64,000 nucleotides of DNA from an uncultured Colwellia sp. (GCA_913058145.1 CAJXQM010000006.1:54174-118173), one strand, 5' to 3'. Counted from the first letter of the stretch, positions 1-64,000 are shown. The notes: generated from the sequence alone by a model not told the origin. Translations and numbers: made by a program.

Positions 1-86
1 GACTTCCTGAAACACGCATCTTCAAGTGGAGAGGTTATATATGTAGCAGGTAAATAGCAGATTAAGAATAAGGTAATAAAATAAGT

Positions 87-908
87 ATGCGTATCTGGGG
101 GAAAGTTTTAGGGTTGTTATTTGGCTTTATGCTGAGTAAAAGTTTATTTGGCGCTTTATTAGGTCTTTGGCTTGGCCATATGTTTGACCGAGGTAGAGGT
201 TTTAGTTTTGACGGGATGACGGAAGGTAAATCTGATGATGTTACTCGTCAATCCGCTTTTTTTTACGCTACTTTTTCTGTGATGGGACATGTAGCTAAAG
301 CTAAAGGACAGGTTACTAACCATGAAATTGCTTTTGCCAGTGCTTATATGGACAAACTTGGTCTCACCAATGAATTGCGAGAACAAGCACAAGCGGCTTT
401 TCGTGAAGGTAAGTCGGTCGGATTTCCATTAAAAGAGCGTTTGGTTAAATTTAAGCGGATTTGCCGTAATCGTCATGATTTATTACTAATGTTCTTAGAA
501 ATTCAAATTCAAGTCGCTTTTATTGATGGCGATTTGGACACGAAAGAGCGTGAAGTATTGCACACTATTGCCAAATTTTTAGGCTATTCTGCTCGTCAGT
601 TAAATAACTTGCTTGAAATGATTATGGCGAGTGAAGCCTTTCATCAGCAATCAGGACAAGGAAATCATCAATTTAATGGGGGTAATGCAACAACCAGAGC
701 AGGGCAACTTGATAATGCTTATAAAATTTTAGGTGTTAACAAGGATATTTCAATGCGAGATATCAAAAAAGCCTATCGAAAATTAATGTCGCAACATCAT
801 CCTGATAAATTAATCGCAAAAGGCCTACCGCCAGCGATGATGGAAGCGGCAAAAGAAAAAACGCAAGATATTCAAGCTGCCTATGATTTGATTTCTAAGC
901 AAAAATAG
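87..908 (+). CDS. djlA: DnaJ-like membrane-anchored co-chaperone DjlA
   Basis: N-terminal Gly-rich TM segment, TerB-like middle domain, C-terminal J-domain with HPD (YRKLMSQHHPDKL). Confidence 0.93.
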   Translation: MRIWGKVLGLLFGFMLSKSLFGALLGLWLGHMFDRGRGFSFDGMTEGKSDDVTRQSAFFYATFSVMGHVAKAKGQVTNHEIAFASAYMDKLGLTNELREQAQAAFREGKSVGFPLKERLVKFKRICRNRHDLLLMFLEIQIQVAFIDGDLDTKEREVLHTIAKFLGYSARQLNNLLEMIMASEAFHQQSGQGNHQFNGGNATTRAGQLDNAYKILGVNKDISMRDIKKAYRKLMSQHHPDKLIAKGLPPAMMEAAKEKTQDIQAAYDLISKQK

Positions 909-1066
909 GCACAATACGGTTAGTAACAAAGTGGTCTGTTAAGTCTCCTTTATATTTACTTAGTGTTTATGTCTAGGCATGAACACTAAAGGCCTTAATG
1001 CTAATGCCTCAATATCAAAGCTTCAATACTAAAGCCTATAATAGCAATTCCATTAATAAACTATTG

Positions 1067-1750
1067 CTAATCAAATGGACAAGGGCTAACAAAGCAGAGC
1101 AATTCGCCAGTAACTGGGTGGGTTAAACTTAAATTTCTGGCATGAAGTTGTAATCTAGGGCTAATCGTCAATGCTTTTTCATGCGCATATAGTCGGTCAC
1201 CTAAAATAGGGTGGCCTAAGGCTAACATATGCACCCGTAATTGATGAGAACGACCGGTAACGGGTCTAAGTTCAATTAATGTGCTTTCATCGCCTGAACT
1301 CATTGTCGAATAGCTAAGTACGCTGTAATTAGTCAGTGATTTTTTGCCATTGTCATGATCAACTATTTGTTTTGGTCTGTTTGGCCAATCACAAATTAAA
1401 GGTAAATCAACACTGCCTTCTATTTCAGCGACTTTACCAAACACCCGGGCGATATAACTTTTTTTAGTTTGTCGTTGTTCAAATTGTCGGCTTATGGCCA
1501 CATGAGCAGGCTTATTCAATGCCATGATAATGATACCCGATGTTGCCATGTCTAAGCGATGAACAATGGTGGCGGTTGGCAAAACACGTTGTACTCGGTT
1601 TTGTAAACAGTCTTGATGCTCAGGTAAGCGGCCTGGCACACTTAGCAAGCCACTGCCTTTATTGAGTACTACAATGTCCTTATCTTGAAAAACAATATCA
1701 AGATAAGGTGACATAGGCGGTTGATAAACAAAGTCAGGATTGGCAGCCAT
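1067..1750 (-). CDS. rluA: RluA-family rRNA/tRNA pseudouridine synthase
   Basis: HRLDMATSGIIIMA catalytic motif; RPVTGRSHQLRVHMLALGHPILGD; RluA-like length. Confidence 0.9.
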   Translation of the reverse strand: MAANPDFVYQPPMSPYLDIVFQDKDIVVLNKGSGLLSVPGRLPEHQDCLQNRVQRVLPTATIVHRLDMATSGIIIMALNKPAHVAISRQFEQRQTKKSYIARVFGKVAEIEGSVDLPLICDWPNRPKQIVDHDNGKKSLTNYSVLSYSTMSSGDESTLIELRPVTGRSHQLRVHMLALGHPILGDRLYAHEKALTISPRLQLHARNLSLTHPVTGELLCFVSPCPFD

Positions 1751-4662
1751 TAGTGCGTAACCACTATCATGCGAACCGCTTCAAAGGTTAACTGCGCCTT
1801 ATCAATATAATGACTTAGTTCATCTTGTTGATGGGCAAGAAAGTCAATTTCTGCTTGGCGAACACTGGGGTTAATGGCTTTCAATGCGGTTAACCTTTGT
1901 TGCTCTTGGCCTAGCTTGCTTTGCATGCTCTTTAACGCTTTTGCTTGAATAGCCGAAATTTGTTGTTCTCCATGAAATTCTGCTTTGGTCACTAGTGGCG
2001 CAATTTGTGATTTTAATGCTTTAATTAATTGCAAAGCCATTATCTTTTTAACCGGTGTGAGTTGTTTATCCAACACGGCTTCACTAACTTTATCGCCAAG
2101 ATCATTACCTTTTTTATCCACTAATATACGAATAGGTGTTGTCGGTAAATATCGGCCAAGTTGTAAATGTGCAGGTGCTGTGGCTTCTACTGTGAATAAA
2201 CATTCAAGGAAAAAAGTGCCCACAGGTAAGGCTTCTGCTTTTAATAAACCGATGCTGGCATTACCAATTTCATCGCTAAGCACTAAATCTAAAACGCCTC
2301 GCACCATGGGGTGATCCCACGTTAATAATTGATAATTTTCATTGATTAACGCGGTATCACGATCAAAGGTTATTGTTGAGCCATCTTCAGGTAAACAAGG
2401 AAAGTTGCTATTAAGCATATGTTCACTTTGATTTAATGCAATGGCATTGTCGGCTTTGTCATCTTGTTGAACGCCAAATACATCTAAGGCTTGAAACATA
2501 AATTGAGGTAAGTCTATTTGTCTGTCATTGCGCTCTATTTTTTTCACTAACTCATGAGCGCGGCCTTGGCCTGATGAATTTAGTTCAAGTAACTTATCGC
2601 GGCCAGATTCTAGCTCGGCTTTAATCTTACAGTGCTTTTGCCAAGTATCACTAATCAATTTCTCTGCTATTGATGAGGCTTGTTGTGCGGTTAATGCTAA
2701 CGATAATAACTGCTGACCATAGGCTTCATAGACTATTCGGCCAGTAATGCAGGTATGTTCAAACGCTTGCATGCCCTGTTGATACCAATCAAACAATAAA
2801 TGTTGGGCTGAATCTTCAAAGTAAGGGGCATGTAATCTAATAACTTCAGTTTGTCCGATACGGTCAAGGCGGCCAATACGCTGTTCTAATAAATCTGGGT
2901 TAAGAGGCAAATCAAATAACACTAAATGATGTGCAAACTGGAAGTTTCGACCTTCACTGCCAATTTCAGAACAGAGTAATAGCTGTGCGCTGTCTTCATC
3001 TTGGGCAAAGTAGGCGGCGGCTCTATCACGTTCAAAAATAGATAAACCTTCATGAAATACTGCTGCGCGAATTCCTTCTTTAACACGTAATACGGCTTCT
3101 AAATCTATCGCGGTTTGTGCATGCGCACAGATAACGAGTACTTTTTCTTTTTTTAATGATTTGAGTAAGTCGATCAAATAGTCAACACGTGGATCAAAAT
3201 CTGTCCATTTTTCACTTTGATGATCAAGGCCATAAAGCATTTCTGGCGTGAAAATAAACTTAGCTTGTTTAGAGTTTGCTAGAGCTTCTGGACAATCACT
3301 CAGCATAAACTCATTGATTGTATCTTGGTACTGTTCAGGCATCGTTAGTGGTGCGGGATGTATTTCGCGTGCCGGAAAGCCTTTAATGGTGTTACGTGAG
3401 TTTCTAAATAAAATGCGACCAGTTCCATGTCTATCTAGCAGTTGCTTTAGTAACTGTTGACGTACTTCTGTTTGATTCGCTGAGTTATCGCTATTAAGTG
3501 TGACTAACTGTTCACTAATATCGGTCTCTTTTAATAAAGCGATTAAGGTACTTTCTTGATCGTTAGTTAATTGTTCTTTTTCAACTAAGGCATTCGCGGC
3601 ATCAGCCACTTCACTATAATGAGACTCTTCTTCAATAAATTTTTGATAATCATAAAAACGGTCGGAATCAAGTAAGCGTAATCGAGCAAAGTGACTTTCA
3701 TGGCCTAATTGATCCGGTGTGGCTGTTAAGAGTAAAACCCCAGGAATAACTTGAGCCAATTGCTCAATACATTGATACTCTATACTTGGGTTATCTTGTT
3801 GCCAATTTAAATGATGGGCTTCATCAACTACCATTAAATCCCAATCTTCGCTGATTAATGCTTCATACCATTTAGGATTTTTAGTGATAAAACCTAAATT
3901 AACTAAAACTAACTGCTCAGTACTAAAAGGATTACTGTCATCTTCTCCGGCGGTTTCAACACATCGGTCATGATCAAAAATACTAAATTTAAGGTTAAAG
4001 CGACGCAGCATTTCTACTAACCACTGATGCATCAATGATTCAGGTACTATGATCAAAATACGTTGGGCTCTGCCACTCACCAGTTGCTGATGAATAATTA
4101 AACCCGCTTCAATTGTTTTTCCTAAACCCACTTCATCGGCAAGTAATACTCTAGGAGCAAAGCGGTTCCCCACTTCATCGGCGATATAAAGTTGATGCGG
4201 AATAAGGCTAACTCGTCCCCCGGTTAAGCCCATTAACTCTGATTGTTGTTGTTCATATTGGTAACGTAAGCAATCTTTGCGCAGGCGAAACCAATCAAGA
4301 CGGTCTACTTGGCTATTGAGTAAGCGATCGTGTGGTTTATTAAATTTAATAAAGTGATCTATCATCACTTCTTTTAAAGATATGGCTTCCAAGGTGTCTT
4401 GTCGTATACCGTGGTAAGTTAAAATGCCATGAGCTTCGGTGCTTGATTCAACCTTTAACGTCCAGCCTTCATGGCTTGGAATAAGATCGCCGTCATTGAA
4501 AATTACGCGGGTTAATGGCGCATTAGCTTTTGCATACTGACGAGATTCACCCGTGGCAGTAAAAACAATATTAACAAATCGGTGTTCTATACCTGTGACG
4601 GTCCCTAATCCTTGATCTGATTCACTGTCACTGATCCAACGTTGGCCGGGTTGAAATGGCAT
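1750..4662 (-). CDS. rapA: RNA polymerase-associated ATP-dependent helicase RapA (HepA)
   Basis: SWI2/SNF2 motifs (LLADEVGLGKTIEAGLI, DEAHH, LLTATP, EQRIGRLDRIGQ). The start MPFQPGQRWISDSESDQGLG fits the RapA N-terminus better than the 5-codon-longer ORF starting at 4677. Confidence 0.95.
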   Translation of the reverse strand: MPFQPGQRWISDSESDQGLGTVTGIEHRFVNIVFTATGESRQYAKANAPLTRVIFNDGDLIPSHEGWTLKVESSTEAHGILTYHGIRQDTLEAISLKEVMIDHFIKFNKPHDRLLNSQVDRLDWFRLRKDCLRYQYEQQQSELMGLTGGRVSLIPHQLYIADEVGNRFAPRVLLADEVGLGKTIEAGLIIHQQLVSGRAQRILIIVPESLMHQWLVEMLRRFNLKFSIFDHDRCVETAGEDDSNPFSTEQLVLVNLGFITKNPKWYEALISEDWDLMVVDEAHHLNWQQDNPSIEYQCIEQLAQVIPGVLLLTATPDQLGHESHFARLRLLDSDRFYDYQKFIEEESHYSEVADAANALVEKEQLTNDQESTLIALLKETDISEQLVTLNSDNSANQTEVRQQLLKQLLDRHGTGRILFRNSRNTIKGFPAREIHPAPLTMPEQYQDTINEFMLSDCPEALANSKQAKFIFTPEMLYGLDHQSEKWTDFDPRVDYLIDLLKSLKKEKVLVICAHAQTAIDLEAVLRVKEGIRAAVFHEGLSIFERDRAAAYFAQDEDSAQLLLCSEIGSEGRNFQFAHHLVLFDLPLNPDLLEQRIGRLDRIGQTEVIRLHAPYFEDSAQHLLFDWYQQGMQAFEHTCITGRIVYEAYGQQLLSLALTAQQASSIAEKLISDTWQKHCKIKAELESGRDKLLELNSSGQGRAHELVKKIERNDRQIDLPQFMFQALDVFGVQQDDKADNAIALNQSEHMLNSNFPCLPEDGSTITFDRDTALINENYQLLTWDHPMVRGVLDLVLSDEIGNASIGLLKAEALPVGTFFLECLFTVEATAPAHLQLGRYLPTTPIRILVDKKGNDLGDKVSEAVLDKQLTPVKKIMALQLIKALKSQIAPLVTKAEFHGEQQISAIQAKALKSMQSKLGQEQQRLTALKAINPSVRQAEIDFLAHQQDELSHYIDKAQLTFEAVRMIVVTH

Positions 4663-4780
4663 ATAATAGAACTCCAAAATATCTTAAAAAATTAACATGA
4701 AAAAAACGGCGCTATAGTAACTGTTAGAGATTAATAATCATAGTTAGCTTTGGTAAAAAAGCAGTATCTTGGTATTTTTT

Positions 4781-5470
4781 CTAAATAGTCGTCATTATAC
4801 CGATAAACCAAGCGAAAAAAGGGGCTAACACCGCGGTTAAAATACCACTGATAACTAATGCTAAAGAACTAAAAGCCCCTTGTTCATTACCCACTTCCAT
4901 TGCTTTTGCGGTGCCAATGGCATGCGCACTACACCCCATTGCTAAACCTTGTGCTTGTGGATTCGTGATTTTACAAAACTTGAGTAGACTAAAGCCACCT
5001 AGCGCCCCTAATAACCCAACGGCAATAACCACCGCGGCAGCCAACGATGCTAGTCCTCCTGTTTCGTGGGCCACAGCCATTGCTATTGGGCTAGTCACAG
5101 ATTTTGGCAATAAAGAAAGTAATAATACTTTATCGTCAGTTAATAATAAGGCGATAGATATACAAGTTGAAATGGCAATAACAACACCAAAAGAGCAGCT
5201 GACCATTATTGCCTTAAATTGCTGTTTTATTTGTTGTATTTGACAAAATAATGGGATAGCAAGCGCAACTACAGCGGGCTCTAAAAGCCAAATAAAAGGA
5301 ATATTTGCTGTTGCGTAATCTTGGTAAATAAGTGGGGTAAAACTAAAAAGTCCAATAAAAAATAAAATACTCACTAAAAGAGGATTAGCTAATGGGCTTT
5401 TTATTGGGCTTAAAAGCTTACGGGCAGCCAAAAAAATCAATACCGTAGCAATAAGATAAAGATAAATCAT
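4781..5470 (-). CDS. LrgB family protein (CidB/LrgB membrane protein)
   Basis: LrgB-like: KSVTSPIAMAVAHETGG, AHAIGTAKAMEVG; overlaps the upstream LrgA-like gene. Confidence 0.88.
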   Translation of the reverse strand: MIYLYLIATVLIFLAARKLLSPIKSPLANPLLVSILFFIGLFSFTPLIYQDYATANIPFIWLLEPAVVALAIPLFCQIQQIKQQFKAIMVSCSFGVVIAISTCISIALLLTDDKVLLLSLLPKSVTSPIAMAVAHETGGLASLAAAVVIAVGLLGALGGFSLLKFCKITNPQAQGLAMGCSAHAIGTAKAMEVGNEQGAFSSLALVISGILTAVLAPFFAWFIGIMTTI

Positions 5471-5832
5471 TTAGACAACCTTTGATAAAGCCAGCCAACA
5501 GATATTAACGTTGCTATTGTGCTAATCACACTGCTTACTACAATGGTAACCCAATAGGTTGATAACAATTGTGAATATTGTAATAACCCTACACCAACAG
5601 GAACAAAAAAGAGCGTAATATAGTTAAGTAAAAAGCTGCCTGTTGGCAATATATAATCTAATGGAATTAACCGAAGGCTCAATGCTGAAAATAATAATAG
5701 CAAACCAAAAATACTGCCAGGAATGGGTAAATGACTTAGGTATTGAATGACTTTACCTAGATACAAGAAAAGCACTAAAATACTTGCACTTCGTACTAAT
5801 TCAGTTGCCGTGATAAAAATATTTTTTTTCAT
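5467..5832 (-). CDS. CidA/LrgA family holin-like membrane protein
   Basis: LPIPGSIFGLLLLFSALSLRLI and LLNYITLFFVPVGVGLLQY typical of LrgA; paired with LrgB. Confidence 0.88.
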   Translation of the reverse strand: MKKNIFITATELVRSASILVLFLYLGKVIQYLSHLPIPGSIFGLLLLFSALSLRLIPLDYILPTGSFLLNYITLFFVPVGVGLLQYSQLLSTYWVTIVVSSVISTIATLISVGWLYQRLSK

Positions 5833-5940
5833 GAAATTTTTTAATACGCAATGAGTAATAATAACAACTAATTATCATAGTCGCTTTTTTAAGGATAAAT
5901 TAAGGAAAATAGTGTAACCGTCTACTAAGTCTGCACTCAA

Positions 5941-6414
5941 TTAACTTATATTTTTCGAAAATAGTCGTTCTAATTGATTAATGGTGTCTTTGATATTATT
6001 GACATCTGTTGGTGCAATAAAAATAGTATCATCGCCAGCAATTGTTCCAAGTACACCATCACTTTTACTTAAACTATCCAATAAGCGAGCAATTAATTGT
6101 GCAGCCCCTGGACTTGTTTGAATAATGATCATCATACCATTATGTTCTATTTCTAATACTAATTGCTTTAATGGACTTTGTGCGGTTGGTACACCAAGCT
6201 CTGCGGGCAAACAATAAACCATTTCTTGGCGGGCATTACGCGTGCGAACTGCACCAAACTTGCTGAGTATCCGTGATATTTTAGATTGGCTGATATTATC
6301 AAATCCTAAAGATTTTAATGCCTCAACGATTTCGCCTTGCGAACCGAATTGCTCTTGTTTTAATAAATCTTTAAATGCTTGTACTAATGTTTCTTGTTTT
6401 TGTTGGCCATTCAT
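5941..6414 (-). CDS. argR: Arginine repressor ArgR
   Basis: Winged-HTH N-terminus ([39 protein letters not shown]) and C-terminal [13 protein letters not shown]; divergent from mdh. Confidence 0.95.
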
Positions 6415-6506
6415 TGTGTGAGATTAAACCCTTTTTTGCTATTTATTTAAACAGCCTCAATTGTATTATTTATTTTGAAGATGTTCGGTATAGCCTTTAA
6501 TACTAA

Positions 6507-6524
6507 AGTTGAATTCTTTCAACT
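6507..6524. promoter_or_regulatory. Candidate ArgR operator (ARG-box-like palindrome)
   Basis: Perfect inverted repeat AGTTGAA-TTCT-TTCAACT in the argR/mdh intergenic region, resembling the TGAAT-N4-ATTCA type ARG box. Confidence 0.4.
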
Positions 6525-6666
6525 AGGTATTATACGCTATCATATGCACAATAATAATTGTTTTTTTGTTGGCTATACTATATCTTTTGCACCATAAAAT
6601 TTACGTATTTACTCGAATAATCTTTATTATACAGTTTTACACCCACTTTAATTTCGGAGAGAACAC

Positions 6667-7599
6667 ATGAAAGTAACAGTTTTAGGCGCAGCTGGCGGTA
6701 TCGGTCAAGCATTATCTTTACTATTAAAAACTCAATTGCCAGCCGGTTCTGAGTTATCACTGTACGATGTTGCCCCTGTAGTTCCTGGTGTTGCGGTAGA
6801 CTTATCACACATACCTACAGCGGTTAAAGTTGAAGGTTTTGGTGCTGACGATTTAGCTGGCGCACTTTCAGGCGCTGATATTGTAATTATTCCAGCAGGT
6901 ATGCCACGTAAGCCTGGTATGGACCGTGCTGATTTATTTGCAGTAAATGCCGGTATCATCAAAACATTAGCAGAAGGTATTGTTGCCAGCTGTCCAAAAG
7001 CTTTAGTTGGTATTATTACTAACCCAGTTAATGGCACTGTACCAATTGTTGCTGAAGTATTCAAAAAAGCGGGTACTTATGACAAAAATCGTGTATTTGG
7101 TGTAACAACTCTTGATGTAATTCGCAGTGAAGCATTCATCGCTGAACTAAAAGGCTTGAACGTAAGTGACGTTAAAATACCAGTAATTGGTGGTCACTCA
7201 GGTACAACAATTTTACCACTTCTTTCACAAGTTGAAGGCGTTACTTTTTCTGATGAAGAAGTTGCCGCATTAACACCTCGCATTCAAAATGCTGGTACTG
7301 AAGTTGTAAATGCTAAAGCGGGTGGCGGTTCTGCTACGTTATCAATGGGCGCTGCTGCTGCTCGTTTTTGTTTATCTTTAGTGAAAGGTTTACAAGGCGA
7401 AGATGTTGTAGATTACGCTTACGTTGACGTTGAAGGTGGCGATGCACCATTTTTTGCTCACCCAGTACGTTTAGGCGTAAATGGTGTTGCTGAAATATTA
7501 CCATACGGTAAGTTAAGTGCTTTTGAAGAAAAAGCTAAAAATGACATGCTTGATACATTAAAAGCTGACATCCAAGAAGGTGTTGATTTTATGGCATAA
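6667..7599 (+). CDS. mdh: NAD-dependent malate dehydrogenase
   Basis: [51 protein letters not shown]. Confidence 0.98.
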
Positions 7600-7684
7600 A
7601 GCCATAAATAAAACGTAAAATTTATGGGTGGCGAGTACTGAGTTTAAAAGCTTAATGCTCGTTACTTGTCACTTAATTCTGTGC

Positions 7685-8095
7685 TTATTTCACACCCTTT
7701 GAAAGAAGAAATTCAGCATACTCTTTATCAGTTCTCATAATGTGATTCGTTAGCCAACGTTTAAGAAATAGCATTAAATCAGCACTCATGGTTCCTTGGG
7801 GATTTTCAATAAATTTTTCTTTTAATTCGACCACTTGAGCTATTAGCTCATTGTGTTGCCGTTTGTGTTCTTCTGAATCAGTATAACCATACTCAGCAAA
7901 CATATTTTCCTCATAAGCAAAATGCTTTTGGGTATAAGCTGCTAAACCTGTAAATATTTTTCCTAATAATTCATTTGAGCTATTTGTTAACATGGCATCA
8001 TTAAGTGCATTGATCATATTGACTAATTTTTTGTGTTGCTCATCAATGCTTTCTATACCAACACTTAACTCGGCTGTCCATTCAATTAGCGGCAT
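7685..8095 (-). CDS. Bacteriohemerythrin
   Basis: Hemerythrin diiron ligand pattern (IDEQHKKLV, HFAYEENMF, HKRQHNEL, LTNHIMRTDKEY). Confidence 0.9.
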   Translation of the reverse strand: MPLIEWTAELSVGIESIDEQHKKLVNMINALNDAMLTNSSNELLGKIFTGLAAYTQKHFAYEENMFAEYGYTDSEEHKRQHNELIAQVVELKEKFIENPQGTMSADLMLFLKRWLTNHIMRTDKEYAEFLLSKGVK

Positions 8096-8190
8096 AAAAC
8101 CTCCTAAACGTTTAATAATTTTTAGTTAACGTTAGTGCCAGCGGCTGAAATACACAAGCCAAAGTTTACGTAAACCTGTGTTAGATCAAT

Positions 8191-8399
8191 AACGCTTCCT
8201 TCGACCATTAGACCCTTCGACAAGCTCAGGGCTCAGGATAAACGGATTAGGACGCTGTTTAACTGAGTATGATGAATGAACGGATTAGGACGCTGTTTAT
8301 ACTGAGTATGATGAATGTATCGCCTCTACTCTACTTGTACTGTGCGTGATGAACGTAAATTTCCACTTGTACTGAGCGTGAGGAACGAACAGTCGAAGT
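8191..8399. repeat. Degenerate intergenic repeat containing CCCTTCGACAAGCTCAGGGC and a two-unit 38/39-bp tandem duplication
   Basis: AACGCTTCCTT...GACCCTTCGACAAGCTCAGGGC is shared with the element at the window end; units 8241-8278 and 8279-8317 (AACGGATTAGGACGCTGTTTA(T)ACTGAGTATGATGAATG) are near-identical; closes with AGTCGAAG. Confidence 0.75.
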
Positions 8400-8404
8400 A
8401 TGTG

Positions 8405-8809
8405 TTATTTTCCCCAAGGATTGGTCGGAGTAGAAGATCGTTCTCGTGTTTTTTTAGCGCGTTTTTGTCTAAGGTTTTCAGCATCATCAAAACTTAACTC
8501 TGCTGGTGTTCCCGGTTTTTGATCAGCGGGTACTATGCGATCACGTGGCGGTAATTCAAATTGGCTATCATCAGCACGTGGTAAGCTTTTATATTGATAT
8601 AGATAAAAAGCTTCAACCTTATCTTTTGCCCAGTCTGTTTTTTTAAGAAATTTTAGACTAGATTCAATACTAGGGTGAGTTTTAAAGCAATTTAAGCTTA
8701 AATAAGCGTTTAAAATATCAAAACCGTAATGATCGACTAACTCAGTGAGAACTTGTTCTAAACCGATACCGTGCAACGGATTGTTTTCATATATATTATC
8801 TGAATTCAT
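8405..8809 (-). CDS. VF530/DUF2132 family DNA-binding protein
   Basis: [24 protein letters not shown]...[19 protein letters not shown]; paralog of 52908-53237. Confidence 0.85.
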
Positions 8810-8834
8810 ACTATTCTACTCTTGCTTTTAATGT

Positions 8835-9836
8835 TTAAGCACTACGATTAGCCGCAATATGGGCTAAAGAAATTAATGCTTTTTTATAATTAGACTCAGG
8901 TAATATTGACAAAGCATTAATAGCCTTATCTGCTTCTATTTCTGCTTTTTTCTGTGTATAAACCAAAGCGCCCGTTTGTTTCATTGCACTTAAAATATCC
9001 TCTAAATGTTCCATACCATTACCGTGTTCTATAGCATTTCTAATTAATTTTCTTTGCTCATCAGTGCCGTGAGACATAGCATAAAGTAGCGGTAGAGTAG
9101 GCTTGCCTTCGGCTAAGTCATCACCCACATTTTTACCCATTTCTTTAGCATCTGCGGTGTAATCCAAAATATCATCCACTAATTGAAAAGCGGTGCCTAG
9201 GTATTTACCGTAATCTGCAATGGCTGTTTCAGTTGCACTATCTTGCTTGGTAATAACAGCAGCAAGTCGAGTAGCCGCTTCAAAAAGTTTGGCTGTTTTG
9301 CAATAAATAACCTGTAAATAGCTTTCTTCAGTGGTGTCAGGGTTATTACAATTCATCAATTGTAATACTTCACCTTCGGCAACTATATTAGTCGCATCAG
9401 ATAAAATATCCATAATGCGCATATCACCCAATTTGGTCATCATTTGAAAAGAGCGTGTGTAAAGAAAATCACCGACTAATACGCTAGCACTGTTACCAAA
9501 TAAAGCATTAGCGGTTTCTTGGCCACGTCGCATGTTAGATTCATCAACTACATCATCATGCAATAGGGTAGCGGTGTGAATAAATTCAACAATGGCAGCA
9601 ATGGTGCAGTGTTTATCATCTAGATTGACTATATTGGCTTGATTCAGCGCCTGTGCTGTTAACACGGTAAGCATGGGGCGCATACGCTTACCACCGGAAT
9701 TAACAATATAGACACCTAATTGATTGATCAAAGCAACGTTTGAGTGCAACTGACCATAAATAAGATCATTAACCTTGGTCATATCATCTTGTGTGAGTGC
9801 TTGAATTGCTTTTATATCCACTTTACTTAATTCCAC
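8835..9836 (-). CDS. ispB: Octaprenyl diphosphate synthase
   Basis: Polyprenyl synthase motifs LLHDDVVDESNMRRG and QLVDDILDYTAD; divergent from rplU-rpmA. Confidence 0.95.
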   Translation of the reverse strand: MELSKVDIKAIQALTQDDMTKVNDLIYGQLHSNVALINQLGVYIVNSGGKRMRPMLTVLTAQALNQANIVNLDDKHCTIAAIVEFIHTATLLHDDVVDESNMRRGQETANALFGNSASVLVGDFLYTRSFQMMTKLGDMRIMDILSDATNIVAEGEVLQLMNCNNPDTTEESYLQVIYCKTAKLFEAATRLAAVITKQDSATETAIADYGKYLGTAFQLVDDILDYTADAKEMGKNVGDDLAEGKPTLPLLYAMSHGTDEQRKLIRNAIEHGNGMEHLEDILSAMKQTGALVYTQKKAEIEADKAINALSILPESNYKKALISLAHIAANRSA

Positions 9837-10104
9837 TTGGGCTTGATGGTTTATGTATAACCACGATGTCTATATCGACGGGGTTTTAAATAGTAAATTC
9901 TACACTATATTCGTGGATATAAAAGCTTACACAAAGGGTTTATAACAACTTTGTGGTTAATTTATTTCGCTAATTTTTTATAGAAATTAAAAACTTCAGA
10001 AATGATCACTTTTATACTTGCTCTGCTGCGTTTCTTCGCGTAGAATTCGCGCCCTATATTTTTAAATTTAGCAACACATAAAGTTGTTGCAGTACGGAGT
10101 AGCT

Positions 10105-10416
10105 ATGTACGCGGTATTCCAAAGCGGTGGTAAACAGCATCGTGTAACCGAAGGGCAAACAGTTCGTCTAGAAAAGCTTGAGCTTGAAATAGGCGCAGCA
10201 GTAGAATTTGATAACGTTTTAATGATCGCCGATGGCGAGAACATCAATGTAGGCGCGCCTTACGTTGCTGGTGGTAAAGTAGTGGCTGAGGTGGTAAACC
10301 AAGGTCGTGCTGATAAAATTACCATTGTAAAATTCAAACGTCGTAAGCATTCACGCAAACAAGCGGGCCATCGTCAATGGTTCACTGAAGTGAAAATTAC
10401 TGGTATTAACGGCTAA
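10105..10416 (+). CDS. rplU: 50S ribosomal protein L21
   Basis: [18 protein letters not shown]...[23 protein letters not shown]; start trimmed to canonical [11 protein letters not shown]. Confidence 0.98.
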
Positions 10417-10432
10417 TTAGGAGCATTTTGAC

Positions 10433-10690
10433 ATGGCACATAAGAAAGCGGCAGGTAGTACACGAAATGGTCGTGATTCAGAAGCAAAACGTTTAGGTGT
10501 TAAGCGTTTCGGTGGTGAATCAGTGTTAGCAGGTAACATTATTGTTCGTCAACGTGGTACTCGTTTCCACGCTGGAAGCAATATGGGTATCGGTAAAGAT
10601 CATACTTTATTTGCTTTATCTGATGGTAAAGTACAATTTGAAGTGAAAGGTCCAAAGAGTCGTAAGTTTGTTAGCATCATCGCTGACTAA
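10433..10690 (+). CDS. rpmA: 50S ribosomal protein L27
   Basis: [29 protein letters not shown]... Confidence 0.99.
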
Positions 10691-10706
10691 GAACAACTTA
10701 GAACTC

Positions 10707-10739
10707 CAAAAACCTCGCTTCATAGCGAGGTTTTTTTTT
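10707..10739 (+). terminator. Rho-independent terminator after rpmA
   Basis: AACCTCGCT-TCAT-AGCGAGGTTTTTTTTT stem-loop with a 9-T tract. Confidence 0.95.
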
Positions 10740-10834
10740 ACCTATTTATTACGATCTTGTTGTGATGATTCTTTCTGAAGGAAAAATCGTTTATACTAGC
10801 AAGATATAAACCACAAGACTTTAGGGTTGTGTAA

Positions 10835-12010
<1,176 letters not shown>

Positions 12011-12393
12011 TTTTAAACGCTGTATTTTAACTTACAGATGCAACGTTTTTATTTTAGTTTAATTTAGTTACCTCAAGTATCCATTTAAAAAAGTTATAAT
12101 CCCCACCTTATCGATTACACATGATTGATAAGGTGTATCAATTTTATCTAATACAGCTCTTAAACGTTCAATACGTTTGAAAGCAACTTGTTCATTACTG
12201 CCCTCATCTAGCCCAAAAAATGAAATATTTATTTTATCCGTCAATGCATAGGTAAAATTGCGTTACTGCCTGATGAAAAACGTAAACACCTAACTTTTTC
12301 AGTTTTCTGTATGAGAATGTCGACACAAGGAAGCAGATTTATTATCATTAATGAATCTGCTTTAACTGTTAAATAATTAAATTTAGGATCTCC

Positions 12394-12930
12394 ATGACCA
12401 TTCTATCCATGATCGTTGCTACCGCGGCTAATAATATTATAGGTAAAGATAATACTATGCCGTGGCATTTACCTGCTGATTTAGCCTATTTTAAAAAGGT
12501 GACTTTAGGTAAGCCTATTATTATGGGGAGAAAAACTTATGAGTCTATTGGTCGACCATTGCCAGGGCGTCGAAATATCGTCATTTCACGTGATGAAACC
12601 TATATACCCAAAGGAAATTGCGCTGCTGAGGGGATTGATATCGTTACTTCAGTGGAGCAAGCCTTAGCGTTGGTTGATGGCTCTGATGGCAATGATGCCG
12701 TGGAAGAAATTATGGTGATCGGTGGTGGTGCCATCTACAAGCACTGTTTACCTAACGCTGATCGTCTGTATGTTACTCATATAAAAGCAACGATTGACGG
12801 TGACACGCAATTCCCCACTTATAATGACGGTTGTTGGCGAGAAACCCATAGTGAATTACGAGCAAGTGATGAAAAAAATGCTTATGATTTAGATTTTTGT
12901 GTCTACCAACGAATAACAAGTGAAGGGTAG
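12394..12930 (+). CDS. folA: Dihydrofolate reductase
   Basis: [54 protein letters not shown]. Confidence 0.97.
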
Positions 12931-14470
12931 ACCTCTTTCAGGGTATCAAAACTATAATAGTAACTTTTTAGCATTAATCGTACTGATTTTTGGTGTTTTC
13001 TCCGCTTTATATGTCAATTACTTTGTTGAAGAGTTAAGGGTAGGAGATGCTTATCATTATGGTTTATGGTCACTACTACCGGCCTTTATTACGATACTGC
13101 TCTCTTGGCTAACGCGGGAGCCATTAATTGCGTTATTAAGTGGTATAGCAGTTGGCGCCTTTATGATGGGGCAATATAATCTTACTGATCAAATATTGAT
13201 TCCCGCCATGACTCAAACGGGTACGGCAGGACTATTGCTACTTTATTTATGGCTATTAGGTGGCTTATTAGGTATTTGGTCAAAAACGGGTGCAGCACAA
13301 GCTTTTGCCGATTATATGATTAAGCATTTTGTTCGTGGCCAACGATCTACCAAGCTAGTGGCGTGGCTTTTAGGTGTATTGTTTTTTCAAGGAGGCTCCA
13401 TGAGTACGGTGCTAGTGGGTACGACGGTGCGTCCATTGGCTGACAAAGCAGGTATTAGCCATGAAGAAATGAGCTATATAGTTGACTCAACTGCATCTCC
13501 CATTGCCATTGTTATTGCTTTTAATGCGTGGCCGGCTTATGTACAAGCATTGATATTTGTACCCGGGGTTACATTTTTAGCAACAGAAGCCGATCGTTTG
13601 GCCTTTTTCTTTTCTGCGGTACCTTTTAGTTTTTATGGCATCATTGCGGTAATAGGTACTTTGTTGTTAAGTCTTAATATCACTACATTTTCCGGAAAGC
13701 GAATTAATAATGCCCATGTTAGAGCAGCAACAACCGGAGAATTAGATGCAGCAGATGCTAAACCATTGAGCGCTAAAAAATTACAAGTTTGTGATGTGCC
13801 ACAAGGATACCACGCTCATGTGCTAGAATTTATTTTACCCTTACTAAGCCTAATTACTATAGCGGTATTCACGTTTGTTTTTTACGGTGCGCCGAAAATT
13901 CATTGGGCCTTTGGTGCTGCGCTGTTGATTAGTACATTTATCGCATTAGCAAAGGGTATGTCGCTGAATCACTTAATTGGCGGTGTTGGTAATGGTTTAA
14001 AGGGCGTTGTATTAGTTTCACTGATATTGGTATTTGCCGTAACTATTGGCGCAATCAGTAAGCAAATTGGTGGTGGTGTGTATCTCGTTTCTTTACTTAG
14101 TGAACAATTTCCCTATTGGTTGTTACCGGTAGTATTACAATTTATGGCGATGCTAATTGCCTTCTCTACGGGTACCAGTTGGGGGACATTTGCCATTGCC
14201 TTTCCACTGGCTATGCCGCTAGCTTGGGCTATTGCGCAAAGTGCAGGAATAAACGATCCTGAGCTATTTATGATCGTTTGTTTTGCTACGGTACTTAATG
14301 GCAGTGTTTATGGAGATCAATGTTCGCCCATTTCAGATACTACTATTTTAAGCTCAATGACCACTGGCTGTGACATGATGGATCATGTTAAATCACAAAT
14401 TGTTCCTGCTACTTACGCGGCCAGTTTAGCTGCTGTTCTGTGGACACTAACCGTTATATTTTTTGTTTAG
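12920..14470 (+). CDS. Na+/H+ antiporter NhaC family protein
   Basis: Polytopic membrane protein; [21 protein letters not shown] and [38 protein letters not shown] are NhaC-type motifs. Confidence 0.88.
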
Positions 14471-14675
14471 CTGTAAACATAGGACACTATATTTTTACTA
14501 TTTATATGCGGTTTGAAAATAACATGTATTCATTCAATTGATATAAAAAATAGCGTGAGCGGTGTGAAGAAAATAAAGTGATTAATTTAACAACAAAAAG
14601 AAAGCTAGCGGCAGGAGATGAAAAATAAACGAGCGACAAAGTTACTTCGCCACTCGCTACTATAAAATCGCAGCT

Positions 14676-15599
14676 TTAAGGTTGATAACCGCCAATAAGT
14701 CCTTTTGTGGTGACACTGACAGCATCATGGGCATGTAACGATTCAAGGTGATTTATTTTTAGCCAAAAATCCTCATATTGCGCAGCTTTGTTCATGCTGA
14801 ACTGTAGACGACGTGCAGCATCTTCACAGAACATTAAGTTTTGACCATTAAGGCGAGCAAACTCTTGTTCGTCTTCACGTTTAACCGCTGCTTGTACTGG
14901 GGTTTGTAATGAATCTTCAATTAAGTCAACTAGATCTGTGATAGGAAAATCGCTAACATTATTACTTAACTTCACTTTCACTTCAGCCACAGAACGTTGA
15001 GAGTGTGGTGTTGCCACTATTCCTTCTGTGGTGCCAAGCCATTCGCGTATTACATCAATATCGAGTTCACTATCGACAAACTTTTGTTGGAATGCTTGCT
15101 GTATTAACTGGCGGGCTAATGCCGCAGAGCAAGGGCAAGTTGATGAGTAAGGAACATCAATAGCCATTTCAATGGTAAGTTTACCTTGGTTAAAGTGGCC
15201 TGATAAGGTAACTGGATAAGCTTTCCATCCCTCTTTTCCGCTGATTAAAGACTTTCTACGTAAATGATAATCAAAGCTAAAGGTTACTTTTGCCTGATCA
15301 CTTAAGTCACTATGACTACTGATAAAACCATCTAGTAGGGTGACTAGACTTTGGTAATTCAATATATTAGTTGTTGATAATTCATCAATAAGTAAATATA
15401 GGCGTGACATATGAATGCCTTTAGCCTGTGCTTCTTTTAAGTTTACAAAAGCATCAATATGGGCTGAAACCATGCGTTCAGTTTCACCTTTTGAGGCGAT
15501 CATTATTGGCATTTCAATATTACTCATACCAACCCAGTCAAGAGTTCCTTCTGTTTGAGCTGTGGTGTGGTTGGCAATATCAGGCATTAATGTCGGCAT
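14676..15599 (-). CDS. folE2: GTP cyclohydrolase FolE2 (type IB)
   Basis: [64 protein letters not shown]. Confidence 0.93.
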
Positions 15600-15906
15600 T
15601 ACGACTCCGCTTTAAGCTATAGTTACTTAATTAGGGTCGCGTGATGATAGCTAAAAAACCACGCAACAAGTATATTCAGGGCGCACATTCTATCGTATTT
15701 TTGATAGTCATACCACTTCAAAATTTATGATTTAACGAGAATGGTTTTTCAGGAGAATGTGCTCGTGCATTCACTAATAAGCTACATTCATGTAGCGTCC
15801 TTGTCAAAATCAATAACGCGGTATATAAACCTTTTAAACTAGCCCTGAAACTGGCATCAATATAAGGTGATATTTTTAATAAAAGGGTTACTTTTTATTG
15901 ATTTGT

Positions 15907-16968
15907 TTAATTTTTGGTGTGGCAGTAAATGGTAAACCCTTGCTTCCTTGCGATTGTTTCTGTTTTACCTATATGCTGCTGCATAATGGGTAAGTATTGT
16001 AAAAAACTATTGGCGACTATGGTGATATCACTTTTTGTTTGTTTAGTGCCCGTTAGGTGTTTTTTTATGCCCTGTAAAAAATCTTCAGTGGCTTGATAAT
16101 TAGTTTGTGTTCCTTGATGAAAAGGCGGGTTTGAAACGATATGTTGATAATTTTCACTGACGTTTGATAAGCTATTTGAGGCAAAAACATTACCCGTTAA
16201 ACCATTCAACAGCAGTGTTTTCTTTGCAGAGGCTATGGCTAAAGCACTCACATCAAGTAATGATAAGTCGGTGTTAGCAAACTTTTTGCCGATAAAGCAA
16301 CTAATCACCCCGGCACCACAACCAAAATCTAATACTTTACCTTGCATGTCTTTAGGTAAATTATCTAATAATAAGGCAGTACCCACATCAAGTTTTTTCT
16401 GGCTAAATACACCGGGTAATGAAGCGATGGTTAACGCAATACCTGAGATGTTAATCTGATAATTTTTATACCAATCGTCAATATTAAAAGCGTCACTTTC
16501 ACCTTCTTTAGTCTCATGTATTCCGCCAAACAATAAGCAATGTCGAGCCGCATCTATTTTTTGACAACTGCTTAAAAAATTTTGCGTTAATTTAGGTGAT
16601 GACTGTACACCGCCTTTTTTCTCACCGACTAACATTATTTTAGCATCACTAAGCAAATAGGGAGCAATCATCGCTAAAGTGAACGCTAACTCATCTTTGC
16701 TTTTGGGAAAATTAATAACAACTAAATCGTGTTTGATGTCATTTTTATATTCGCTAGAAAAAACTGTTTTAATTTGGCTTTCATATTTATCATTGATGGC
16801 AAGGTAATCAATGAAGTTAGTGTTATAACACGTGATATTTGCGTTTGGATAATCATGTAAATAATGCGATATAAAGCCATCTTCCATCAAGTTAATAAAA
16901 AGTGGTGTGGTTGCTGATAATGCTTCGATATTGCGCAATAACACTTGGTTGATATTTGACATCGACAT
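15907..16968 (-). CDS. rsmC: 16S rRNA m2G1207 methyltransferase RsmC
   Basis: SAM motif VLDFGCGAGVISCFIGKKF, NPPFHQG catalytic motif, C-terminal FLQYLPIMQQHIGKTETIARKQGFTIY. Confidence 0.9.
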   Translation of the reverse strand: MSMSNINQVLLRNIEALSATTPLFINLMEDGFISHYLHDYPNANITCYNTNFIDYLAINDKYESQIKTVFSSEYKNDIKHDLVVINFPKSKDELAFTLAMIAPYLLSDAKIMLVGEKKGGVQSSPKLTQNFLSSCQKIDAARHCLLFGGIHETKEGESDAFNIDDWYKNYQINISGIALTIASLPGVFSQKKLDVGTALLLDNLPKDMQGKVLDFGCGAGVISCFIGKKFANTDLSLLDVSALAIASAKKTLLLNGLTGNVFASNSLSNVSENYQHIVSNPPFHQGTQTNYQATEDFLQGIKKHLTGTKQTKSDITIVANSFLQYLPIMQQHIGKTETIARKQGFTIYCHTKN

Positions 16969-17147
16969 AAATAGAAAGGCTACTGAATAAGAGTGAATAT
17001 TGTATTCTACGATATTAGAACTTTAATCGACAATTATAATTCCCGTATTCGTATAAAAAAGTCCATTGACAAAAAAGCCATAAAAATGCTTAAATAGCGC
17101 CGTCCCTAATATTAACTTTCTGGTTTTGTGCCATGAAGTTTCAAAGG

Positions 17148-17385
17148 GGCCAGAAGAGGAGCGTTAACCAGGTAGTTATCATTGCGTTGTTTACAACGCA
17201 CAGAGATCAAACTTTGCTAATGATAATGAGGGGGATTAACGCCGAGATAATACTGATTTGATTCGGTATTTATCGGTTGTTTTCTTGCTAGATTTACCTA
17301 GAAAGAGCGGGCTGAATCCCAACAACTGTCACTGTTAGCTAAATGATTTTATTTATTTAGCTTAATGAGTGGAGAGCTTCTGGCC
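17148..17385 (+). ncRNA. Lysine riboswitch (L-box)
   Basis: P1 arms GGCCAGAAG (17148-17156) and CTTCTGGCC (17377-17385); L-box-like segments AGAGGAGCGTTAACCAGGTAG, GGGGGATTAACGCCGAGATAA, CTGAATCCCAACAACTGTCACTG; directly upstream of dapA. Confidence 0.92.
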
Positions 17386-17481
17386 TTTGCATAATAACCA
17401 ACAAGCACTGTTAAAGTACTTTTCTCGGTTTTTAGTAAATGCCTAAAAGTTCTCCGAACCAATCTGCTATAAGCAGTAACA

Positions 17482-18483
17482 ATGAGTTCGAGAGCAATGA
17501 ATCAAAAGACATCTATAAACATATCACCCATAGCACCTAATGTTATCCCTGTGAGCGATTGCCCACTATGGACCGCACTAGTTACGCCTTTTCATCAAGA
17601 CGGTAGCATAGACTTCGACAGCTTGGCTGAAATTGCCAAGGCACAAGTACACGCAGGTAATGGACTTTTACTCCTAGGAAGCACGGGCGAAGGGCTTGCC
17701 TTAACGAATGATGAGCAGTTCTCTGTTGTTGAGTTTATTTGTAACTTACAAGACACGTTAGCAATAAAATCGCCATTAATGGTCGCTGTTGGTGGTTATA
17801 ACTTACCTGAACAAATTAACTGGATAAATCGTTGTAATACACTAAATATTCACAGTTATTTATTAGGTACGCCTCTTTACGCAAAGCCAGGAGAAGTGGG
17901 TCAAACTGCTTGGTTTAAAGCCTTGTTAGATGCTGCCCAATTCCCTTGTATGTTATATAACGTGCCATCACGTAGTGGTGTTGAAATTCCGGTAGGCACA
18001 GTACAAAGTTTACAAAATCATCCTAATTGTTGGGCAATGAAAGAAGCCAGTGGTGATTTGAATAAATTTTTGAATTACCGTCAACAATGCCCCAATATAG
18101 ATATATATACTGGCGAAGATGCCATGGTGCCATACCTTGTGCCTGCAGGGGTTAAAGGCTTGGTATCTGTGTGCGCTAATGTCTGGCCCAAAGCGACTAA
18201 AGCTTATGTTGAACTTTGCTTAGCTGGGCAAACTCAAAACATGTTCCCCTTGTGGAACAATGCTGTAGATGCAATTTTTAGTGTGGCAAACCCTATTGCA
18301 GTTAAAGCATTGATGCATCAGCAAAAAGCGATTAGCACTCCGACACTTCGCGCACCATTAACTCACACTGAAATAACCGATAACACAGCATTATTGGCTG
18401 TTAATGAGCAAATTAATCAATGGTTAGCACACGCTAGCCAAACTTCTTTTATAAATAGAACCGAAAATAGGAATATCGCATGA
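17482..18483 (+). CDS. dapA: 4-hydroxy-tetrahydrodipicolinate synthase (DapA family)
   Basis: ALVTPFHQDGSIDFDSL, LLLGSTGEGLALT, MLYNVPSRSGVEIP, WAMKEASGDL; under a lysine riboswitch. May be translated from an internal ATG. Confidence 0.9.
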   Translation: MSSRAMNQKTSINISPIAPNVIPVSDCPLWTALVTPFHQDGSIDFDSLAEIAKAQVHAGNGLLLLGSTGEGLALTNDEQFSVVEFICNLQDTLAIKSPLMVAVGGYNLPEQINWINRCNTLNIHSYLLGTPLYAKPGEVGQTAWFKALLDAAQFPCMLYNVPSRSGVEIPVGTVQSLQNHPNCWAMKEASGDLNKFLNYRQQCPNIDIYTGEDAMVPYLVPAGVKGLVSVCANVWPKATKAYVELCLAGQTQNMFPLWNNAVDAIFSVANPIAVKALMHQQKAISTPTLRAPLTHTEITDNTALLAVNEQINQWLAHASQTSFINRTENRNIA

Positions 18484-19229
18484 AATGGCAAGATGTTATA
18501 GCACAACTAGAAACGGGCGCACTACGCGCGGCAAGTCAAGATGAAAACGGTAATTGGCATGCCAATGTTGAAGTAAAACAGGGGATTTTAGCCGCTTTCA
18601 AAGCGGGCGTTAATATTAGTTTCGATGGCAATTATCAAGGTTTTGTCGATAAAAACAATTTACCTGCTCGTCAATTTAGCCCAGAAGACGGTGTACGTTT
18701 AGTGCCAGGTGGCTCATCAGTACGTGCTGGCGCACATGTGGCTCCGGGCGTTATTATTATGCCTCCTGCTTATATTAATGTAGGTGCTTTTGTTGATAGC
18801 GGTACTATGGTTGATAGTCATGCATTAATTGGTTCATGTGCCCAAGTCGGTAAAAATGTACATGTGAGCGCAGCGGTACAAATTGGTGGTGTGTTAGAGC
18901 CAATCGGTGCTAGCCCTGTTATTATTGAAGACGACGCCTTCTTAAGTGCTGGCGTAGTAATTGTTGAAGGGATTGTAGTGAAAAAAGGTGCGGTATTAGC
19001 ACCGGGCGTGTCTTTATCTAAATCAGTACCGGTATATGATTGTGTTAATAAAATTATGCGTGAAAAAGGCGCTGAAATTCCTGAACGTGCTGTGGTTGTT
19101 CCAGGCACTCGTCCTGTTAAAGGCGAATGGGCCGAAGTACAAGGTTTGAGCATGGCCTGTGCATTAATCGTTAAATATCGTGATGAAAAAAGTGATGCGT
19201 CATTAGAATTAGAATCAATTCTAAGATAA
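18480..19229 (+). CDS. dapD: 2,3,4,5-tetrahydropyridine-2,6-dicarboxylate N-succinyltransferase
   Basis: Left-handed beta-helix hexapeptides; RLVPGGSSVRAGAHVAPGVIIMPPAYINVGAFVDSGTMVDSHALIGSCAQVG; ATGA overlap with dapA. Confidence 0.95.
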   Translation: MKWQDVIAQLETGALRAASQDENGNWHANVEVKQGILAAFKAGVNISFDGNYQGFVDKNNLPARQFSPEDGVRLVPGGSSVRAGAHVAPGVIIMPPAYINVGAFVDSGTMVDSHALIGSCAQVGKNVHVSAAVQIGGVLEPIGASPVIIEDDAFLSAGVVIVEGIVVKKGAVLAPGVSLSKSVPVYDCVNKIMREKGAEIPERAVVVPGTRPVKGEWAEVQGLSMACALIVKYRDEKSDASLELESILR

Positions 19230-19230
19230 T

Positions 19231-19360
19231 AGTTAGCGACTAACCACCGCGTTGCTGTATGGCCCGAATTAGGCGTTAAAAGTACTCATTGATAGTCATC
19301 AATTCCGTGCTTTTTTCTTTAATTTGAATCATACAGCAACGCGCTGATTGGTCACTGTAT
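19231..19360. repeat. Intergenic hairpin element, copy 1 (conserved core TACTCATTGATAGTCATCAATTCCGTG)
   Basis: Arms AGCGACTAACCACCGCGTTGCTGTATG and CATACAGCAACGCGCTGATTGGTCACT are near-complementary and flank the core at 19283-19309, which recurs at 50836-50862. Confidence 0.75.
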
Positions 19361-19361
19361 A

Positions 19362-19409
19362 ATAGTAATTGAAATAATGATTGGACTCATTCATTATTTC
19401 AATTGCTAT
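19362..19409. other. Long near-perfect hairpin upstream of the LysA-like gene
   Basis: AATTGAAATAATGA (19367-19380) / TCATTATTTCAATT (19391-19404), extended outward to about 19 bp with one G-T pair. Confidence 0.8.
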
Positions 19410-19449
19410 AAACAATCGTTACAGCAGAAAACTTTAAAAGAAAATTATT

Positions 19450-20688
19450 ATGACAAAACCTAACTGGTTCGATACCCGTATTGAAAATGCCTTACTTGAA
19501 CATCAATCACCTGATGATGAACAAGGATACTTTGTTTATCAACTTGATGCCTTAAAAAGTCATCTTGAACAATTGCAGCAACAAGAGGTGATTAAGTTAT
19601 GGTTTGCAGTGAAAGCTAACCCGCTTTCGAAAATCATTCAAACACTTGATAGTGCAAATTTTAATTTTGATGTCGCTAGTACTGGTGAATTAGCGCAAGT
19701 ATTAGCACAAGGCATTAGCCCTGATCGTATTTTAAATACGGGCCCAGCTAAATCTAAAAAGCAGTTAACTGACTTTGTTAAGTTAGGCGTACAAACTTTT
19801 GTGGTTGAGAGCTTAAATCAACTGACTTGGTTAAATGAGGTTATTGTGGAGCAAGCCTCAACTGAGCCAAGTCTCGCTAAAAAACCGACTGTGTTACTTC
19901 GAGTACAACTTCAATGGCCTGAGGGTGAAAAAAATCCATTAGGCGGTAATAGTCTAACGCCATTTGGTTTGTCTGTTGAAGAATGGCAAAACGTGCAGGT
20001 AAGTGATTATCCTAATTTAGATATTTGCGGTCTACATATTTTTCAATGGGGCAATATGCTCAGTAATGAAAAGATGTATTCGTTATGGAGTCAGATGGTT
20101 GCACCACTAACAAGTCTTGCTGCTGATATTGGCATGGAGCTAAAAATTCTCGATTTAGGTGGCGGTTTAGGCATTGATTATTTAGATGAAGGTAAACAAT
20201 TGTCATGGCAACAAGTTATCAATGACTTAGCCGATATTAAAGTACAATCAGGCGTTGAAGAGCTTTGGCTTGAATTAGGTCGATTTGCTGTTGCTGAGTG
20301 CGGTTATTATGTCGTACCTGTTGTTGACAGAAAAATGAATTATGCTCAAGAACAATTAGTTTTAGCAGCGGGCATCAATCATCTCATTCGTCCTGCAATT
20401 ACTGAACAACCTTTTCCGGTTACTTTATTAAGAAACTCTAACGCACCAAGCCAAGCATTTGATCTCCACGGACCGTTATGTACTAGTTTGGATAAGCTCG
20501 GACATTTACCTTTACCTAACGATGTTGCTGTTGATGACAAGTTAGTGTTTGGTTATTGTGGCGCTTATGGTTTTACTGAAAGTATGCCTTTTTTCTTATG
20601 TCATCAATTAGCCGCAGAATATGTTTTTCAAGCGGGTGCTTTGGTTGAAATAAGGCCTGCACAACCAGCAACTTCTTATTTGGCTTAG
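19450..20688 (+). CDS. Fold-type III PLP-dependent decarboxylase (diaminopimelate decarboxylase / LysA-like)
   Basis: YFVYQLDALKSHLEQL, WFAVKANPLSKII (PLP Lys), FDVASTGEL, LDLGGGLGIDY, LHGPLCTSLDKLG, FGYCGAYGF; located in a lysine biosynthesis operon. Confidence 0.82.
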   Translation: MTKPNWFDTRIENALLEHQSPDDEQGYFVYQLDALKSHLEQLQQQEVIKLWFAVKANPLSKIIQTLDSANFNFDVASTGELAQVLAQGISPDRILNTGPAKSKKQLTDFVKLGVQTFVVESLNQLTWLNEVIVEQASTEPSLAKKPTVLLRVQLQWPEGEKNPLGGNSLTPFGLSVEEWQNVQVSDYPNLDICGLHIFQWGNMLSNEKMYSLWSQMVAPLTSLAADIGMELKILDLGGGLGIDYLDEGKQLSWQQVINDLADIKVQSGVEELWLELGRFAVAECGYYVVPVVDRKMNYAQEQLVLAAGINHLIRPAITEQPFPVTLLRNSNAPSQAFDLHGPLCTSLDKLGHLPLPNDVAVDDKLVFGYCGAYGFTESMPFFLCHQLAAEYVFQAGALVEIRPAQPATSYLA

Positions 20689-20697
20689 GGTTATATT

Positions 20698-21870
20698 ATG
20701 ATTAATGTCTTTAAAAAAGAGCTTATGCATGTGGGCGAAATGGCCAGTGGTGTAAAACTGACTGTACCTGTTTATTCCTATAAGCCAGAAGAAAGCACCG
20801 CACCTAATGTTTATATTCAAGCGAATATGCACGGTGCTGAAGTACAGGGTAATGCTGTTATTTTTCAACTGCTTGAATTACTGAAGTATTGTGAAATTGA
20901 AGCGAATATTACCTTAGTGCCATATGCTAACCCTATCGGGTGTAATCATAAAAATGGTGAGTATACATTAGGTCGATTTGATCCCATTACAGGTGAAAAT
21001 TGGAATCGCATGTATCATTTTGATGAGGCGATTATCTCGCCCTTTGTTGAAGGACACATTGATGCGAGTGAAGCGGAAATACAAACTGATTTTGAACAAC
21101 TGTTGTTAGATCAAATTGAAAATAAATTAGATCATAATAGTTGGGGTTTAACTACGGGTCAGCGTATCGCTTACCAATTACAACGTATGGCGCACCAAGC
21201 TGATTTAGTATTAGATCTCCATACTGGGCCTATCTCTAGTAAGCATTTATATTGCCCTGAATACACAAAAGCTAGCGCTAACTATTTTGATATACCTCAC
21301 ACTATTTTTATTCCTAATGACTTTGATGGTGCAATGGATGAAGCGACTTTTTGTCCGTGGTGGAGCTTGCAACAAGCCTTTGAAACCAAGGGGCGAAATT
21401 TTATTATGGGTAAGGGCGCTTTTGCTAAAGAAAGCTTTACCGTTGAGCTGGGTTCGCAAGAGCAAATCGACTTAGTGGAAGCGCATGAAGATGCTCTGAG
21501 TATTTTGAGTTATTTACAGTATAAAGGTGTTATTGCGGGGAATAATGATTCAGCGACTTTGCCGCAAAATTTCTTACCTCAGCAAATGACGCGTTATGCA
21601 TGTTATCTAAAAGACTATAAAGCGCTCTACTCACCGATGGGTGGCATGGTCGATTATTTAGCTGAATTTGGTAAACCACTTGCAGTAGGTGAACCTTTAG
21701 CACGCATTTTACGTATGGATAATTACTGTAGTGAAAGCAGCGGAGATGGAGGTCCATTGCACAATATTTTTCTTGATTGTGAAGTGTTACCTATTTTACA
21801 CTTTGCTTCGGCAAGCGTGAACCAAGGTACGGAACTTTATAAAGTATTTGTAAACTATTTTGAAATTTAA
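20698..21870 (+). CDS. M14-family zinc deacylase (succinylglutamate desuccinylase/aspartoacylase AstE/ASPA-like)
   Basis: Zn-site patterns NMHGAEVQGN and DLVLDLHTG, GSQEQID; last gene of the dapA-dapD-lysA-like operon. Confidence 0.8.
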   Translation: MINVFKKELMHVGEMASGVKLTVPVYSYKPEESTAPNVYIQANMHGAEVQGNAVIFQLLELLKYCEIEANITLVPYANPIGCNHKNGEYTLGRFDPITGENWNRMYHFDEAIISPFVEGHIDASEAEIQTDFEQLLLDQIENKLDHNSWGLTTGQRIAYQLQRMAHQADLVLDLHTGPISSKHLYCPEYTKASANYFDIPHTIFIPNDFDGAMDEATFCPWWSLQQAFETKGRNFIMGKGAFAKESFTVELGSQEQIDLVEAHEDALSILSYLQYKGVIAGNNDSATLPQNFLPQQMTRYACYLKDYKALYSPMGGMVDYLAEFGKPLAVGEPLARILRMDNYCSESSGDGGPLHNIFLDCEVLPILHFASASVNQGTELYKVFVNYFEI

Positions 21871-21917
21871 CGTAGCGTTCAAATAGCTTCAAACTAAAAG
21901 AGCTTGTAGTTAAAATG

Positions 21918-21945
21918 GTACTGTTATATTATCACAAATAATATG
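21918..21945. promoter_or_regulatory. Candidate Zur operator
   Basis: TGTTATATTATCACA resembles the Zur consensus (TGTTATAWTATAACA) and precedes the small secreted ORF and zinc-type TonB receptor. Confidence 0.4.
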
Positions 21946-22278
21946 ACGCTACTTACTCATTGTCGCTACTTAAAAAGAAGCAACAGAACCACTAATAACT
22001 TAACAACCATGAGAGCAATAGCACTCATGGTTTTTGTGTTGTTGTTTTTAACGTCAGTAGTTGCACATGCAGATCATTTAGCGGATCAAAGAACTGCCGT
22101 TGAGCAGCAAAATTGCCAATTATGTAATCAAGGAATTGACACACCGTCTGAAGTATCTCAGATTCAAGCAACAGTTGTTACTCGTTACTATTCCTATACA
22201 CCTCAAATTACTACGACTGAGTTTCCTCCTAGCCAATTTGTACAGCCGCCTTTACGAGCACCACCTTTTAGTCAATAA
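21943..22278 (+). CDS. Small secreted/membrane protein with a CxxC motif, upstream of TonB receptor; true start likely internal (MRAIALMVFVLLFLTSVVAHA)
   Basis: Signal-peptide-like hydrophobic segment followed by DHLADQRTAVEQQNCQLCNQG; same strand as and adjacent to the receptor gene. Confidence 0.55.
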   Translation: MTLLTHCRYLKRSNRTTNNLTTMRAIALMVFVLLFLTSVVAHADHLADQRTAVEQQNCQLCNQGIDTPSEVSQIQATVVTRYYSYTPQITTTEFPPSQFVQPPLRAPPFSQ

Positions 22279-22299
22279 ATTTTCCTATTTTACTTGCCC

Positions 22300-22345
22300 T
22301 GAACCTATAATTGAATGCTAAACGTTGCATTCAATTATAGGTTCA
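22300..22345. other. 19-bp perfect-stem hairpin between the small ORF and the TonB receptor gene
   Basis: TGAACCTATAATTGAATGC (22300-22318), loop TAAACGTT, GCATTCAATTATAGGTTCA (22327-22345). Confidence 0.85.
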
Positions 22346-22385
22346 TTGAACAAAATTTTTACTTATTTATTGGACTACATCATTC

Positions 22386-24806
22386 ATGTTTTCAAACAAC
22401 ATCATCATGCCTTATAACAAGGTATTTACGGCCTGTGCACTATGTTTATCTGTTTCTGCATTAAGTTATACCTCACCTGTTTTATCACAAATAATTTCAG
22501 GAAAGATTGTTAATCATCAAGACAAACCTATTAGTGGTGCACAGGTTAAAATTAATGGTCGTGATAAAGTCATTACTACTAATGCTCAGGGCTTATTTAC
22601 GTTATCAAACCTATCTGCAGGTAAAATTGAATTACATACTAGCGCAAAGAATTACGCGCATGATAATCAATATATCATTATAAATCAGGATGATATTTTA
22701 GGACTGAATATTCAATTATCACCATCAGTGATGGAAGTATTAGATGTATATGCAACGCCATTACATACATCCACCATTGAATCAGCCTTACCGGTTAATG
22801 TGATTGCAGGAGATGATTTAAAACTAAAACAAGCATCGACACTTGGGGAAACGCTAAAAAATGAAGTGGGTGTTCACTCTAGTTTTTATGGCTCAGTGGC
22901 GAGTAGCCCTATTATTCGTGGCCTAGATGGACCAAGAGTATTAATTACTCAGAATGGCTTAGATGCCGGAGATGCATCACGTGTTGGTCCTGACCATTCG
23001 GTAGCAACGGAAACAAGCACTGCAACACAAATTGAAGTACTACGTGGCCCCGCTACGCTCTTTTATGGTAGTGGTGCTATCGGTGGTGTAGTTAATATTG
23101 TTGATAATAGAGTACCAACATCAAGTGATACAATTGCGGATTGGTTGTTACAATATAACGATATATCTAATGAAAAACAGGGTTCTTTTTCTGTACAAAC
23201 GGGTAATGATAACATTGCTGTTCATTTAGATGCTTTTTGGCGTGATGCTGGCGATTATGTATTGCCGAAAGACTTTGATTCTCATGTTGATGAAGAAGAG
23301 CACGAAGATGAAGAAGAGGAAACTCAACCTACTCATTTAGTAAGCTCAAACTCTCAATCGAGTGGTTTTACCTTAGGCTCTAGCTATTTATTTGACCAAG
23401 GTTTTATTGGATTCTCTTACGGTACAATGAGCCGAGATTATGGTATTCCTGGCCATGCTGCTCATGCTGAAGAGTCGGTAGGCATTGAGGAGGGAACTAA
23501 AGCTGAAATGGAGCAAGATAGATTTCAGTTATTAAGTGAGGTGAATTTTGATCAGAGCTTTATCAAGCAGTTAGCGTCTAAGTTTGCTTATACTGATTAT
23601 CAGCACCAAGAAATTGAAGATGGCGCTATTGGCACAATCTTCAAGAATAAAAGTATGGAGATGAAAGCAGATTTATATCATCAAGAATATAAAGGGTGGC
23701 AAGGTGCATGGACACTTCATTATAAACACTCTGATTTTGAGGCGGTAGGAGAAGAAGCGTTTGCTCCCCCTTCAAAGACCGACAGCTTTGCCATCGCTTG
23801 GTTAGAAGAAAAGCACTTTGGTGATCTATTATTACAGCTTGGCGCTAGAGCTGAGCAAGTAACTATTGAAACCAACGATACAATTATTGGTTTCTCAGAT
23901 CACGACACTGAACAGGTATCATTTTCTGAAAAGAGCTTTAATCCCCTAAGTACTTCGTTAGGTTTAGTTTGGGATTATCAAACAGGATATAATCTAGGTT
24001 TGTCTTTAGCTGTATCGCAAAGAGCACCGTCAGCAGCTGAGCTGTTTTCTTTTGGTTCGCATATTGGTACGGGTACTTTTGAAGTAGGTGCAATGTATGA
24101 CATTGAGCAAGAGGGTGATGAAAACCATGTAGAATTATCATCACAAAATCCTGATATTGAAACCTCATACAGCGTAGATTTTACTTGGCGAAAGTTTGAG
24201 GGAGATTTCGGCTTTGTTGTGAGTGCTTTTTATAATCATATTAACGATTATTATTATCAACAAGATACTGGTCTGCTATTTGAGAGTGATCACGATGAAC
24301 ATGCGGCAGATGAACATGCGGCAGATGAACACCAAGACGAGGAAGGCTCACCTATCTTAGTTTACCAGCAAGATGATGTTGATATGTACGGCCTTGAAGC
24401 TGAATTTGTTTATCAAATATCTAGTCCGCTTAAAGTTAAAGTTTTTGGTGATTATATTAATGCTCAGTTGTCCGACGGGGGGGATTTACCAAGAATTCCG
24501 CCCATGCGATTGGGTGTGTCAATGAATTATCAAGGCAATAGCTTTGATAGCGAATTAAGTGGTAATCATTACTTTGAGCAAGATGATGTTGCGCTATTAG
24601 AAACAACAACACGTGCTTATACTTTAGTTGATTTTAACTATAACTATTATCTTGATAATATGGGTTTTAGAGACAGTGATATGATTGTGTATGTTAAAGG
24701 GCAGAACTTAACGGATGAAGTGGCTTTCGTACACTCGTCATTCCTTAAAGATATTGCTCCACTACCAGGGCGAAATTTTAGCATAGGCATACGTGGTAGT
24801 TTTTAA
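22386..24806 (+). CDS. TonB-dependent receptor with His/Asp/Glu-rich loops (probable zinc receptor, ZnuD-like)
   Basis: Carboxypeptidase-regulatory-like N-terminal domain, plug domain (ATLFYGSGAIGGVVNIVD), His/acid-rich inserts HVDEEEHEDEEEETQPTH and HDEHAADEHAADEHQDEE, C-terminal beta-strand ending in F. Confidence 0.85.
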   Translation: MFSNNIIMPYNKVFTACALCLSVSALSYTSPVLSQIISGKIVNHQDKPISGAQVKINGRDKVITTNAQGLFTLSNLSAGKIELHTSAKNYAHDNQYIIINQDDILGLNIQLSPSVMEVLDVYATPLHTSTIESALPVNVIAGDDLKLKQASTLGETLKNEVGVHSSFYGSVASSPIIRGLDGPRVLITQNGLDAGDASRVGPDHSVATETSTATQIEVLRGPATLFYGSGAIGGVVNIVDNRVPTSSDTIADWLLQYNDISNEKQGSFSVQTGNDNIAVHLDAFWRDAGDYVLPKDFDSHVDEEEHEDEEEETQPTHLVSSNSQSSGFTLGSSYLFDQGFIGFSYGTMSRDYGIPGHAAHAEESVGIEEGTKAEMEQDRFQLLSEVNFDQSFIKQLASKFAYTDYQHQEIEDGAIGTIFKNKSMEMKADLYHQEYKGWQGAWTLHYKHSDFEAVGEEAFAPPSKTDSFAIAWLEEKHFGDLLLQLGARAEQVTIETNDTIIGFSDHDTEQVSFSEKSFNPLSTSLGLVWDYQTGYNLGLSLAVSQRAPSAAELFSFGSHIGTGTFEVGAMYDIEQEGDENHVELSSQNPDIETSYSVDFTWRKFEGDFGFVVSAFYNHINDYYYQQDTGLLFESDHDEHAADEHAADEHQDEEGSPILVYQQDDVDMYGLEAEFVYQISSPLKVKVFGDYINAQLSDGGDLPRIPPMRLGVSMNYQGNSFDSELSGNHYFEQDDVALLETTTRAYTLVDFNYNYYLDNMGFRDSDMIVYVKGQNLTDEVAFVHSSFLKDIAPLPGRNFSIGIRGSF

Positions 24807-24911
24807 TTTATGCAGCTTAAAAAGGTTAGTAATATTGATCGCGTGGTGTAGGCTATTACTACAATTTTTAGCAAGAAAAAGAATTTAATATGTAACAAGC
24901 TTTAACCTAAG

Positions 24912-24954
24912 TAACTAATCATCAATAATGCTTAATGTTATTGATGATTAGTTA
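24912..24954. terminator. 17-bp perfect hairpin downstream of the TonB receptor gene (possible terminator)
   Basis: TAACTAATCATCAATAA / TTATTGATGATTAGTTA around a 9-nt loop; only a weak T tract. Confidence 0.5.
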
Positions 24955-25018
24955 AGCCTTTGTAACGCAGATAGAAAGATCTATTTAGCAAAGTATTCAA
25001 AAATCACACATTAAATGA

Positions 25019-25219
25019 ACCAAAGAACAAGTTTTTAAAAACTTTTCAGGGCCTCTTTCTCAACATGCGGAGCACCCTCTTTCAGGTATTAATACCTTTG
25101 TAAAAAAAGGTCTTGAAGAAGGGCTCAGCAATCGTTTATCTCAAGATGGAATTAACGTGCATTTGGTTGAGAGTGATGACCCAGAATTAGTCATTGCGTC
25201 ACTCATGTCCACAACATAA
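25019..25219 (+). pseudogene. Start-less reading-frame fragment (possible gene remnant)
   Basis: Open frame TKEQVFKNFSGPLSQHAEHPLSGINTFVKKGLEEGLSNRLSQDGINVHLVESDDPELVIASLMSTT* follows an in-frame TGA with no plausible start near its 5' end; protein-like composition. Confidence 0.35.
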
Positions 25220-25364
25220 ATTACTTTTGAAATTTAATAGGTCCGGAACAATAGCCATATCACTAGAAAACAGCTAATTTATTTAAAATTTAGCATGCGT
25301 ATGTAGCTCAATCAGGAAAAATTTACTATTAATAAACGCCTGAGTAAAGTACATAGCAAGAAGT

Positions 25365-26564
25365 TTAAAAAGAGTGTTTTAACGAAAGTGACTTGTCTGA
25401 CTTTAGGATCATTACTGCTCTCATTAGTAAAGCTATTCCTACTAGCATTACAATCACAGTGATTATTAGCCCATCGGTAAAACTTTCGCTTTTTTCGGCA
25501 ATTATCCCCACGAGTGCAGGTGCAATAACCTGTGCGAGTCCGTAACTAAAAGTGAGGTGACTCATCGATCTAGACGGATTTTCAGGATACAGACGTCCTA
25601 CCATTGACAGTGTCATACTAACAATGCCAATAAAACTGCAACCATATAATAGTGCACTGATGAAAATTACCGTTGCAGATGGGTCGAACAACAGCAGAGC
25701 AGTACTCACCATATTTAGAATGTAGGCTTGAAACATTGATGACCAGATGCCAACCTTTCTGACATAAAGATCCCACAACCAACATCCGGGTGCAGCAGCA
25801 ATCCCCACTAACAGCCAAACACCCCAGCCAAGACCTTTCATGCCAGGAAGCAATTCAACTATCGCAATCAGAAAGGTTGCAGTCACCACATACCCAAAGC
25901 CGGCGCAAAAATAAGCGGACTGCAAGGTTAGAAAAAACTGTTTTGAGGGAAGTGGTTGAGTTTCCTTGTGCTCAGTGTGTTGCGTGCCAATCGTCGATTT
26001 AGAAAAATCGGGAAACCAAAACAACACCGGGATAAGGAGTATCAGCGCCAACAAACCATAGATTAACCATTGCTGATCCCATGTATATTCAATTTTTATC
26101 AGTTGAGCAGTAATCGCCGTTAGAACAATACCGATCCCTAGGCTTGAAAAAAAAATGCCAAGTTCAGCTTTTTCTTGGTTGTGCCTTAGCCAGTGCATTA
26201 GCAATCCAGCCCCTAGCAAAACACCTGTGGCACTACTTAAACCTGACACATAGCGTAGTAGATACCATAACCACTCATTCGTTGTTGCAGCCATGCACAG
26301 AGTAGTCACGACAGCTGCGATTAAACCATAGCGGTACAATTTAATTTTTAATTGAAGGTTGTGAATGAAAGATATAAGCAATGCCCCACAGAGATACCCT
26401 GCATAATTTGCTGCAGCCAAGAAACCCGCAACAGTCTCCGTAAGGCCAATATCTTCGGCCATTTCAGGCAACATGGGTGTATAGGCAAATCGAGCGATAC
26501 CTACAGTGATAATACCTCCTGTCAAACAGGCAAGCTGGATCTTGGATTGTTCTGATAATTTCAA
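25365..26564 (-). CDS. MFS transporter, YbfB/YjiJ family
   Basis: Polytopic MFS protein (GIARFAYTPMLPEMAEDIGLTETVAGFLAAANYAGYLCGA; HLTFSYGLAQVIAPALVG). The ORF extends to 26678 and overlaps the divergent araC start, so an internal TTG at 26564 is suggested. Confidence 0.85.
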   Translation of the reverse strand: MKLSEQSKIQLACLTGGIITVGIARFAYTPMLPEMAEDIGLTETVAGFLAAANYAGYLCGALLISFIHNLQLKIKLYRYGLIAAVVTTLCMAATTNEWLWYLLRYVSGLSSATGVLLGAGLLMHWLRHNQEKAELGIFFSSLGIGIVLTAITAQLIKIEYTWDQQWLIYGLLALILLIPVLFWFPDFSKSTIGTQHTEHKETQPLPSKQFFLTLQSAYFCAGFGYVVTATFLIAIVELLPGMKGLGWGVWLLVGIAAAPGCWLWDLYVRKVGIWSSMFQAYILNMVSTALLLFDPSATVIFISALLYGCSFIGIVSMTLSMVGRLYPENPSRSMSHLTFSYGLAQVIAPALVGIIAEKSESFTDGLIITVIVMLVGIALLMRAVMILKSDKSLSLKHSF

Positions 26565-26671
26565 ACTACAGTGCTCATCAATTATATATACCTTAGAATA
26601 GCGAATAATCGAAAGACAATCTCTATACACTATGACAATATATGCATATAAAGCGTCAAAATGTGAAATAG

Positions 26672-27472
26672 ATGCCACACTATCCCAATGAACTTAAATT
26701 ACTTGATTTAAAAAGCTTGCCTCGAGAGGTTTTTGCCCGGCAGCAGTATATGCCAGCAAGGCATTACTTCCCTGCGCACAAACATAAGTGGCATCAACTT
26801 TTGTATGCTAGTTCCGGTGTGCTAACTATTGACGTCATTGGTGAAAGGCTTTTTATCCCGCCTGAAAATGCTGTTTGGTTGCCCTGCGGGTGTCGACATA
26901 GTGTTTCAACTGAATATGGTGCTGAATTAAAGAGCCTGTACATTGATTGCAAATATCAGCGGTTGCCTACTAATAAAAGCTTAGTACTAAAAATATCCCC
27001 AATCATAAAAGCACTGATAATAGAGGTGTCCACCTTTGATGTTGAATACCCCATTTCTGGTTATGAAGAAGAGGTTATTTCTTTAATGTTGAGTACGTTG
27101 CCACGTTTAAAGCATGTTACAGATCATCTTCCCTGGCCAACATCAGCAGAGCTTTTGAAAATGTGTAATCAACTTTATGAGCGACCTGGAGGAAAAAAAA
27201 CAACGCTGATGTTGGCAGAGGATTTAGCTATGTCGAAACGTACCCTAGAGCGAAAATTTCATAGAGAAACAGGTATGACTATTCAGGCATGGAGCCTAAG
27301 GCTTCGCTTTCTAAAAGCGATAGAATTACTGACTTCGGGCCATAGTATTACCAATATTTCTTTGGATTTGGGGTACAGCTCTCCCTCTCCTTTTATCTAT
27401 ATGTTCAGAAATATATCTGGTATGAGTCCTGGAGAGTATATAACAAGTATTTCTAATATAAAGGAAAAATAA
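26672..27472 (+). CDS. AraC-family transcriptional regulator (cupin N-terminus)
   Basis: C-terminal double HTH (MLAEDLAMSKRTLERKFHRETGMTIQAWSLRLRFLKAIELL...SPSPFIYMFRNISGMSPGEY); N-terminal HKHKWHQLLYASSGVLTI. Confidence 0.9.
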   Translation: MPHYPNELKLLDLKSLPREVFARQQYMPARHYFPAHKHKWHQLLYASSGVLTIDVIGERLFIPPENAVWLPCGCRHSVSTEYGAELKSLYIDCKYQRLPTNKSLVLKISPIIKALIIEVSTFDVEYPISGYEEEVISLMLSTLPRLKHVTDHLPWPTSAELLKMCNQLYERPGGKKTTLMLAEDLAMSKRTLERKFHRETGMTIQAWSLRLRFLKAIELLTSGHSITNISLDLGYSSPSPFIYMFRNISGMSPGEYITSISNIKEK

Positions 27473-27538
27473 AACTAAATATTCAGCCGTCGGAACAGGT
27501 TGCCTGATAAGTTTTTATTATTCAAACTCAACAATGGT

Positions 27539-27757
27539 CTAAGCGATATCACCAACAGAGAAAATACGATCGCCCATTTTATTTAAAATTTTAATCTCAC
27601 CTTGGCATACAGCAATAATTGATTTACCTTCTTTAAATACTTCCGGTATGACTACCATTCCTTGTTCATTAATGGTGAGTGACATCAATTCATGTAGTAG
27701 TTCAAGTGATTCATCATGATAATAAATGATAGTGACTTGGGTTAAACCTTGTTGCAT
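27539..27757 (-). CDS. Small conserved hypothetical protein (possibly TIGR02922-type)
   Basis: MQQGLTQVTIIYYHDESLELLHELMSLTINEQGMVVIPEVFKEGKSIIAVCQGEIKILNKMGDRI; family name from memory. Confidence 0.6.
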   Translation of the reverse strand: MQQGLTQVTIIYYHDESLELLHELMSLTINEQGMVVIPEVFKEGKSIIAVCQGEIKILNKMGDRIFSVGDIA

Positions 27758-28048
27758 ATCAGACTCTTTTTATTTTTCTATATTGATTTTGTATTGAAAA
27801 TTGAAGGACTAAGTTCTTTTCAATACATGTAAATATTACTCTTCTAACTATTAATAAAGCTGATATAGATCAGAAATAGGTGACTAGATACTATTCGCCA
27901 AACAATGAAAATTTAGTATGAGTCATTTTATTCATCTTAATGGTGCAACAGCCCCATTAGTAACCACCATGTAATCAACTAAGCAAACCAATTTAAGTAA
28001 TGAGATATAATTAAAAAATAGCTTATGTTTATTAATGTCCTATACGTT

Positions 28049-29464
28049 TTATTTATTATTGAACCAGACACCTGGTTCAGTTTTTCCTTGTATTTCTACA
28101 TCATCAAGTAAGAAAGTGGGATTACCATTTATTTTTAATTTTTTTCGAAAATCTTTAGTTAAATTGACTACGGTAGGGGTGAGTAAAAAAATGGCGTAAA
28201 TATTAACTAATGTCATTAACCCTAATGCCATATCTGCTAATCCCCAAACTTCTTTCAACGATGCATGTGCTCCCCAAAATACCATAGTTAAATAAATACT
28301 GGTATAGAGTAGCCTTCCCATTTTATTGTCAAGTTTGAATAAGTGTAGATTACTTTCTGCATAGGCGTAATTAGCAACCACGGAGGTAAAAGCAAATAAG
28401 GTGATTGCTGCGGCAACAAAATAGTTCCCACCAGTTCCAAAGTGACTCGCCATAGCATTTTGCGTCATTATAATGCCTTCCATGTCGCCACTGATGTTAA
28501 TATCCGACAACAAAATAACCACTGCTGTACAGCTACAAAGCACCATTGTGTCTAAGAAAACACCTAGCATTTGCACATACCCCTGAGCAACTGGGTGATT
28601 AGGTACTGGTGATGCTCCTGCCGCGGCATGAGGTACACTTCCTGCCCCTGCTTCATTTGAATATAAACCTCGCTGAATACCATTTTTAATTGCTGCACCT
28701 AAAGCGCCTGCACCCGCTTCATTTAAGCCAAAGGCTGAAGAGAATATATCCATAAACATTGACGGTAATAATTGAATATTCATTAAGGTAATAATAACTG
28801 CAGTACCAACAAATGCTAACCCCATAAAAGGTACAATGAGTTCGGCAAACCTAGCGATACTGCGCATGCCGCCTACTACGATGCTGCCTGCAAGTACTGC
28901 AATCACGACACCTGAATATTCGCGAGGAATAGTAAAAGTATTATTTAATGCCTCAGCGATGGTATTGGCTTGCATAGCACTAAAAGTCAAGCCGTAACCT
29001 AGAAAAAGACAAAGTGAAAAAAGGATAGCAAGCCAAGGTTTATTAAGTCCAGCTCTAATATAATAGGCAGGACCTCCCCTAAATTCCTTATGTTCGTCTC
29101 GTACCTTATATAACTGCCCAAGTACACTTTCTGCAAAGCCTGTAGCCATACCTAATAATGCAATTACCCACATCCAAAATACCGCACCACTGCCGCCAAG
29201 TGAAATAGCCATGGCAACACCTGCTAAATTGCCAGTTCCAACCCGCGCAGATAATCCTGTACATAAGGCTTGAAAAGAACTAATTCCAGACTTGTCAGAT
29301 TGGGTACTGCCCTTCATAACAGTGAACATGTATCTGAATTGAAGTATCTGTATCCAACGAAGCTTAAATGAAAACCAAAAACCGGCAAAAAGTAACAAGT
29401 AAATCAATATTTGGCCTTGGCCCCAAAGTATATTGTTGATGAAGCTTACAATGTCATTAACCAT
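28049..29464 (-). CDS. Alanine or glycine:cation symporter family protein (AGCS)
   Basis: ALCTGLSARVGTGNLAGVAMAI, GGPAYYIRAGL, KNGIQRGLYSNEAGAGSVPHAAA. Confidence 0.92.
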   Translation of the reverse strand: MVNDIVSFINNILWGQGQILIYLLLFAGFWFSFKLRWIQILQFRYMFTVMKGSTQSDKSGISSFQALCTGLSARVGTGNLAGVAMAISLGGSGAVFWMWVIALLGMATGFAESVLGQLYKVRDEHKEFRGGPAYYIRAGLNKPWLAILFSLCLFLGYGLTFSAMQANTIAEALNNTFTIPREYSGVVIAVLAGSIVVGGMRSIARFAELIVPFMGLAFVGTAVIITLMNIQLLPSMFMDIFSSAFGLNEAGAGALGAAIKNGIQRGLYSNEAGAGSVPHAAAGASPVPNHPVAQGYVQMLGVFLDTMVLCSCTAVVILLSDINISGDMEGIIMTQNAMASHFGTGGNYFVAAAITLFAFTSVVANYAYAESNLHLFKLDNKMGRLLYTSIYLTMVFWGAHASLKEVWGLADMALGLMTLVNIYAIFLLTPTVVNLTKDFRKKLKINGNPTFLLDDVEIQGKTEPGVWFNNK

Positions 29465-29616
29465 TTATATTCCTATTTTATTCTTTATTTTTCAGTAAAG
29501 TACTGTGCGTTTTGGTAATAGCATAAGCGGTGTTTATTTATCCACATAACCAAAAATAAACAACTATCTTTTGGAGGAGTGAATACCTGCCAACATACAT
29601 TACAACATTGGTGTGA

Positions 29617-29888
29617 TTAACAAAATACCGGTTTTATTTTGCGCATCAAAAACCAGGATTCAAAAGTAAAGTGAGAGAAAAAAAGTTCAAGTACACATGA
29701 ATCAGTTCTTTTTGAATTGGCGGCATAATTCATTCGTTCTATATAATCCAATACTATAGCGCCTGTGCCTTCAAGGTAGGTTTTATCATACTCTATTCCT
29801 GAGTAATCAAAAGCAAGTTGCACACGATATTGTTTTTAAATAGTTCAATGATATCTATAAATTTGATTTTCTGTCGCTTACCCCATTA
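29617..29888 (-). pseudogene. Remnant of a CtlX-like amidinotransferase/guanidino-hydrolase gene
   Basis: Frame IIELFKNNIVQLAFDYSGIEYDKTYLEGTGAIVLDYIERMNYAANSKRTDSCVLELF matches the central region of CtlX-type proteins (E..FLEGTGSLVLDR..RIAYA..S.RTD). It lacks both the N-terminal third and the C-terminal catalytic part; upstream in-frame TAA near 29888. Confidence 0.55.
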
Positions 29889-30046
29889 TTGATTGTGCTC
29901 ACATACGTTCGGTTTAGTCTGAATGTCAATTTGGTTACCAATATACAAGTTTAATAAACGCTAATTTATACTTTAAACAAAATTTACTTTGCGCTAAATC
30001 AAAGTGATTTTTTTAATTCCTTCTATAATGTTAAATATTATTCATT

Positions 30047-30796
30047 ATGTTATTTTCTATGCCTCATCAACTTATTGTTTTTCTAAAAGCATTATTAGGT
30101 AGTTGCAAAGATTTACTACCTATTATTCTCGTTATTGCATTTTTCCAATTTGCCGTTTTGCAACAACCCATGCCTAATGTTGGGGATATTTTAGTCGGTT
30201 TATCACTAGTTGTTCTTGGCTTAACTTTCTTTATTTACGGTTTAGAAATGGGATTATTTCCTATTGGTGAATCGATGGCGCAAGCCTTCGCTAAAAAAGG
30301 CAGCATTAGTTGGTTACTTACTTTTGCCTTCTGTTTAGGCTTTGGTACTACCGTGGCTGAGCCTTCGTTAATTGCCGTAGCGAAAGAAGCGGCAATTGTT
30401 GCCGCATCAGGTGGTATTATTACTGATACCCTAGAATCTCAACTTTCATATGCCAACGGTTTACGTTTTACCGTTGCATTTGCTGTTGGCTTTGCAATTG
30501 TTATGGGTGTTCTACGTATACTTCGTGGCTGGCCAATACAGTATTTGATTTTAGGCGGTTATGTTGTTGTTGTGCTGATGACGATGCTTGCCCCTAGCTG
30601 GATTATTGGTATTGCATACGACTCAGGTGGCGTTACAACATCAACGATTACCGTCCCCTTAGTGACAGCATTAGGTGTTGGTTTAGCCTCAGCAATAAAA
30701 GGTAGAAATCCGATGATTGACGGTTTTGGTTTGATCGCTTTCGCCTCATTAACACCCATGATTTTTGTGATGATTTACGGTATGGTGATCAGTTAA
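30047..30796 (+). CDS. DUF1538 domain membrane protein (subunit A)
   Basis: [61 protein letters not shown]. Confidence 0.85.
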
Positions 30797-31590
30797 TGGA
30801 TTTATTCTTTGAATTTTTAACCACCTTAAAAAATACGGTTGTTGATGTATTACCTATTTTGTCAATAATATTGGGTTTTCAGCTACTTGTTATTCGAAAA
30901 CCTATCCCTCATCTCAAGCAAGTAGGTTTTGGGTTTATTTATGTCCTTATTGGTTTAGCCTTGTTTTTACTTGGTTTGGAGAAAGCCTTATTTCCGTTAG
31001 GAAAAATGATGGCAGAACAATTAACCGCACCAGAATTCATTCATGCTGGCGAACAAGTATTAACAAGCATCCATTGGTTAGATTATAAGTGGGTTTATGT
31101 TTTTGCCGCCGCCATTGGTTTTAGCACTACCATTGCAGAGCCTTCACTTATTGCCGTCGCTATTAAAGCCGAAGAAGTTTCCGGTGGGGCTATTAATGCA
31201 AATAGCTTGCGTATTGCAGTTGCCATTGGTGTTGCTGTTGGTATTGCCTTAGGAAGTTACCGCATCGTTGTTGGTCACCCTATGCATTACTATATTATTG
31301 GTGGTTACGTTATTGTGGTCATCCAAACTTTTTATTGTCCTAAGTTAATTGTGCCATTGGCATATGATTCTGGCGGTGTAACAACGTCAACTGTAACGGT
31401 ACCTTTAGTTGCTGCTTTAGGTTTAGGTTTAGCCAGTACCATTCCAGGACGTAGCCCGCTAATAGATGGGTTTGGCCTAATTGCTTTCGCTAGCTTATTT
31501 CCTATAATTGCCGTAATGGCTTATGCGCAAATAACTAAAGCCAAAGCACGAAAAGTAGAAGAAAAAGCAAAAGAAAAAGTAGAAAAATAA
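30796..31590 (+). CDS. DUF1538 domain membrane protein (subunit B)
   Basis: Same repeats as the upstream gene ([62 protein letters not shown]); 1-nt stop/start overlap TAATG. Confidence 0.87.
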   Translation: MDLFFEFLTTLKNTVVDVLPILSIILGFQLLVIRKPIPHLKQVGFGFIYVLIGLALFLLGLEKALFPLGKMMAEQLTAPEFIHAGEQVLTSIHWLDYKWVYVFAAAIGFSTTIAEPSLIAVAIKAEEVSGGAINANSLRIAVAIGVAVGIALGSYRIVVGHPMHYYIIGGYVIVVIQTFYCPKLIVPLAYDSGGVTTSTVTVPLVAALGLGLASTIPGRSPLIDGFGLIAFASLFPIIAVMAYAQITKAKARKVEEKAKEKVEK

Positions 31591-31664
31591 TAAATGTACT
31601 TTAAAACTGAACCAACAAGACTCTTTAAAAGAGTTTAAAGAAGACAAATAAAACAGGTGATCAC

Positions 31665-32015
31665 ATGCAATTTAAATTAATTGTTGCCTTTGTTGACGAC
31701 GCTGTCACAGACGACGTTATGAAAGGCGCCAGAATGGCAGGCGCAACAGGCGCAACCATAATAAATAATGCCAGAGGCGAAGGTGTCAAACGCCAGCGCA
31801 CTTTTTTTGGTATGCAACTTGAGACACAAAGAGATGTATTACTTTTTGTTGTTGAAGAACATCTATCAAGGAAAATACTTGAGCGAATTAGCAATATTGC
31901 TGGTTTTGATGAAGACCCAGGTAAAGGTATCGCTATTCAATTAAATGTTGAAGATGCAGTAGGCGTAGCTCATCAGGTAGAGCGCTTAAAAGGTAAGGTT
32001 GAGGAAGAACTATGA
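31665..32015 (+). CDS. P-II family nitrogen-regulator-like protein
   Basis: MQFKLIVAFVDDAVTDDVMKGARMAGATGATIINNARGEG...VLLFVVEEHLSRKILERISNIAGFDEDPGKGIAIQLNVEDAVG. Confidence 0.82.
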   Translation: MQFKLIVAFVDDAVTDDVMKGARMAGATGATIINNARGEGVKRQRTFFGMQLETQRDVLLFVVEEHLSRKILERISNIAGFDEDPGKGIAIQLNVEDAVGVAHQVERLKGKVEEEL

Positions 32016-32407
32016 ACCATAAATTAGTACAAGTTAAAGATGTTATGACCACTAATAACTATCAATTTGCTGATGGTATGATGACTGTTGCTGAGGGTAT
32101 TAAAGTAGCCAAAGAGCATAACGCTAGCGTGTTAATTATTAATAAACGTAATGCGCAAGATGAGTATGGATTAGTGATGCTTGCCGATATTGCCAAAGAA
32201 GTACTCGCAAAAGATCGTTCCCCCGATCGCGTGAACCTATATGAAATAATGGCAAAACCCTTGATGAGCGTATTACCTGAAATGGATGTAAGGTATTGCG
32301 CACGATTATTTGAGCGCTTTAGTATTCACCTTGCACCTGTTATTGAAAATAAGGAAGTTATTGGCATGGTTGACTACACTAATATGGTTTTTAGCCAAGT
32401 TGACTAG
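32012..32407 (+). CDS. CBS-domain protein
   Basis: VKDVMTTNNYQFADGMMTVAEGIKVAKEHNASVLIINKRN...MSVLPEMDVRYCARLFERFSIHLAPVIENKEVIGMVDYTNMVF; ATGA overlap with the PII-like gene. Confidence 0.85.
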   Translation: MNHKLVQVKDVMTTNNYQFADGMMTVAEGIKVAKEHNASVLIINKRNAQDEYGLVMLADIAKEVLAKDRSPDRVNLYEIMAKPLMSVLPEMDVRYCARLFERFSIHLAPVIENKEVIGMVDYTNMVFSQVD

Positions 32408-32457
32408 TGATTCCTTATTAGCTAAGTGATTGAATATACGTTAATAGGTGTTGTAGT

Positions 32458-32487
32458 AATACTCGCTATGTTTTAGCGGGTATATTA
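32458..32487 (+). terminator. Stem-loop after the DUF1538/PII/CBS operon
   Basis: AATACTCGCTA-TGTTT-TAGCGGGTAT, with G-T pairing; no strong T tract. Confidence 0.45.
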
Positions 32488-32721
32488 ACCTAGCACGATC
32501 ACTTGCTCGATTGAAAACCTTAAACGCTATACCCAAACCAACGGGATCCCCTTACTATTTATTCAGGTAACATCTCAAAGTTAACGGTTAAGTTTGATAG
32601 TTAAGATCATAAATACAGGTATTCTTCTAGTGGTATAAAATACCCCCACATTGTTAACTTTCAACCCTTTCACTTATAAATCGTTGTATTAGGTGGCGAT
32701 TCGTCAGGCTTGGGGGTAATA

Positions 32722-33549
32722 CTAATCTAACGCTTGGTAACCTAGTAAAGGCGTGCTGCTAAAGCAGCGTAATTGATAAGCAATATTTTGATTATTCTCT
32801 TTTGCTCTTAATGCTATCGCAATACGGTGTTGCCCATTGCCGTTTGGATAAAAAAGCCAGTTGCGCCATCTATCAGCGTTATCTACTCTGTGTGGTTCAA
32901 AGCTCAACCTAATGGCATTTTTAATGATAAAAGGTGTGTTTTTTTCAACTAGTGTGTCAGTAATGTTAAAACTAAAATCTTTTAAGGGAATGGCTAACCC
33001 TAACCCCCATGCTTTAATATATGACTCTTTTAATGTCCAATAATCAAAGAACCGATGGCGTTGTTCTTCTTTGGGTAAAGAAAATAATTCTTTAGTCTCG
33101 ATGGACGAGAAATAACGATTCGCGATGGCTAACACATCATTACTGCGCGTTGTATTTTCAACATCGCAGCCAATATCATTTTCTAAGGTAATTGCACAAA
33201 TAATCAGGCCTTTTGTATGACTTATATTAAATCGTAATGGCAGTGGTGGATTAACAATTTCAGGTTTATCCTTTTCACCTTTATCAAAACGCCAATCACT
33301 CGGGGCAATATCCGCATAATAAGAGAGCAGGTCCCGTACAAAAGCACGGGTGATTAAAGCATCATGTCTATCGTGTGAAAATTTGTATCTTTGCTGTTTT
33401 ATTGTTTCATCATCACTTATTAACTCTTTATATTTATTGAGCAATTCAGGCTGTGTGATGTTGTCAGGATTTACTTGCCATAGATGAATTTCATTTTGCT
33501 TAATGCTGAGTGGAATTTTGGAATTTTTAGCACAAGAAAAAAGGGTCAT
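32722..33549 (-). CDS. pfaE: 4'-phosphopantetheinyl transferase PfaE
   Basis: Sfp-type motifs RFNISHTKGLIICAI, DIGCDVENT and FFDYWTLKESYIKAWGLGLAIPL; beside the pfa locus. Confidence 0.92.
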   Translation of the reverse strand: MTLFSCAKNSKIPLSIKQNEIHLWQVNPDNITQPELLNKYKELISDDETIKQQRYKFSHDRHDALITRAFVRDLLSYYADIAPSDWRFDKGEKDKPEIVNPPLPLRFNISHTKGLIICAITLENDIGCDVENTTRSNDVLAIANRYFSSIETKELFSLPKEEQRHRFFDYWTLKESYIKAWGLGLAIPLKDFSFNITDTLVEKNTPFIIKNAIRLSFEPHRVDNADRWRNWLFYPNGNGQHRIAIALRAKENNQNIAYQLRCFSSTPLLGYQALD

Positions 33550-34014
33550 GAAAAAGTATCACTAGGTTGTGTTGAATAATTGGATAAAGTCTTTATAAAA
33601 AAAACTCTCTTGAATAAGTATGACTTTATCATAAAACCTATCGTTAATTTGTTTTTTTAAGCTATTTTTATTAAACGACATTGAGGAATACCAACGGTTT
33701 TAGATGGCTATCGGTTCATTTTTGGATAAAAATTTTTTTTAACGCAACTGGTTGTCCATTTACACTTATTGCATGCTAATACTTTGGTCTATTTTTGTGT
33801 TGAACCTTGTATCGGGTGATTGTGTTGGGTATAAATCCTGTGTATATTAGCCCACCTTGTAAGCATGTAATTCGTATTTTTTGTGCTGATTACACGATGT
33901 CGACGGTTTATCAATGATCAAAAAACAGGAAAATAAGACCACTAAATCCGTTGGATATAAGCGGTGGGCGTTTCATTTTAAATCTGTATTTATTAATTCT
34001 TGTAAGGATGATTA

Positions 34015-34914
34015 ATGCCTAAGCAACATGCAAACGCCACCACGACACCAGAAATGCGTGCATTTATTCATGAGTCAGATCTACCGACCGCCGTACTTGC
34101 ACGTTTACTCAAAATATCTGAGTCGACCGTACGTAAGTGGCGTAAACGAGAATCGATGTCTGACGCTTCTCATGTGCCCAAGCAATTAAACACGACGTTA
34201 AGTGAGGCGCAAGAATATGTTGTGGTTGAACTGCGAACTCGGCTTTTACTCTCACTTGATGAGTTACTGGTTGTTTGTAAACAGTTCATTAATCCACATG
34301 TATCCCGTGCAGGTTTACAACGCTGCTTAAAACGTCATGGTGTTTCTCGATTAGCTGATATGGAAGATAGTGGCGAATTTATGGACGCTGACAGTCCGTT
34401 GTCATCTCCTGTACAAGTCACGTTGGAAGATACCCTTGATCACCAAGTATTACTCTCTGATATTTCGCCAAAAGCGATGCGTGAAGTATTAAATCGCACT
34501 AATAATTTATCAGAAGAGGAAGTAGTGCAAGTGAAAGTCACGCAGTTACCTGACTTCTCTAATAAAGAATCAAATCAAGATAGTGAACAAGGGACAGAAA
34601 AAGGTTCTGAAAAAGAGACTAAACAACAAAATAAACGACGATTACTCGTCGCCAACGACCCTACCTCTGGTTGGGTATATGTTGATATTTATGATGGTAA
34701 CGAAGCTGATGCAGCAAGTCGTTACATGAGCTACGTGCTCACTAAAGCCCCATTCCATATCCGCCGAATTTTGGCGGGTAATTATACTGAATTTCTAAGT
34801 CGTTTTCGTTTACTTAACAATGTAGCGAACAATGCTACTAATACCACTGGTGATGAAAATAAACATCAAGGTGATATTGACAATTGTGAGCGCGAAAATG
34901 CAACAAAATCCTAA
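34015..34914 (+). CDS. pfaR: PfaR, HTH regulator of the PUFA locus
   Basis: HTH (LPTAVLARLLKISESTVRKWRKRESM) immediately upstream of and collinear with pfaA. Confidence 0.82.
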   Translation: MPKQHANATTTPEMRAFIHESDLPTAVLARLLKISESTVRKWRKRESMSDASHVPKQLNTTLSEAQEYVVVELRTRLLLSLDELLVVCKQFINPHVSRAGLQRCLKRHGVSRLADMEDSGEFMDADSPLSSPVQVTLEDTLDHQVLLSDISPKAMREVLNRTNNLSEEEVVQVKVTQLPDFSNKESNQDSEQGTEKGSEKETKQQNKRRLLVANDPTSGWVYVDIYDGNEADAASRYMSYVLTKAPFHIRRILAGNYTEFLSRFRLLNNVANNATNTTGDENKHQGDIDNCERENATKS

Positions 34915-34929
34915 ACTGGAGATACTTTA

Positions 34930-37900
34930 ATGGTTAAGAAATCTATGGCTAATAAGCAAAATACAGCAAGCGTACAAAACGTCAAAGCTGAAGAAATGCT
35001 CACTGACGAACAGCAATTTAATTCGCGCTTACAAGAGTGCCCTATTGCGGTTATTGGTATGGCCTCAATTTTTGCAGATGCTAAAAACTTAGAAGATTAC
35101 TGGGACAATATTTTTGAATCAGTAGATACCATTAGAGACGTTCCTAGTGATCGTTGGGCGGTTGATGACTATTACGATAGTGATCCGCGTGCAGCAGACA
35201 AAACGTATTGTAAACGGGGTGCTTTTTTACCTGAAATTGATTTTGATCCAATGGAATTTGGTTTACCGCCAAATATTTTAGAACTAACAGATATCGCACA
35301 ATTATTATCATTAGTGGTTGCACGTGACGTATTAAATGATGCTGGTATTGGTGATGGCTCAGGTTATGACCGTGATAAAGTCGGTATTACGCTAGGTGTA
35401 GGCGGTGGTCAAAAACAAATTTCACCGTTAACCTCTCGTTTGCAGGGCCCGGTATTAGAAAAAGTATTAAAAGCGTCAGGTGTCGATGCTGAAGATCGTG
35501 CCATGATCATCGAAAAGTTCAAGAAAGCGTATATCGGCTGGGAAGAAAATTCATTTCCAGGCATGTTAGGCAACGTTATTTCAGGTCGTATTGCTAACCG
35601 TTTCGATTTTGGTGGTACTAACTGTGTGGTTGATGCGGCTTGTGCGGGTTCTTTAGCGGCAATTAAGTTAGCGATTTCAGACTTGTTAGAGCATCGCTCA
35701 GAAGTCATGATCTCCGGTGGTGTTTGTTGTGATAACTCACCCTTTATGTATATGTCTTTCTCAAAAACGCCTGCCTTTACTACCGGCGAAGATATTCGTC
35801 CGTTTGATAACGATTCAAAAGGCATGATGATCGGTGAAGGTATCGGCATGATGGCCTTTAAGCGTCTTGAAGATGCTGAACGCGATGGTGATAAAATTTA
35901 TGCGGTACTTAAAGGTATTGGTACCTCGTCAGATGGTCGTTTTAAATCTATATACGCACCACGTCCAGACGGACAAGCAAAAGCATTGAAACGTGCTTAT
36001 GCTGATGCAGGTTTTGATCCCCGTACTTGTGGTTTAATTGAAGCGCACGGTACAGGCACTAAAGCCGGTGATGCTGCTGAGTTTGGTGGTTTAGTTAAAC
36101 ATTTTAGTGAAGATAACGAACAGAAACAGCATATAGCCTTAGGCTCGGTGAAATCACAAATTGGCCATACCAAAGCAGCCGCTGGCTCAGCAGGTATGAT
36201 CAAAGCGGTATTAGCACTACATCATAAAGTTTTACCGGCGACTATTCATATCGATCAACCTAATACTGCGCTAGACATTGAAAATAGCCCAATGTATTTG
36301 AACAATGAAACACGCCCTTGGATGGCAAGAGAAGATGGTGTGCCTCGTCGTGCCGGTATTAGCTCCTTTGGTTTTGGTGGTACAAACTACCATATGGTAT
36401 TAGAAGAATACCGCCCAACGGCTAATGGTCAGTATCGTTTAAATGCAGTGCCACAAACTATTTTAGTAACCGCGGCTAATGAAAGTGCTTTGGTTGCCAG
36501 CTTAACTGACTGGAAAGCTAAGTTAAGTGTTGACAGTGAAGCACAAGCCTACGTGTTTAACGCTTTAGTGACTAAAAACACCTTACAAACCCCAGCGCCT
36601 GAATTAGCTCGTTGTGGTTTTGTTGCCAAAAATGCAGAACAAGCGATCAACATGATTGAGTCAGCACTTAAGCAATTTGCGGCTAAAGCAGGCAGTGAGG
36701 AATGGTCTGTTCCAACGGGAATTTATTTCCGACAATCTGGTTTAACCGTTGAAGGCAAAGTTGTTGCATTGTTTTCGGGTCAGGGTTCACAGTACGTCAA
36801 TATGGGCCGAGAGCTAGCCTGTAACTTCCCAAGTGTTATGCAAGTTGCGCAAGACATGGACAGTGAATTTTCCAATGCTGGTTTAGGACAGTTAACGCCT
36901 ACGACTTACCCAATTCCTGTTTTTAGTGATGATGCGCGCAAAGCACAAGAAGAAGCATTGCGATTAACGCAACATGCGCAACCTGCTATTGGTACGTTAA
37001 GTGTTGGCCTTTATAAAACCTTTACCAATGCAGGATTTAAAGCTGACTTTACTGCTGGACACAGCTTTGGTGAACTAACTGCGCTTTGGGCAGCGGGCGT
37101 AATCAATGATAGTGATTACCTTATGTTAGCACGTAGTCGTGGTCAAGCGATGGCGGCACCGAAAGACACTAGTGTCGATACAGGAACCATGATTGCGGTT
37201 GTTGGCTCGCCGGCAAAGGTAGCGATGGATATCAAAGACATTAACGATATATCCATTGCTAATTACAACTCAAACAATCAAGTGGTTGTTGCGGGTGTGA
37301 CTAGTCAAATTGCTAGTGCTATTGATGAGTTAAAGGCGAAAGGTTACAAAGTTGTCCCATTACCAGTATCGGCTGCATTTCATACGCCATTGGTGGGTCA
37401 TGCACAAAAACCTTTTGCAGCTGCAATTGATAACGCTAAATTTAATAAACCAAATGTACCTGTCTATTCCAATGGCACAGCAAAAGCACATCCAAATAAC
37501 GCCAATGAAATCAAAAAGAGTTTAAAAAATCATATTTTAGAATCAGTTCACTTCAATGAAGAAATTGATAATATCTATGCTGATGGTGGCCGTGTATTTG
37601 TTGAGTTTGGTCCTAAAAATGTATTAACCAAACTGGTTGAGAACATTTTAAAAGAGAAAGACGACGTAGTCGCGATTGCGGTTAATGCGAATCCGAAAAA
37701 GTCTGCTGATATGCAAATGCGTCAAGCAGCGGTTCAAATGGCCGTATTAGGATTACAACTTAACGATGTTGACCCATACTGCGCCGTTAAACGTCCATTA
37801 GTTGCGACTAAAATGTCGCCATTGGCAATGAAATTAACCGGCGCCTCTTATGTTAGTGCTAAAACGTCAAAAGCGTTTGACGATGCATTAAATGATGGCT

Positions 37901-40900
37901 GGAAAGTTAAACAAGCAACGTCAGTACCCGTTGCGGTACCAACACCACAAATAGTCGAAAAGATAGTAGAAGTAGAGCGCATTGTTGAAGTTGAGAAAAT
38001 TGTCTACTTGAACGCCGATGGCACTGTTGCTCAACCGAACCAAGTTAGTGCGTCTATTGCCAATGTTAGTAGTACAGACACAAATAGTTTAGTCAGCAGC
38101 ATTGAACGTAGTGTTAGCCAGTTCGTTGATCATCAGCAACAGTTATTAAACGTGCATGAACAATATATGCAAGGTCCTAAAGATTACGCTAAAACGTTTG
38201 ATACGGTACTTTCTTCTCAAGAAGGTAAAGAGTTACCGGAAAGCTTAGATCGCACGTTAGGCATGTATCATGATTTTCAATCTGAAACGCTACGTGTTCA
38301 TGAGCAATATTTAAATAATCAAACAGATAATATGACAGCAATGTTGTCAGCGAGTGATACACCTTTAATTGAAGGTATGGTTGAAAAAAGTGTAACTCCA
38401 ACAGCACCTAAAACCGCTCCAACAACAAGAGTTGCTCAAATTGCACCCGTTGCCAAGCCTACTAGTCAAGTATCAACGCCAGTTGCTCCTCCTGTAGTTA
38501 ATACTCCAGCAGCTCCGGTTCAAACAGTGGCCACTGCAGTGGCGATGGCACCTATCGCTGAAACGGTTGTTGTCGTTAGTGCTGAAGCTGCTCCGGCAGC
38601 AGCGGTTGATTTAGCAACAATTCAAAACGTGATGATGGAAGTCGTTGCCGAGAAAACTGGTTATCCAACTGAAATGCTTGAACTAGAAATGGACATGGAA
38701 GCTGATTTGGGCATTGACTCAATCAAACGTGTTGAAATTTTAGGTTCAGTACAAGAGCTTATTCCTGACTTACCGGAGCTAAACCCTGAAGATCTTGCAG
38801 AGCTTCGTACGTTAGGCGAAATTGTTAACTATATGAAGTCAAAAGCGGCCTCTGCTGCGCCAGCGCTTCGCTTAGTTGAAACAGCTACCGCAACAGCACC
38901 AGCCATTGATTTAGGCCATATTCAATCAGTAATGATGGATGTAGTCGCTGAGAAAACCGGTTATCCAACCGAAATGTTAGAACTTGAAATGGATATGGAA
39001 GCAGATTTAGGTATCGACTCGATTAAACGTGTTGAAATTCTCGGTTCAGTTCAAGAAACAATTACAGATTTACCTGAATTAAACCCAGAAGATCTAGCTG
39101 AATTACGTACGCTAGGTGAGATTGTTAGCTACATGCAATCTAAAGTATCTGCGGCTCCTGCCGTCGCAAGTGCTCAAGTTGTTAGTGTAATTACCGCCCC
39201 TGCGATTGATACGGACTACATTCAAAAAGTGATGATGGATGTTGTTGCTGAAAAAACTGGTTATCCAACCGAGATGTTAGAGCTTGAAATGGACATGGAA
39301 GCAGATCTAGGTATCGACTCAATCAAACGTGTTGAAATCTTAGGGGCTGTTCAAGAGACCATTCCAGATTTACCTGAGCTTAATCCTGAAGACTTAGCTG
39401 AGCTACGTACCTTAGGCGAAATTGTTAGTTATATGCAATCTAAAGTTGCCCCTACTGACCCTACACCACCAGGCGAAAAAGCGAGTGTTCCAGCATCAGA
39501 AAAAACAACTGACGTTGCTGCTAGCTTTCAAGGCGCACCCAGTGCAACAGTTGAATTAACGGCATTGTCTTCAATTAATAAAATTGTCCAAGACGTTACT
39601 CAGCAAGGTGGCGCTAATGCGCTAATCGTTGATGATGGCACAGGTGCTGCCGTTGCGTTAAGTGCAAAATTAGTGAAAGCAGGTTGGAATGTTACCGCAT
39701 TAAAACCTAACTGGGTGATGGCTACTTCTAAAAAAGCGTTTGCTAAATCAGTTAATGTGATTGAAATTGGTAGCAGTGATAAAATCCTTGATGAAGCACA
39801 AGTAAAAGATATCATCGAGAAAAATGAACAACTTGATACGGTAATTTATCTACAAGCTGGCAATGCAGTAGATGATATTGCTTATCCAGAAGCAGCGAAA
39901 CAAGGCTTAATGCTAGCGTTTGTTTTAGCGAAATTATCTAAGGTAAAAGCAGCAACCAAAGCGCGCGCTTCATTTGTTGTAGTAACACGTCAAGGTGGCG
40001 CGTTAGGTTTTGCTAATAATGACGATAGCGCTACACAGGTTAAAGCCGATGTAAATGCTGATTTAGTGCAAGCGGGTTTAGCTGGTTTGGTTAAAACCAT
40101 CAATCATGAGTGGAATGCGGGTGACGATAGCGTGTTTTGTCGTGTAATTGATTTATCGGCCAAAATAGCTGCAGATAAAGCAGCAACGATTATCAGTGAT
40201 GAATTATTAGATATTGATACCAGTATTGTTGAAGTAGCCCATGATTCAGATAATCTAAGCAATAACATTGGCACACGTTTAACTTTAACAGGTGTTGCAA
40301 CTGACAGTTATCAGTTAACTGCGGGCAACAGTATTGATAGTGATTCTGTATTTTTAGTGAGTGGCGGCGCAAAAGGCGTAACCGCACATTGTGTGATAGA
40401 AATAGCCAAACAATACCAGTCTAAATTTATTCTATTAGGTCGTTCATCGTTTGATGATAATGAACCAAGCTGGGCAAAAGACATAACGGATGAAGTGGCA
40501 CTGAAAAAAGCAGCGATGCAAGCCTTGATTGCTGCAGGTGATAAACCTACACCGGTTAAAGTAACGCAATTTGTTCGTCCAGTATTAGCAAATCGTGAAA
40601 TAGCACAAACGCTGAATGCGATTAAAGCAGCTGGCGGCAAAGTACAATACGTTGCGGCAGATGTGACTAACAGCAGTAATGTTTCTGCAGCGGTAGCACC
40701 AATCACCAAAGAACTTGGTGAAGTAACAGGTATTATTCATGGCGCAGGTGTTTTAGCTGATAAATTTATTGAGCAAAAAACGCTTGAAGAATTTAATGCG
40801 GTTTACACGACTAAAATTGACGGTTTACTTTCTTTATTAGCAGCAACAAACACGATAAATGTTAAACACTTAGTTTTATTCTCATCAGCTGCAGGCTTTT

Positions 40901-42120
40901 ACGGAAACCCAGGCCAATCTGATTACTCTATTGCTAACGATATTTTAAACAAAACGGCTTATCGCTTTAAAGCGTTAAATCCAACGGCTCAAGTACTTAG
41001 CTTTAATTGGGGTCCTTGGGATGGTGGTATGGTAACACCTGAGCTTAAACGTATGTTTAACGACCGTGGTGTTTATATCATTCCACTTGATGCCGGTGCT
41101 AAATTATTAGTGAGTGAATTAGCTTCAGAAAATAACCGTTGTGCGCAAATCTTAGTGGGTAATGACCTGTCTAAGGATCAGGAAAAGGATCAAGCAGGTG
41201 TTGCTGTAAAAAAGCCAAAAGTTAGTCGCTTAAACGTAAGTGTTAATAAAACACTTTTAGCGACTAACAATACTTTTTTAACTGACCATACCATTGGTGA
41301 TGACCAAGTTTTTCCAACCGTGTGTGCAATTGCTTGGATGCGCGATGCTAGTGAAAAAGCCTATCAAGGTTATCACTACCAAGGTTTAGAAAATTATAAA
41401 CTGTTCAAAGGCATTATCTTTGATGGCAACGAAGCGAGCGAATATCAAATTGAGTTGAACGCTGACGTTGTTGATGAAGGCGATCGTTTAGTGGTTGAGA
41501 CTAAAATCTCAAGTATTAATGCGCAAGGGAAAGTCGTTTTTCATTATGGTGCTCAACTGACGTTAGTTAACCAACGTAAAGCTAGCCCTAAAGCTGATTT
41601 AGCGATACCTACATCTGCTGAAAATGCGAAAGCATTGTATAGCAATGGCACTTTATTCCACGGCCCAAGCTTGCAAGGCATCAGTGAAATATTGGAATGT
41701 AATGAGCAAGGTTTGTTATTACGTTGCCAAGTACCTGCTGTTGCAGTTGAAAAACAAGGGGATTTCCCTTTAAGCAATAGTGGTAATCAAAGCAATATTT
41801 TTGCTAACGATTTAGCCTATCAAGCGATGTTAGTTTGGGTGAAAAAAGAATTAGGGCTCGGTAGTTTACCGTCAAGTACTCAAGGCTGGACGGTATATCG
41901 TGAAGTGACGCTCAATGAATGTTTTTACTTACAATTAACGGTTGTTAAAAGCTCAGGTAAAGGCAAGCAACGTGGTGCGTTAACGGCAGATATGCAGTTG
42001 ATCAGCGAAAATAATGAAGTATTAAGCGAGATAACGGCAGCTAAAGTTACCGCTAGTGCTAATTTAAATGATTTATTTTTGCCTAAGAGTGCCACAGCTA
42101 GTGACGAGAAAGGCGTGTAA
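34930..42120 (+). CDS. pfaA: PUFA synthase subunit PfaA (KS-AT-3xACP-KR)
   Basis: KS VVDAACAGSLAAIKLA; AT AGHSFGELTALWAAG; three ADLGIDSIKRVEIL ACP sites; KR VFLVSGGAKGVTAHCVIEIA. Confidence 0.97.
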   Translation: MVKKSMANKQNTASVQNVKAEEMLTDEQQFNSRLQECPIAVIGMASIFADAKNLEDYWDNIFESVDTIRDVPSDRWAVDDYYDSDPRAADKTYCKRGAFLPEIDFDPMEFGLPPNILELTDIAQLLSLVVARDVLNDAGIGDGSGYDRDKVGITLGVGGGQKQISPLTSRLQGPVLEKVLKASGVDAEDRAMIIEKFKKAYIGWEENSFPGMLGNVISGRIANRFDFGGTNCVVDAACAGSLAAIKLAISDLLEHRSEVMISGGVCCDNSPFMYMSFSKTPAFTTGEDIRPFDNDSKGMMIGEGIGMMAFKRLEDAERDGDKIYAVLKGIGTSSDGRFKSIYAPRPDGQAKALKRAYADAGFDPRTCGLIEAHGTGTKAGDAAEFGGLVKHFSEDNEQKQHIALGSVKSQIGHTKAAAGSAGMIKAVLALHHKVLPATIHIDQPNTALDIENSPMYLNNETRPWMAREDGVPRRAGISSFGFGGTNYHMVLEEYRPTANGQYRLNAVPQTILVTAANESALVASLTDWKAKLSVDSEAQAYVFNALVTKNTLQTPAPELARCGFVAKNAEQAINMIESALKQFAAKAGSEEWSVPTGIYFRQSGLTVEGKVVALFSGQGSQYVNMGRELACNFPSVMQVAQDMDSEFSNAGLGQLTPTTYPIPVFSDDARKAQEEALRLTQHAQPAIGTLSVGLYKTFTNAGFKADFTAGHSFGELTALWAAGVINDSDYLMLARSRGQAMAAPKDTSVDTGTMIAVVGSPAKVAMDIKDINDISIANYNSNNQVVVAGVTSQIASAIDELKAKGYKVVPLPVSAAFHTPLVGHAQKPFAAAIDNAKFNKPNVPVYSNGTAKAHPNNANEIKKSLKNHILESVHFNEEIDNIYADGGRVFVEFGPKNVLTKLVENILKEKDDVVAIAVNANPKKSADMQMRQAAVQMAVLGLQLNDVDPYCAVKRPLVATKMSPLAMKLTGASYVSAKTSKAFDDALNDGWKVKQATSVPVAVPTPQIVEKIVEVERIVEVEKIVYLNADGTVAQPNQVSASIANVSSTDTNSLVSSIERSVSQFVDHQQQLLNVHEQYMQGPKDYAKTFDTVLSSQEGKELPESLDRTLGMYHDFQSETLRVHEQYLNNQTDNMTAMLSASDTPLIEGMVEKSVTPTAPKTAPTTRVAQIAPVAKPTSQVSTPVAPPVVNTPAAPVQTVATAVAMAPIAETVVVVSAEAAPAAAVDLATIQNVMMEVVAEKTGYPTEMLELEMDMEADLGIDSIKRVEILGSVQELIPDLPELNPEDLAELRTLGEIVNYMKSKAASAAPALRLVETATATAPAIDLGHIQSVMMDVVAEKTGYPTEMLELEMDMEADLGIDSIKRVEILGSVQETITDLPELNPEDLAELRTLGEIVSYMQSKVSAAPAVASAQVVSVITAPAIDTDYIQKVMMDVVAEKTGYPTEMLELEMDMEADLGIDSIKRVEILGAVQETIPDLPELNPEDLAELRTLGEIVSYMQSKVAPTDPTPPGEKASVPASEKTTDVAASFQGAPSATVELTALSSINKIVQDVTQQGGANALIVDDGTGAAVALSAKLVKAGWNVTALKPNWVMATSKKAFAKSVNVIEIGSSDKILDEAQVKDIIEKNEQLDTVIYLQAGNAVDDIAYPEAAKQGLMLAFVLAKLSKVKAATKARASFVVVTRQGGALGFANNDDSATQVKADVNADLVQAGLAGLVKTINHEWNAGDDSVFCRVIDLSAKIAADKAATIISDELLDIDTSIVEVAHDSDNLSNNIGTRLTLTGVATDSYQLTAGNSIDSDSVFLVSGGAKGVTAHCVIEIAKQYQSKFILLGRSSFDDNEPSWAKDITDEVALKKAAMQALIAAGDKPTPVKVTQFVRPVLANREIAQTLNAIKAAGGKVQYVAADVTNSSNVSAAVAPITKELGEVTGIIHGAGVLADKFIEQKTLEEFNAVYTTKIDGLLSLLAATNTINVKHLVLFSSAAGFYGNPGQSDYSIANDILNKTAYRFKALNPTAQVLSFNWGPWDGGMVTPELKRMFNDRGVYIIPLDAGAKLLVSELASENNRCAQILVGNDLSKDQEKDQAGVAVKKPKVSRLNVSVNKTLLATNNTFLTDHTIGDDQVFPTVCAIAWMRDASEKAYQGYHYQGLENYKLFKGIIFDGNEASEYQIELNADVVDEGDRLVVETKISSINAQGKVVFHYGAQLTLVNQRKASPKADLAIPTSAENAKALYSNGTLFHGPSLQGISEILECNEQGLLLRCQVPAVAVEKQGDFPLSNSGNQSNIFANDLAYQAMLVWVKKELGLGSLPSSTQGWTVYREVTLNECFYLQLTVVKSSGKGKQRGALTADMQLISENNEVLSEITAAKVTASANLNDLFLPKSATASDEKGV
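38611..39450 (+). repeat. Three tandem ACP domains with 300-nt period inside pfaA
   Basis: GTRATGATGGAW starts at 38629, 38929 and 39229, and the encoded VMM(E/D)VVAEKTGYPTEMLELEMDMEADLGIDSIKRVEILG recurs three times. Confidence 0.95.
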
Positions 42121-44765
42121 TGGTAATGAATAATTACAACAGCGTCATTATTGGTTTAGATGCTCAGTTTGCTAACCAAAGTGGCTTTCAACAGGATATT
42201 GATCGTGTTGAACGTGCGCTTTACTTAGGCAGAGAACTAGGTAAAGAGCAGGGTAGTACACAAGGTAACGAACAGGTAAATACTTCAGTAATTTCGCTAA
42301 GTGACTGCCAACAAGCCGTTGCCCGTATGGCATTTGCTAACCAAGTGAATAGCTCAGATATTAAAGTAGTGCTTGTTACGCAAGTCGCTGACAAAGCCAG
42401 TATTGAAACGGAAAGTTTTGAAGCTTCAGTTGGTAGTGTTTTAGTCGTTAACTCATTGGCTAAAGCACTTGTTCAAATAGATTTATTGATTGCTCAAAAT
42501 AATTTAGTCGCATTAGTTGGGCTAAATTTAGCAGAGCAATTAACATCGGATAACGAGTCGTCAGCACAGGCGACCATTAGCTTTGATCAAAATTTTAGCG
42601 GTTATCAACCCTGTTATGGCATTGCGGCGCTATTATTTTCATCGACAAGTTTCGCTCAAGCCAATAACAGTTACGTATATTCAGGTGTAAAAGGTTTTGC
42701 TGTCAGTGATAGTGCAAGTGATGATGATATTCACTTAACGACACAGTCTGCTTTACAAAATGCAAAAGTTAATCCGCTTAATGTTGGTCTAGTTGAAGTG
42801 TCAGCGTTAGCAGGTAAAACGCTTGCTACGGCAGAATCTACCGCGTTAATGTCAAGTTATGGTAATGAAGAAAAATTAACGACAGCAATTAGCTGTGCTC
42901 GCAGTGTTACTGGCGAAGGTAAAGGTTTCTCTCAAGTATTAGGCTTATTACGCACAGTAATCGCATTACAACAGCGATATATTCCGGCCATCAGTGATTG
43001 GCAACAGCCACAAACAAGTGAGCTAGAAAAATGGCAGGCGTCAAATTTTTACCTGCCTACAGAATCTCGTCCTTGGTATCCTCATTCTAATGGTAGTGCT
43101 CATCTTGCTGCATACAGCTGTTTAGTTGATAGTTGTTCATCAGAGAATAATGATTATTGTCATGTGGTTTTAGCTGAAAATAAAGCCATTGATTCCTCAC
43201 AAAAACACCCTGCAGATGATATTCGTCATAATGGTTTTATCGCCAGCAGTGATTTACAACTGGTGTTGATTTCGGGTAATGATCAAGAAGAACTATTAGC
43301 ATCGTTAGCAGCTATTGAAACCGAGCTTGAAGTTAGCCAACGTAGTATTAAAGAAATAGCGTTGGACTGTTTTAACACATACAAGTCTGATGATGATAAG
43401 TCCTCGTTAACAGAGCATACTTATACCGTGTCTTTGTTATGTGAATCAAAAGAAGAGCTACTCAAAGAAATACAATCGGCAAAAACAGGTGTTGTCACTG
43501 CTTTTTCTGAAGTTAATTCACAGCAAAAATATCATAAGAATTCGCAGGAAGAATGGCGCACACCTAAAGGTAGCTATTTTAGTGCAATGCCTGTGAATAC
43601 TGATGAAAATACCAATAATGTCACCTTTTTATATCCGGGTATTGGCGCAACGTATGTTGGTTTAGGTCGTGACTTATTTCACTTATTCCCTGAAATACAT
43701 CAAGATGTTGCCGATTTAGCGGATGATATTGGTGCAAGTCTAAAAGATCGCTTATTAAATCCACGCACGATTGTTCGTCCTGATTTTAAAGCACTTAAAC
43801 AGCTTGATTTAAACCTGCGTGGCAACTTAGCGGATATTGCCGAAGCAGGCGTTGGTTTTGCTTGTGTATTTACCAAAGTTTTTGAAAATGTATTTAAGGT
43901 TAAAGCCGATTACGCTACCGGTTACTCAATGGGCGAAGTCAGTATGTACGCTGCCCTTGGTGCTTGGCAACAACCAGGTTTAATGAGTGCACGTTTAGCT
44001 AACTCCGATACTTTCAACCATCGTCTTTGTGGTGAGTTATTAACCTTGCGTGAGCATTGGGGATTGAGTGACAACACTACTGATGAATTGATTTGGGAAA
44101 CTTATACGATCAAAGCAACGCTTGATGATGTTATTAAAGCCAGTGAGGGTGAAGATCGCGTTTATTGCACTATCATCAATACACCAGACAGCTTATTGCT
44201 TGCAGGTTACCCCTCAGATTGCCTACGTGTTATTAAAAAACTAGGCGTACGCGCCATGCCACTAAATATGGCCAATGCTATTCATAGTGCACCCGCGAAT
44301 AAAGAATATGATGATATGGTTGAGCTATATACTATGGATGTAATGCCACGTTTAACAACGAAAATGTATTCAAGCTCTTGCTATTTACCTGTACCACAGC
44401 TTAGTAAAGCCATTGCCCATAGTGTGGCTAAATGTCTTTGTGACAGAGTGGATTTTCCCCGTTTAATCAATACGCTGTACGACAAAGGTGCGCGGGTATT
44501 TATTGAAATGGGACCAGGACGTTCGCTGTGTAGCTGGGTTGATAAAATTTTAGACTTTACCGTGGAATCACCTGTTGATTCTGCTATTGATACAGACAGT
44601 GCTAACAAAGCACGTGTTGCCGTGCCAGTGAATGCCAAAGGCACTAGCGACGAATTAACGTATTTAAGAGCGATTGCAAAATTAACTAGCCATGGAGTGA
44701 AGCTTGATCTTCACACCCTGTTTAATGGCTCGATAATTGTCAATAACGCGAAAAAAGAATTATAA
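42120..44765 (+). CDS. pfaB: PUFA synthase subunit PfaB (acyltransferase)
   Basis: AT motif TGYSMGEVSMYAALGAWQQPG; FLYPGIGATYVGLGRDLFHLFPE; start overlaps the pfaA stop (TAATG). Confidence 0.93.
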   Translation: MVMNNYNSVIIGLDAQFANQSGFQQDIDRVERALYLGRELGKEQGSTQGNEQVNTSVISLSDCQQAVARMAFANQVNSSDIKVVLVTQVADKASIETESFEASVGSVLVVNSLAKALVQIDLLIAQNNLVALVGLNLAEQLTSDNESSAQATISFDQNFSGYQPCYGIAALLFSSTSFAQANNSYVYSGVKGFAVSDSASDDDIHLTTQSALQNAKVNPLNVGLVEVSALAGKTLATAESTALMSSYGNEEKLTTAISCARSVTGEGKGFSQVLGLLRTVIALQQRYIPAISDWQQPQTSELEKWQASNFYLPTESRPWYPHSNGSAHLAAYSCLVDSCSSENNDYCHVVLAENKAIDSSQKHPADDIRHNGFIASSDLQLVLISGNDQEELLASLAAIETELEVSQRSIKEIALDCFNTYKSDDDKSSLTEHTYTVSLLCESKEELLKEIQSAKTGVVTAFSEVNSQQKYHKNSQEEWRTPKGSYFSAMPVNTDENTNNVTFLYPGIGATYVGLGRDLFHLFPEIHQDVADLADDIGASLKDRLLNPRTIVRPDFKALKQLDLNLRGNLADIAEAGVGFACVFTKVFENVFKVKADYATGYSMGEVSMYAALGAWQQPGLMSARLANSDTFNHRLCGELLTLREHWGLSDNTTDELIWETYTIKATLDDVIKASEGEDRVYCTIINTPDSLLLAGYPSDCLRVIKKLGVRAMPLNMANAIHSAPANKEYDDMVELYTMDVMPRLTTKMYSSSCYLPVPQLSKAIAHSVAKCLCDRVDFPRLINTLYDKGARVFIEMGPGRSLCSWVDKILDFTVESPVDSAIDTDSANKARVAVPVNAKGTSDELTYLRAIAKLTSHGVKLDLHTLFNGSIIVNNAKKEL

Positions 44766-44782
44766 AACTTTTCGAGGAAAGT

Positions 44783-47700
44783 ATGGAAAATATTGCTGTA
44801 GTAGGTATTGCTAATTTGTTCCCAGGATCTTCTGCGCCAGAAGAGTTTTGGCAACAGTTGCTCAAAAAACAAGATTGTAGAAGCAAAGCAACCATTGAAC
44901 AAATGGGTGTTGAACCTGATAAATATACCGGTAAAAAAGGTGATATAGATAAGTTTTACTGTGTACACGGCGGTTATATTCGAAACTTTAATTTTGATGC
45001 CAGTGCTTTTGTTGAAGATTCTGTTCAAAGTAATGCTCAAGGTAACGCGCAAAGTGGCAACGGCTTAACAACCGAATATTTAAACCAGTTAGATGACCTA
45101 AATCAGTGGGCATTATACGTTACCCAACAAGCTTTAACCGATGCTGGCTATTGGGGTAGTGATAAACTTGAAGACTGTGGCGTCATTTTAGGTAACTTAT
45201 CGTTCCCCACCAAATCGTCTAATCATTTATTTATGCCGCTTTATCACGAAGTTGTTGATGGTGCATTAAAAGAAGTCCTTAATAAAGATTTTCAGTTAAG
45301 TCACTTTTCCGATACTGATATAGCTAAAAATGATATTCATGCTGATAACGCCTTAGTTGCCGGTTATCCTGCAGCGCTTCTTGCAAAAGCAGCAGGGCTT
45401 GGCGGAACACATTTTTCGCTTGATGCTGCTTGTGCATCAAGTTGTTATTCAGTGAAATTAGCGTGTGATTATCTGCATACAGGTAAAGCTGACATGATGT
45501 TAGCAGGCGCAGTCTCAGGCTCTGATCCTATGTTTGTTAATATGGGTTTTTCAATTTTCCAAGCTTACCCAGCGAATAATATTCACGCCCCATTTGATAA
45601 AAACTCTCAAGGCTTATTTGCAGGCGAAGGCGCAGGCATGATGGTACTTAAGCGCCACAGTGATGCAGTACGTGATGGCGATAAAATTCACGCTATTATT
45701 AAAGGTGGCGCGTTATCTAATGATGGTAAAGGCGAGTTTGTGCTGAGTCCAAATACCAAAGGACAAGTGCTCGTTTACGAACGTGCTTATGATGATGCGG
45801 GTGTTGACCCACGTGATGTAGATTACATTGAATGTCATGCTACGGGTACGCCCAAAGGAGATAACGTTGAACTAGGTTCAATGGATACTTTCTTTAGTCG
45901 CTTCCCGCGAAAAAATGGCAATAAACCGTTACTTGGCTCAGTAAAGTCTAATTTAGGTCATTTGCTTACTGCCGCAGGCATGCCGGGTATGACTAAAGCG
46001 ATTTGGGCACTTAACGAAGCGAAAATTCCAGCAACGATTAATTTAAAAGAGCCACTGAGTTCTAAAAATGGTTATTTAAGTGGCGCGCAAATGCCAACAG
46101 AGACTATTGATTGGCCACAAGAAAATAGTCTTAAACCAAGAACCGCAGGCGTTAGCGTGTTTGGTTTCGGTGGCTCAAATGCCCATTTGGTTTTACAGCA
46201 ACCTATACAAACGCTAGAACCCGTAACAACTAAAGCGAAAGCCCGTGAGCCGTTAGCCATTATTGGTATGGATGCACACTTTGGTGGCGCAAAAGATTTA
46301 GCTAGCTTTAACACGCTTATAGAGTGTGATGGTAATACGTTTAGAGAGTTGCCAACTAAGCGTTGGAAAGGCATTGAAAATAACAGCAATGTGATGAACG
46401 CCTTGTGCTTAAGTAAAGCACCTAAAGGGGGTTATGTTGAAGAATTCGATATTGATTTTTTACGTTTTAAAGTGCCACCAAACGAGCAAGACTGTTTAAT
46501 ACCTCAACAACTTATGATGATGAAAGTTGCTGATAATGCAGCAAAAGATGCTGGCCTTAAAGAAGGCAGTAACGTTGCAGTATTAGTCGCTATGGGTATT
46601 GAGCTAGAACTTCATCAATACCGTGGCCGCGTAAATTTAAGCACTCAAATAGAAGAAAGCCTGTTACAACAAGGTGTAACCCTAAGTGATGAGCAACGTG
46701 AAACGTTAACCAATATTGCTAAAGACGGTGTTGCTTTTGCGGCACAGCTTAATCAATACACTAGCTTTATTGGCAATATTATGGCGTCACGTATTTCTGC
46801 TTTATGGGATTTCTCAGGCCCAGCCATCACGTTATCGGCAGAAGAAAACTCTGTTTATCGCTGTGTTGAGTTAGCTGAAAATTTATTTCAAACCTCCGAT
46901 ATTGATGCGGTGATTATTGCGTCGGTTGATTTAGCCGGTTCAATAGAAAATATTACCCTAAGACAACATTACGGTAAGGTAAACACTGACGCTTCAGACA
47001 CGAATAGCCAAGCGGCATCTAATATTCTCACTCAAGACCAATGGTTGGTAGGTGAGGGCGCAGCGGCTTTTGTTGTTAAACCAACGTCAAAAGTGAGTGA
47101 TCAGCAAATATACGCCACTATTGATGGTATTAGCTTTGCCAATGGCAATGACGCACCTGCTATTACTAAAGCGGCGCATAAATCATTAGCGCTTGCCGGA
47201 ATTAATGCAGCAGATATTAGTCAAGTGGAAGCTCATGCCAGTGGCTTTAGCCGTGAGAATGCGGCAGAAAATCAAGCGTTGCCAACACTCTATGCAGGTA
47301 AAGCAATCAGCTCGGTTAAACGTAATGTCGGCCATACTTTTAACGCCTCCGGTGTCGCCAGTATTGTTAAAACTGCGCTTATTTTAGATAAACGCACTAC
47401 CACAAAGTCTTCTATTGCGATAAATGGTTTAGGTAAAGATGAAAGTTGTGCTCATTTGATTTTATCATCGAGCAAACAGTCTCATCAGGCTGCACCTGCA
47501 CCCACAGGAAAGCAGCGTCCTAAACTAATTAAAACGATTAGCTTGGGTGGCAATTCAATTTTCGATGCCATTGTAAGCCAAGGTCAACGTACTGAAATGG
47601 TAGGCATCAAGCAATCATTTACCGGTAAAGCATTAGCAAACGTTAAACAAGGCATTAACTTGAGTAATTTGACACCTAAGGCAGTTACTCAAGAACAACT

Positions 47701-50700
47701 TCAAACCCAAACAAAAGCTCAAGCAAAAGCTCAAGAACCCGTTCAAAAACAAGTTCAGAGCATAACTCAAGCCAAAGCACGATCAAAAATCGTTACTGGA
47801 GCACAAGTGAAAAGTATTTCTCAAGCGACTAATAAAAATAATGTCGATGTTAAACATCAAGTGAGTAAAGAAATTTACCAAGAGTCAGCGACTCATCAAG
47901 CGTTTTTAACCACGCGCCAAGTGGCAGGACAGCAGATCTCTAAGCTGATTGAAATGCAAGCCAATGTGGGCGCTCACTTACCTGCTTATCACGTTGAAAC
48001 AAAATCTATGAGTGCTGCTCAAACACCTGAGTTATCGGTCGTTAGCCAAAATACACATACAGATGATTTAGTTGCGGTTAATGAACATTGGGCGAATGAA
48101 TCAGGTTTTCAAATTAAAGGACCGGATGGCTATGATTATCCGCCATTGCAACTTGAAGAACGCTTTAACCAACCGGAAGAAATTATTTGGGATACCGCTG
48201 ATTTAGTCGAATTTGCTGAAGGTGATATTGGTAATGTTTTTGGTGAAGAATATCGTATTATTGATAGCTACTCTCGACGTGTACGTTTACCGACCACAGA
48301 TTACTTATTAGTTTCACGCGTTACTGAGCTTGAAGCCACAGTAAACGAGTATAAAAAGTCTTACATGTGTACCGAGTATGACATTCCCGTTGATGCGCCA
48401 TTCTTAATTGATGGGCAAATCCCATGGTCAGTCTCGGTAGAATCAGGCCAATGTGATTTATTGTTAATTTCTTATATAGGTATTGATTTTCAAGCCAAAG
48501 GTGATCGTGTTTATCGTTTACTTGATTGCCAATTAACCTTCTTAGAAGAAATGGCCTTTGGCGGCGAAACACTACGTTATGAAATCCATATAGACTCCTA
48601 TGCAAAAAATGGTGAGCAATTATTATTCTTCTTCCACTACGATTGTTATGTCGGCGATAAAAAAGTATTAATCATGCGTAATGGTTGTGCTGGCTTCTTT
48701 ACCGACGATGAATTAAAAGACGGCAAAGGCGTTATTCTCAATGATAAAGACAAAGCACAATTAGCTAACGCCAAGAAAACTTCATTTGCGCCATTGATGC
48801 AGCGTAGTCGTGATGAATACGATTACAACGACATGATGAAGTTAGTTAATGGTGATGTTGCTAGCTGTTTTGGCAGTGAATATGATCAACAAGGTCGTAA
48901 CCCGTCATTGAAGTTCTCATCAGAAAAATTCTTAATGATTGAACGTATTACCAAAGTAGATGCGGCAGGCGGTCATTGGGGGTTAGGTTTACTTGAAGGA
49001 CAAAAAGATTTAGACCCTAACCACTGGTATTTCCCTTGTCACTTTAAAGGTGACCAAGTAATGGCCGGCTCATTAATGAGTGAAGGTTGTGGACAAATGG
49101 CGATGTTCTTTATGTTGTCATTAGGTATGCATGCCAACATGAACAATGCACGATTCCAACCTTTACCGGGTGAATCACAAACGGTTCGTTGTCGTGGTCA
49201 AGTACAGCCCCAACATAATACGTTAACGTATCGTATGGAAGTAACGGAAATGGGTATGCACCCATACCCTTATTTAAAAGCCAATATTGATATTATTCTT
49301 GATGGTAAAGTTGTCGTTGATTTCCAAAACTTGGCGATGATGATTGCAGAGCAAGATGAAAACTCTCCTTACCCAGTAAGCTTACCTAACAATGTACACT
49401 TAGTTAGTAATAGTGCCGCTAATGAAAGCGAAAGTGTTATTCAAAGTGTTACTAACAATGCTGAACTTGACGAACGAGGTATTGAACCATTCAAGCATGT
49501 TGAACGTCCGTTAATGAAAGTGATGTCTGATTTTACTGCCCCAAAAGAAAAGGGTGTAACCCCTATTCAGCATTTTGAAGCGCCGATGGTTGTCGGACAA
49601 AACCGTGTACCTAATCAAGCACCGTTTACGCCTTGGCATATGTTTGAATTTGCTACAGGTAATATCTCAAAATGTTTTGGTCCTGACTTTGACGTGTATA
49701 AAGGCAGAATTCCGCCGCGTACGCCATGTGGTGATTTACAAGTAGTTACCCAAGTGGTTGAAGTACAAGGTACGCGCCTTGATTTGAAAAAGACTTCTAG
49801 CTGTATTGCTGAATATTTTGTGCCAAGCGATGCCTGGTACTTTACTAAAAACAGCGTTAATAACTGGATGCCTTATTCATTAATCATGGAAATAGCATTA
49901 CAACCAAATGGCTTTATTTCCGGCTATATGGGCACTACCTTAAAATATCCTGAAAAAGATCTATTCTTCCGTAACTTAGACGGCAGTGGCGATTTGATCA
50001 AGCAAGTTGATTTACGCAATAAAACCATTGTTAATAAGTCAGTATTATTGAGCACCACAATGGCTGGCGGCATGATAGTACAAAGCTTTACGTTTGCGCT
50101 GTATGTTAAAGATGAAAACTCAGCAGCCCAAGCGCTTGAAAGTCATGATTTATTCTATAAAGGCACTGCAGTATTCGGTTATTTCGGCGGTGATGCATTA
50201 ACTAACCAGTTAGGTATCGATAATGGTAGAACAACTTACCCATGGTTTGAAGATAACAAAACGCCAAAATCTGATATTAAGGTAATAGACTTATCTGATC
50301 AGGCTTTAGTGTTATATAAAGCACCAACCAATAAACCGCATTATAAACTTGCCGGCGGCCAAATGAACTTCATTGATACAGTGTCAATCGTAGAAGGGGG
50401 TGGTAAAGCAGGTGTTGCGTATGTGCACGGTGAGCGCACTATTGATGCAACCGATTGGTTCTTCCGTTATCACTTCCATCAAGATCCTGTAATGCCTGGT
50501 TCATTAGGTGTTGAAGCGATTATTGAATTAATGCAAACCTACGCCCTTAACAAAGATTTAGGTAAAGGCTTTACTAATCCAAGGTTTATCGCGCCTGCTA
50601 CGTTAGTTAAATGGAAATACCGTGGTCAAATTACGCCATTAAATAAACAAATGTCGTTAGATGTCCATATCACCGATATTATTCGTTCAGACGGTGAAGT

Positions 50701-50788
50701 GCGTTTAGTGGGCGATGCCAACTTATCGAAAGATGGCCTGCGTATATACGAAGTGAAAGATATTGTATTGAGTATCGTTGAAGCATAA
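44783..50788 (+). CDS. pfaC: PUFA synthase subunit PfaC (KS-CLF-DH-DH)
   Basis: KS LDAACASSCYSVKLA; second KS-like/CLF region without Cys (LSAEENSVYRCVELA); two FabA-like DH motifs (HWYFPCHFKGDQVMAGSLMSEG; DWFFRYHFHQDPVMPGSLGVEA). Confidence 0.97.
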   Translation: MENIAVVGIANLFPGSSAPEEFWQQLLKKQDCRSKATIEQMGVEPDKYTGKKGDIDKFYCVHGGYIRNFNFDASAFVEDSVQSNAQGNAQSGNGLTTEYLNQLDDLNQWALYVTQQALTDAGYWGSDKLEDCGVILGNLSFPTKSSNHLFMPLYHEVVDGALKEVLNKDFQLSHFSDTDIAKNDIHADNALVAGYPAALLAKAAGLGGTHFSLDAACASSCYSVKLACDYLHTGKADMMLAGAVSGSDPMFVNMGFSIFQAYPANNIHAPFDKNSQGLFAGEGAGMMVLKRHSDAVRDGDKIHAIIKGGALSNDGKGEFVLSPNTKGQVLVYERAYDDAGVDPRDVDYIECHATGTPKGDNVELGSMDTFFSRFPRKNGNKPLLGSVKSNLGHLLTAAGMPGMTKAIWALNEAKIPATINLKEPLSSKNGYLSGAQMPTETIDWPQENSLKPRTAGVSVFGFGGSNAHLVLQQPIQTLEPVTTKAKAREPLAIIGMDAHFGGAKDLASFNTLIECDGNTFRELPTKRWKGIENNSNVMNALCLSKAPKGGYVEEFDIDFLRFKVPPNEQDCLIPQQLMMMKVADNAAKDAGLKEGSNVAVLVAMGIELELHQYRGRVNLSTQIEESLLQQGVTLSDEQRETLTNIAKDGVAFAAQLNQYTSFIGNIMASRISALWDFSGPAITLSAEENSVYRCVELAENLFQTSDIDAVIIASVDLAGSIENITLRQHYGKVNTDASDTNSQAASNILTQDQWLVGEGAAAFVVKPTSKVSDQQIYATIDGISFANGNDAPAITKAAHKSLALAGINAADISQVEAHASGFSRENAAENQALPTLYAGKAISSVKRNVGHTFNASGVASIVKTALILDKRTTTKSSIAINGLGKDESCAHLILSSSKQSHQAAPAPTGKQRPKLIKTISLGGNSIFDAIVSQGQRTEMVGIKQSFTGKALANVKQGINLSNLTPKAVTQEQLQTQTKAQAKAQEPVQKQVQSITQAKARSKIVTGAQVKSISQATNKNNVDVKHQVSKEIYQESATHQAFLTTRQVAGQQISKLIEMQANVGAHLPAYHVETKSMSAAQTPELSVVSQNTHTDDLVAVNEHWANESGFQIKGPDGYDYPPLQLEERFNQPEEIIWDTADLVEFAEGDIGNVFGEEYRIIDSYSRRVRLPTTDYLLVSRVTELEATVNEYKKSYMCTEYDIPVDAPFLIDGQIPWSVSVESGQCDLLLISYIGIDFQAKGDRVYRLLDCQLTFLEEMAFGGETLRYEIHIDSYAKNGEQLLFFFHYDCYVGDKKVLIMRNGCAGFFTDDELKDGKGVILNDKDKAQLANAKKTSFAPLMQRSRDEYDYNDMMKLVNGDVASCFGSEYDQQGRNPSLKFSSEKFLMIERITKVDAAGGHWGLGLLEGQKDLDPNHWYFPCHFKGDQVMAGSLMSEGCGQMAMFFMLSLGMHANMNNARFQPLPGESQTVRCRGQVQPQHNTLTYRMEVTEMGMHPYPYLKANIDIILDGKVVVDFQNLAMMIAEQDENSPYPVSLPNNVHLVSNSAANESESVIQSVTNNAELDERGIEPFKHVERPLMKVMSDFTAPKEKGVTPIQHFEAPMVVGQNRVPNQAPFTPWHMFEFATGNISKCFGPDFDVYKGRIPPRTPCGDLQVVTQVVEVQGTRLDLKKTSSCIAEYFVPSDAWYFTKNSVNNWMPYSLIMEIALQPNGFISGYMGTTLKYPEKDLFFRNLDGSGDLIKQVDLRNKTIVNKSVLLSTTMAGGMIVQSFTFALYVKDENSAAQALESHDLFYKGTAVFGYFGGDALTNQLGIDNGRTTYPWFEDNKTPKSDIKVIDLSDQALVLYKAPTNKPHYKLAGGQMNFIDTVSIVEGGGKAGVAYVHGERTIDATDWFFRYHFHQDPVMPGSLGVEAIIELMQTYALNKDLGKGFTNPRFIAPATLVKWKYRGQITPLNKQMSLDVHITDIIRSDGEVRLVGDANLSKDGLRIYEVKDIVLSIVEA

Positions 50789-50792
50789 ATAA

Positions 50793-50898
50793 CAGCTAAT
50801 CTCATTGCCATTTGGCACTGTAGCAGCATCAGAAATACTCATTGATAGCCATCAATTCCGTGTTTCTTCTTTGCTACAACACCTAATGGCTGCGAGCT
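50793..50898. repeat. Intergenic hairpin element, copy 2 (core TACTCATTGATAGCCATCAATTCCGTG)
   Basis: Core at 50836-50862 differs by one base from 19283-19309; arms AGCTAATCTCATTGCCATTTGGCACTGTAGCA / TGCTACAACACCTAATGGCTGCGAGCT pair imperfectly with each other and differ from copy 1. Confidence 0.75.
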
Positions 50899-50978
50899 AA
50901 ACTATTATTGAGTTATTACTATTTGTTAGTGAATAAATTTAACGCTAACTGATAAAGAAAAGAAAAACAGGAACAAAT

Positions 50979-52577
50979 ATGTCAAACCTAGATTTTAATA
51001 ATAACAACGCCATAGATTGGGCGTGGCAAGTTGATAATAACACTATAAAAACAGATAGCGGTGCTATTAAAACCGCATTAATGGATTTAACTAAGCCAGT
51101 ATATGTTGCCAAAAAGGGCAATGAATTCGGTGTTGTAAATGCTACGTCAACGTCAGGCGCTAGTGATGTATTAGCATTTGCTCAAAAGCTAAACCCAGAA
51201 GATTTAGGTGATGAAGCTTATAAAAAACAACACGGTGTTAAATATGCTTATCATGGCGGCGCTATGGCCAATGGTATTGCTTCCGTTGAGTTGGTTGTTG
51301 CTTTGGGTAAAGCGGGTTTTTTATGTTCATTTGGCGCAGCAGGTTTAGTGCCTGATGCAGTAGAAGACGCTATTCGCCGTATTCAAGCAGAACTACCGAA
51401 TGGCCCTTACGCGGTAAATTTAATTCATGCGCCAGCAGAAGAAGCGTTAGAGCGCGGTGCGGTTGAACGCTTTATTAAATTGGGTGTTAAAACTGTTGAA
51501 GCGTCAGCCTACTTAGGCTTAACCGAACATATTGTTTGGTATCGTTTAGCGGGCCTTTCAAAAAATGCTGATGGCACGGTTAACATTGGCAATAAAGTGA
51601 TTGCAAAGGTTTCTCGTACTGAAGTAGGTCGCCGTTTTATGGAACCAGCGCCACAGAAGCTTATTGATAAACTACTTACCCAAGGTAAGATCACACCAGA
51701 GCAAGCGGAATTGTCAAAACTTGTGCCTATGGCCGATGATATTACTGCGGAAGCGGACTCAGGCGGTCATACTGATAACCGTCCATTTTTAACGTTATTG
51801 CCAACCATTATTGCACTTCGTGATGAAGTTCAAGCGCAATATAACTTTTCACCTGCGCTTCGCGTAGGGGCAGGTGGTGGTATTGGTACACCAGAAGCTA
51901 CATTGGCTGCATTTAATATGGGTGCCGCTTATATTGTACTAGGTTCAGTGAACCAAGCTTGTGTTGAAGCAGGCGCTTCTGAATATACCCGTAAATTACT
52001 TGCTAGTGTTGAAATGGCTGATGTCACTATGGCACCTGCCGCAGATATGTTTGAAATGGGTGTTAAATTGCAAGTGGTGAAACGTGGCTCTATGTTTGCC
52101 ATGCGCGCTAAAAAGCTTTATGAGTTATATATTACTTATGATTCAATTGAAGCGATCCCAAGTGATGAGCGAGTGAAAATTGAAAAACAAATTTTCCGTT
52201 CAAACTTAGACGATGTTTGGGCCGGTACTGAATCCTTTTTCCAAGAACGCGATCCAGAAATGCTAGCTCGTGCTCAATCAAGCCCTAAGCGTAAAATGGC
52301 ATTAATTTTCCGTTGGTATCTCGGCTTAAGTTCTCGTTGGTCAAATACCGGTGAGAAGGGACGTGAAATGGATTACCAAATTTGGGCAGGCCCAAGTTTA
52401 GGTGCATTTAATAGTTGGGTAAAAGGTACTTATTTAGAAGATTACACCCGTCGTGGTGCAGTGGATGTTGCTTTGCATATGTTAAAAGGCGCAGCCTATT
52501 TACAACGTATTAATCAGCTTAAGCTTCAAGGTGTCAGTTTAGCTACTGAATTAGCGAGCTACCGAACGTCTGATTAA
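50979..52577 (+). CDS. pfaD: PUFA synthase enoyl reductase PfaD
   Basis: 2-nitropropane dioxygenase-like FMN fold; KYAYHGGAMANGIASVELVVALGKAGFLCSFGAAGL; ADSGGHTDNRPF; RVGAGGGIGTPEA. Confidence 0.96.
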   Translation: MSNLDFNNNNAIDWAWQVDNNTIKTDSGAIKTALMDLTKPVYVAKKGNEFGVVNATSTSGASDVLAFAQKLNPEDLGDEAYKKQHGVKYAYHGGAMANGIASVELVVALGKAGFLCSFGAAGLVPDAVEDAIRRIQAELPNGPYAVNLIHAPAEEALERGAVERFIKLGVKTVEASAYLGLTEHIVWYRLAGLSKNADGTVNIGNKVIAKVSRTEVGRRFMEPAPQKLIDKLLTQGKITPEQAELSKLVPMADDITAEADSGGHTDNRPFLTLLPTIIALRDEVQAQYNFSPALRVGAGGGIGTPEATLAAFNMGAAYIVLGSVNQACVEAGASEYTRKLLASVEMADVTMAPAADMFEMGVKLQVVKRGSMFAMRAKKLYELYITYDSIEAIPSDERVKIEKQIFRSNLDDVWAGTESFFQERDPEMLARAQSSPKRKMALIFRWYLGLSSRWSNTGEKGREMDYQIWAGPSLGAFNSWVKGTYLEDYTRRGAVDVALHMLKGAAYLQRINQLKLQGVSLATELASYRTSD

Positions 52578-52605
52578 TATCTTAAAAGTTAGAACAACAA
52601 AAACA

Positions 52606-52634
52606 AAAAAGGCTGATAATTATCAGTCTTTTTA
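52606..52634 (+). terminator. Rho-independent terminator after pfaD
   Basis: AAAAAGGCTGATAATTATCAGTCTTTTT stem with flanking A/T tracts. Confidence 0.85.
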
Positions 52635-52907
52635 CCTTTATACCAATAAGAAATATGATACTAACCAATAATCTCCCAAGGATTGGCAACTCAGTCACTA
52701 AAGCGGTCAAAGAAACATTATATCAAATCGGCAACTTCCAACAAAGAGCTAAACCGCAAGTGCGGTCATGATGCTTTAAATTAAAGCGACACTGAGAATA
52801 TTAGCTTATCCATAAAGTTCTTGGTGCACTTTTACGTGAGTTAAACGCATAAGTCTGTCAATATTTAGGAAACTTGTTACAATGCTATTTTTGATTTTAG
52901 GTAGACT

Positions 52908-53237
52908 ATGAATAAAAGTAATGATCCGCTACACGGCGTGAAACTTGAACAGATTCTAACTGAACTGGAGAAAAAAATTGGTTGGGAGAAGATGGGTGAG
53001 TTACTTAATATCCGTTGTTTCACCAATAAGCCGCGTCTTAAATCAAGTTTGAAATTTCTGCGTACAACCCCTTGGGCACGCAGTAGAGTTGAAATTTTAT
53101 ACCTAAAAACATTTTGTAGTAAGCATAAAGAAACGGGGAAATTAATCAGGGGGATACTCGCCCAGAATACAACAGTAACAGAAACGACTTCCACCAAGCC
53201 CGCTCACTTTGTTTGGCCAACATCGAAAAAAAAATAG
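52908..53237 (+). CDS. VF530/DUF2132 family DNA-binding protein
   Basis: NDPLHGVKLEQILTELEKKIGWEKMGELLNIRCFTNKPRLKSSLKFLRTTPWARSRVEILYL; paralog of 8405-8809. Confidence 0.85.
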   Translation: MNKSNDPLHGVKLEQILTELEKKIGWEKMGELLNIRCFTNKPRLKSSLKFLRTTPWARSRVEILYLKTFCSKHKETGKLIRGILAQNTTVTETTSTKPAHFVWPTSKKK

Positions 53238-53542
53238 ACCTATGCCACACTGAAGACATTAGCATTTGAAAATTTGTACTAAAAGTTTTTGTATGTTTTG
53301 ATCTACAGCGGACATGGCTTAACAATCATACTCCTATAGCAGTTTTCCTATAGCTGACACTCCCCATAGATAAAGACTTTAAGCTTTTGATGATGATTTC
53401 TTTGCCAATAAGTCGTCAGCCTCTATGTGAACTAAGCCACCACAGCGGTCATAGAGACTTCTAGTTACAAAACCCTGCTTGTAACTCATGTTATATTTTG
53501 TTCTAGTTAATTGTTAACTACACAAAATATAGAGAACTATGT

Positions 53543-53716
53543 ATGAAAGAGGGTATTGATGAGCTAAAAAGTGAATTTCAAGCCAAACTTCTATTTTGGA
53601 ATAATATAAAAAGTAAAAAAAATAAAACCTTATTAATATTACTATGTTTCGGTTTGATTGGATTAAAAGTTTTTACCACTATTTTAACTTTCGACTGGCT
53701 TGCAGGGTTAATATGA
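53543..53716 (+). CDS. Small single-TM protein (57 aa), overlapping the downstream GNAT gene
   Basis: Hand-translated MKEGIDELKSEFQAKLLFWNNIKSKKNKTLLILLCFGLIGLKVFTTILTFDWLAGLI*; stop overlaps the GNAT start as ATGA at 53713-53716. Below the ORF-track length cutoff. Confidence 0.55.
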   Translation: MKEGIDELKSEFQAKLLFWNNIKSKKNKTLLILLCFGLIGLKVFTTILTFDWLAGLI

Positions 53717-54258
53717 CCATCAATTTCCGCCCCCTTAACAAACATGACATTAACTATTCAAAAGTTATTGACCTTTTTTTCGAAGCTTTTCCAAAAACTC
53801 AACGCCTACCACAATGGATTGTTAAATATAGAATGAGAAATGGAAAGGATGGTTTTGACGTTATTTATGAACATAATAATTGGATCGGGTTTATCTACGC
53901 TAAAGAGTATAAAAACATTGTATTTGTAAAGTTTTTTGCAATACTAGAGTCGCTCCGTTCAAGTGGTTACGGAAGCAAAGTAATGGATTCAATGGGGAAT
54001 AAGTATTCAGACAAAAGGATCGTACTAAATATTGAAGAGCTTGATGAGAAAGAAGAAAACAACCAACAGAGAGTTAAGCGTAAAGCTTTTTATGAAAGTA
54101 ATGGGTTCAATTCTACAGGATTTATTATAAAGGAGCCTTGTGAGCGGCAAGAAATGCTTATACGTGGTGGGACTGTATCTAAAAAAGAGATAGAAGCAAT
54201 GTACAGGCATTTTTTAGGGAATTTCTTGTTTTCTTTACTTAAACCCGAAGTGCTATAA
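53713..54258 (+). CDS. GNAT-family N-acetyltransferase
   Basis: MTINFRPLNKHDINYSKVIDLFFEAFP...FVKFFAILESLRSSGYGSKVMDSM (GNAT motif A)...RKAFYESNGF. Start trimmed to ATG 53713; the 23-aa extension reads over the upstream small ORF in another frame. Confidence 0.8.
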   Translation: MTINFRPLNKHDINYSKVIDLFFEAFPKTQRLPQWIVKYRMRNGKDGFDVIYEHNNWIGFIYAKEYKNIVFVKFFAILESLRSSGYGSKVMDSMGNKYSDKRIVLNIEELDEKEENNQQRVKRKAFYESNGFNSTGFIIKEPCERQEMLIRGGTVSKKEIEAMYRHFLGNFLFSLLKPEVL

Positions 54259-54413
54259 ATTTAATTAAGCTTTCTTTCATTAGGGCGCAAAAACCCCATA
54301 GTTAACGATTTAAGAATCGAATATCAACGGCAGGTTTGAGCTTAAAGTTGCCTGTCGTGTTTAGTCTAATCCAGATAGTTGGAACCGTAATATAATATCT
54401 GAGCTACTACCTA

Positions 54414-55268
54414 TTACTTTATACGAACACCGTCTTTTTCAATGGTTACTTTGCCATTTTTCATTAAGTTACCGACCGTGGCTTTATAGGTCTTTTTACT
54501 TACGCCCAGTATTCGTTGGATTAACTCTGGTGAGCTTTTATCATGTAGTGGGCTGAAGCCTTCATTGTCTCGTAAGTGTTGTAGGAATTTTTCAGCAAAA
54601 TCATTCACTTTGTTTTTACTACCACGAGATAAAATCAGATCTAGGCGACCGTCTTCACGAACTTGTTTGATATAACCATCAATGTGCTTACCTATACGCA
54701 ACGGTTGAAAAATCTCATTGTCGTATAATAATCCCCAGTGTAAATCGTTCACTATAGCTTTAAAACCTAAATCAGTTTTACCACCAATAATCAATTTTAC
54801 TTTATCGCCTTGCTGATATTCAGCAGGCCAAATGTCGATAAATTTATCTAACTTACTTGAAGCAGCAACACGATCGGTGACTTGATCAAGGTAAATGCGA
54901 ACCAGGTAATATTTACCAACTTCCATTTCTGAATGTTGCTGGTTATAGGGTACCAGTAAATCTTTCGGTAAACCCCAATCTAAAAAAGCCCCCATTTTAT
55001 TTACTTGAGCGACTTTTAATGAAACAAATTCACCCACTTGGCCATAGGCCTTTTCTGTCGTTGCAACTAACCGTTCAGCGCCGTCTAAATAAACAAAAAC
55101 ACGGATATTTTCCCCTATTTTACAATCAACAGGCTTAAAACGTCTGGGTAGTAGTATTTCTCCTAACGTCCCGCCGTCAAGATAGGTACCACTATCGTTT
55201 AGTGCAATAATGCGTAAAGTATTGTATTTGCCGATTTCTGCGTTTAAATCTGGAGTTGATTGTGTCAT
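54414..55268 (-). CDS. S1-domain RNA-binding protein, CvfB/YitL family
   Basis: DSGTYLDGGTLGEILLPRRFKP, MGAFLDWGLPKDLLVPYNQQ, C-terminal winged helix (SPELIQRILGVSKKTYKATVGNLMKNGKVTIEKDGVRI). Confidence 0.88.
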   Translation of the reverse strand: MTQSTPDLNAEIGKYNTLRIIALNDSGTYLDGGTLGEILLPRRFKPVDCKIGENIRVFVYLDGAERLVATTEKAYGQVGEFVSLKVAQVNKMGAFLDWGLPKDLLVPYNQQHSEMEVGKYYLVRIYLDQVTDRVAASSKLDKFIDIWPAEYQQGDKVKLIIGGKTDLGFKAIVNDLHWGLLYDNEIFQPLRIGKHIDGYIKQVREDGRLDLILSRGSKNKVNDFAEKFLQHLRDNEGFSPLHDKSSPELIQRILGVSKKTYKATVGNLMKNGKVTIEKDGVRIK

Positions 55269-55396
55269 TAAGTTGCCGAGTATAAAAAATGGTTAGTAGC
55301 TGCTAGGTATATAATAACCGATATCGCTTGGTGTTCATACAAATTGAAATAATTCTCGCTAAGTAGCGAGTTCATGAATTCAATCAACAGGGATTA

Positions 55397-55879
55397 CTAC
55401 TTTTTTTCAATGCCTAGATGAAATTCCTTCGCAGCAATTTTTGTGGCGATATATTCGTTATGTCGAAGGTGCAATAAGTCAGCAATTTTTCTAATGATAT
55501 GTTCTTCAATACTGGCAAGTTCACCATCGGCATAGGCAACTTTCCACAATAAAGTGACTATTTTTATCCGTTCATCGAGTGAATAATATTGATTTATTTT
55601 TGAGGTGAATTGATAAAAATCACTGGCATTTTCGCTGAGCTCGAATGCTTTCTCTAGGATGTCACTAACTTCTTGAAGATTTAAGTTAAATTGCTTTGTT
55701 AAAATAATACTCAGGGCATCTTGCTCTTCTTCTGTAAAAGCACTATCTGCTCGCATCACTTCACATAATAAAACAGCACAGCAAATTTCTAGTGAAAGTT
55801 CAGTGTTTTTCTGCTGCTCAGGTGTATTTTGAAAATCTTCAACTAACTCAGTAAAGAATGCGCTAATTTTACCTAGCAT
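55397..55879 (-). CDS. TerB-family protein
   Basis: CCAVLLCEVMRADSAFTEEEQDALSIIL...LWKVAYADGELASIEEHIIRKIADLLHL. Confidence 0.82.
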   Translation of the reverse strand: MLGKISAFFTELVEDFQNTPEQQKNTELSLEICCAVLLCEVMRADSAFTEEEQDALSIILTKQFNLNLQEVSDILEKAFELSENASDFYQFTSKINQYYSLDERIKIVTLLWKVAYADGELASIEEHIIRKIADLLHLRHNEYIATKIAAKEFHLGIEKK

Positions 55880-56174
55880 ATGTGCTCCTTTTAATGGGGT
55901 ATAGCTATTTTTCCCACTTATATTTTTAAAAAGTATAGAAAGTGGTGAAAAAAACCAACTTTTTTATTACTCATTTAGTTTAATTTATTTCTTTTGTAAA
56001 AACAGTAAAAAATAAATACTTATTAAGTTAATGAAATGTAAGAATTAATACTTTATCCTCACTATAATGTTAGCTATTTTGACAAATAGGCGTGCATTTT
56101 GTAATGGACGGTTACAACTTTGCGAAAATTTATAACAATAATTTAGTTATTATTTAACACATATAATGCCGTAA

Positions 56175-57479
56175 ATGGTTTCAGTGGCAAAAATACGTTG
56201 TTTCAACGTTAAAAAAAATTTAAAAGGGAATGAAGTAGTGGCACACAAAAAACAAATAATAATACCTATTGCCATTTTAGTGGCGGGAGTAATTGCTTTT
56301 ATTGGATTTTCTAGCTTGAAGACTCCACCTGAAGAAAAAGCTAAAGAAGACAATACACCTATAATAGCGGTAGAAAATATTGTCGTAGCACCGATGATTT
56401 TGCATGTCAGCTCTTACGGCATTGTTAAACCGAAATACGAAACATCATTAGTTGCACAAGTTAATGGTGAAATTGTCGAATTAAATGATATTTTTGTTCG
56501 CGGTGGTTTTGTTAAAAAAGGACAGTTATTAGCACGTATTGATCCTAACGATTACCATGCAGCCTTAATTGATGCGCAGGCAAATATGGCTTCAGCACGT
56601 GCGGCGTTAGAAAAAGAAGTTGCCCAAGGTAAAGTTGCTGAACGTGAATGGAAACTGATCACTGACACTTCCCCTACTGAATTAAGTTTACGTAAACCTC
56701 AGTTAGCTCAAGAGCTTGCGCGAGTTAAATCAGCACAGGCTGCTGTTTTACGTGCAAAGCGTAATTTACAACGAACAGAGATCAAGGCGCCGTATGATGC
56801 CATGATCGATAATCGAATGATTGGCTTAGGCTCCTTTGTTAGTGTCGGTACTCAAATAGGTAAATTGCTTGGCACTGCTATTGCCGAAGTTCGTCTACCT
56901 GTGGCTGATAATGAATTACAGTTTTTAATTGACCAGGGGCACGATGCGAAAGTGAAATTGGTGGGTACTTATGCAGGGAAAAGCGTTGAATGGTTGGCTC
57001 ATATTGCTCGTAATGAAGGTGTTATTGATAATAAAAGTCGTATGACTTACTTAGTTGCTGAAATTCTAAATCCTTATTTATTACCCGATACGTTAGCGGA
57101 GAAAAACGGTGCGATCAATACTGATATTAATCATATTGTACCATTACGTTTTGGTGCTTATGTTCAAGCTAAAATATTGGGTGTTGAAATTGCTAATGCC
57201 AGCATATTACCGCGTTACTTAGTGGTAGGTAATAAGGTAGGTCTGTTAAGTAATGAGTCAACACTACATTATGCAACGATTAATGTAATTCGCCAACAAG
57301 GGGCCAATGTTGTGGTCTCTAGTGGATTACTGAATGGTGATAAATTGATTGTCTCGGCGTTAGATTATCCTGTTGATGGGATGAAGCTTGCGTTAATTTC
57401 TGATAAAAAAGAACAGCAAGAATCGCTTGATGAAGATACTAAAGTGCAAGTTGTTAGTACAGATAATGAAGGGGAATAG
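56175..57479 (+). CDS. RND efflux periplasmic adaptor subunit (HlyD/MFP)
   Basis: GEIVELNDIFVRGGFVKKGQLLARIDPNDYHAALIDAQANMASARAALEKE; RTEIKAPYDAMIDNRMIGLGSFVSVGTQIGKL. A start at about 56238 (GTG) is possible. Confidence 0.9.
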   Translation: MVSVAKIRCFNVKKNLKGNEVVAHKKQIIIPIAILVAGVIAFIGFSSLKTPPEEKAKEDNTPIIAVENIVVAPMILHVSSYGIVKPKYETSLVAQVNGEIVELNDIFVRGGFVKKGQLLARIDPNDYHAALIDAQANMASARAALEKEVAQGKVAEREWKLITDTSPTELSLRKPQLAQELARVKSAQAAVLRAKRNLQRTEIKAPYDAMIDNRMIGLGSFVSVGTQIGKLLGTAIAEVRLPVADNELQFLIDQGHDAKVKLVGTYAGKSVEWLAHIARNEGVIDNKSRMTYLVAEILNPYLLPDTLAEKNGAINTDINHIVPLRFGAYVQAKILGVEIANASILPRYLVVGNKVGLLSNESTLHYATINVIRQQGANVVVSSGLLNGDKLIVSALDYPVDGMKLALISDKKEQQESLDEDTKVQVVSTDNEGE

Positions 57480-57481
57480 TA

Positions 57482-60400
57482 ATGACTACGCATTCTCATG
57501 ATGATGTAACTAAAACAACACTCAGTAATACGGATGACGACAGTAATAATAATCGCAAAATAGACACCAGTATAGACACCGATACCGGTATTATTGCTTG
57601 GTTTGCTCGTAATAGTATTGCGGCAAATTTATTAATGTTTTTTATTTTGATCGGTGGCAGTTTAACGGCGTTAACCATCAATAAACAAATGTTTCCACAG
57701 CTTGAACTAAATTGGATATCTTATGCTGCGCCATACCCAGGTGCAGCCCCTCAAGAAGTTGAAGAAGGTATTACGATTAAAATTGAAGAAGCATTGAAAT
57801 CAGTGCAAGGGATTAAAAGAGTCATAACCTATTCTAATCGAAATTACTCTAACGGTTGGCTTGAGGTTGAACTTGATTACGACCCTCAAATTGTACTTGA
57901 AGAAGTTAAGTCAGCCATTGATGCTATACCGAGCTTTCCCGACGGTATGGAGCGCATTAAAGTTGAACGGGAGAAATTTCGTCAAGAAGTGATGTACATT
58001 AGTTTGTATGGCGACTTAACTAACGGCGAGCTAAAAGAATTAGGTCGTAAAATTCACAATGAAATTCAGCAGCTTCCTGGTATTAGTATCTCTGAGCTAC
58101 ACAGTGGTCTATCGTATGAAATTTCTATTGAAGTAAGCAAAGACAAACTGCGTGAATATAACTTAAGTTTTAGCGATGTGGCTAATGCGGTACGTAATTA
58201 TTCTCGTAACATGTCTGCGGGACAAATTCGTGCAACCAATGGTTATATTAATTTAAGGGTTGAGAATCAGGCTTATCGCGGTCATGAATTTGAACAAGTA
58301 CCCGTAATAGCACTTGAAGATGGTACAAAAGTTTTGCTTGGTGAAGTGGCCACGATTAATGATGGCTTTGAAGAAGGTTTGCAATATTCTAAATTCAATG
58401 GTGAAAACTCAGTAACCTTATTTATTGGCGCATCAGAAATTCAAAGCATTACTGATATTGCCGATATTATGAATGCTTACGTTGAGCAGAAATCTGCTGT
58501 TTTACCTGAAGGTGTCAAATTAGAGACTTGGGTTGATATGACCTACTACTTAAACGGTCGCTTAAACATGATGTTAGACAACATGAAAAGTGGCGCCGTA
58601 TTAGTCTTTTTAATGTTGGCCTTATTTCTCCGCGTGCGATTAGCTTTTTGGGTGATGATGGGCTTGCCTGTTTGTTTCCTAGGTACCTTGTTATTAATGC
58701 CAGTGGAATTGGTTAATATTACGATTAATGTTATTAGCTTATTCGCCTTTATTTTAGTGTTAGGTATTGTTGTTGATGATGCCATTGTTATGGGTGAGAG
58801 CGCGCATGATGAAATTGAAGAACATGGTCATTCAACTGAAAATGTCATACGGGGGGTTAAGCGTGTTGCTATGCCGGCAACCTTTGGTGTGTTAACGACC
58901 ATTGCCGTATTTGTGCCATTTTTATTTGGTGAAGGTCCTTCTTCAGCCTTTGGTAAAGCGATTGGTGGTGTGGTTATTTTTTGTTTGATTTTCTCTTTGA
59001 TAGAGTCAAAGCTTATTTTACCTGCGCATTTGGTAAAAATGAAAATCAAAAAATTTAACCCTAAAAATCCGCTCGACAGAGTACGTCGTTTTATTGATAT
59101 AAAATTAAAGAACTTCATCCATAATATTTACAAACCATCACTGGCTTTATTTCTTGAATATCGTTACGCAGTATTGATGTTTTTTATTAGCTTAATGCTG
59201 TTAAGCGCCGGTTTATTTAGTGGTGGTTTTGTGCGTTACGTAGGTCAACCTAAAATTCCTCATGATTTTCCTCGTATCAGTGTTGAAATGAATATCGATG
59301 CGTCTGAAAAGTCAACGTTAGAGGCTTTACTGAATATACAAAGCATTATTATGAAAGTAGATAAAGAGGTCGAAAATCAGTATGGGGCCTCAATGATATC
59401 TGATATGCAAGTGGATTTACGTAGTAGAACCAATGGTCAGGTGATGGTGAAATTGATTGTGCCAGAAGAAAGACCTATTAATACTTTTGAACTTGCGGAT
59501 AGGTGGCGCCAAGCCATTCCAAATTACCCTGGGGTAAAAACACTTAATATTAGTGATAACTTGTTTGGTGGTGGTCGAGAAGATGGTGATGTCGCCTTTA
59601 GGTTAGAGAGTAAAGACGATGCGCAATTACTTGCGGCAGCGCAAGAGTTAAAACATAAACTAAATACGCTTAAAGGAGTGGGTGATGTAACAGATTCACG
59701 CCAAACTAGCGCAAAAGAAGTACAGTTTACCTTAAAGCCATTGGCCTACAGTATGGGAATATCATTGGCTGATATTGCTTCACAAGTAAATTATAGCTTT
59801 TATGGTTTAGAAGCACAGCGCATATTACGTGATAGTGAAGAGATTAAAGTTATGGTGCGTTATCCTTTAGCACAACGAAGTAGCGTTGGTCATGTGGATG
59901 ATGTGTTGATTCAAGCACCTAATGGCGCAGAGTTACCCTTATCGGAGTTAGCTGAGATAATGTTAACCGATGGTGTTACCCGTATTCGTCGTGAAAATGG
60001 TAATCGAACGATTAATATTTGGGGTAGTGTTGATGCTGAGCAGGTTGAACCCTTTGAGGTTGCTAAAGATATTCGTGATAATTTTATTCCTAAATTATTA
60101 AAGAAGTATCCAAAAGTTAACAGTGAGTTATCAGGTAAAATTCAAGAGGAAATGGATGGGGTATCAGATCAAATTCGTGACGGACTTATTTCATTTATGG
60201 TGATTTTTTCATTGCTAGCGATACCGTTAAAATCATACTCGCAAGCAGTGATGATTATGACGGTTATTCCTTTTGGGATTATTGGTGCGGTGTTTGGTCA
60301 CTTTCTTCTAGGCATGGATCTTAGTGTCTTGTCTGTTTTTGGAATTTTAGCCGCAGCAGGGGTTGCCGTTAATGACTCGTTAGTGATGGTTGATTATGTT

Positions 60401-60730
60401 AACAATGCGAGAAAACGTGGTGAAGCATTAAAAGATGCTGTGATGCATGCGGGTACTAAACGCTTTAGAGCCATAATGCTGACATCGCTCACGACTTTTA
60501 TTGGCTTAGTTCCTATTATCTATTTTGAAACCAGTGCTCAAGCACAAATAGTTATTCCAATGGCGGTGTCATTATCCTTTGGAGTATTATTTGCGACAGT
60601 AGTTACGTTAGTATTTATTCCCAGCCTTTATATGATTATTGAAGATATACGTGGGGTATTTATGCGCAGAAAGCACGAGCCAGAGAATATTGATGCAACC
60701 ATAACGCCACAAGAGTTGCCATCAAACTAA
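57482..60730 (+). CDS. Efflux RND transporter permease subunit (AcrB/CzcA superfamily)
   Basis: About 1082 aa; YPGAAPQEVEEGITIKIEEALKSVQGIKRV; LVLGIVVDDAIVMGE; AAAGVAVNDSLVMVDYVN. Confidence 0.95.
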   Translation: MTTHSHDDVTKTTLSNTDDDSNNNRKIDTSIDTDTGIIAWFARNSIAANLLMFFILIGGSLTALTINKQMFPQLELNWISYAAPYPGAAPQEVEEGITIKIEEALKSVQGIKRVITYSNRNYSNGWLEVELDYDPQIVLEEVKSAIDAIPSFPDGMERIKVEREKFRQEVMYISLYGDLTNGELKELGRKIHNEIQQLPGISISELHSGLSYEISIEVSKDKLREYNLSFSDVANAVRNYSRNMSAGQIRATNGYINLRVENQAYRGHEFEQVPVIALEDGTKVLLGEVATINDGFEEGLQYSKFNGENSVTLFIGASEIQSITDIADIMNAYVEQKSAVLPEGVKLETWVDMTYYLNGRLNMMLDNMKSGAVLVFLMLALFLRVRLAFWVMMGLPVCFLGTLLLMPVELVNITINVISLFAFILVLGIVVDDAIVMGESAHDEIEEHGHSTENVIRGVKRVAMPATFGVLTTIAVFVPFLFGEGPSSAFGKAIGGVVIFCLIFSLIESKLILPAHLVKMKIKKFNPKNPLDRVRRFIDIKLKNFIHNIYKPSLALFLEYRYAVLMFFISLMLLSAGLFSGGFVRYVGQPKIPHDFPRISVEMNIDASEKSTLEALLNIQSIIMKVDKEVENQYGASMISDMQVDLRSRTNGQVMVKLIVPEERPINTFELADRWRQAIPNYPGVKTLNISDNLFGGGREDGDVAFRLESKDDAQLLAAAQELKHKLNTLKGVGDVTDSRQTSAKEVQFTLKPLAYSMGISLADIASQVNYSFYGLEAQRILRDSEEIKVMVRYPLAQRSSVGHVDDVLIQAPNGAELPLSELAEIMLTDGVTRIRRENGNRTINIWGSVDAEQVEPFEVAKDIRDNFIPKLLKKYPKVNSELSGKIQEEMDGVSDQIRDGLISFMVIFSLLAIPLKSYSQAVMIMTVIPFGIIGAVFGHFLLGMDLSVLSVFGILAAAGVAVNDSLVMVDYVNNARKRGEALKDAVMHAGTKRFRAIMLTSLTTFIGLVPIIYFETSAQAQIVIPMAVSLSFGVLFATVVTLVFIPSLYMIIEDIRGVFMRRKHEPENIDATITPQELPSN

Positions 60731-60787
60731 TACCCAAGGTATTACTGATAGTTTTTCAGGTGAAAAATGCGTTTTCATCAATAAAGT

Positions 60788-60821
60788 AATAGATAAGTTA
60801 CCGCAAGGTAACTTATCTATT
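60788..60821. terminator. Bidirectional terminator between RND operon and btuB
   Basis: AATAGATAAGTTACC-GCAA-GGTAACTTATCTATT: 15-bp stem with GNRA-like GCAA tetraloop, between convergent genes. Confidence 0.85.
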
Positions 60822-60876
60822 TTATGTTCTATGTCTAGCAGAAATCGCTAGTAGAAGTATTTAAGCTAAGTGACTA

Positions 60877-62697
60877 TTAGAAGTGATTATAGCTTACTTG
60901 TAAGTAGTACTCAGCCCCTGGAGTTACATAGCTAGGGGCGGTTTCATAACCTTCATCGAAGATATTATTCGCTTTAACTTGTAACGTCCATGCTTCACTT
61001 AACTGATAGCTAGCACTAATGTCAAGCGTGTTATAAGCACTTAATGAAGTGTTGGAATAGGCATCAAAACGTGTACCTTGATACTTATAAGCACCGTTAA
61101 GGCTAATTTTTTCCCATTGATAAGAAGCTTCTACATTTGCTTTGTGTCGAGCGCGGCGACTTAGCTGAGTAGCGGTTGTTTTATCTTCAGTATCGGTATA
61201 AGCATAATTTGTCGATAAAGTAAGGTCGCCTAAATTTTTAGATAAACTTAATTCTATTCCCTTAATTTGGGCGTCAGCGATATTAGCGAAGCTATAGGTG
61301 CTGTAATCATAATCGAGTAAATTATCAAAATCTAAATGAAAATATGAAAGCTCTGCTTTTACGTCAGCAATAGTCGAACGTAGAAGAAGCTCCCAGCTTT
61401 CTGATGTCTCTAGTGCTAGGTTTTCATTTCCAGAATAACCATCATAAAGCTGATAAAACGTTGGTGCTTTGAAGCCCGTTCCGTAGTTTACACTGGCAAA
61501 TAGTGAGTCGCTAAGGTTGTAACCTAAACTAACATTGTACGTTGTTTCTGAACCAACATTTTCTACATCGTTATAACGAAGAGATAATTCAGTTAATAAT
61601 GCGCCTGCATTGTAAAGGGCTCCAGCAAAAGCACTGGTAGTATCGCGAGATTTACCATCGAATGAACCTGTACCTTCATATTTATCTTGATAGAATTGAC
61701 CACCAAAATTATAACTCAACCCATTTTTAACACTAAATACGCTGGTATAATCTACTTGATTACGGTTGGTTTCATTTTCGGCCGGGTAATCACCTAAACG
61801 TTTTTGGTTCTCTTGGTATTGAGCAATAGATAAACCGTGTGACCATTGATCTTGGTTATAACGCAAACCAGTAGATAACAAATGCTTGGTATATTCTTGG
61901 CTTGGAGCCAAAACGGTATAACTGCTATTGCCATCATAATCATATTCACCGTCATCATAACGACCAATCCAATTTAGCGTTAAGGTATCATTTAATTCTT
62001 GAAGGCCTTTAATTGAGATGTTAATTTTTTCATAAGAATCTTTATCATCATCAACAGGGTATTCATTGGCTGTGACATTGTAACCATCACTTGTTGCACT
62101 ACTAACACTTAACGTAGTTGCTCCCTTACCATGACTAATGCCCGCAGTAACGCCCGCAAACACATAATTGTTTGAGCCATATTCAACTGCCGTTTGGTAT
62201 TCACCTGCTGCTAAATCGCGTGTGAAAATTTGAATTACCGCGCCAACAGCATCCGATCCGTACATTGCAGCACGTGGACCTTTAACTACTTCAATACGTT
62301 CAATTTGATAAGTTGGAATATCATTTACTGATGCGCCACCTGAGCCTGTAACAGTATCAATACGTACACCATCAACTAGGAAAAGGGTATGAGTTGAGTT
62401 AGTACCGCGCACAAAAACTGAAGTGACTTGTGCTGGTCCGCCATTAGAGGCAATGTCGATACCTGCGGTTGTTTGCAATAATTCAGCGACAGATTTAGGT
62501 TGTATTCTATCAATGTCAACTCGGGTGATCACCGACACAGTCGACATAATTTCATCGGTAGATTGGTTATATGGATTACTGGTAATTAGTATGGTTTCAT
62601 CTACCGCATTATCTTGTTTTATTTTAGAAGATTCTGCAAAAGCTGATGGCGCAATTAGAGCACTGGTAATACTAAGTGCGATTAGTGTTTTTTTCAT
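60877..62697 (-). CDS. btuB: TonB-dependent vitamin B12 receptor BtuB
   Basis: ETILITSNPYNQ TonB box region, plug VFVRGTNSTHTLFLVDGVRIDTVTGSGGASVNDIPTYQIERIEVVKGPRAAMYGSDAVGAVIQIFT; C-terminal YYLQVSYNHF; preceded by a cobalamin riboswitch. Confidence 0.93.
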   Translation of the reverse strand: MKKTLIALSITSALIAPSAFAESSKIKQDNAVDETILITSNPYNQSTDEIMSTVSVITRVDIDRIQPKSVAELLQTTAGIDIASNGGPAQVTSVFVRGTNSTHTLFLVDGVRIDTVTGSGGASVNDIPTYQIERIEVVKGPRAAMYGSDAVGAVIQIFTRDLAAGEYQTAVEYGSNNYVFAGVTAGISHGKGATTLSVSSATSDGYNVTANEYPVDDDKDSYEKINISIKGLQELNDTLTLNWIGRYDDGEYDYDGNSSYTVLAPSQEYTKHLLSTGLRYNQDQWSHGLSIAQYQENQKRLGDYPAENETNRNQVDYTSVFSVKNGLSYNFGGQFYQDKYEGTGSFDGKSRDTTSAFAGALYNAGALLTELSLRYNDVENVGSETTYNVSLGYNLSDSLFASVNYGTGFKAPTFYQLYDGYSGNENLALETSESWELLLRSTIADVKAELSYFHLDFDNLLDYDYSTYSFANIADAQIKGIELSLSKNLGDLTLSTNYAYTDTEDKTTATQLSRRARHKANVEASYQWEKISLNGAYKYQGTRFDAYSNTSLSAYNTLDISASYQLSEAWTLQVKANNIFDEGYETAPSYVTPGAEYYLQVSYNHF

Positions 62698-62712
62698 GCT
62701 TCCCTCAACTAT

Positions 62713-62730
62713 AAGTACCCGCCGTACTTA
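62713..62730 (-). promoter_or_regulatory. Expression-platform hairpin (candidate L13) before btuB
   Basis: TAAGTAC-GGCGG-GTACTTA on the minus strand; GCGGG is complementary to CCCGC in the riboswitch CCCCCGCAACGG segment. Confidence 0.6.
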
Positions 62731-62747
62731 CAATAATTAATTTGATT

Positions 62748-62875
62748 TTAGGCCGGTCTCCGGACTTAAAACAGCGATTTTGTTACACAAACATCTGTTT
62801 ATTACCGTTGCGGGGGCAGCATAGGTTTTACACCTATTTCCCGTTTAATTTAACTAAGTAACGACTTAAGCTAAA
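62748..62875 (-). ncRNA. Cobalamin riboswitch upstream of btuB
   Basis: Minus strand: AACGGGAAATAGGTGTAAAACCTATGCTGCCCCCGCAACGGTAA...AAGTCCGGAGACCGGCC, including the B12 box. Confidence 0.96.
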
Positions 62876-62902
62876 CACCTAAAATTTTACGTTAATGCTC
62901 AA

Positions 62903-63814
62903 TTAGAGCGCTTTTTTGTGTAACCATTGACGGGTTTCATCAATGCTAACACATAATTTTTTTAATTCTTTTAAGCTGCGTATGCTCATACGGTGCATAG
63001 CGTCAGCATTAGGTTGAATTATTTGTTTGTTTGCCACGGCAGGAATAATTTGCCAGTCTTGCCAATTAAAGGCTTCTTTGTCTGTTTGGTTTATTGATAA
63101 TGGCTGAATAATTAATTGAACTGGCGATAACAGTATTTTCTCAATATTAATTTGAGGAAAAGATGCCGTGGCGTGTTCAAATGGATTTTTTGCTTTACAG
63201 ATATTTAACAATTGCTGAGGCCAACTGCCCTGGGCGACGGTAGTTAAAGGTCGTGACCATAATTCGTAAAATACCGTGATAGGCTCTTTATTTTGATATT
63301 GGCGAGTTATTTTGTCTAGGTCATTAAGCAGTTGTTGTGCGGTTGTTTCAGCTTGTGCTTTATGCCCTGTTAATCGTCCAAATTCGCGCATTTCTTTAGC
63401 GATATCTTTAAAAGAATTTGGTTGTGAATAGACAATAGTAAAACCGAGTTGTTTTAAACGCGCTAGATCATCGCTAGGGTTACCACTTTTCCAAGCGATA
63501 ATATAATCAGGTTGTAGGGAGATCACTTTTTCAATTTGTAACCGTAAATAATTACCAATAATAGGAATGTTTTTAGCTTGCTCAGGATAATCGGCAAAAG
63601 ACGTTGTGCCAATGATCTGTTCACCGGCACCTATGTCATATAGCATTTCAACTATATGCGGTGAAAGCGCAATAATAGTGGGTTTTTCATTTATTTTACT
63701 GGTTGATATTGCGCGTGCTATGTTGTTGAAATATAGACAAATAATACCTATCAACAACAAAGTAAGAGATTTATTTTTCATATACTTGTGTCTCGCTACT
63801 GGGTTTTTAGTCAT
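62903..63814 (-). CDS. btuF: Cobalamin ABC transporter substrate-binding protein BtuF-like
   Basis: Periplasmic binding protein fold: IIALSPHIVEMLYDIGAGEQIIGTTSFADYPEQAKNIPIIGNYLRLQIEKVISLQPDYIIAWKSGNP; adjacent to btuB. Confidence 0.87.
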   Translation of the reverse strand: MTKNPVARHKYMKNKSLTLLLIGIICLYFNNIARAISTSKINEKPTIIALSPHIVEMLYDIGAGEQIIGTTSFADYPEQAKNIPIIGNYLRLQIEKVISLQPDYIIAWKSGNPSDDLARLKQLGFTIVYSQPNSFKDIAKEMREFGRLTGHKAQAETTAQQLLNDLDKITRQYQNKEPITVFYELWSRPLTTVAQGSWPQQLLNICKAKNPFEHATASFPQINIEKILLSPVQLIIQPLSINQTDKEAFNWQDWQIIPAVANKQIIQPNADAMHRMSIRSLKELKKLCVSIDETRQWLHKKAL

Positions 63815-63859
63815 TATTTATATTTCTTCTAATACAGGACTAACAGGATCTGTTGAAAA

Positions 63860-64000
63860 AACGCTTCCTTGACCCTTCGACAAGCTCAGGGCGAACGGAT
63901 GTGTTATCAAAAAATCAGGGTAAACGATATATTGGCAAACAATTATCCGTTCGCCCTGAGCGTCTCCGTTCGCCCTGAGCGCGAAGCAGTCGAAGGGAGC
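63860..64000. repeat. Intergenic inverted-repeat element (CCCTTCGACAAGCTCAGGGCGAACGGAT family), possibly cut by the window end
   Basis: CCCTTCGACAAGCTCAGGGCGAACGGAT ... ATCCGTTCGCCCTGAGC...CGAAGCAGTCGAAGGG; left end AACGCTTCCTT...GACCCTTCGACAAGCTCAGGGC shared with 8191. Confidence 0.85.

Follow-up and report, generated by a model that had tools for sequence, protein, structure and literature searches.

A riboswitch-controlled operon in Colwellia that may encode a lysine-only branch of the diaminopimelate pathway

In the textbook diaminopimelate (DAP) pathway, lysine is made from meso-DAP, and the supply of lysine and of cell wall precursor shares all steps up to LysA. The succinylase branch of this pathway comprises DapD, DapC/ArgD, DapE, DapF, and LysA, and control by lysine riboswitches is known. 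A listing of lysine riboswitches published in 2017 includes dapA-dapD-lysA-hypothetical1-hypothetical2 in Pseudoalteromonas haloplanktis and dapD in Colwellia psychrerythraea (PMC5584792). These Alteromonadales operons are very likely the same operon as the one described here, but in that work dapA, dapD, and lysA are taken to be ordinary pathway genes, with no mention of paralogy, a desuccinylase, or an aspartoacylase. Our analysis concerns a window of 64,000 nucleotides from an uncultured marine Colwellia sp. (GCA_913058145.1, CAJXQM010000006.1:54174-118173). Its relatives are Colwellia, with protein identity of up to 93%.

A lysine riboswitch aptamer (RF00168; positions 17146 to 17387, plus strand) lies upstream of the operon and matches the full covariance model at 66.5 bits (E value, 3.7e-15), above the gathering score of 30 bits. 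Four open reading frames follow, all on the plus strand. dapA2 (17482 to 18483) encodes a 4-hydroxy-tetrahydrodipicolinate synthase of 333 amino acids that scores 248.5 bits against TIGR00674, over the cutoff of 206, and its end overlaps by 4 bases the start of dapD2 (18480 to 19229), which encodes a tetrahydrodipicolinate N-acyltransferase paralogue of 249 amino acids. The intergenic region that follows holds a long imperfect palindrome (19235 to 19356, plus strand; MFE, −78.1; z, −10.5) that is conserved in the same place in many Colwellia. Beyond it are lysA2 (19450 to 20688), encoding a PLP fold-III decarboxylase of 412 amino acids that we predict from its sequence to act on N-acyl-LL-DAP, and an astE-like gene (20698 to 21870), encoding an M14 zinc deacylase of the AstE/ASPA family (390 amino acids), a predicted N2-acyl-L-lysine deacylase. 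The RF00168, open reading frame, and family scores thus confirm the arrangement that a first-pass annotation had described, a riboswitch followed by dapA, dapD, a LysA-like gene, and an M14 deacylase. Predicted structural models (mean pLDDT, 83.8 and 74.6) confirmed the folds only and did not distinguish between substrates.

Since the riboswitch and gene order are conserved across several families, the arrangement is not due to chance. The operon is conserved in Colwellia, Thalassotalea, and Pseudoalteromonas, and other families of the order carry riboswitch-(lysC)-dapA-dapD2-lysA2-astE, in which lysC is of the lysine-sensitive aspartokinase III type. One further genome has dapB-dapD2-lysA2-astE, with no riboswitch detected. 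The dapA-dapD2-lysA2 part is also present in three genomes of another family, which we take to be relatives of Francisella because one of them has an FslC match of 838 bits. In these Francisella-like genomes, a lysine riboswitch is followed by lysC-dapB-dapA-dapD2-lysA2; one of them (G561) has a second lysine riboswitch in front of an aminotransferase and carries an amino acid permease after lysA2. Neither dapE nor dapF was found in the Francisella-like operon stretches, and astE was absent next to their lysA2 operons. The gene after lysA2 in G457, considered as a candidate deacylase, was rejected as a dihydroorotase (732 bits). Plasmid collections held no close relative, with matches only below 60% identity.

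The first-pass annotation had suggested that the M14 enzyme is a non-orthologous DapE and had proposed a search of the genome for canonical dapE and lysA as a check. Both genes were found: canonical dapE lies at G000:C2:139796-140923 (535 bits against a cutoff of 362), and canonical lysA scores 480 bits against TIGR01048. Outside the operon, the same genome also carries canonical dapD (477 bits), dapF, and a further copy of dapA (on contig G000:C17). Canonical dapE was present in all 41 genomes searched, and in all 25 genomes searched of the genus, including the window's own, it occurred together with the AstE-like gene; these 25 also carried canonical lysA plus a lysA2-like match. With canonical DapE present, the M14 enzyme is not replacing a lost one, and its role as a substitute for a missing DapE is ruled out. 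Because canonical dapE, dapF, lysA, dapA, and dapD sit elsewhere in the genome, the operon is instead a second, lysine-regulated set alongside the canonical DAP genes. The most convincing genomic proof would have been an operon standing in for an absent canonical lysA; among the 41 genomes and the three Francisella-like ones, none had the operon without canonical lysA.

The key to the operon is the subfamily of its decarboxylase. LysA2 scores 177 bits against TIGR01048, below the cutoff of 297.9 that the genome's other LysA passes. In LysA of T. maritima, the distal carboxylate of the substrate is bound by Arg249 and Arg285 and the free distal amino group by Glu315, with a lid contributing to recognition of the D-carboxylate; the E315T mutant loses most activity on DAP and gains activity on 2-aminopimelate (PMC8277567), a compound in which the distal carboxylate is present and the distal amine is absent. 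By alignment, the equivalents in LysA2 are Arg278 and Arg314 for the distal carboxylate and Thr345 in place of the Glu; Lys55 is the PLP lysine, and Cys344-Thr345 stands where LysA has Cys-Glu. The Thr and both Arg residues are invariant in all 81 unique full-length LysA2 sequences, as is a CT[SA]xD motif, while all 14 canonical LysA sequences checked, among them sequences from this genome or related ones, have CE[ST]xD. The D-carboxylate lid, TH..ISTG, is likewise present in 14/14 canonical LysA sequences and 0/81 LysA2 sequences. Phylogenetically, LysA2 forms a single clade (support, 100/100) and clusters with SbnH and other Cys-Thr-Pro decarboxylases (92/96), separately from LysA (89/91), a placement to be read with caution given the long branches. 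SbnH decarboxylates an amino acid that bears citrate on its other amine (PMC7857480). By scores, residues, and tree, LysA2 belongs to a different subfamily from canonical LysA and groups with the SbnH type, so the earlier view of it as an ordinary LysA does not hold. Its substrate would be expected to carry a carboxylate but not a free amine at the distal end and to react at an L center, a description that fits N-acyl-LL-DAP. This residue argument combines sequence alignment with mutants made in a D-specific enzyme, and the L-specificity of LysA2 is presumed. Among candidates for additional lysA2 genes, a second LysA-like match in the Shewanella-like genome G029 was rejected as an ornithine-decarboxylase-like gene, and an extra match in G190 belongs to an adenylation-domain/biosynthetic cluster rather than to lysine genes.

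The acyltransferase has also diverged. DapD2 passes the succinyltransferase model NF008808 (291 bits against a cutoff of 204) but falls short of TIGR00965 (184 against 375), and it does not pass TIGR03532. Invariant positions of the compared DapD sequences, W143 and R187 among them, are changed in DapD2, as is E189 (E. coli numbering). DapD2 shares some residues with DapH, and it retains the DapD C-terminal region, which is absent in DapH. Since several otherwise invariant DapD positions are changed, the acyl group transferred by DapD2 is uncertain. Among 80 named loci, all fetched through astE, 69 have both dapD2 and lysA2 and 11 have neither; a count based on open reading frames missed one dapD2, which tblastn recovers. 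Loci lacking the pair are spread over four or more lineages of the astE tree, in or close to Colwelliaceae, and no lysA2 was found elsewhere in the genomes with such loci, where searches returned canonical LysA-level matches or none. dapD2 and lysA2 are thus one unit. This coupling is our main argument that LysA2 acts on the acylated product of DapD2, since a decarboxylase of free DAP would need no acyltransferase of its own.

The AstE-like protein scores 93.3 bits against PF24827 (AstE_AspA_cat), over the cutoff of 25. H45, E48, R93, N103, R104, H175, and E250 are invariant in 91 AstE-like sequences; by analogy with aspartoacylase, we take His45, Glu48, and His175 to be the zinc ligands and Arg93, Asn103, and Arg104 to be substrate residues, and Glu250 was assigned as the base because it aligns with the residue changed in the CphZ mutant E251A. 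The closest structures, 3lwu and 3fmc, are from Shewanella (~50% identity), and the nearest characterized relative is CphZ (~22% identity). CphZ has been reported to cleave beta-Asp-Lys, which is N2-(aminosuccinyl)-lysine; N2-succinyl-lysine is therefore a near-isostere of a CphZ substrate, and the analogy favors N2-succinyl-lysine over N-succinyl-DAP as the substrate of the AstE-like enzyme. The first-pass annotation had also allowed, in wider wording, for a deacylase in a related lysine/DAP step, and this fits well with the predicted deacylation of an N2-acyl-lysine. The gene is retained with intact catalytic residues where dapD2-lysA2 is missing: seven loci have riboswitch-dapA-astE (the riboswitch was confirmed in all four examined), four have astE alone without a riboswitch, and the Shewanella-like G029 has riboswitch-lysC-astE. 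Since these lineages keep astE without dapD2-lysA2, the AstE-like enzyme must have a further use, the substrate there perhaps being N-succinyl-LL-DAP or a dipeptide.

We propose that the operon probably encodes a branch of the DAP pathway that serves lysine alone. In this branch, decarboxylation of N-acyl-LL-DAP would come before deacylation, N2-acyl-L-lysine would be the last intermediate, and lysine would be regulated apart from cell wall meso-DAP. Under the lysine riboswitch, DapA2 and DapD2 would feed an N-acylated intermediate to an aminotransferase encoded outside the operon, yielding N-acyl-LL-DAP. LysA2 would then decarboxylate the free L-amino acid end of this still acylated compound to N2-acyl-L-lysine, from which the AstE-like zinc enzyme would strip the acyl group to release L-lysine. 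DapE, DapF, and canonical LysA would be bypassed, leaving the canonical genes to supply meso-DAP for the cell wall. We infer the substrates and the sequence of the two final steps; for the acyl group, succinyl is more likely than acetyl. The proposal builds on the genes and riboswitch themselves, their conservation and coexistence with canonical genes, the altered LysA2 residues, the dapD2-lysA2 coupling, and the intact deacylase active site. We also counted in its favor the location elsewhere of canonical lysA, dapE, dapD, dapA, and dapF, the grouping with SbnH, the Francisella-like operons, and a gene order that parallels the proposed order of steps. Counted against it were the astE genes that would lack their main substrate where dapD2-lysA2 is absent, the Francisella-like lysA2 genes without an adjacent astE, the doubt over the acyl group of DapD2, and the low identity to CphZ.

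Some of these same observations could be read differently. Were the AstE-like enzyme a lysine-regulated second N-succinyl-LL-DAP desuccinylase, and LysA2 a variant DAP decarboxylase that uses free LL- or meso-DAP, the operon would do no more than boost the ordinary route when lysine is short. The loci in which astE accompanies riboswitch-dapA or riboswitch-lysC without dapD2-lysA2 speak for such a DapE isozyme, as the obvious substrate there is N-succinyl-LL-DAP from canonical DapD. However, DapE is already encoded in the genome, and the Glu by which LysA recognizes the free distal amino group (PMC8277567) is missing from LysA2. Moreover, lysA2 is tied to dapD2 and not to astE, which would be unexpected if it used free DAP, and we consider this reading unlikely. 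Changing the acyl group rather than the order of steps, DapD2 might be an N-acetyltransferase and LysA2 might act on N-acetyl-LL-DAP, with an N2-acetyl-lysine deacetylase completing a shunt insulated from the succinyl branch. Acetyl groups are removed by DoeB and aspartoacylase in the wider deacylase family, and the changes in DapD2 at W143 and R187, both invariant in the compared DapD sequences, and at E189, together with its DapH-like residues, point in the same direction. Given that DapD2 nevertheless keeps the DapD C-terminal region and passes NF008808 and not TIGR03532, and that the substrates of CphZ bear a succinyl-like acyl group, an acetyl route seems improbable.

Other readings place the last enzyme or the whole operon outside lysine biosynthesis. 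That CphZ is the nearest characterized relative, and that astE occurs without lysA2 and even alone without a riboswitch, would suit a last enzyme that is an isoaspartyl dipeptidase of the CphZ type, releasing lysine from the beta-Asp-Lys of a cyanophycin-like polymer under lysine regulation. We strongly doubt this in view of the ~22% identity, the steady linkage to lysC, dapA, dapD2, and lysA2, and the lack of cyanophycin genes among the operon neighbors seen. The closeness of LysA2 in sequence to SbnH, a siderophore enzyme, might likewise suggest that a DAP pathway intermediate is turned into a different product, for instance a precursor of a siderophore or polyamine. With a lysine riboswitch in front, related operons that carry dapB and a lysine-sensitive aspartokinase III, and no siderophore synthetase in the operon, we regard such a product as very improbable.

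A literature search for N-succinyl-lysine as a biosynthetic intermediate, which drew mainly on openly available papers, returned nothing relevant, and it is likely but not certain that a lysine-only branch has not been described before. If true, the branch would leave the DAP pathway earlier than the textbook route and separate lysine from cell wall supply, which would explain why these bacteria keep dapA, dapD, and lysA-like genes in pairs. It would give a function to the two solved Shewanella structures and correct the annotation of many genes labeled "diaminopimelate decarboxylase" or "M14 metallopeptidase" in Francisella-like genomes and marine Gammaproteobacteria. For metabolic engineers, it would offer a way to make lysine that does not depend on DapE, DapF, or LysA.

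Several described systems are close to the proposed branch or its parts. SbnH, an N-citryl-diaminopropionate decarboxylase, and FigC/FslC, an N-citrylornithine decarboxylase, are fold-III PLP enzymes that act on amino acids with an acylated distal amine. SbnH resembles LysA2 in carrying Cys-Thr at the Cys-Glu position of LysA and in having no LysA lid motif, but the two share ~27% identity, the citrate-binding Lys347 of SbnH is Leu, Met, or Ile in LysA2, and LysA2 is linked to lysine genes and not to a siderophore synthetase. CphZ, a cyanophycin dipeptide hydrolase (8ein, 8eip) whose substrates are N2-acylated basic L-amino acids, shares HxxE...H, LGRFD..TG.N.NR, and DEA..PW with the AstE-like enzyme, and its base Glu, E251, corresponds to E250; its gene, however, is linked to cyanophycin genes, and the AstE-like gene is linked to lysine biosynthesis. 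The structures 3lwu and 3fmc, of the AstE/ASPA family and with no function assigned, match the AstE-like protein over its full length and belong to the same subfamily; in a related genome, the gene lies beside lysC under a lysine riboswitch, without lysA2 or dapD2. With the succinylase DAP branch, finally, the operon shares DapA, a DapD-type acyltransferase, and lysine as the end product. It differs from that branch in being paralogous, beside a complete canonical set, in drawing its decarboxylase and deacylase from other subfamilies, and in its predicted order, in which decarboxylation would precede deacylation without DapE or DapF.

Between dapD2, the operon's paralogue of the tetrahydrodipicolinate N-acyltransferase gene dapD, and lysA2, which encodes a LysA-like decarboxylase, lies a long imperfect palindrome (19235-19356) with a folding minimum free energy of -78.1 kcal/mol (z, -10.5). 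Counterparts matching at ~80 to 87% occupy the same dapD2-lysA2 site in many Colwellia loci, and part of it recurs elsewhere in the window, at 50833-50872, matching at 90% across 41 nt. The palindrome may be a member of a repeat family or else an mRNA element. Immediately 5′ of lysA2, at 19362-19409, is another inverted repeat, with 22-nt arms of 91% complementarity.

On the 3′ side of the operon is a TonB-dependent receptor gene (22386-24806), whose top NCBIfam model is the ZnuD zinc piracy receptor (372 bits, below the cut-off of 950); such a gene adjoins the operon in many Colwellia loci. The window also holds a cobalamin riboswitch on the minus strand (62734-62897; 89.2 bits).

Two dapD2-lysA2 operons from lineages far apart contain short dapB-like genes of 225 aa, which scored 107 bits (L028, 1002-1679) and 82 bits (L141, 10202-10879) against a dapB cut-off of 122. 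Separately, in an unrelated biosynthetic cluster of genome G190 (L042, 3856-10031), an adenylation-type ligase adjoins a LysA-like decarboxylase.

One Francisella-like region (L142) carries two lysine riboswitches (3470-3649 and 5038-5217), the first preceding an aminotransferase gene and the other heading lysC-dapB-dapA-dapD2-lysA2-permease. The product of this riboswitch-preceded gene is a candidate catalyst of the acyl-DAP step, the aminotransferase reaction giving N-acyl-LL-DAP in the proposed lysine branch.
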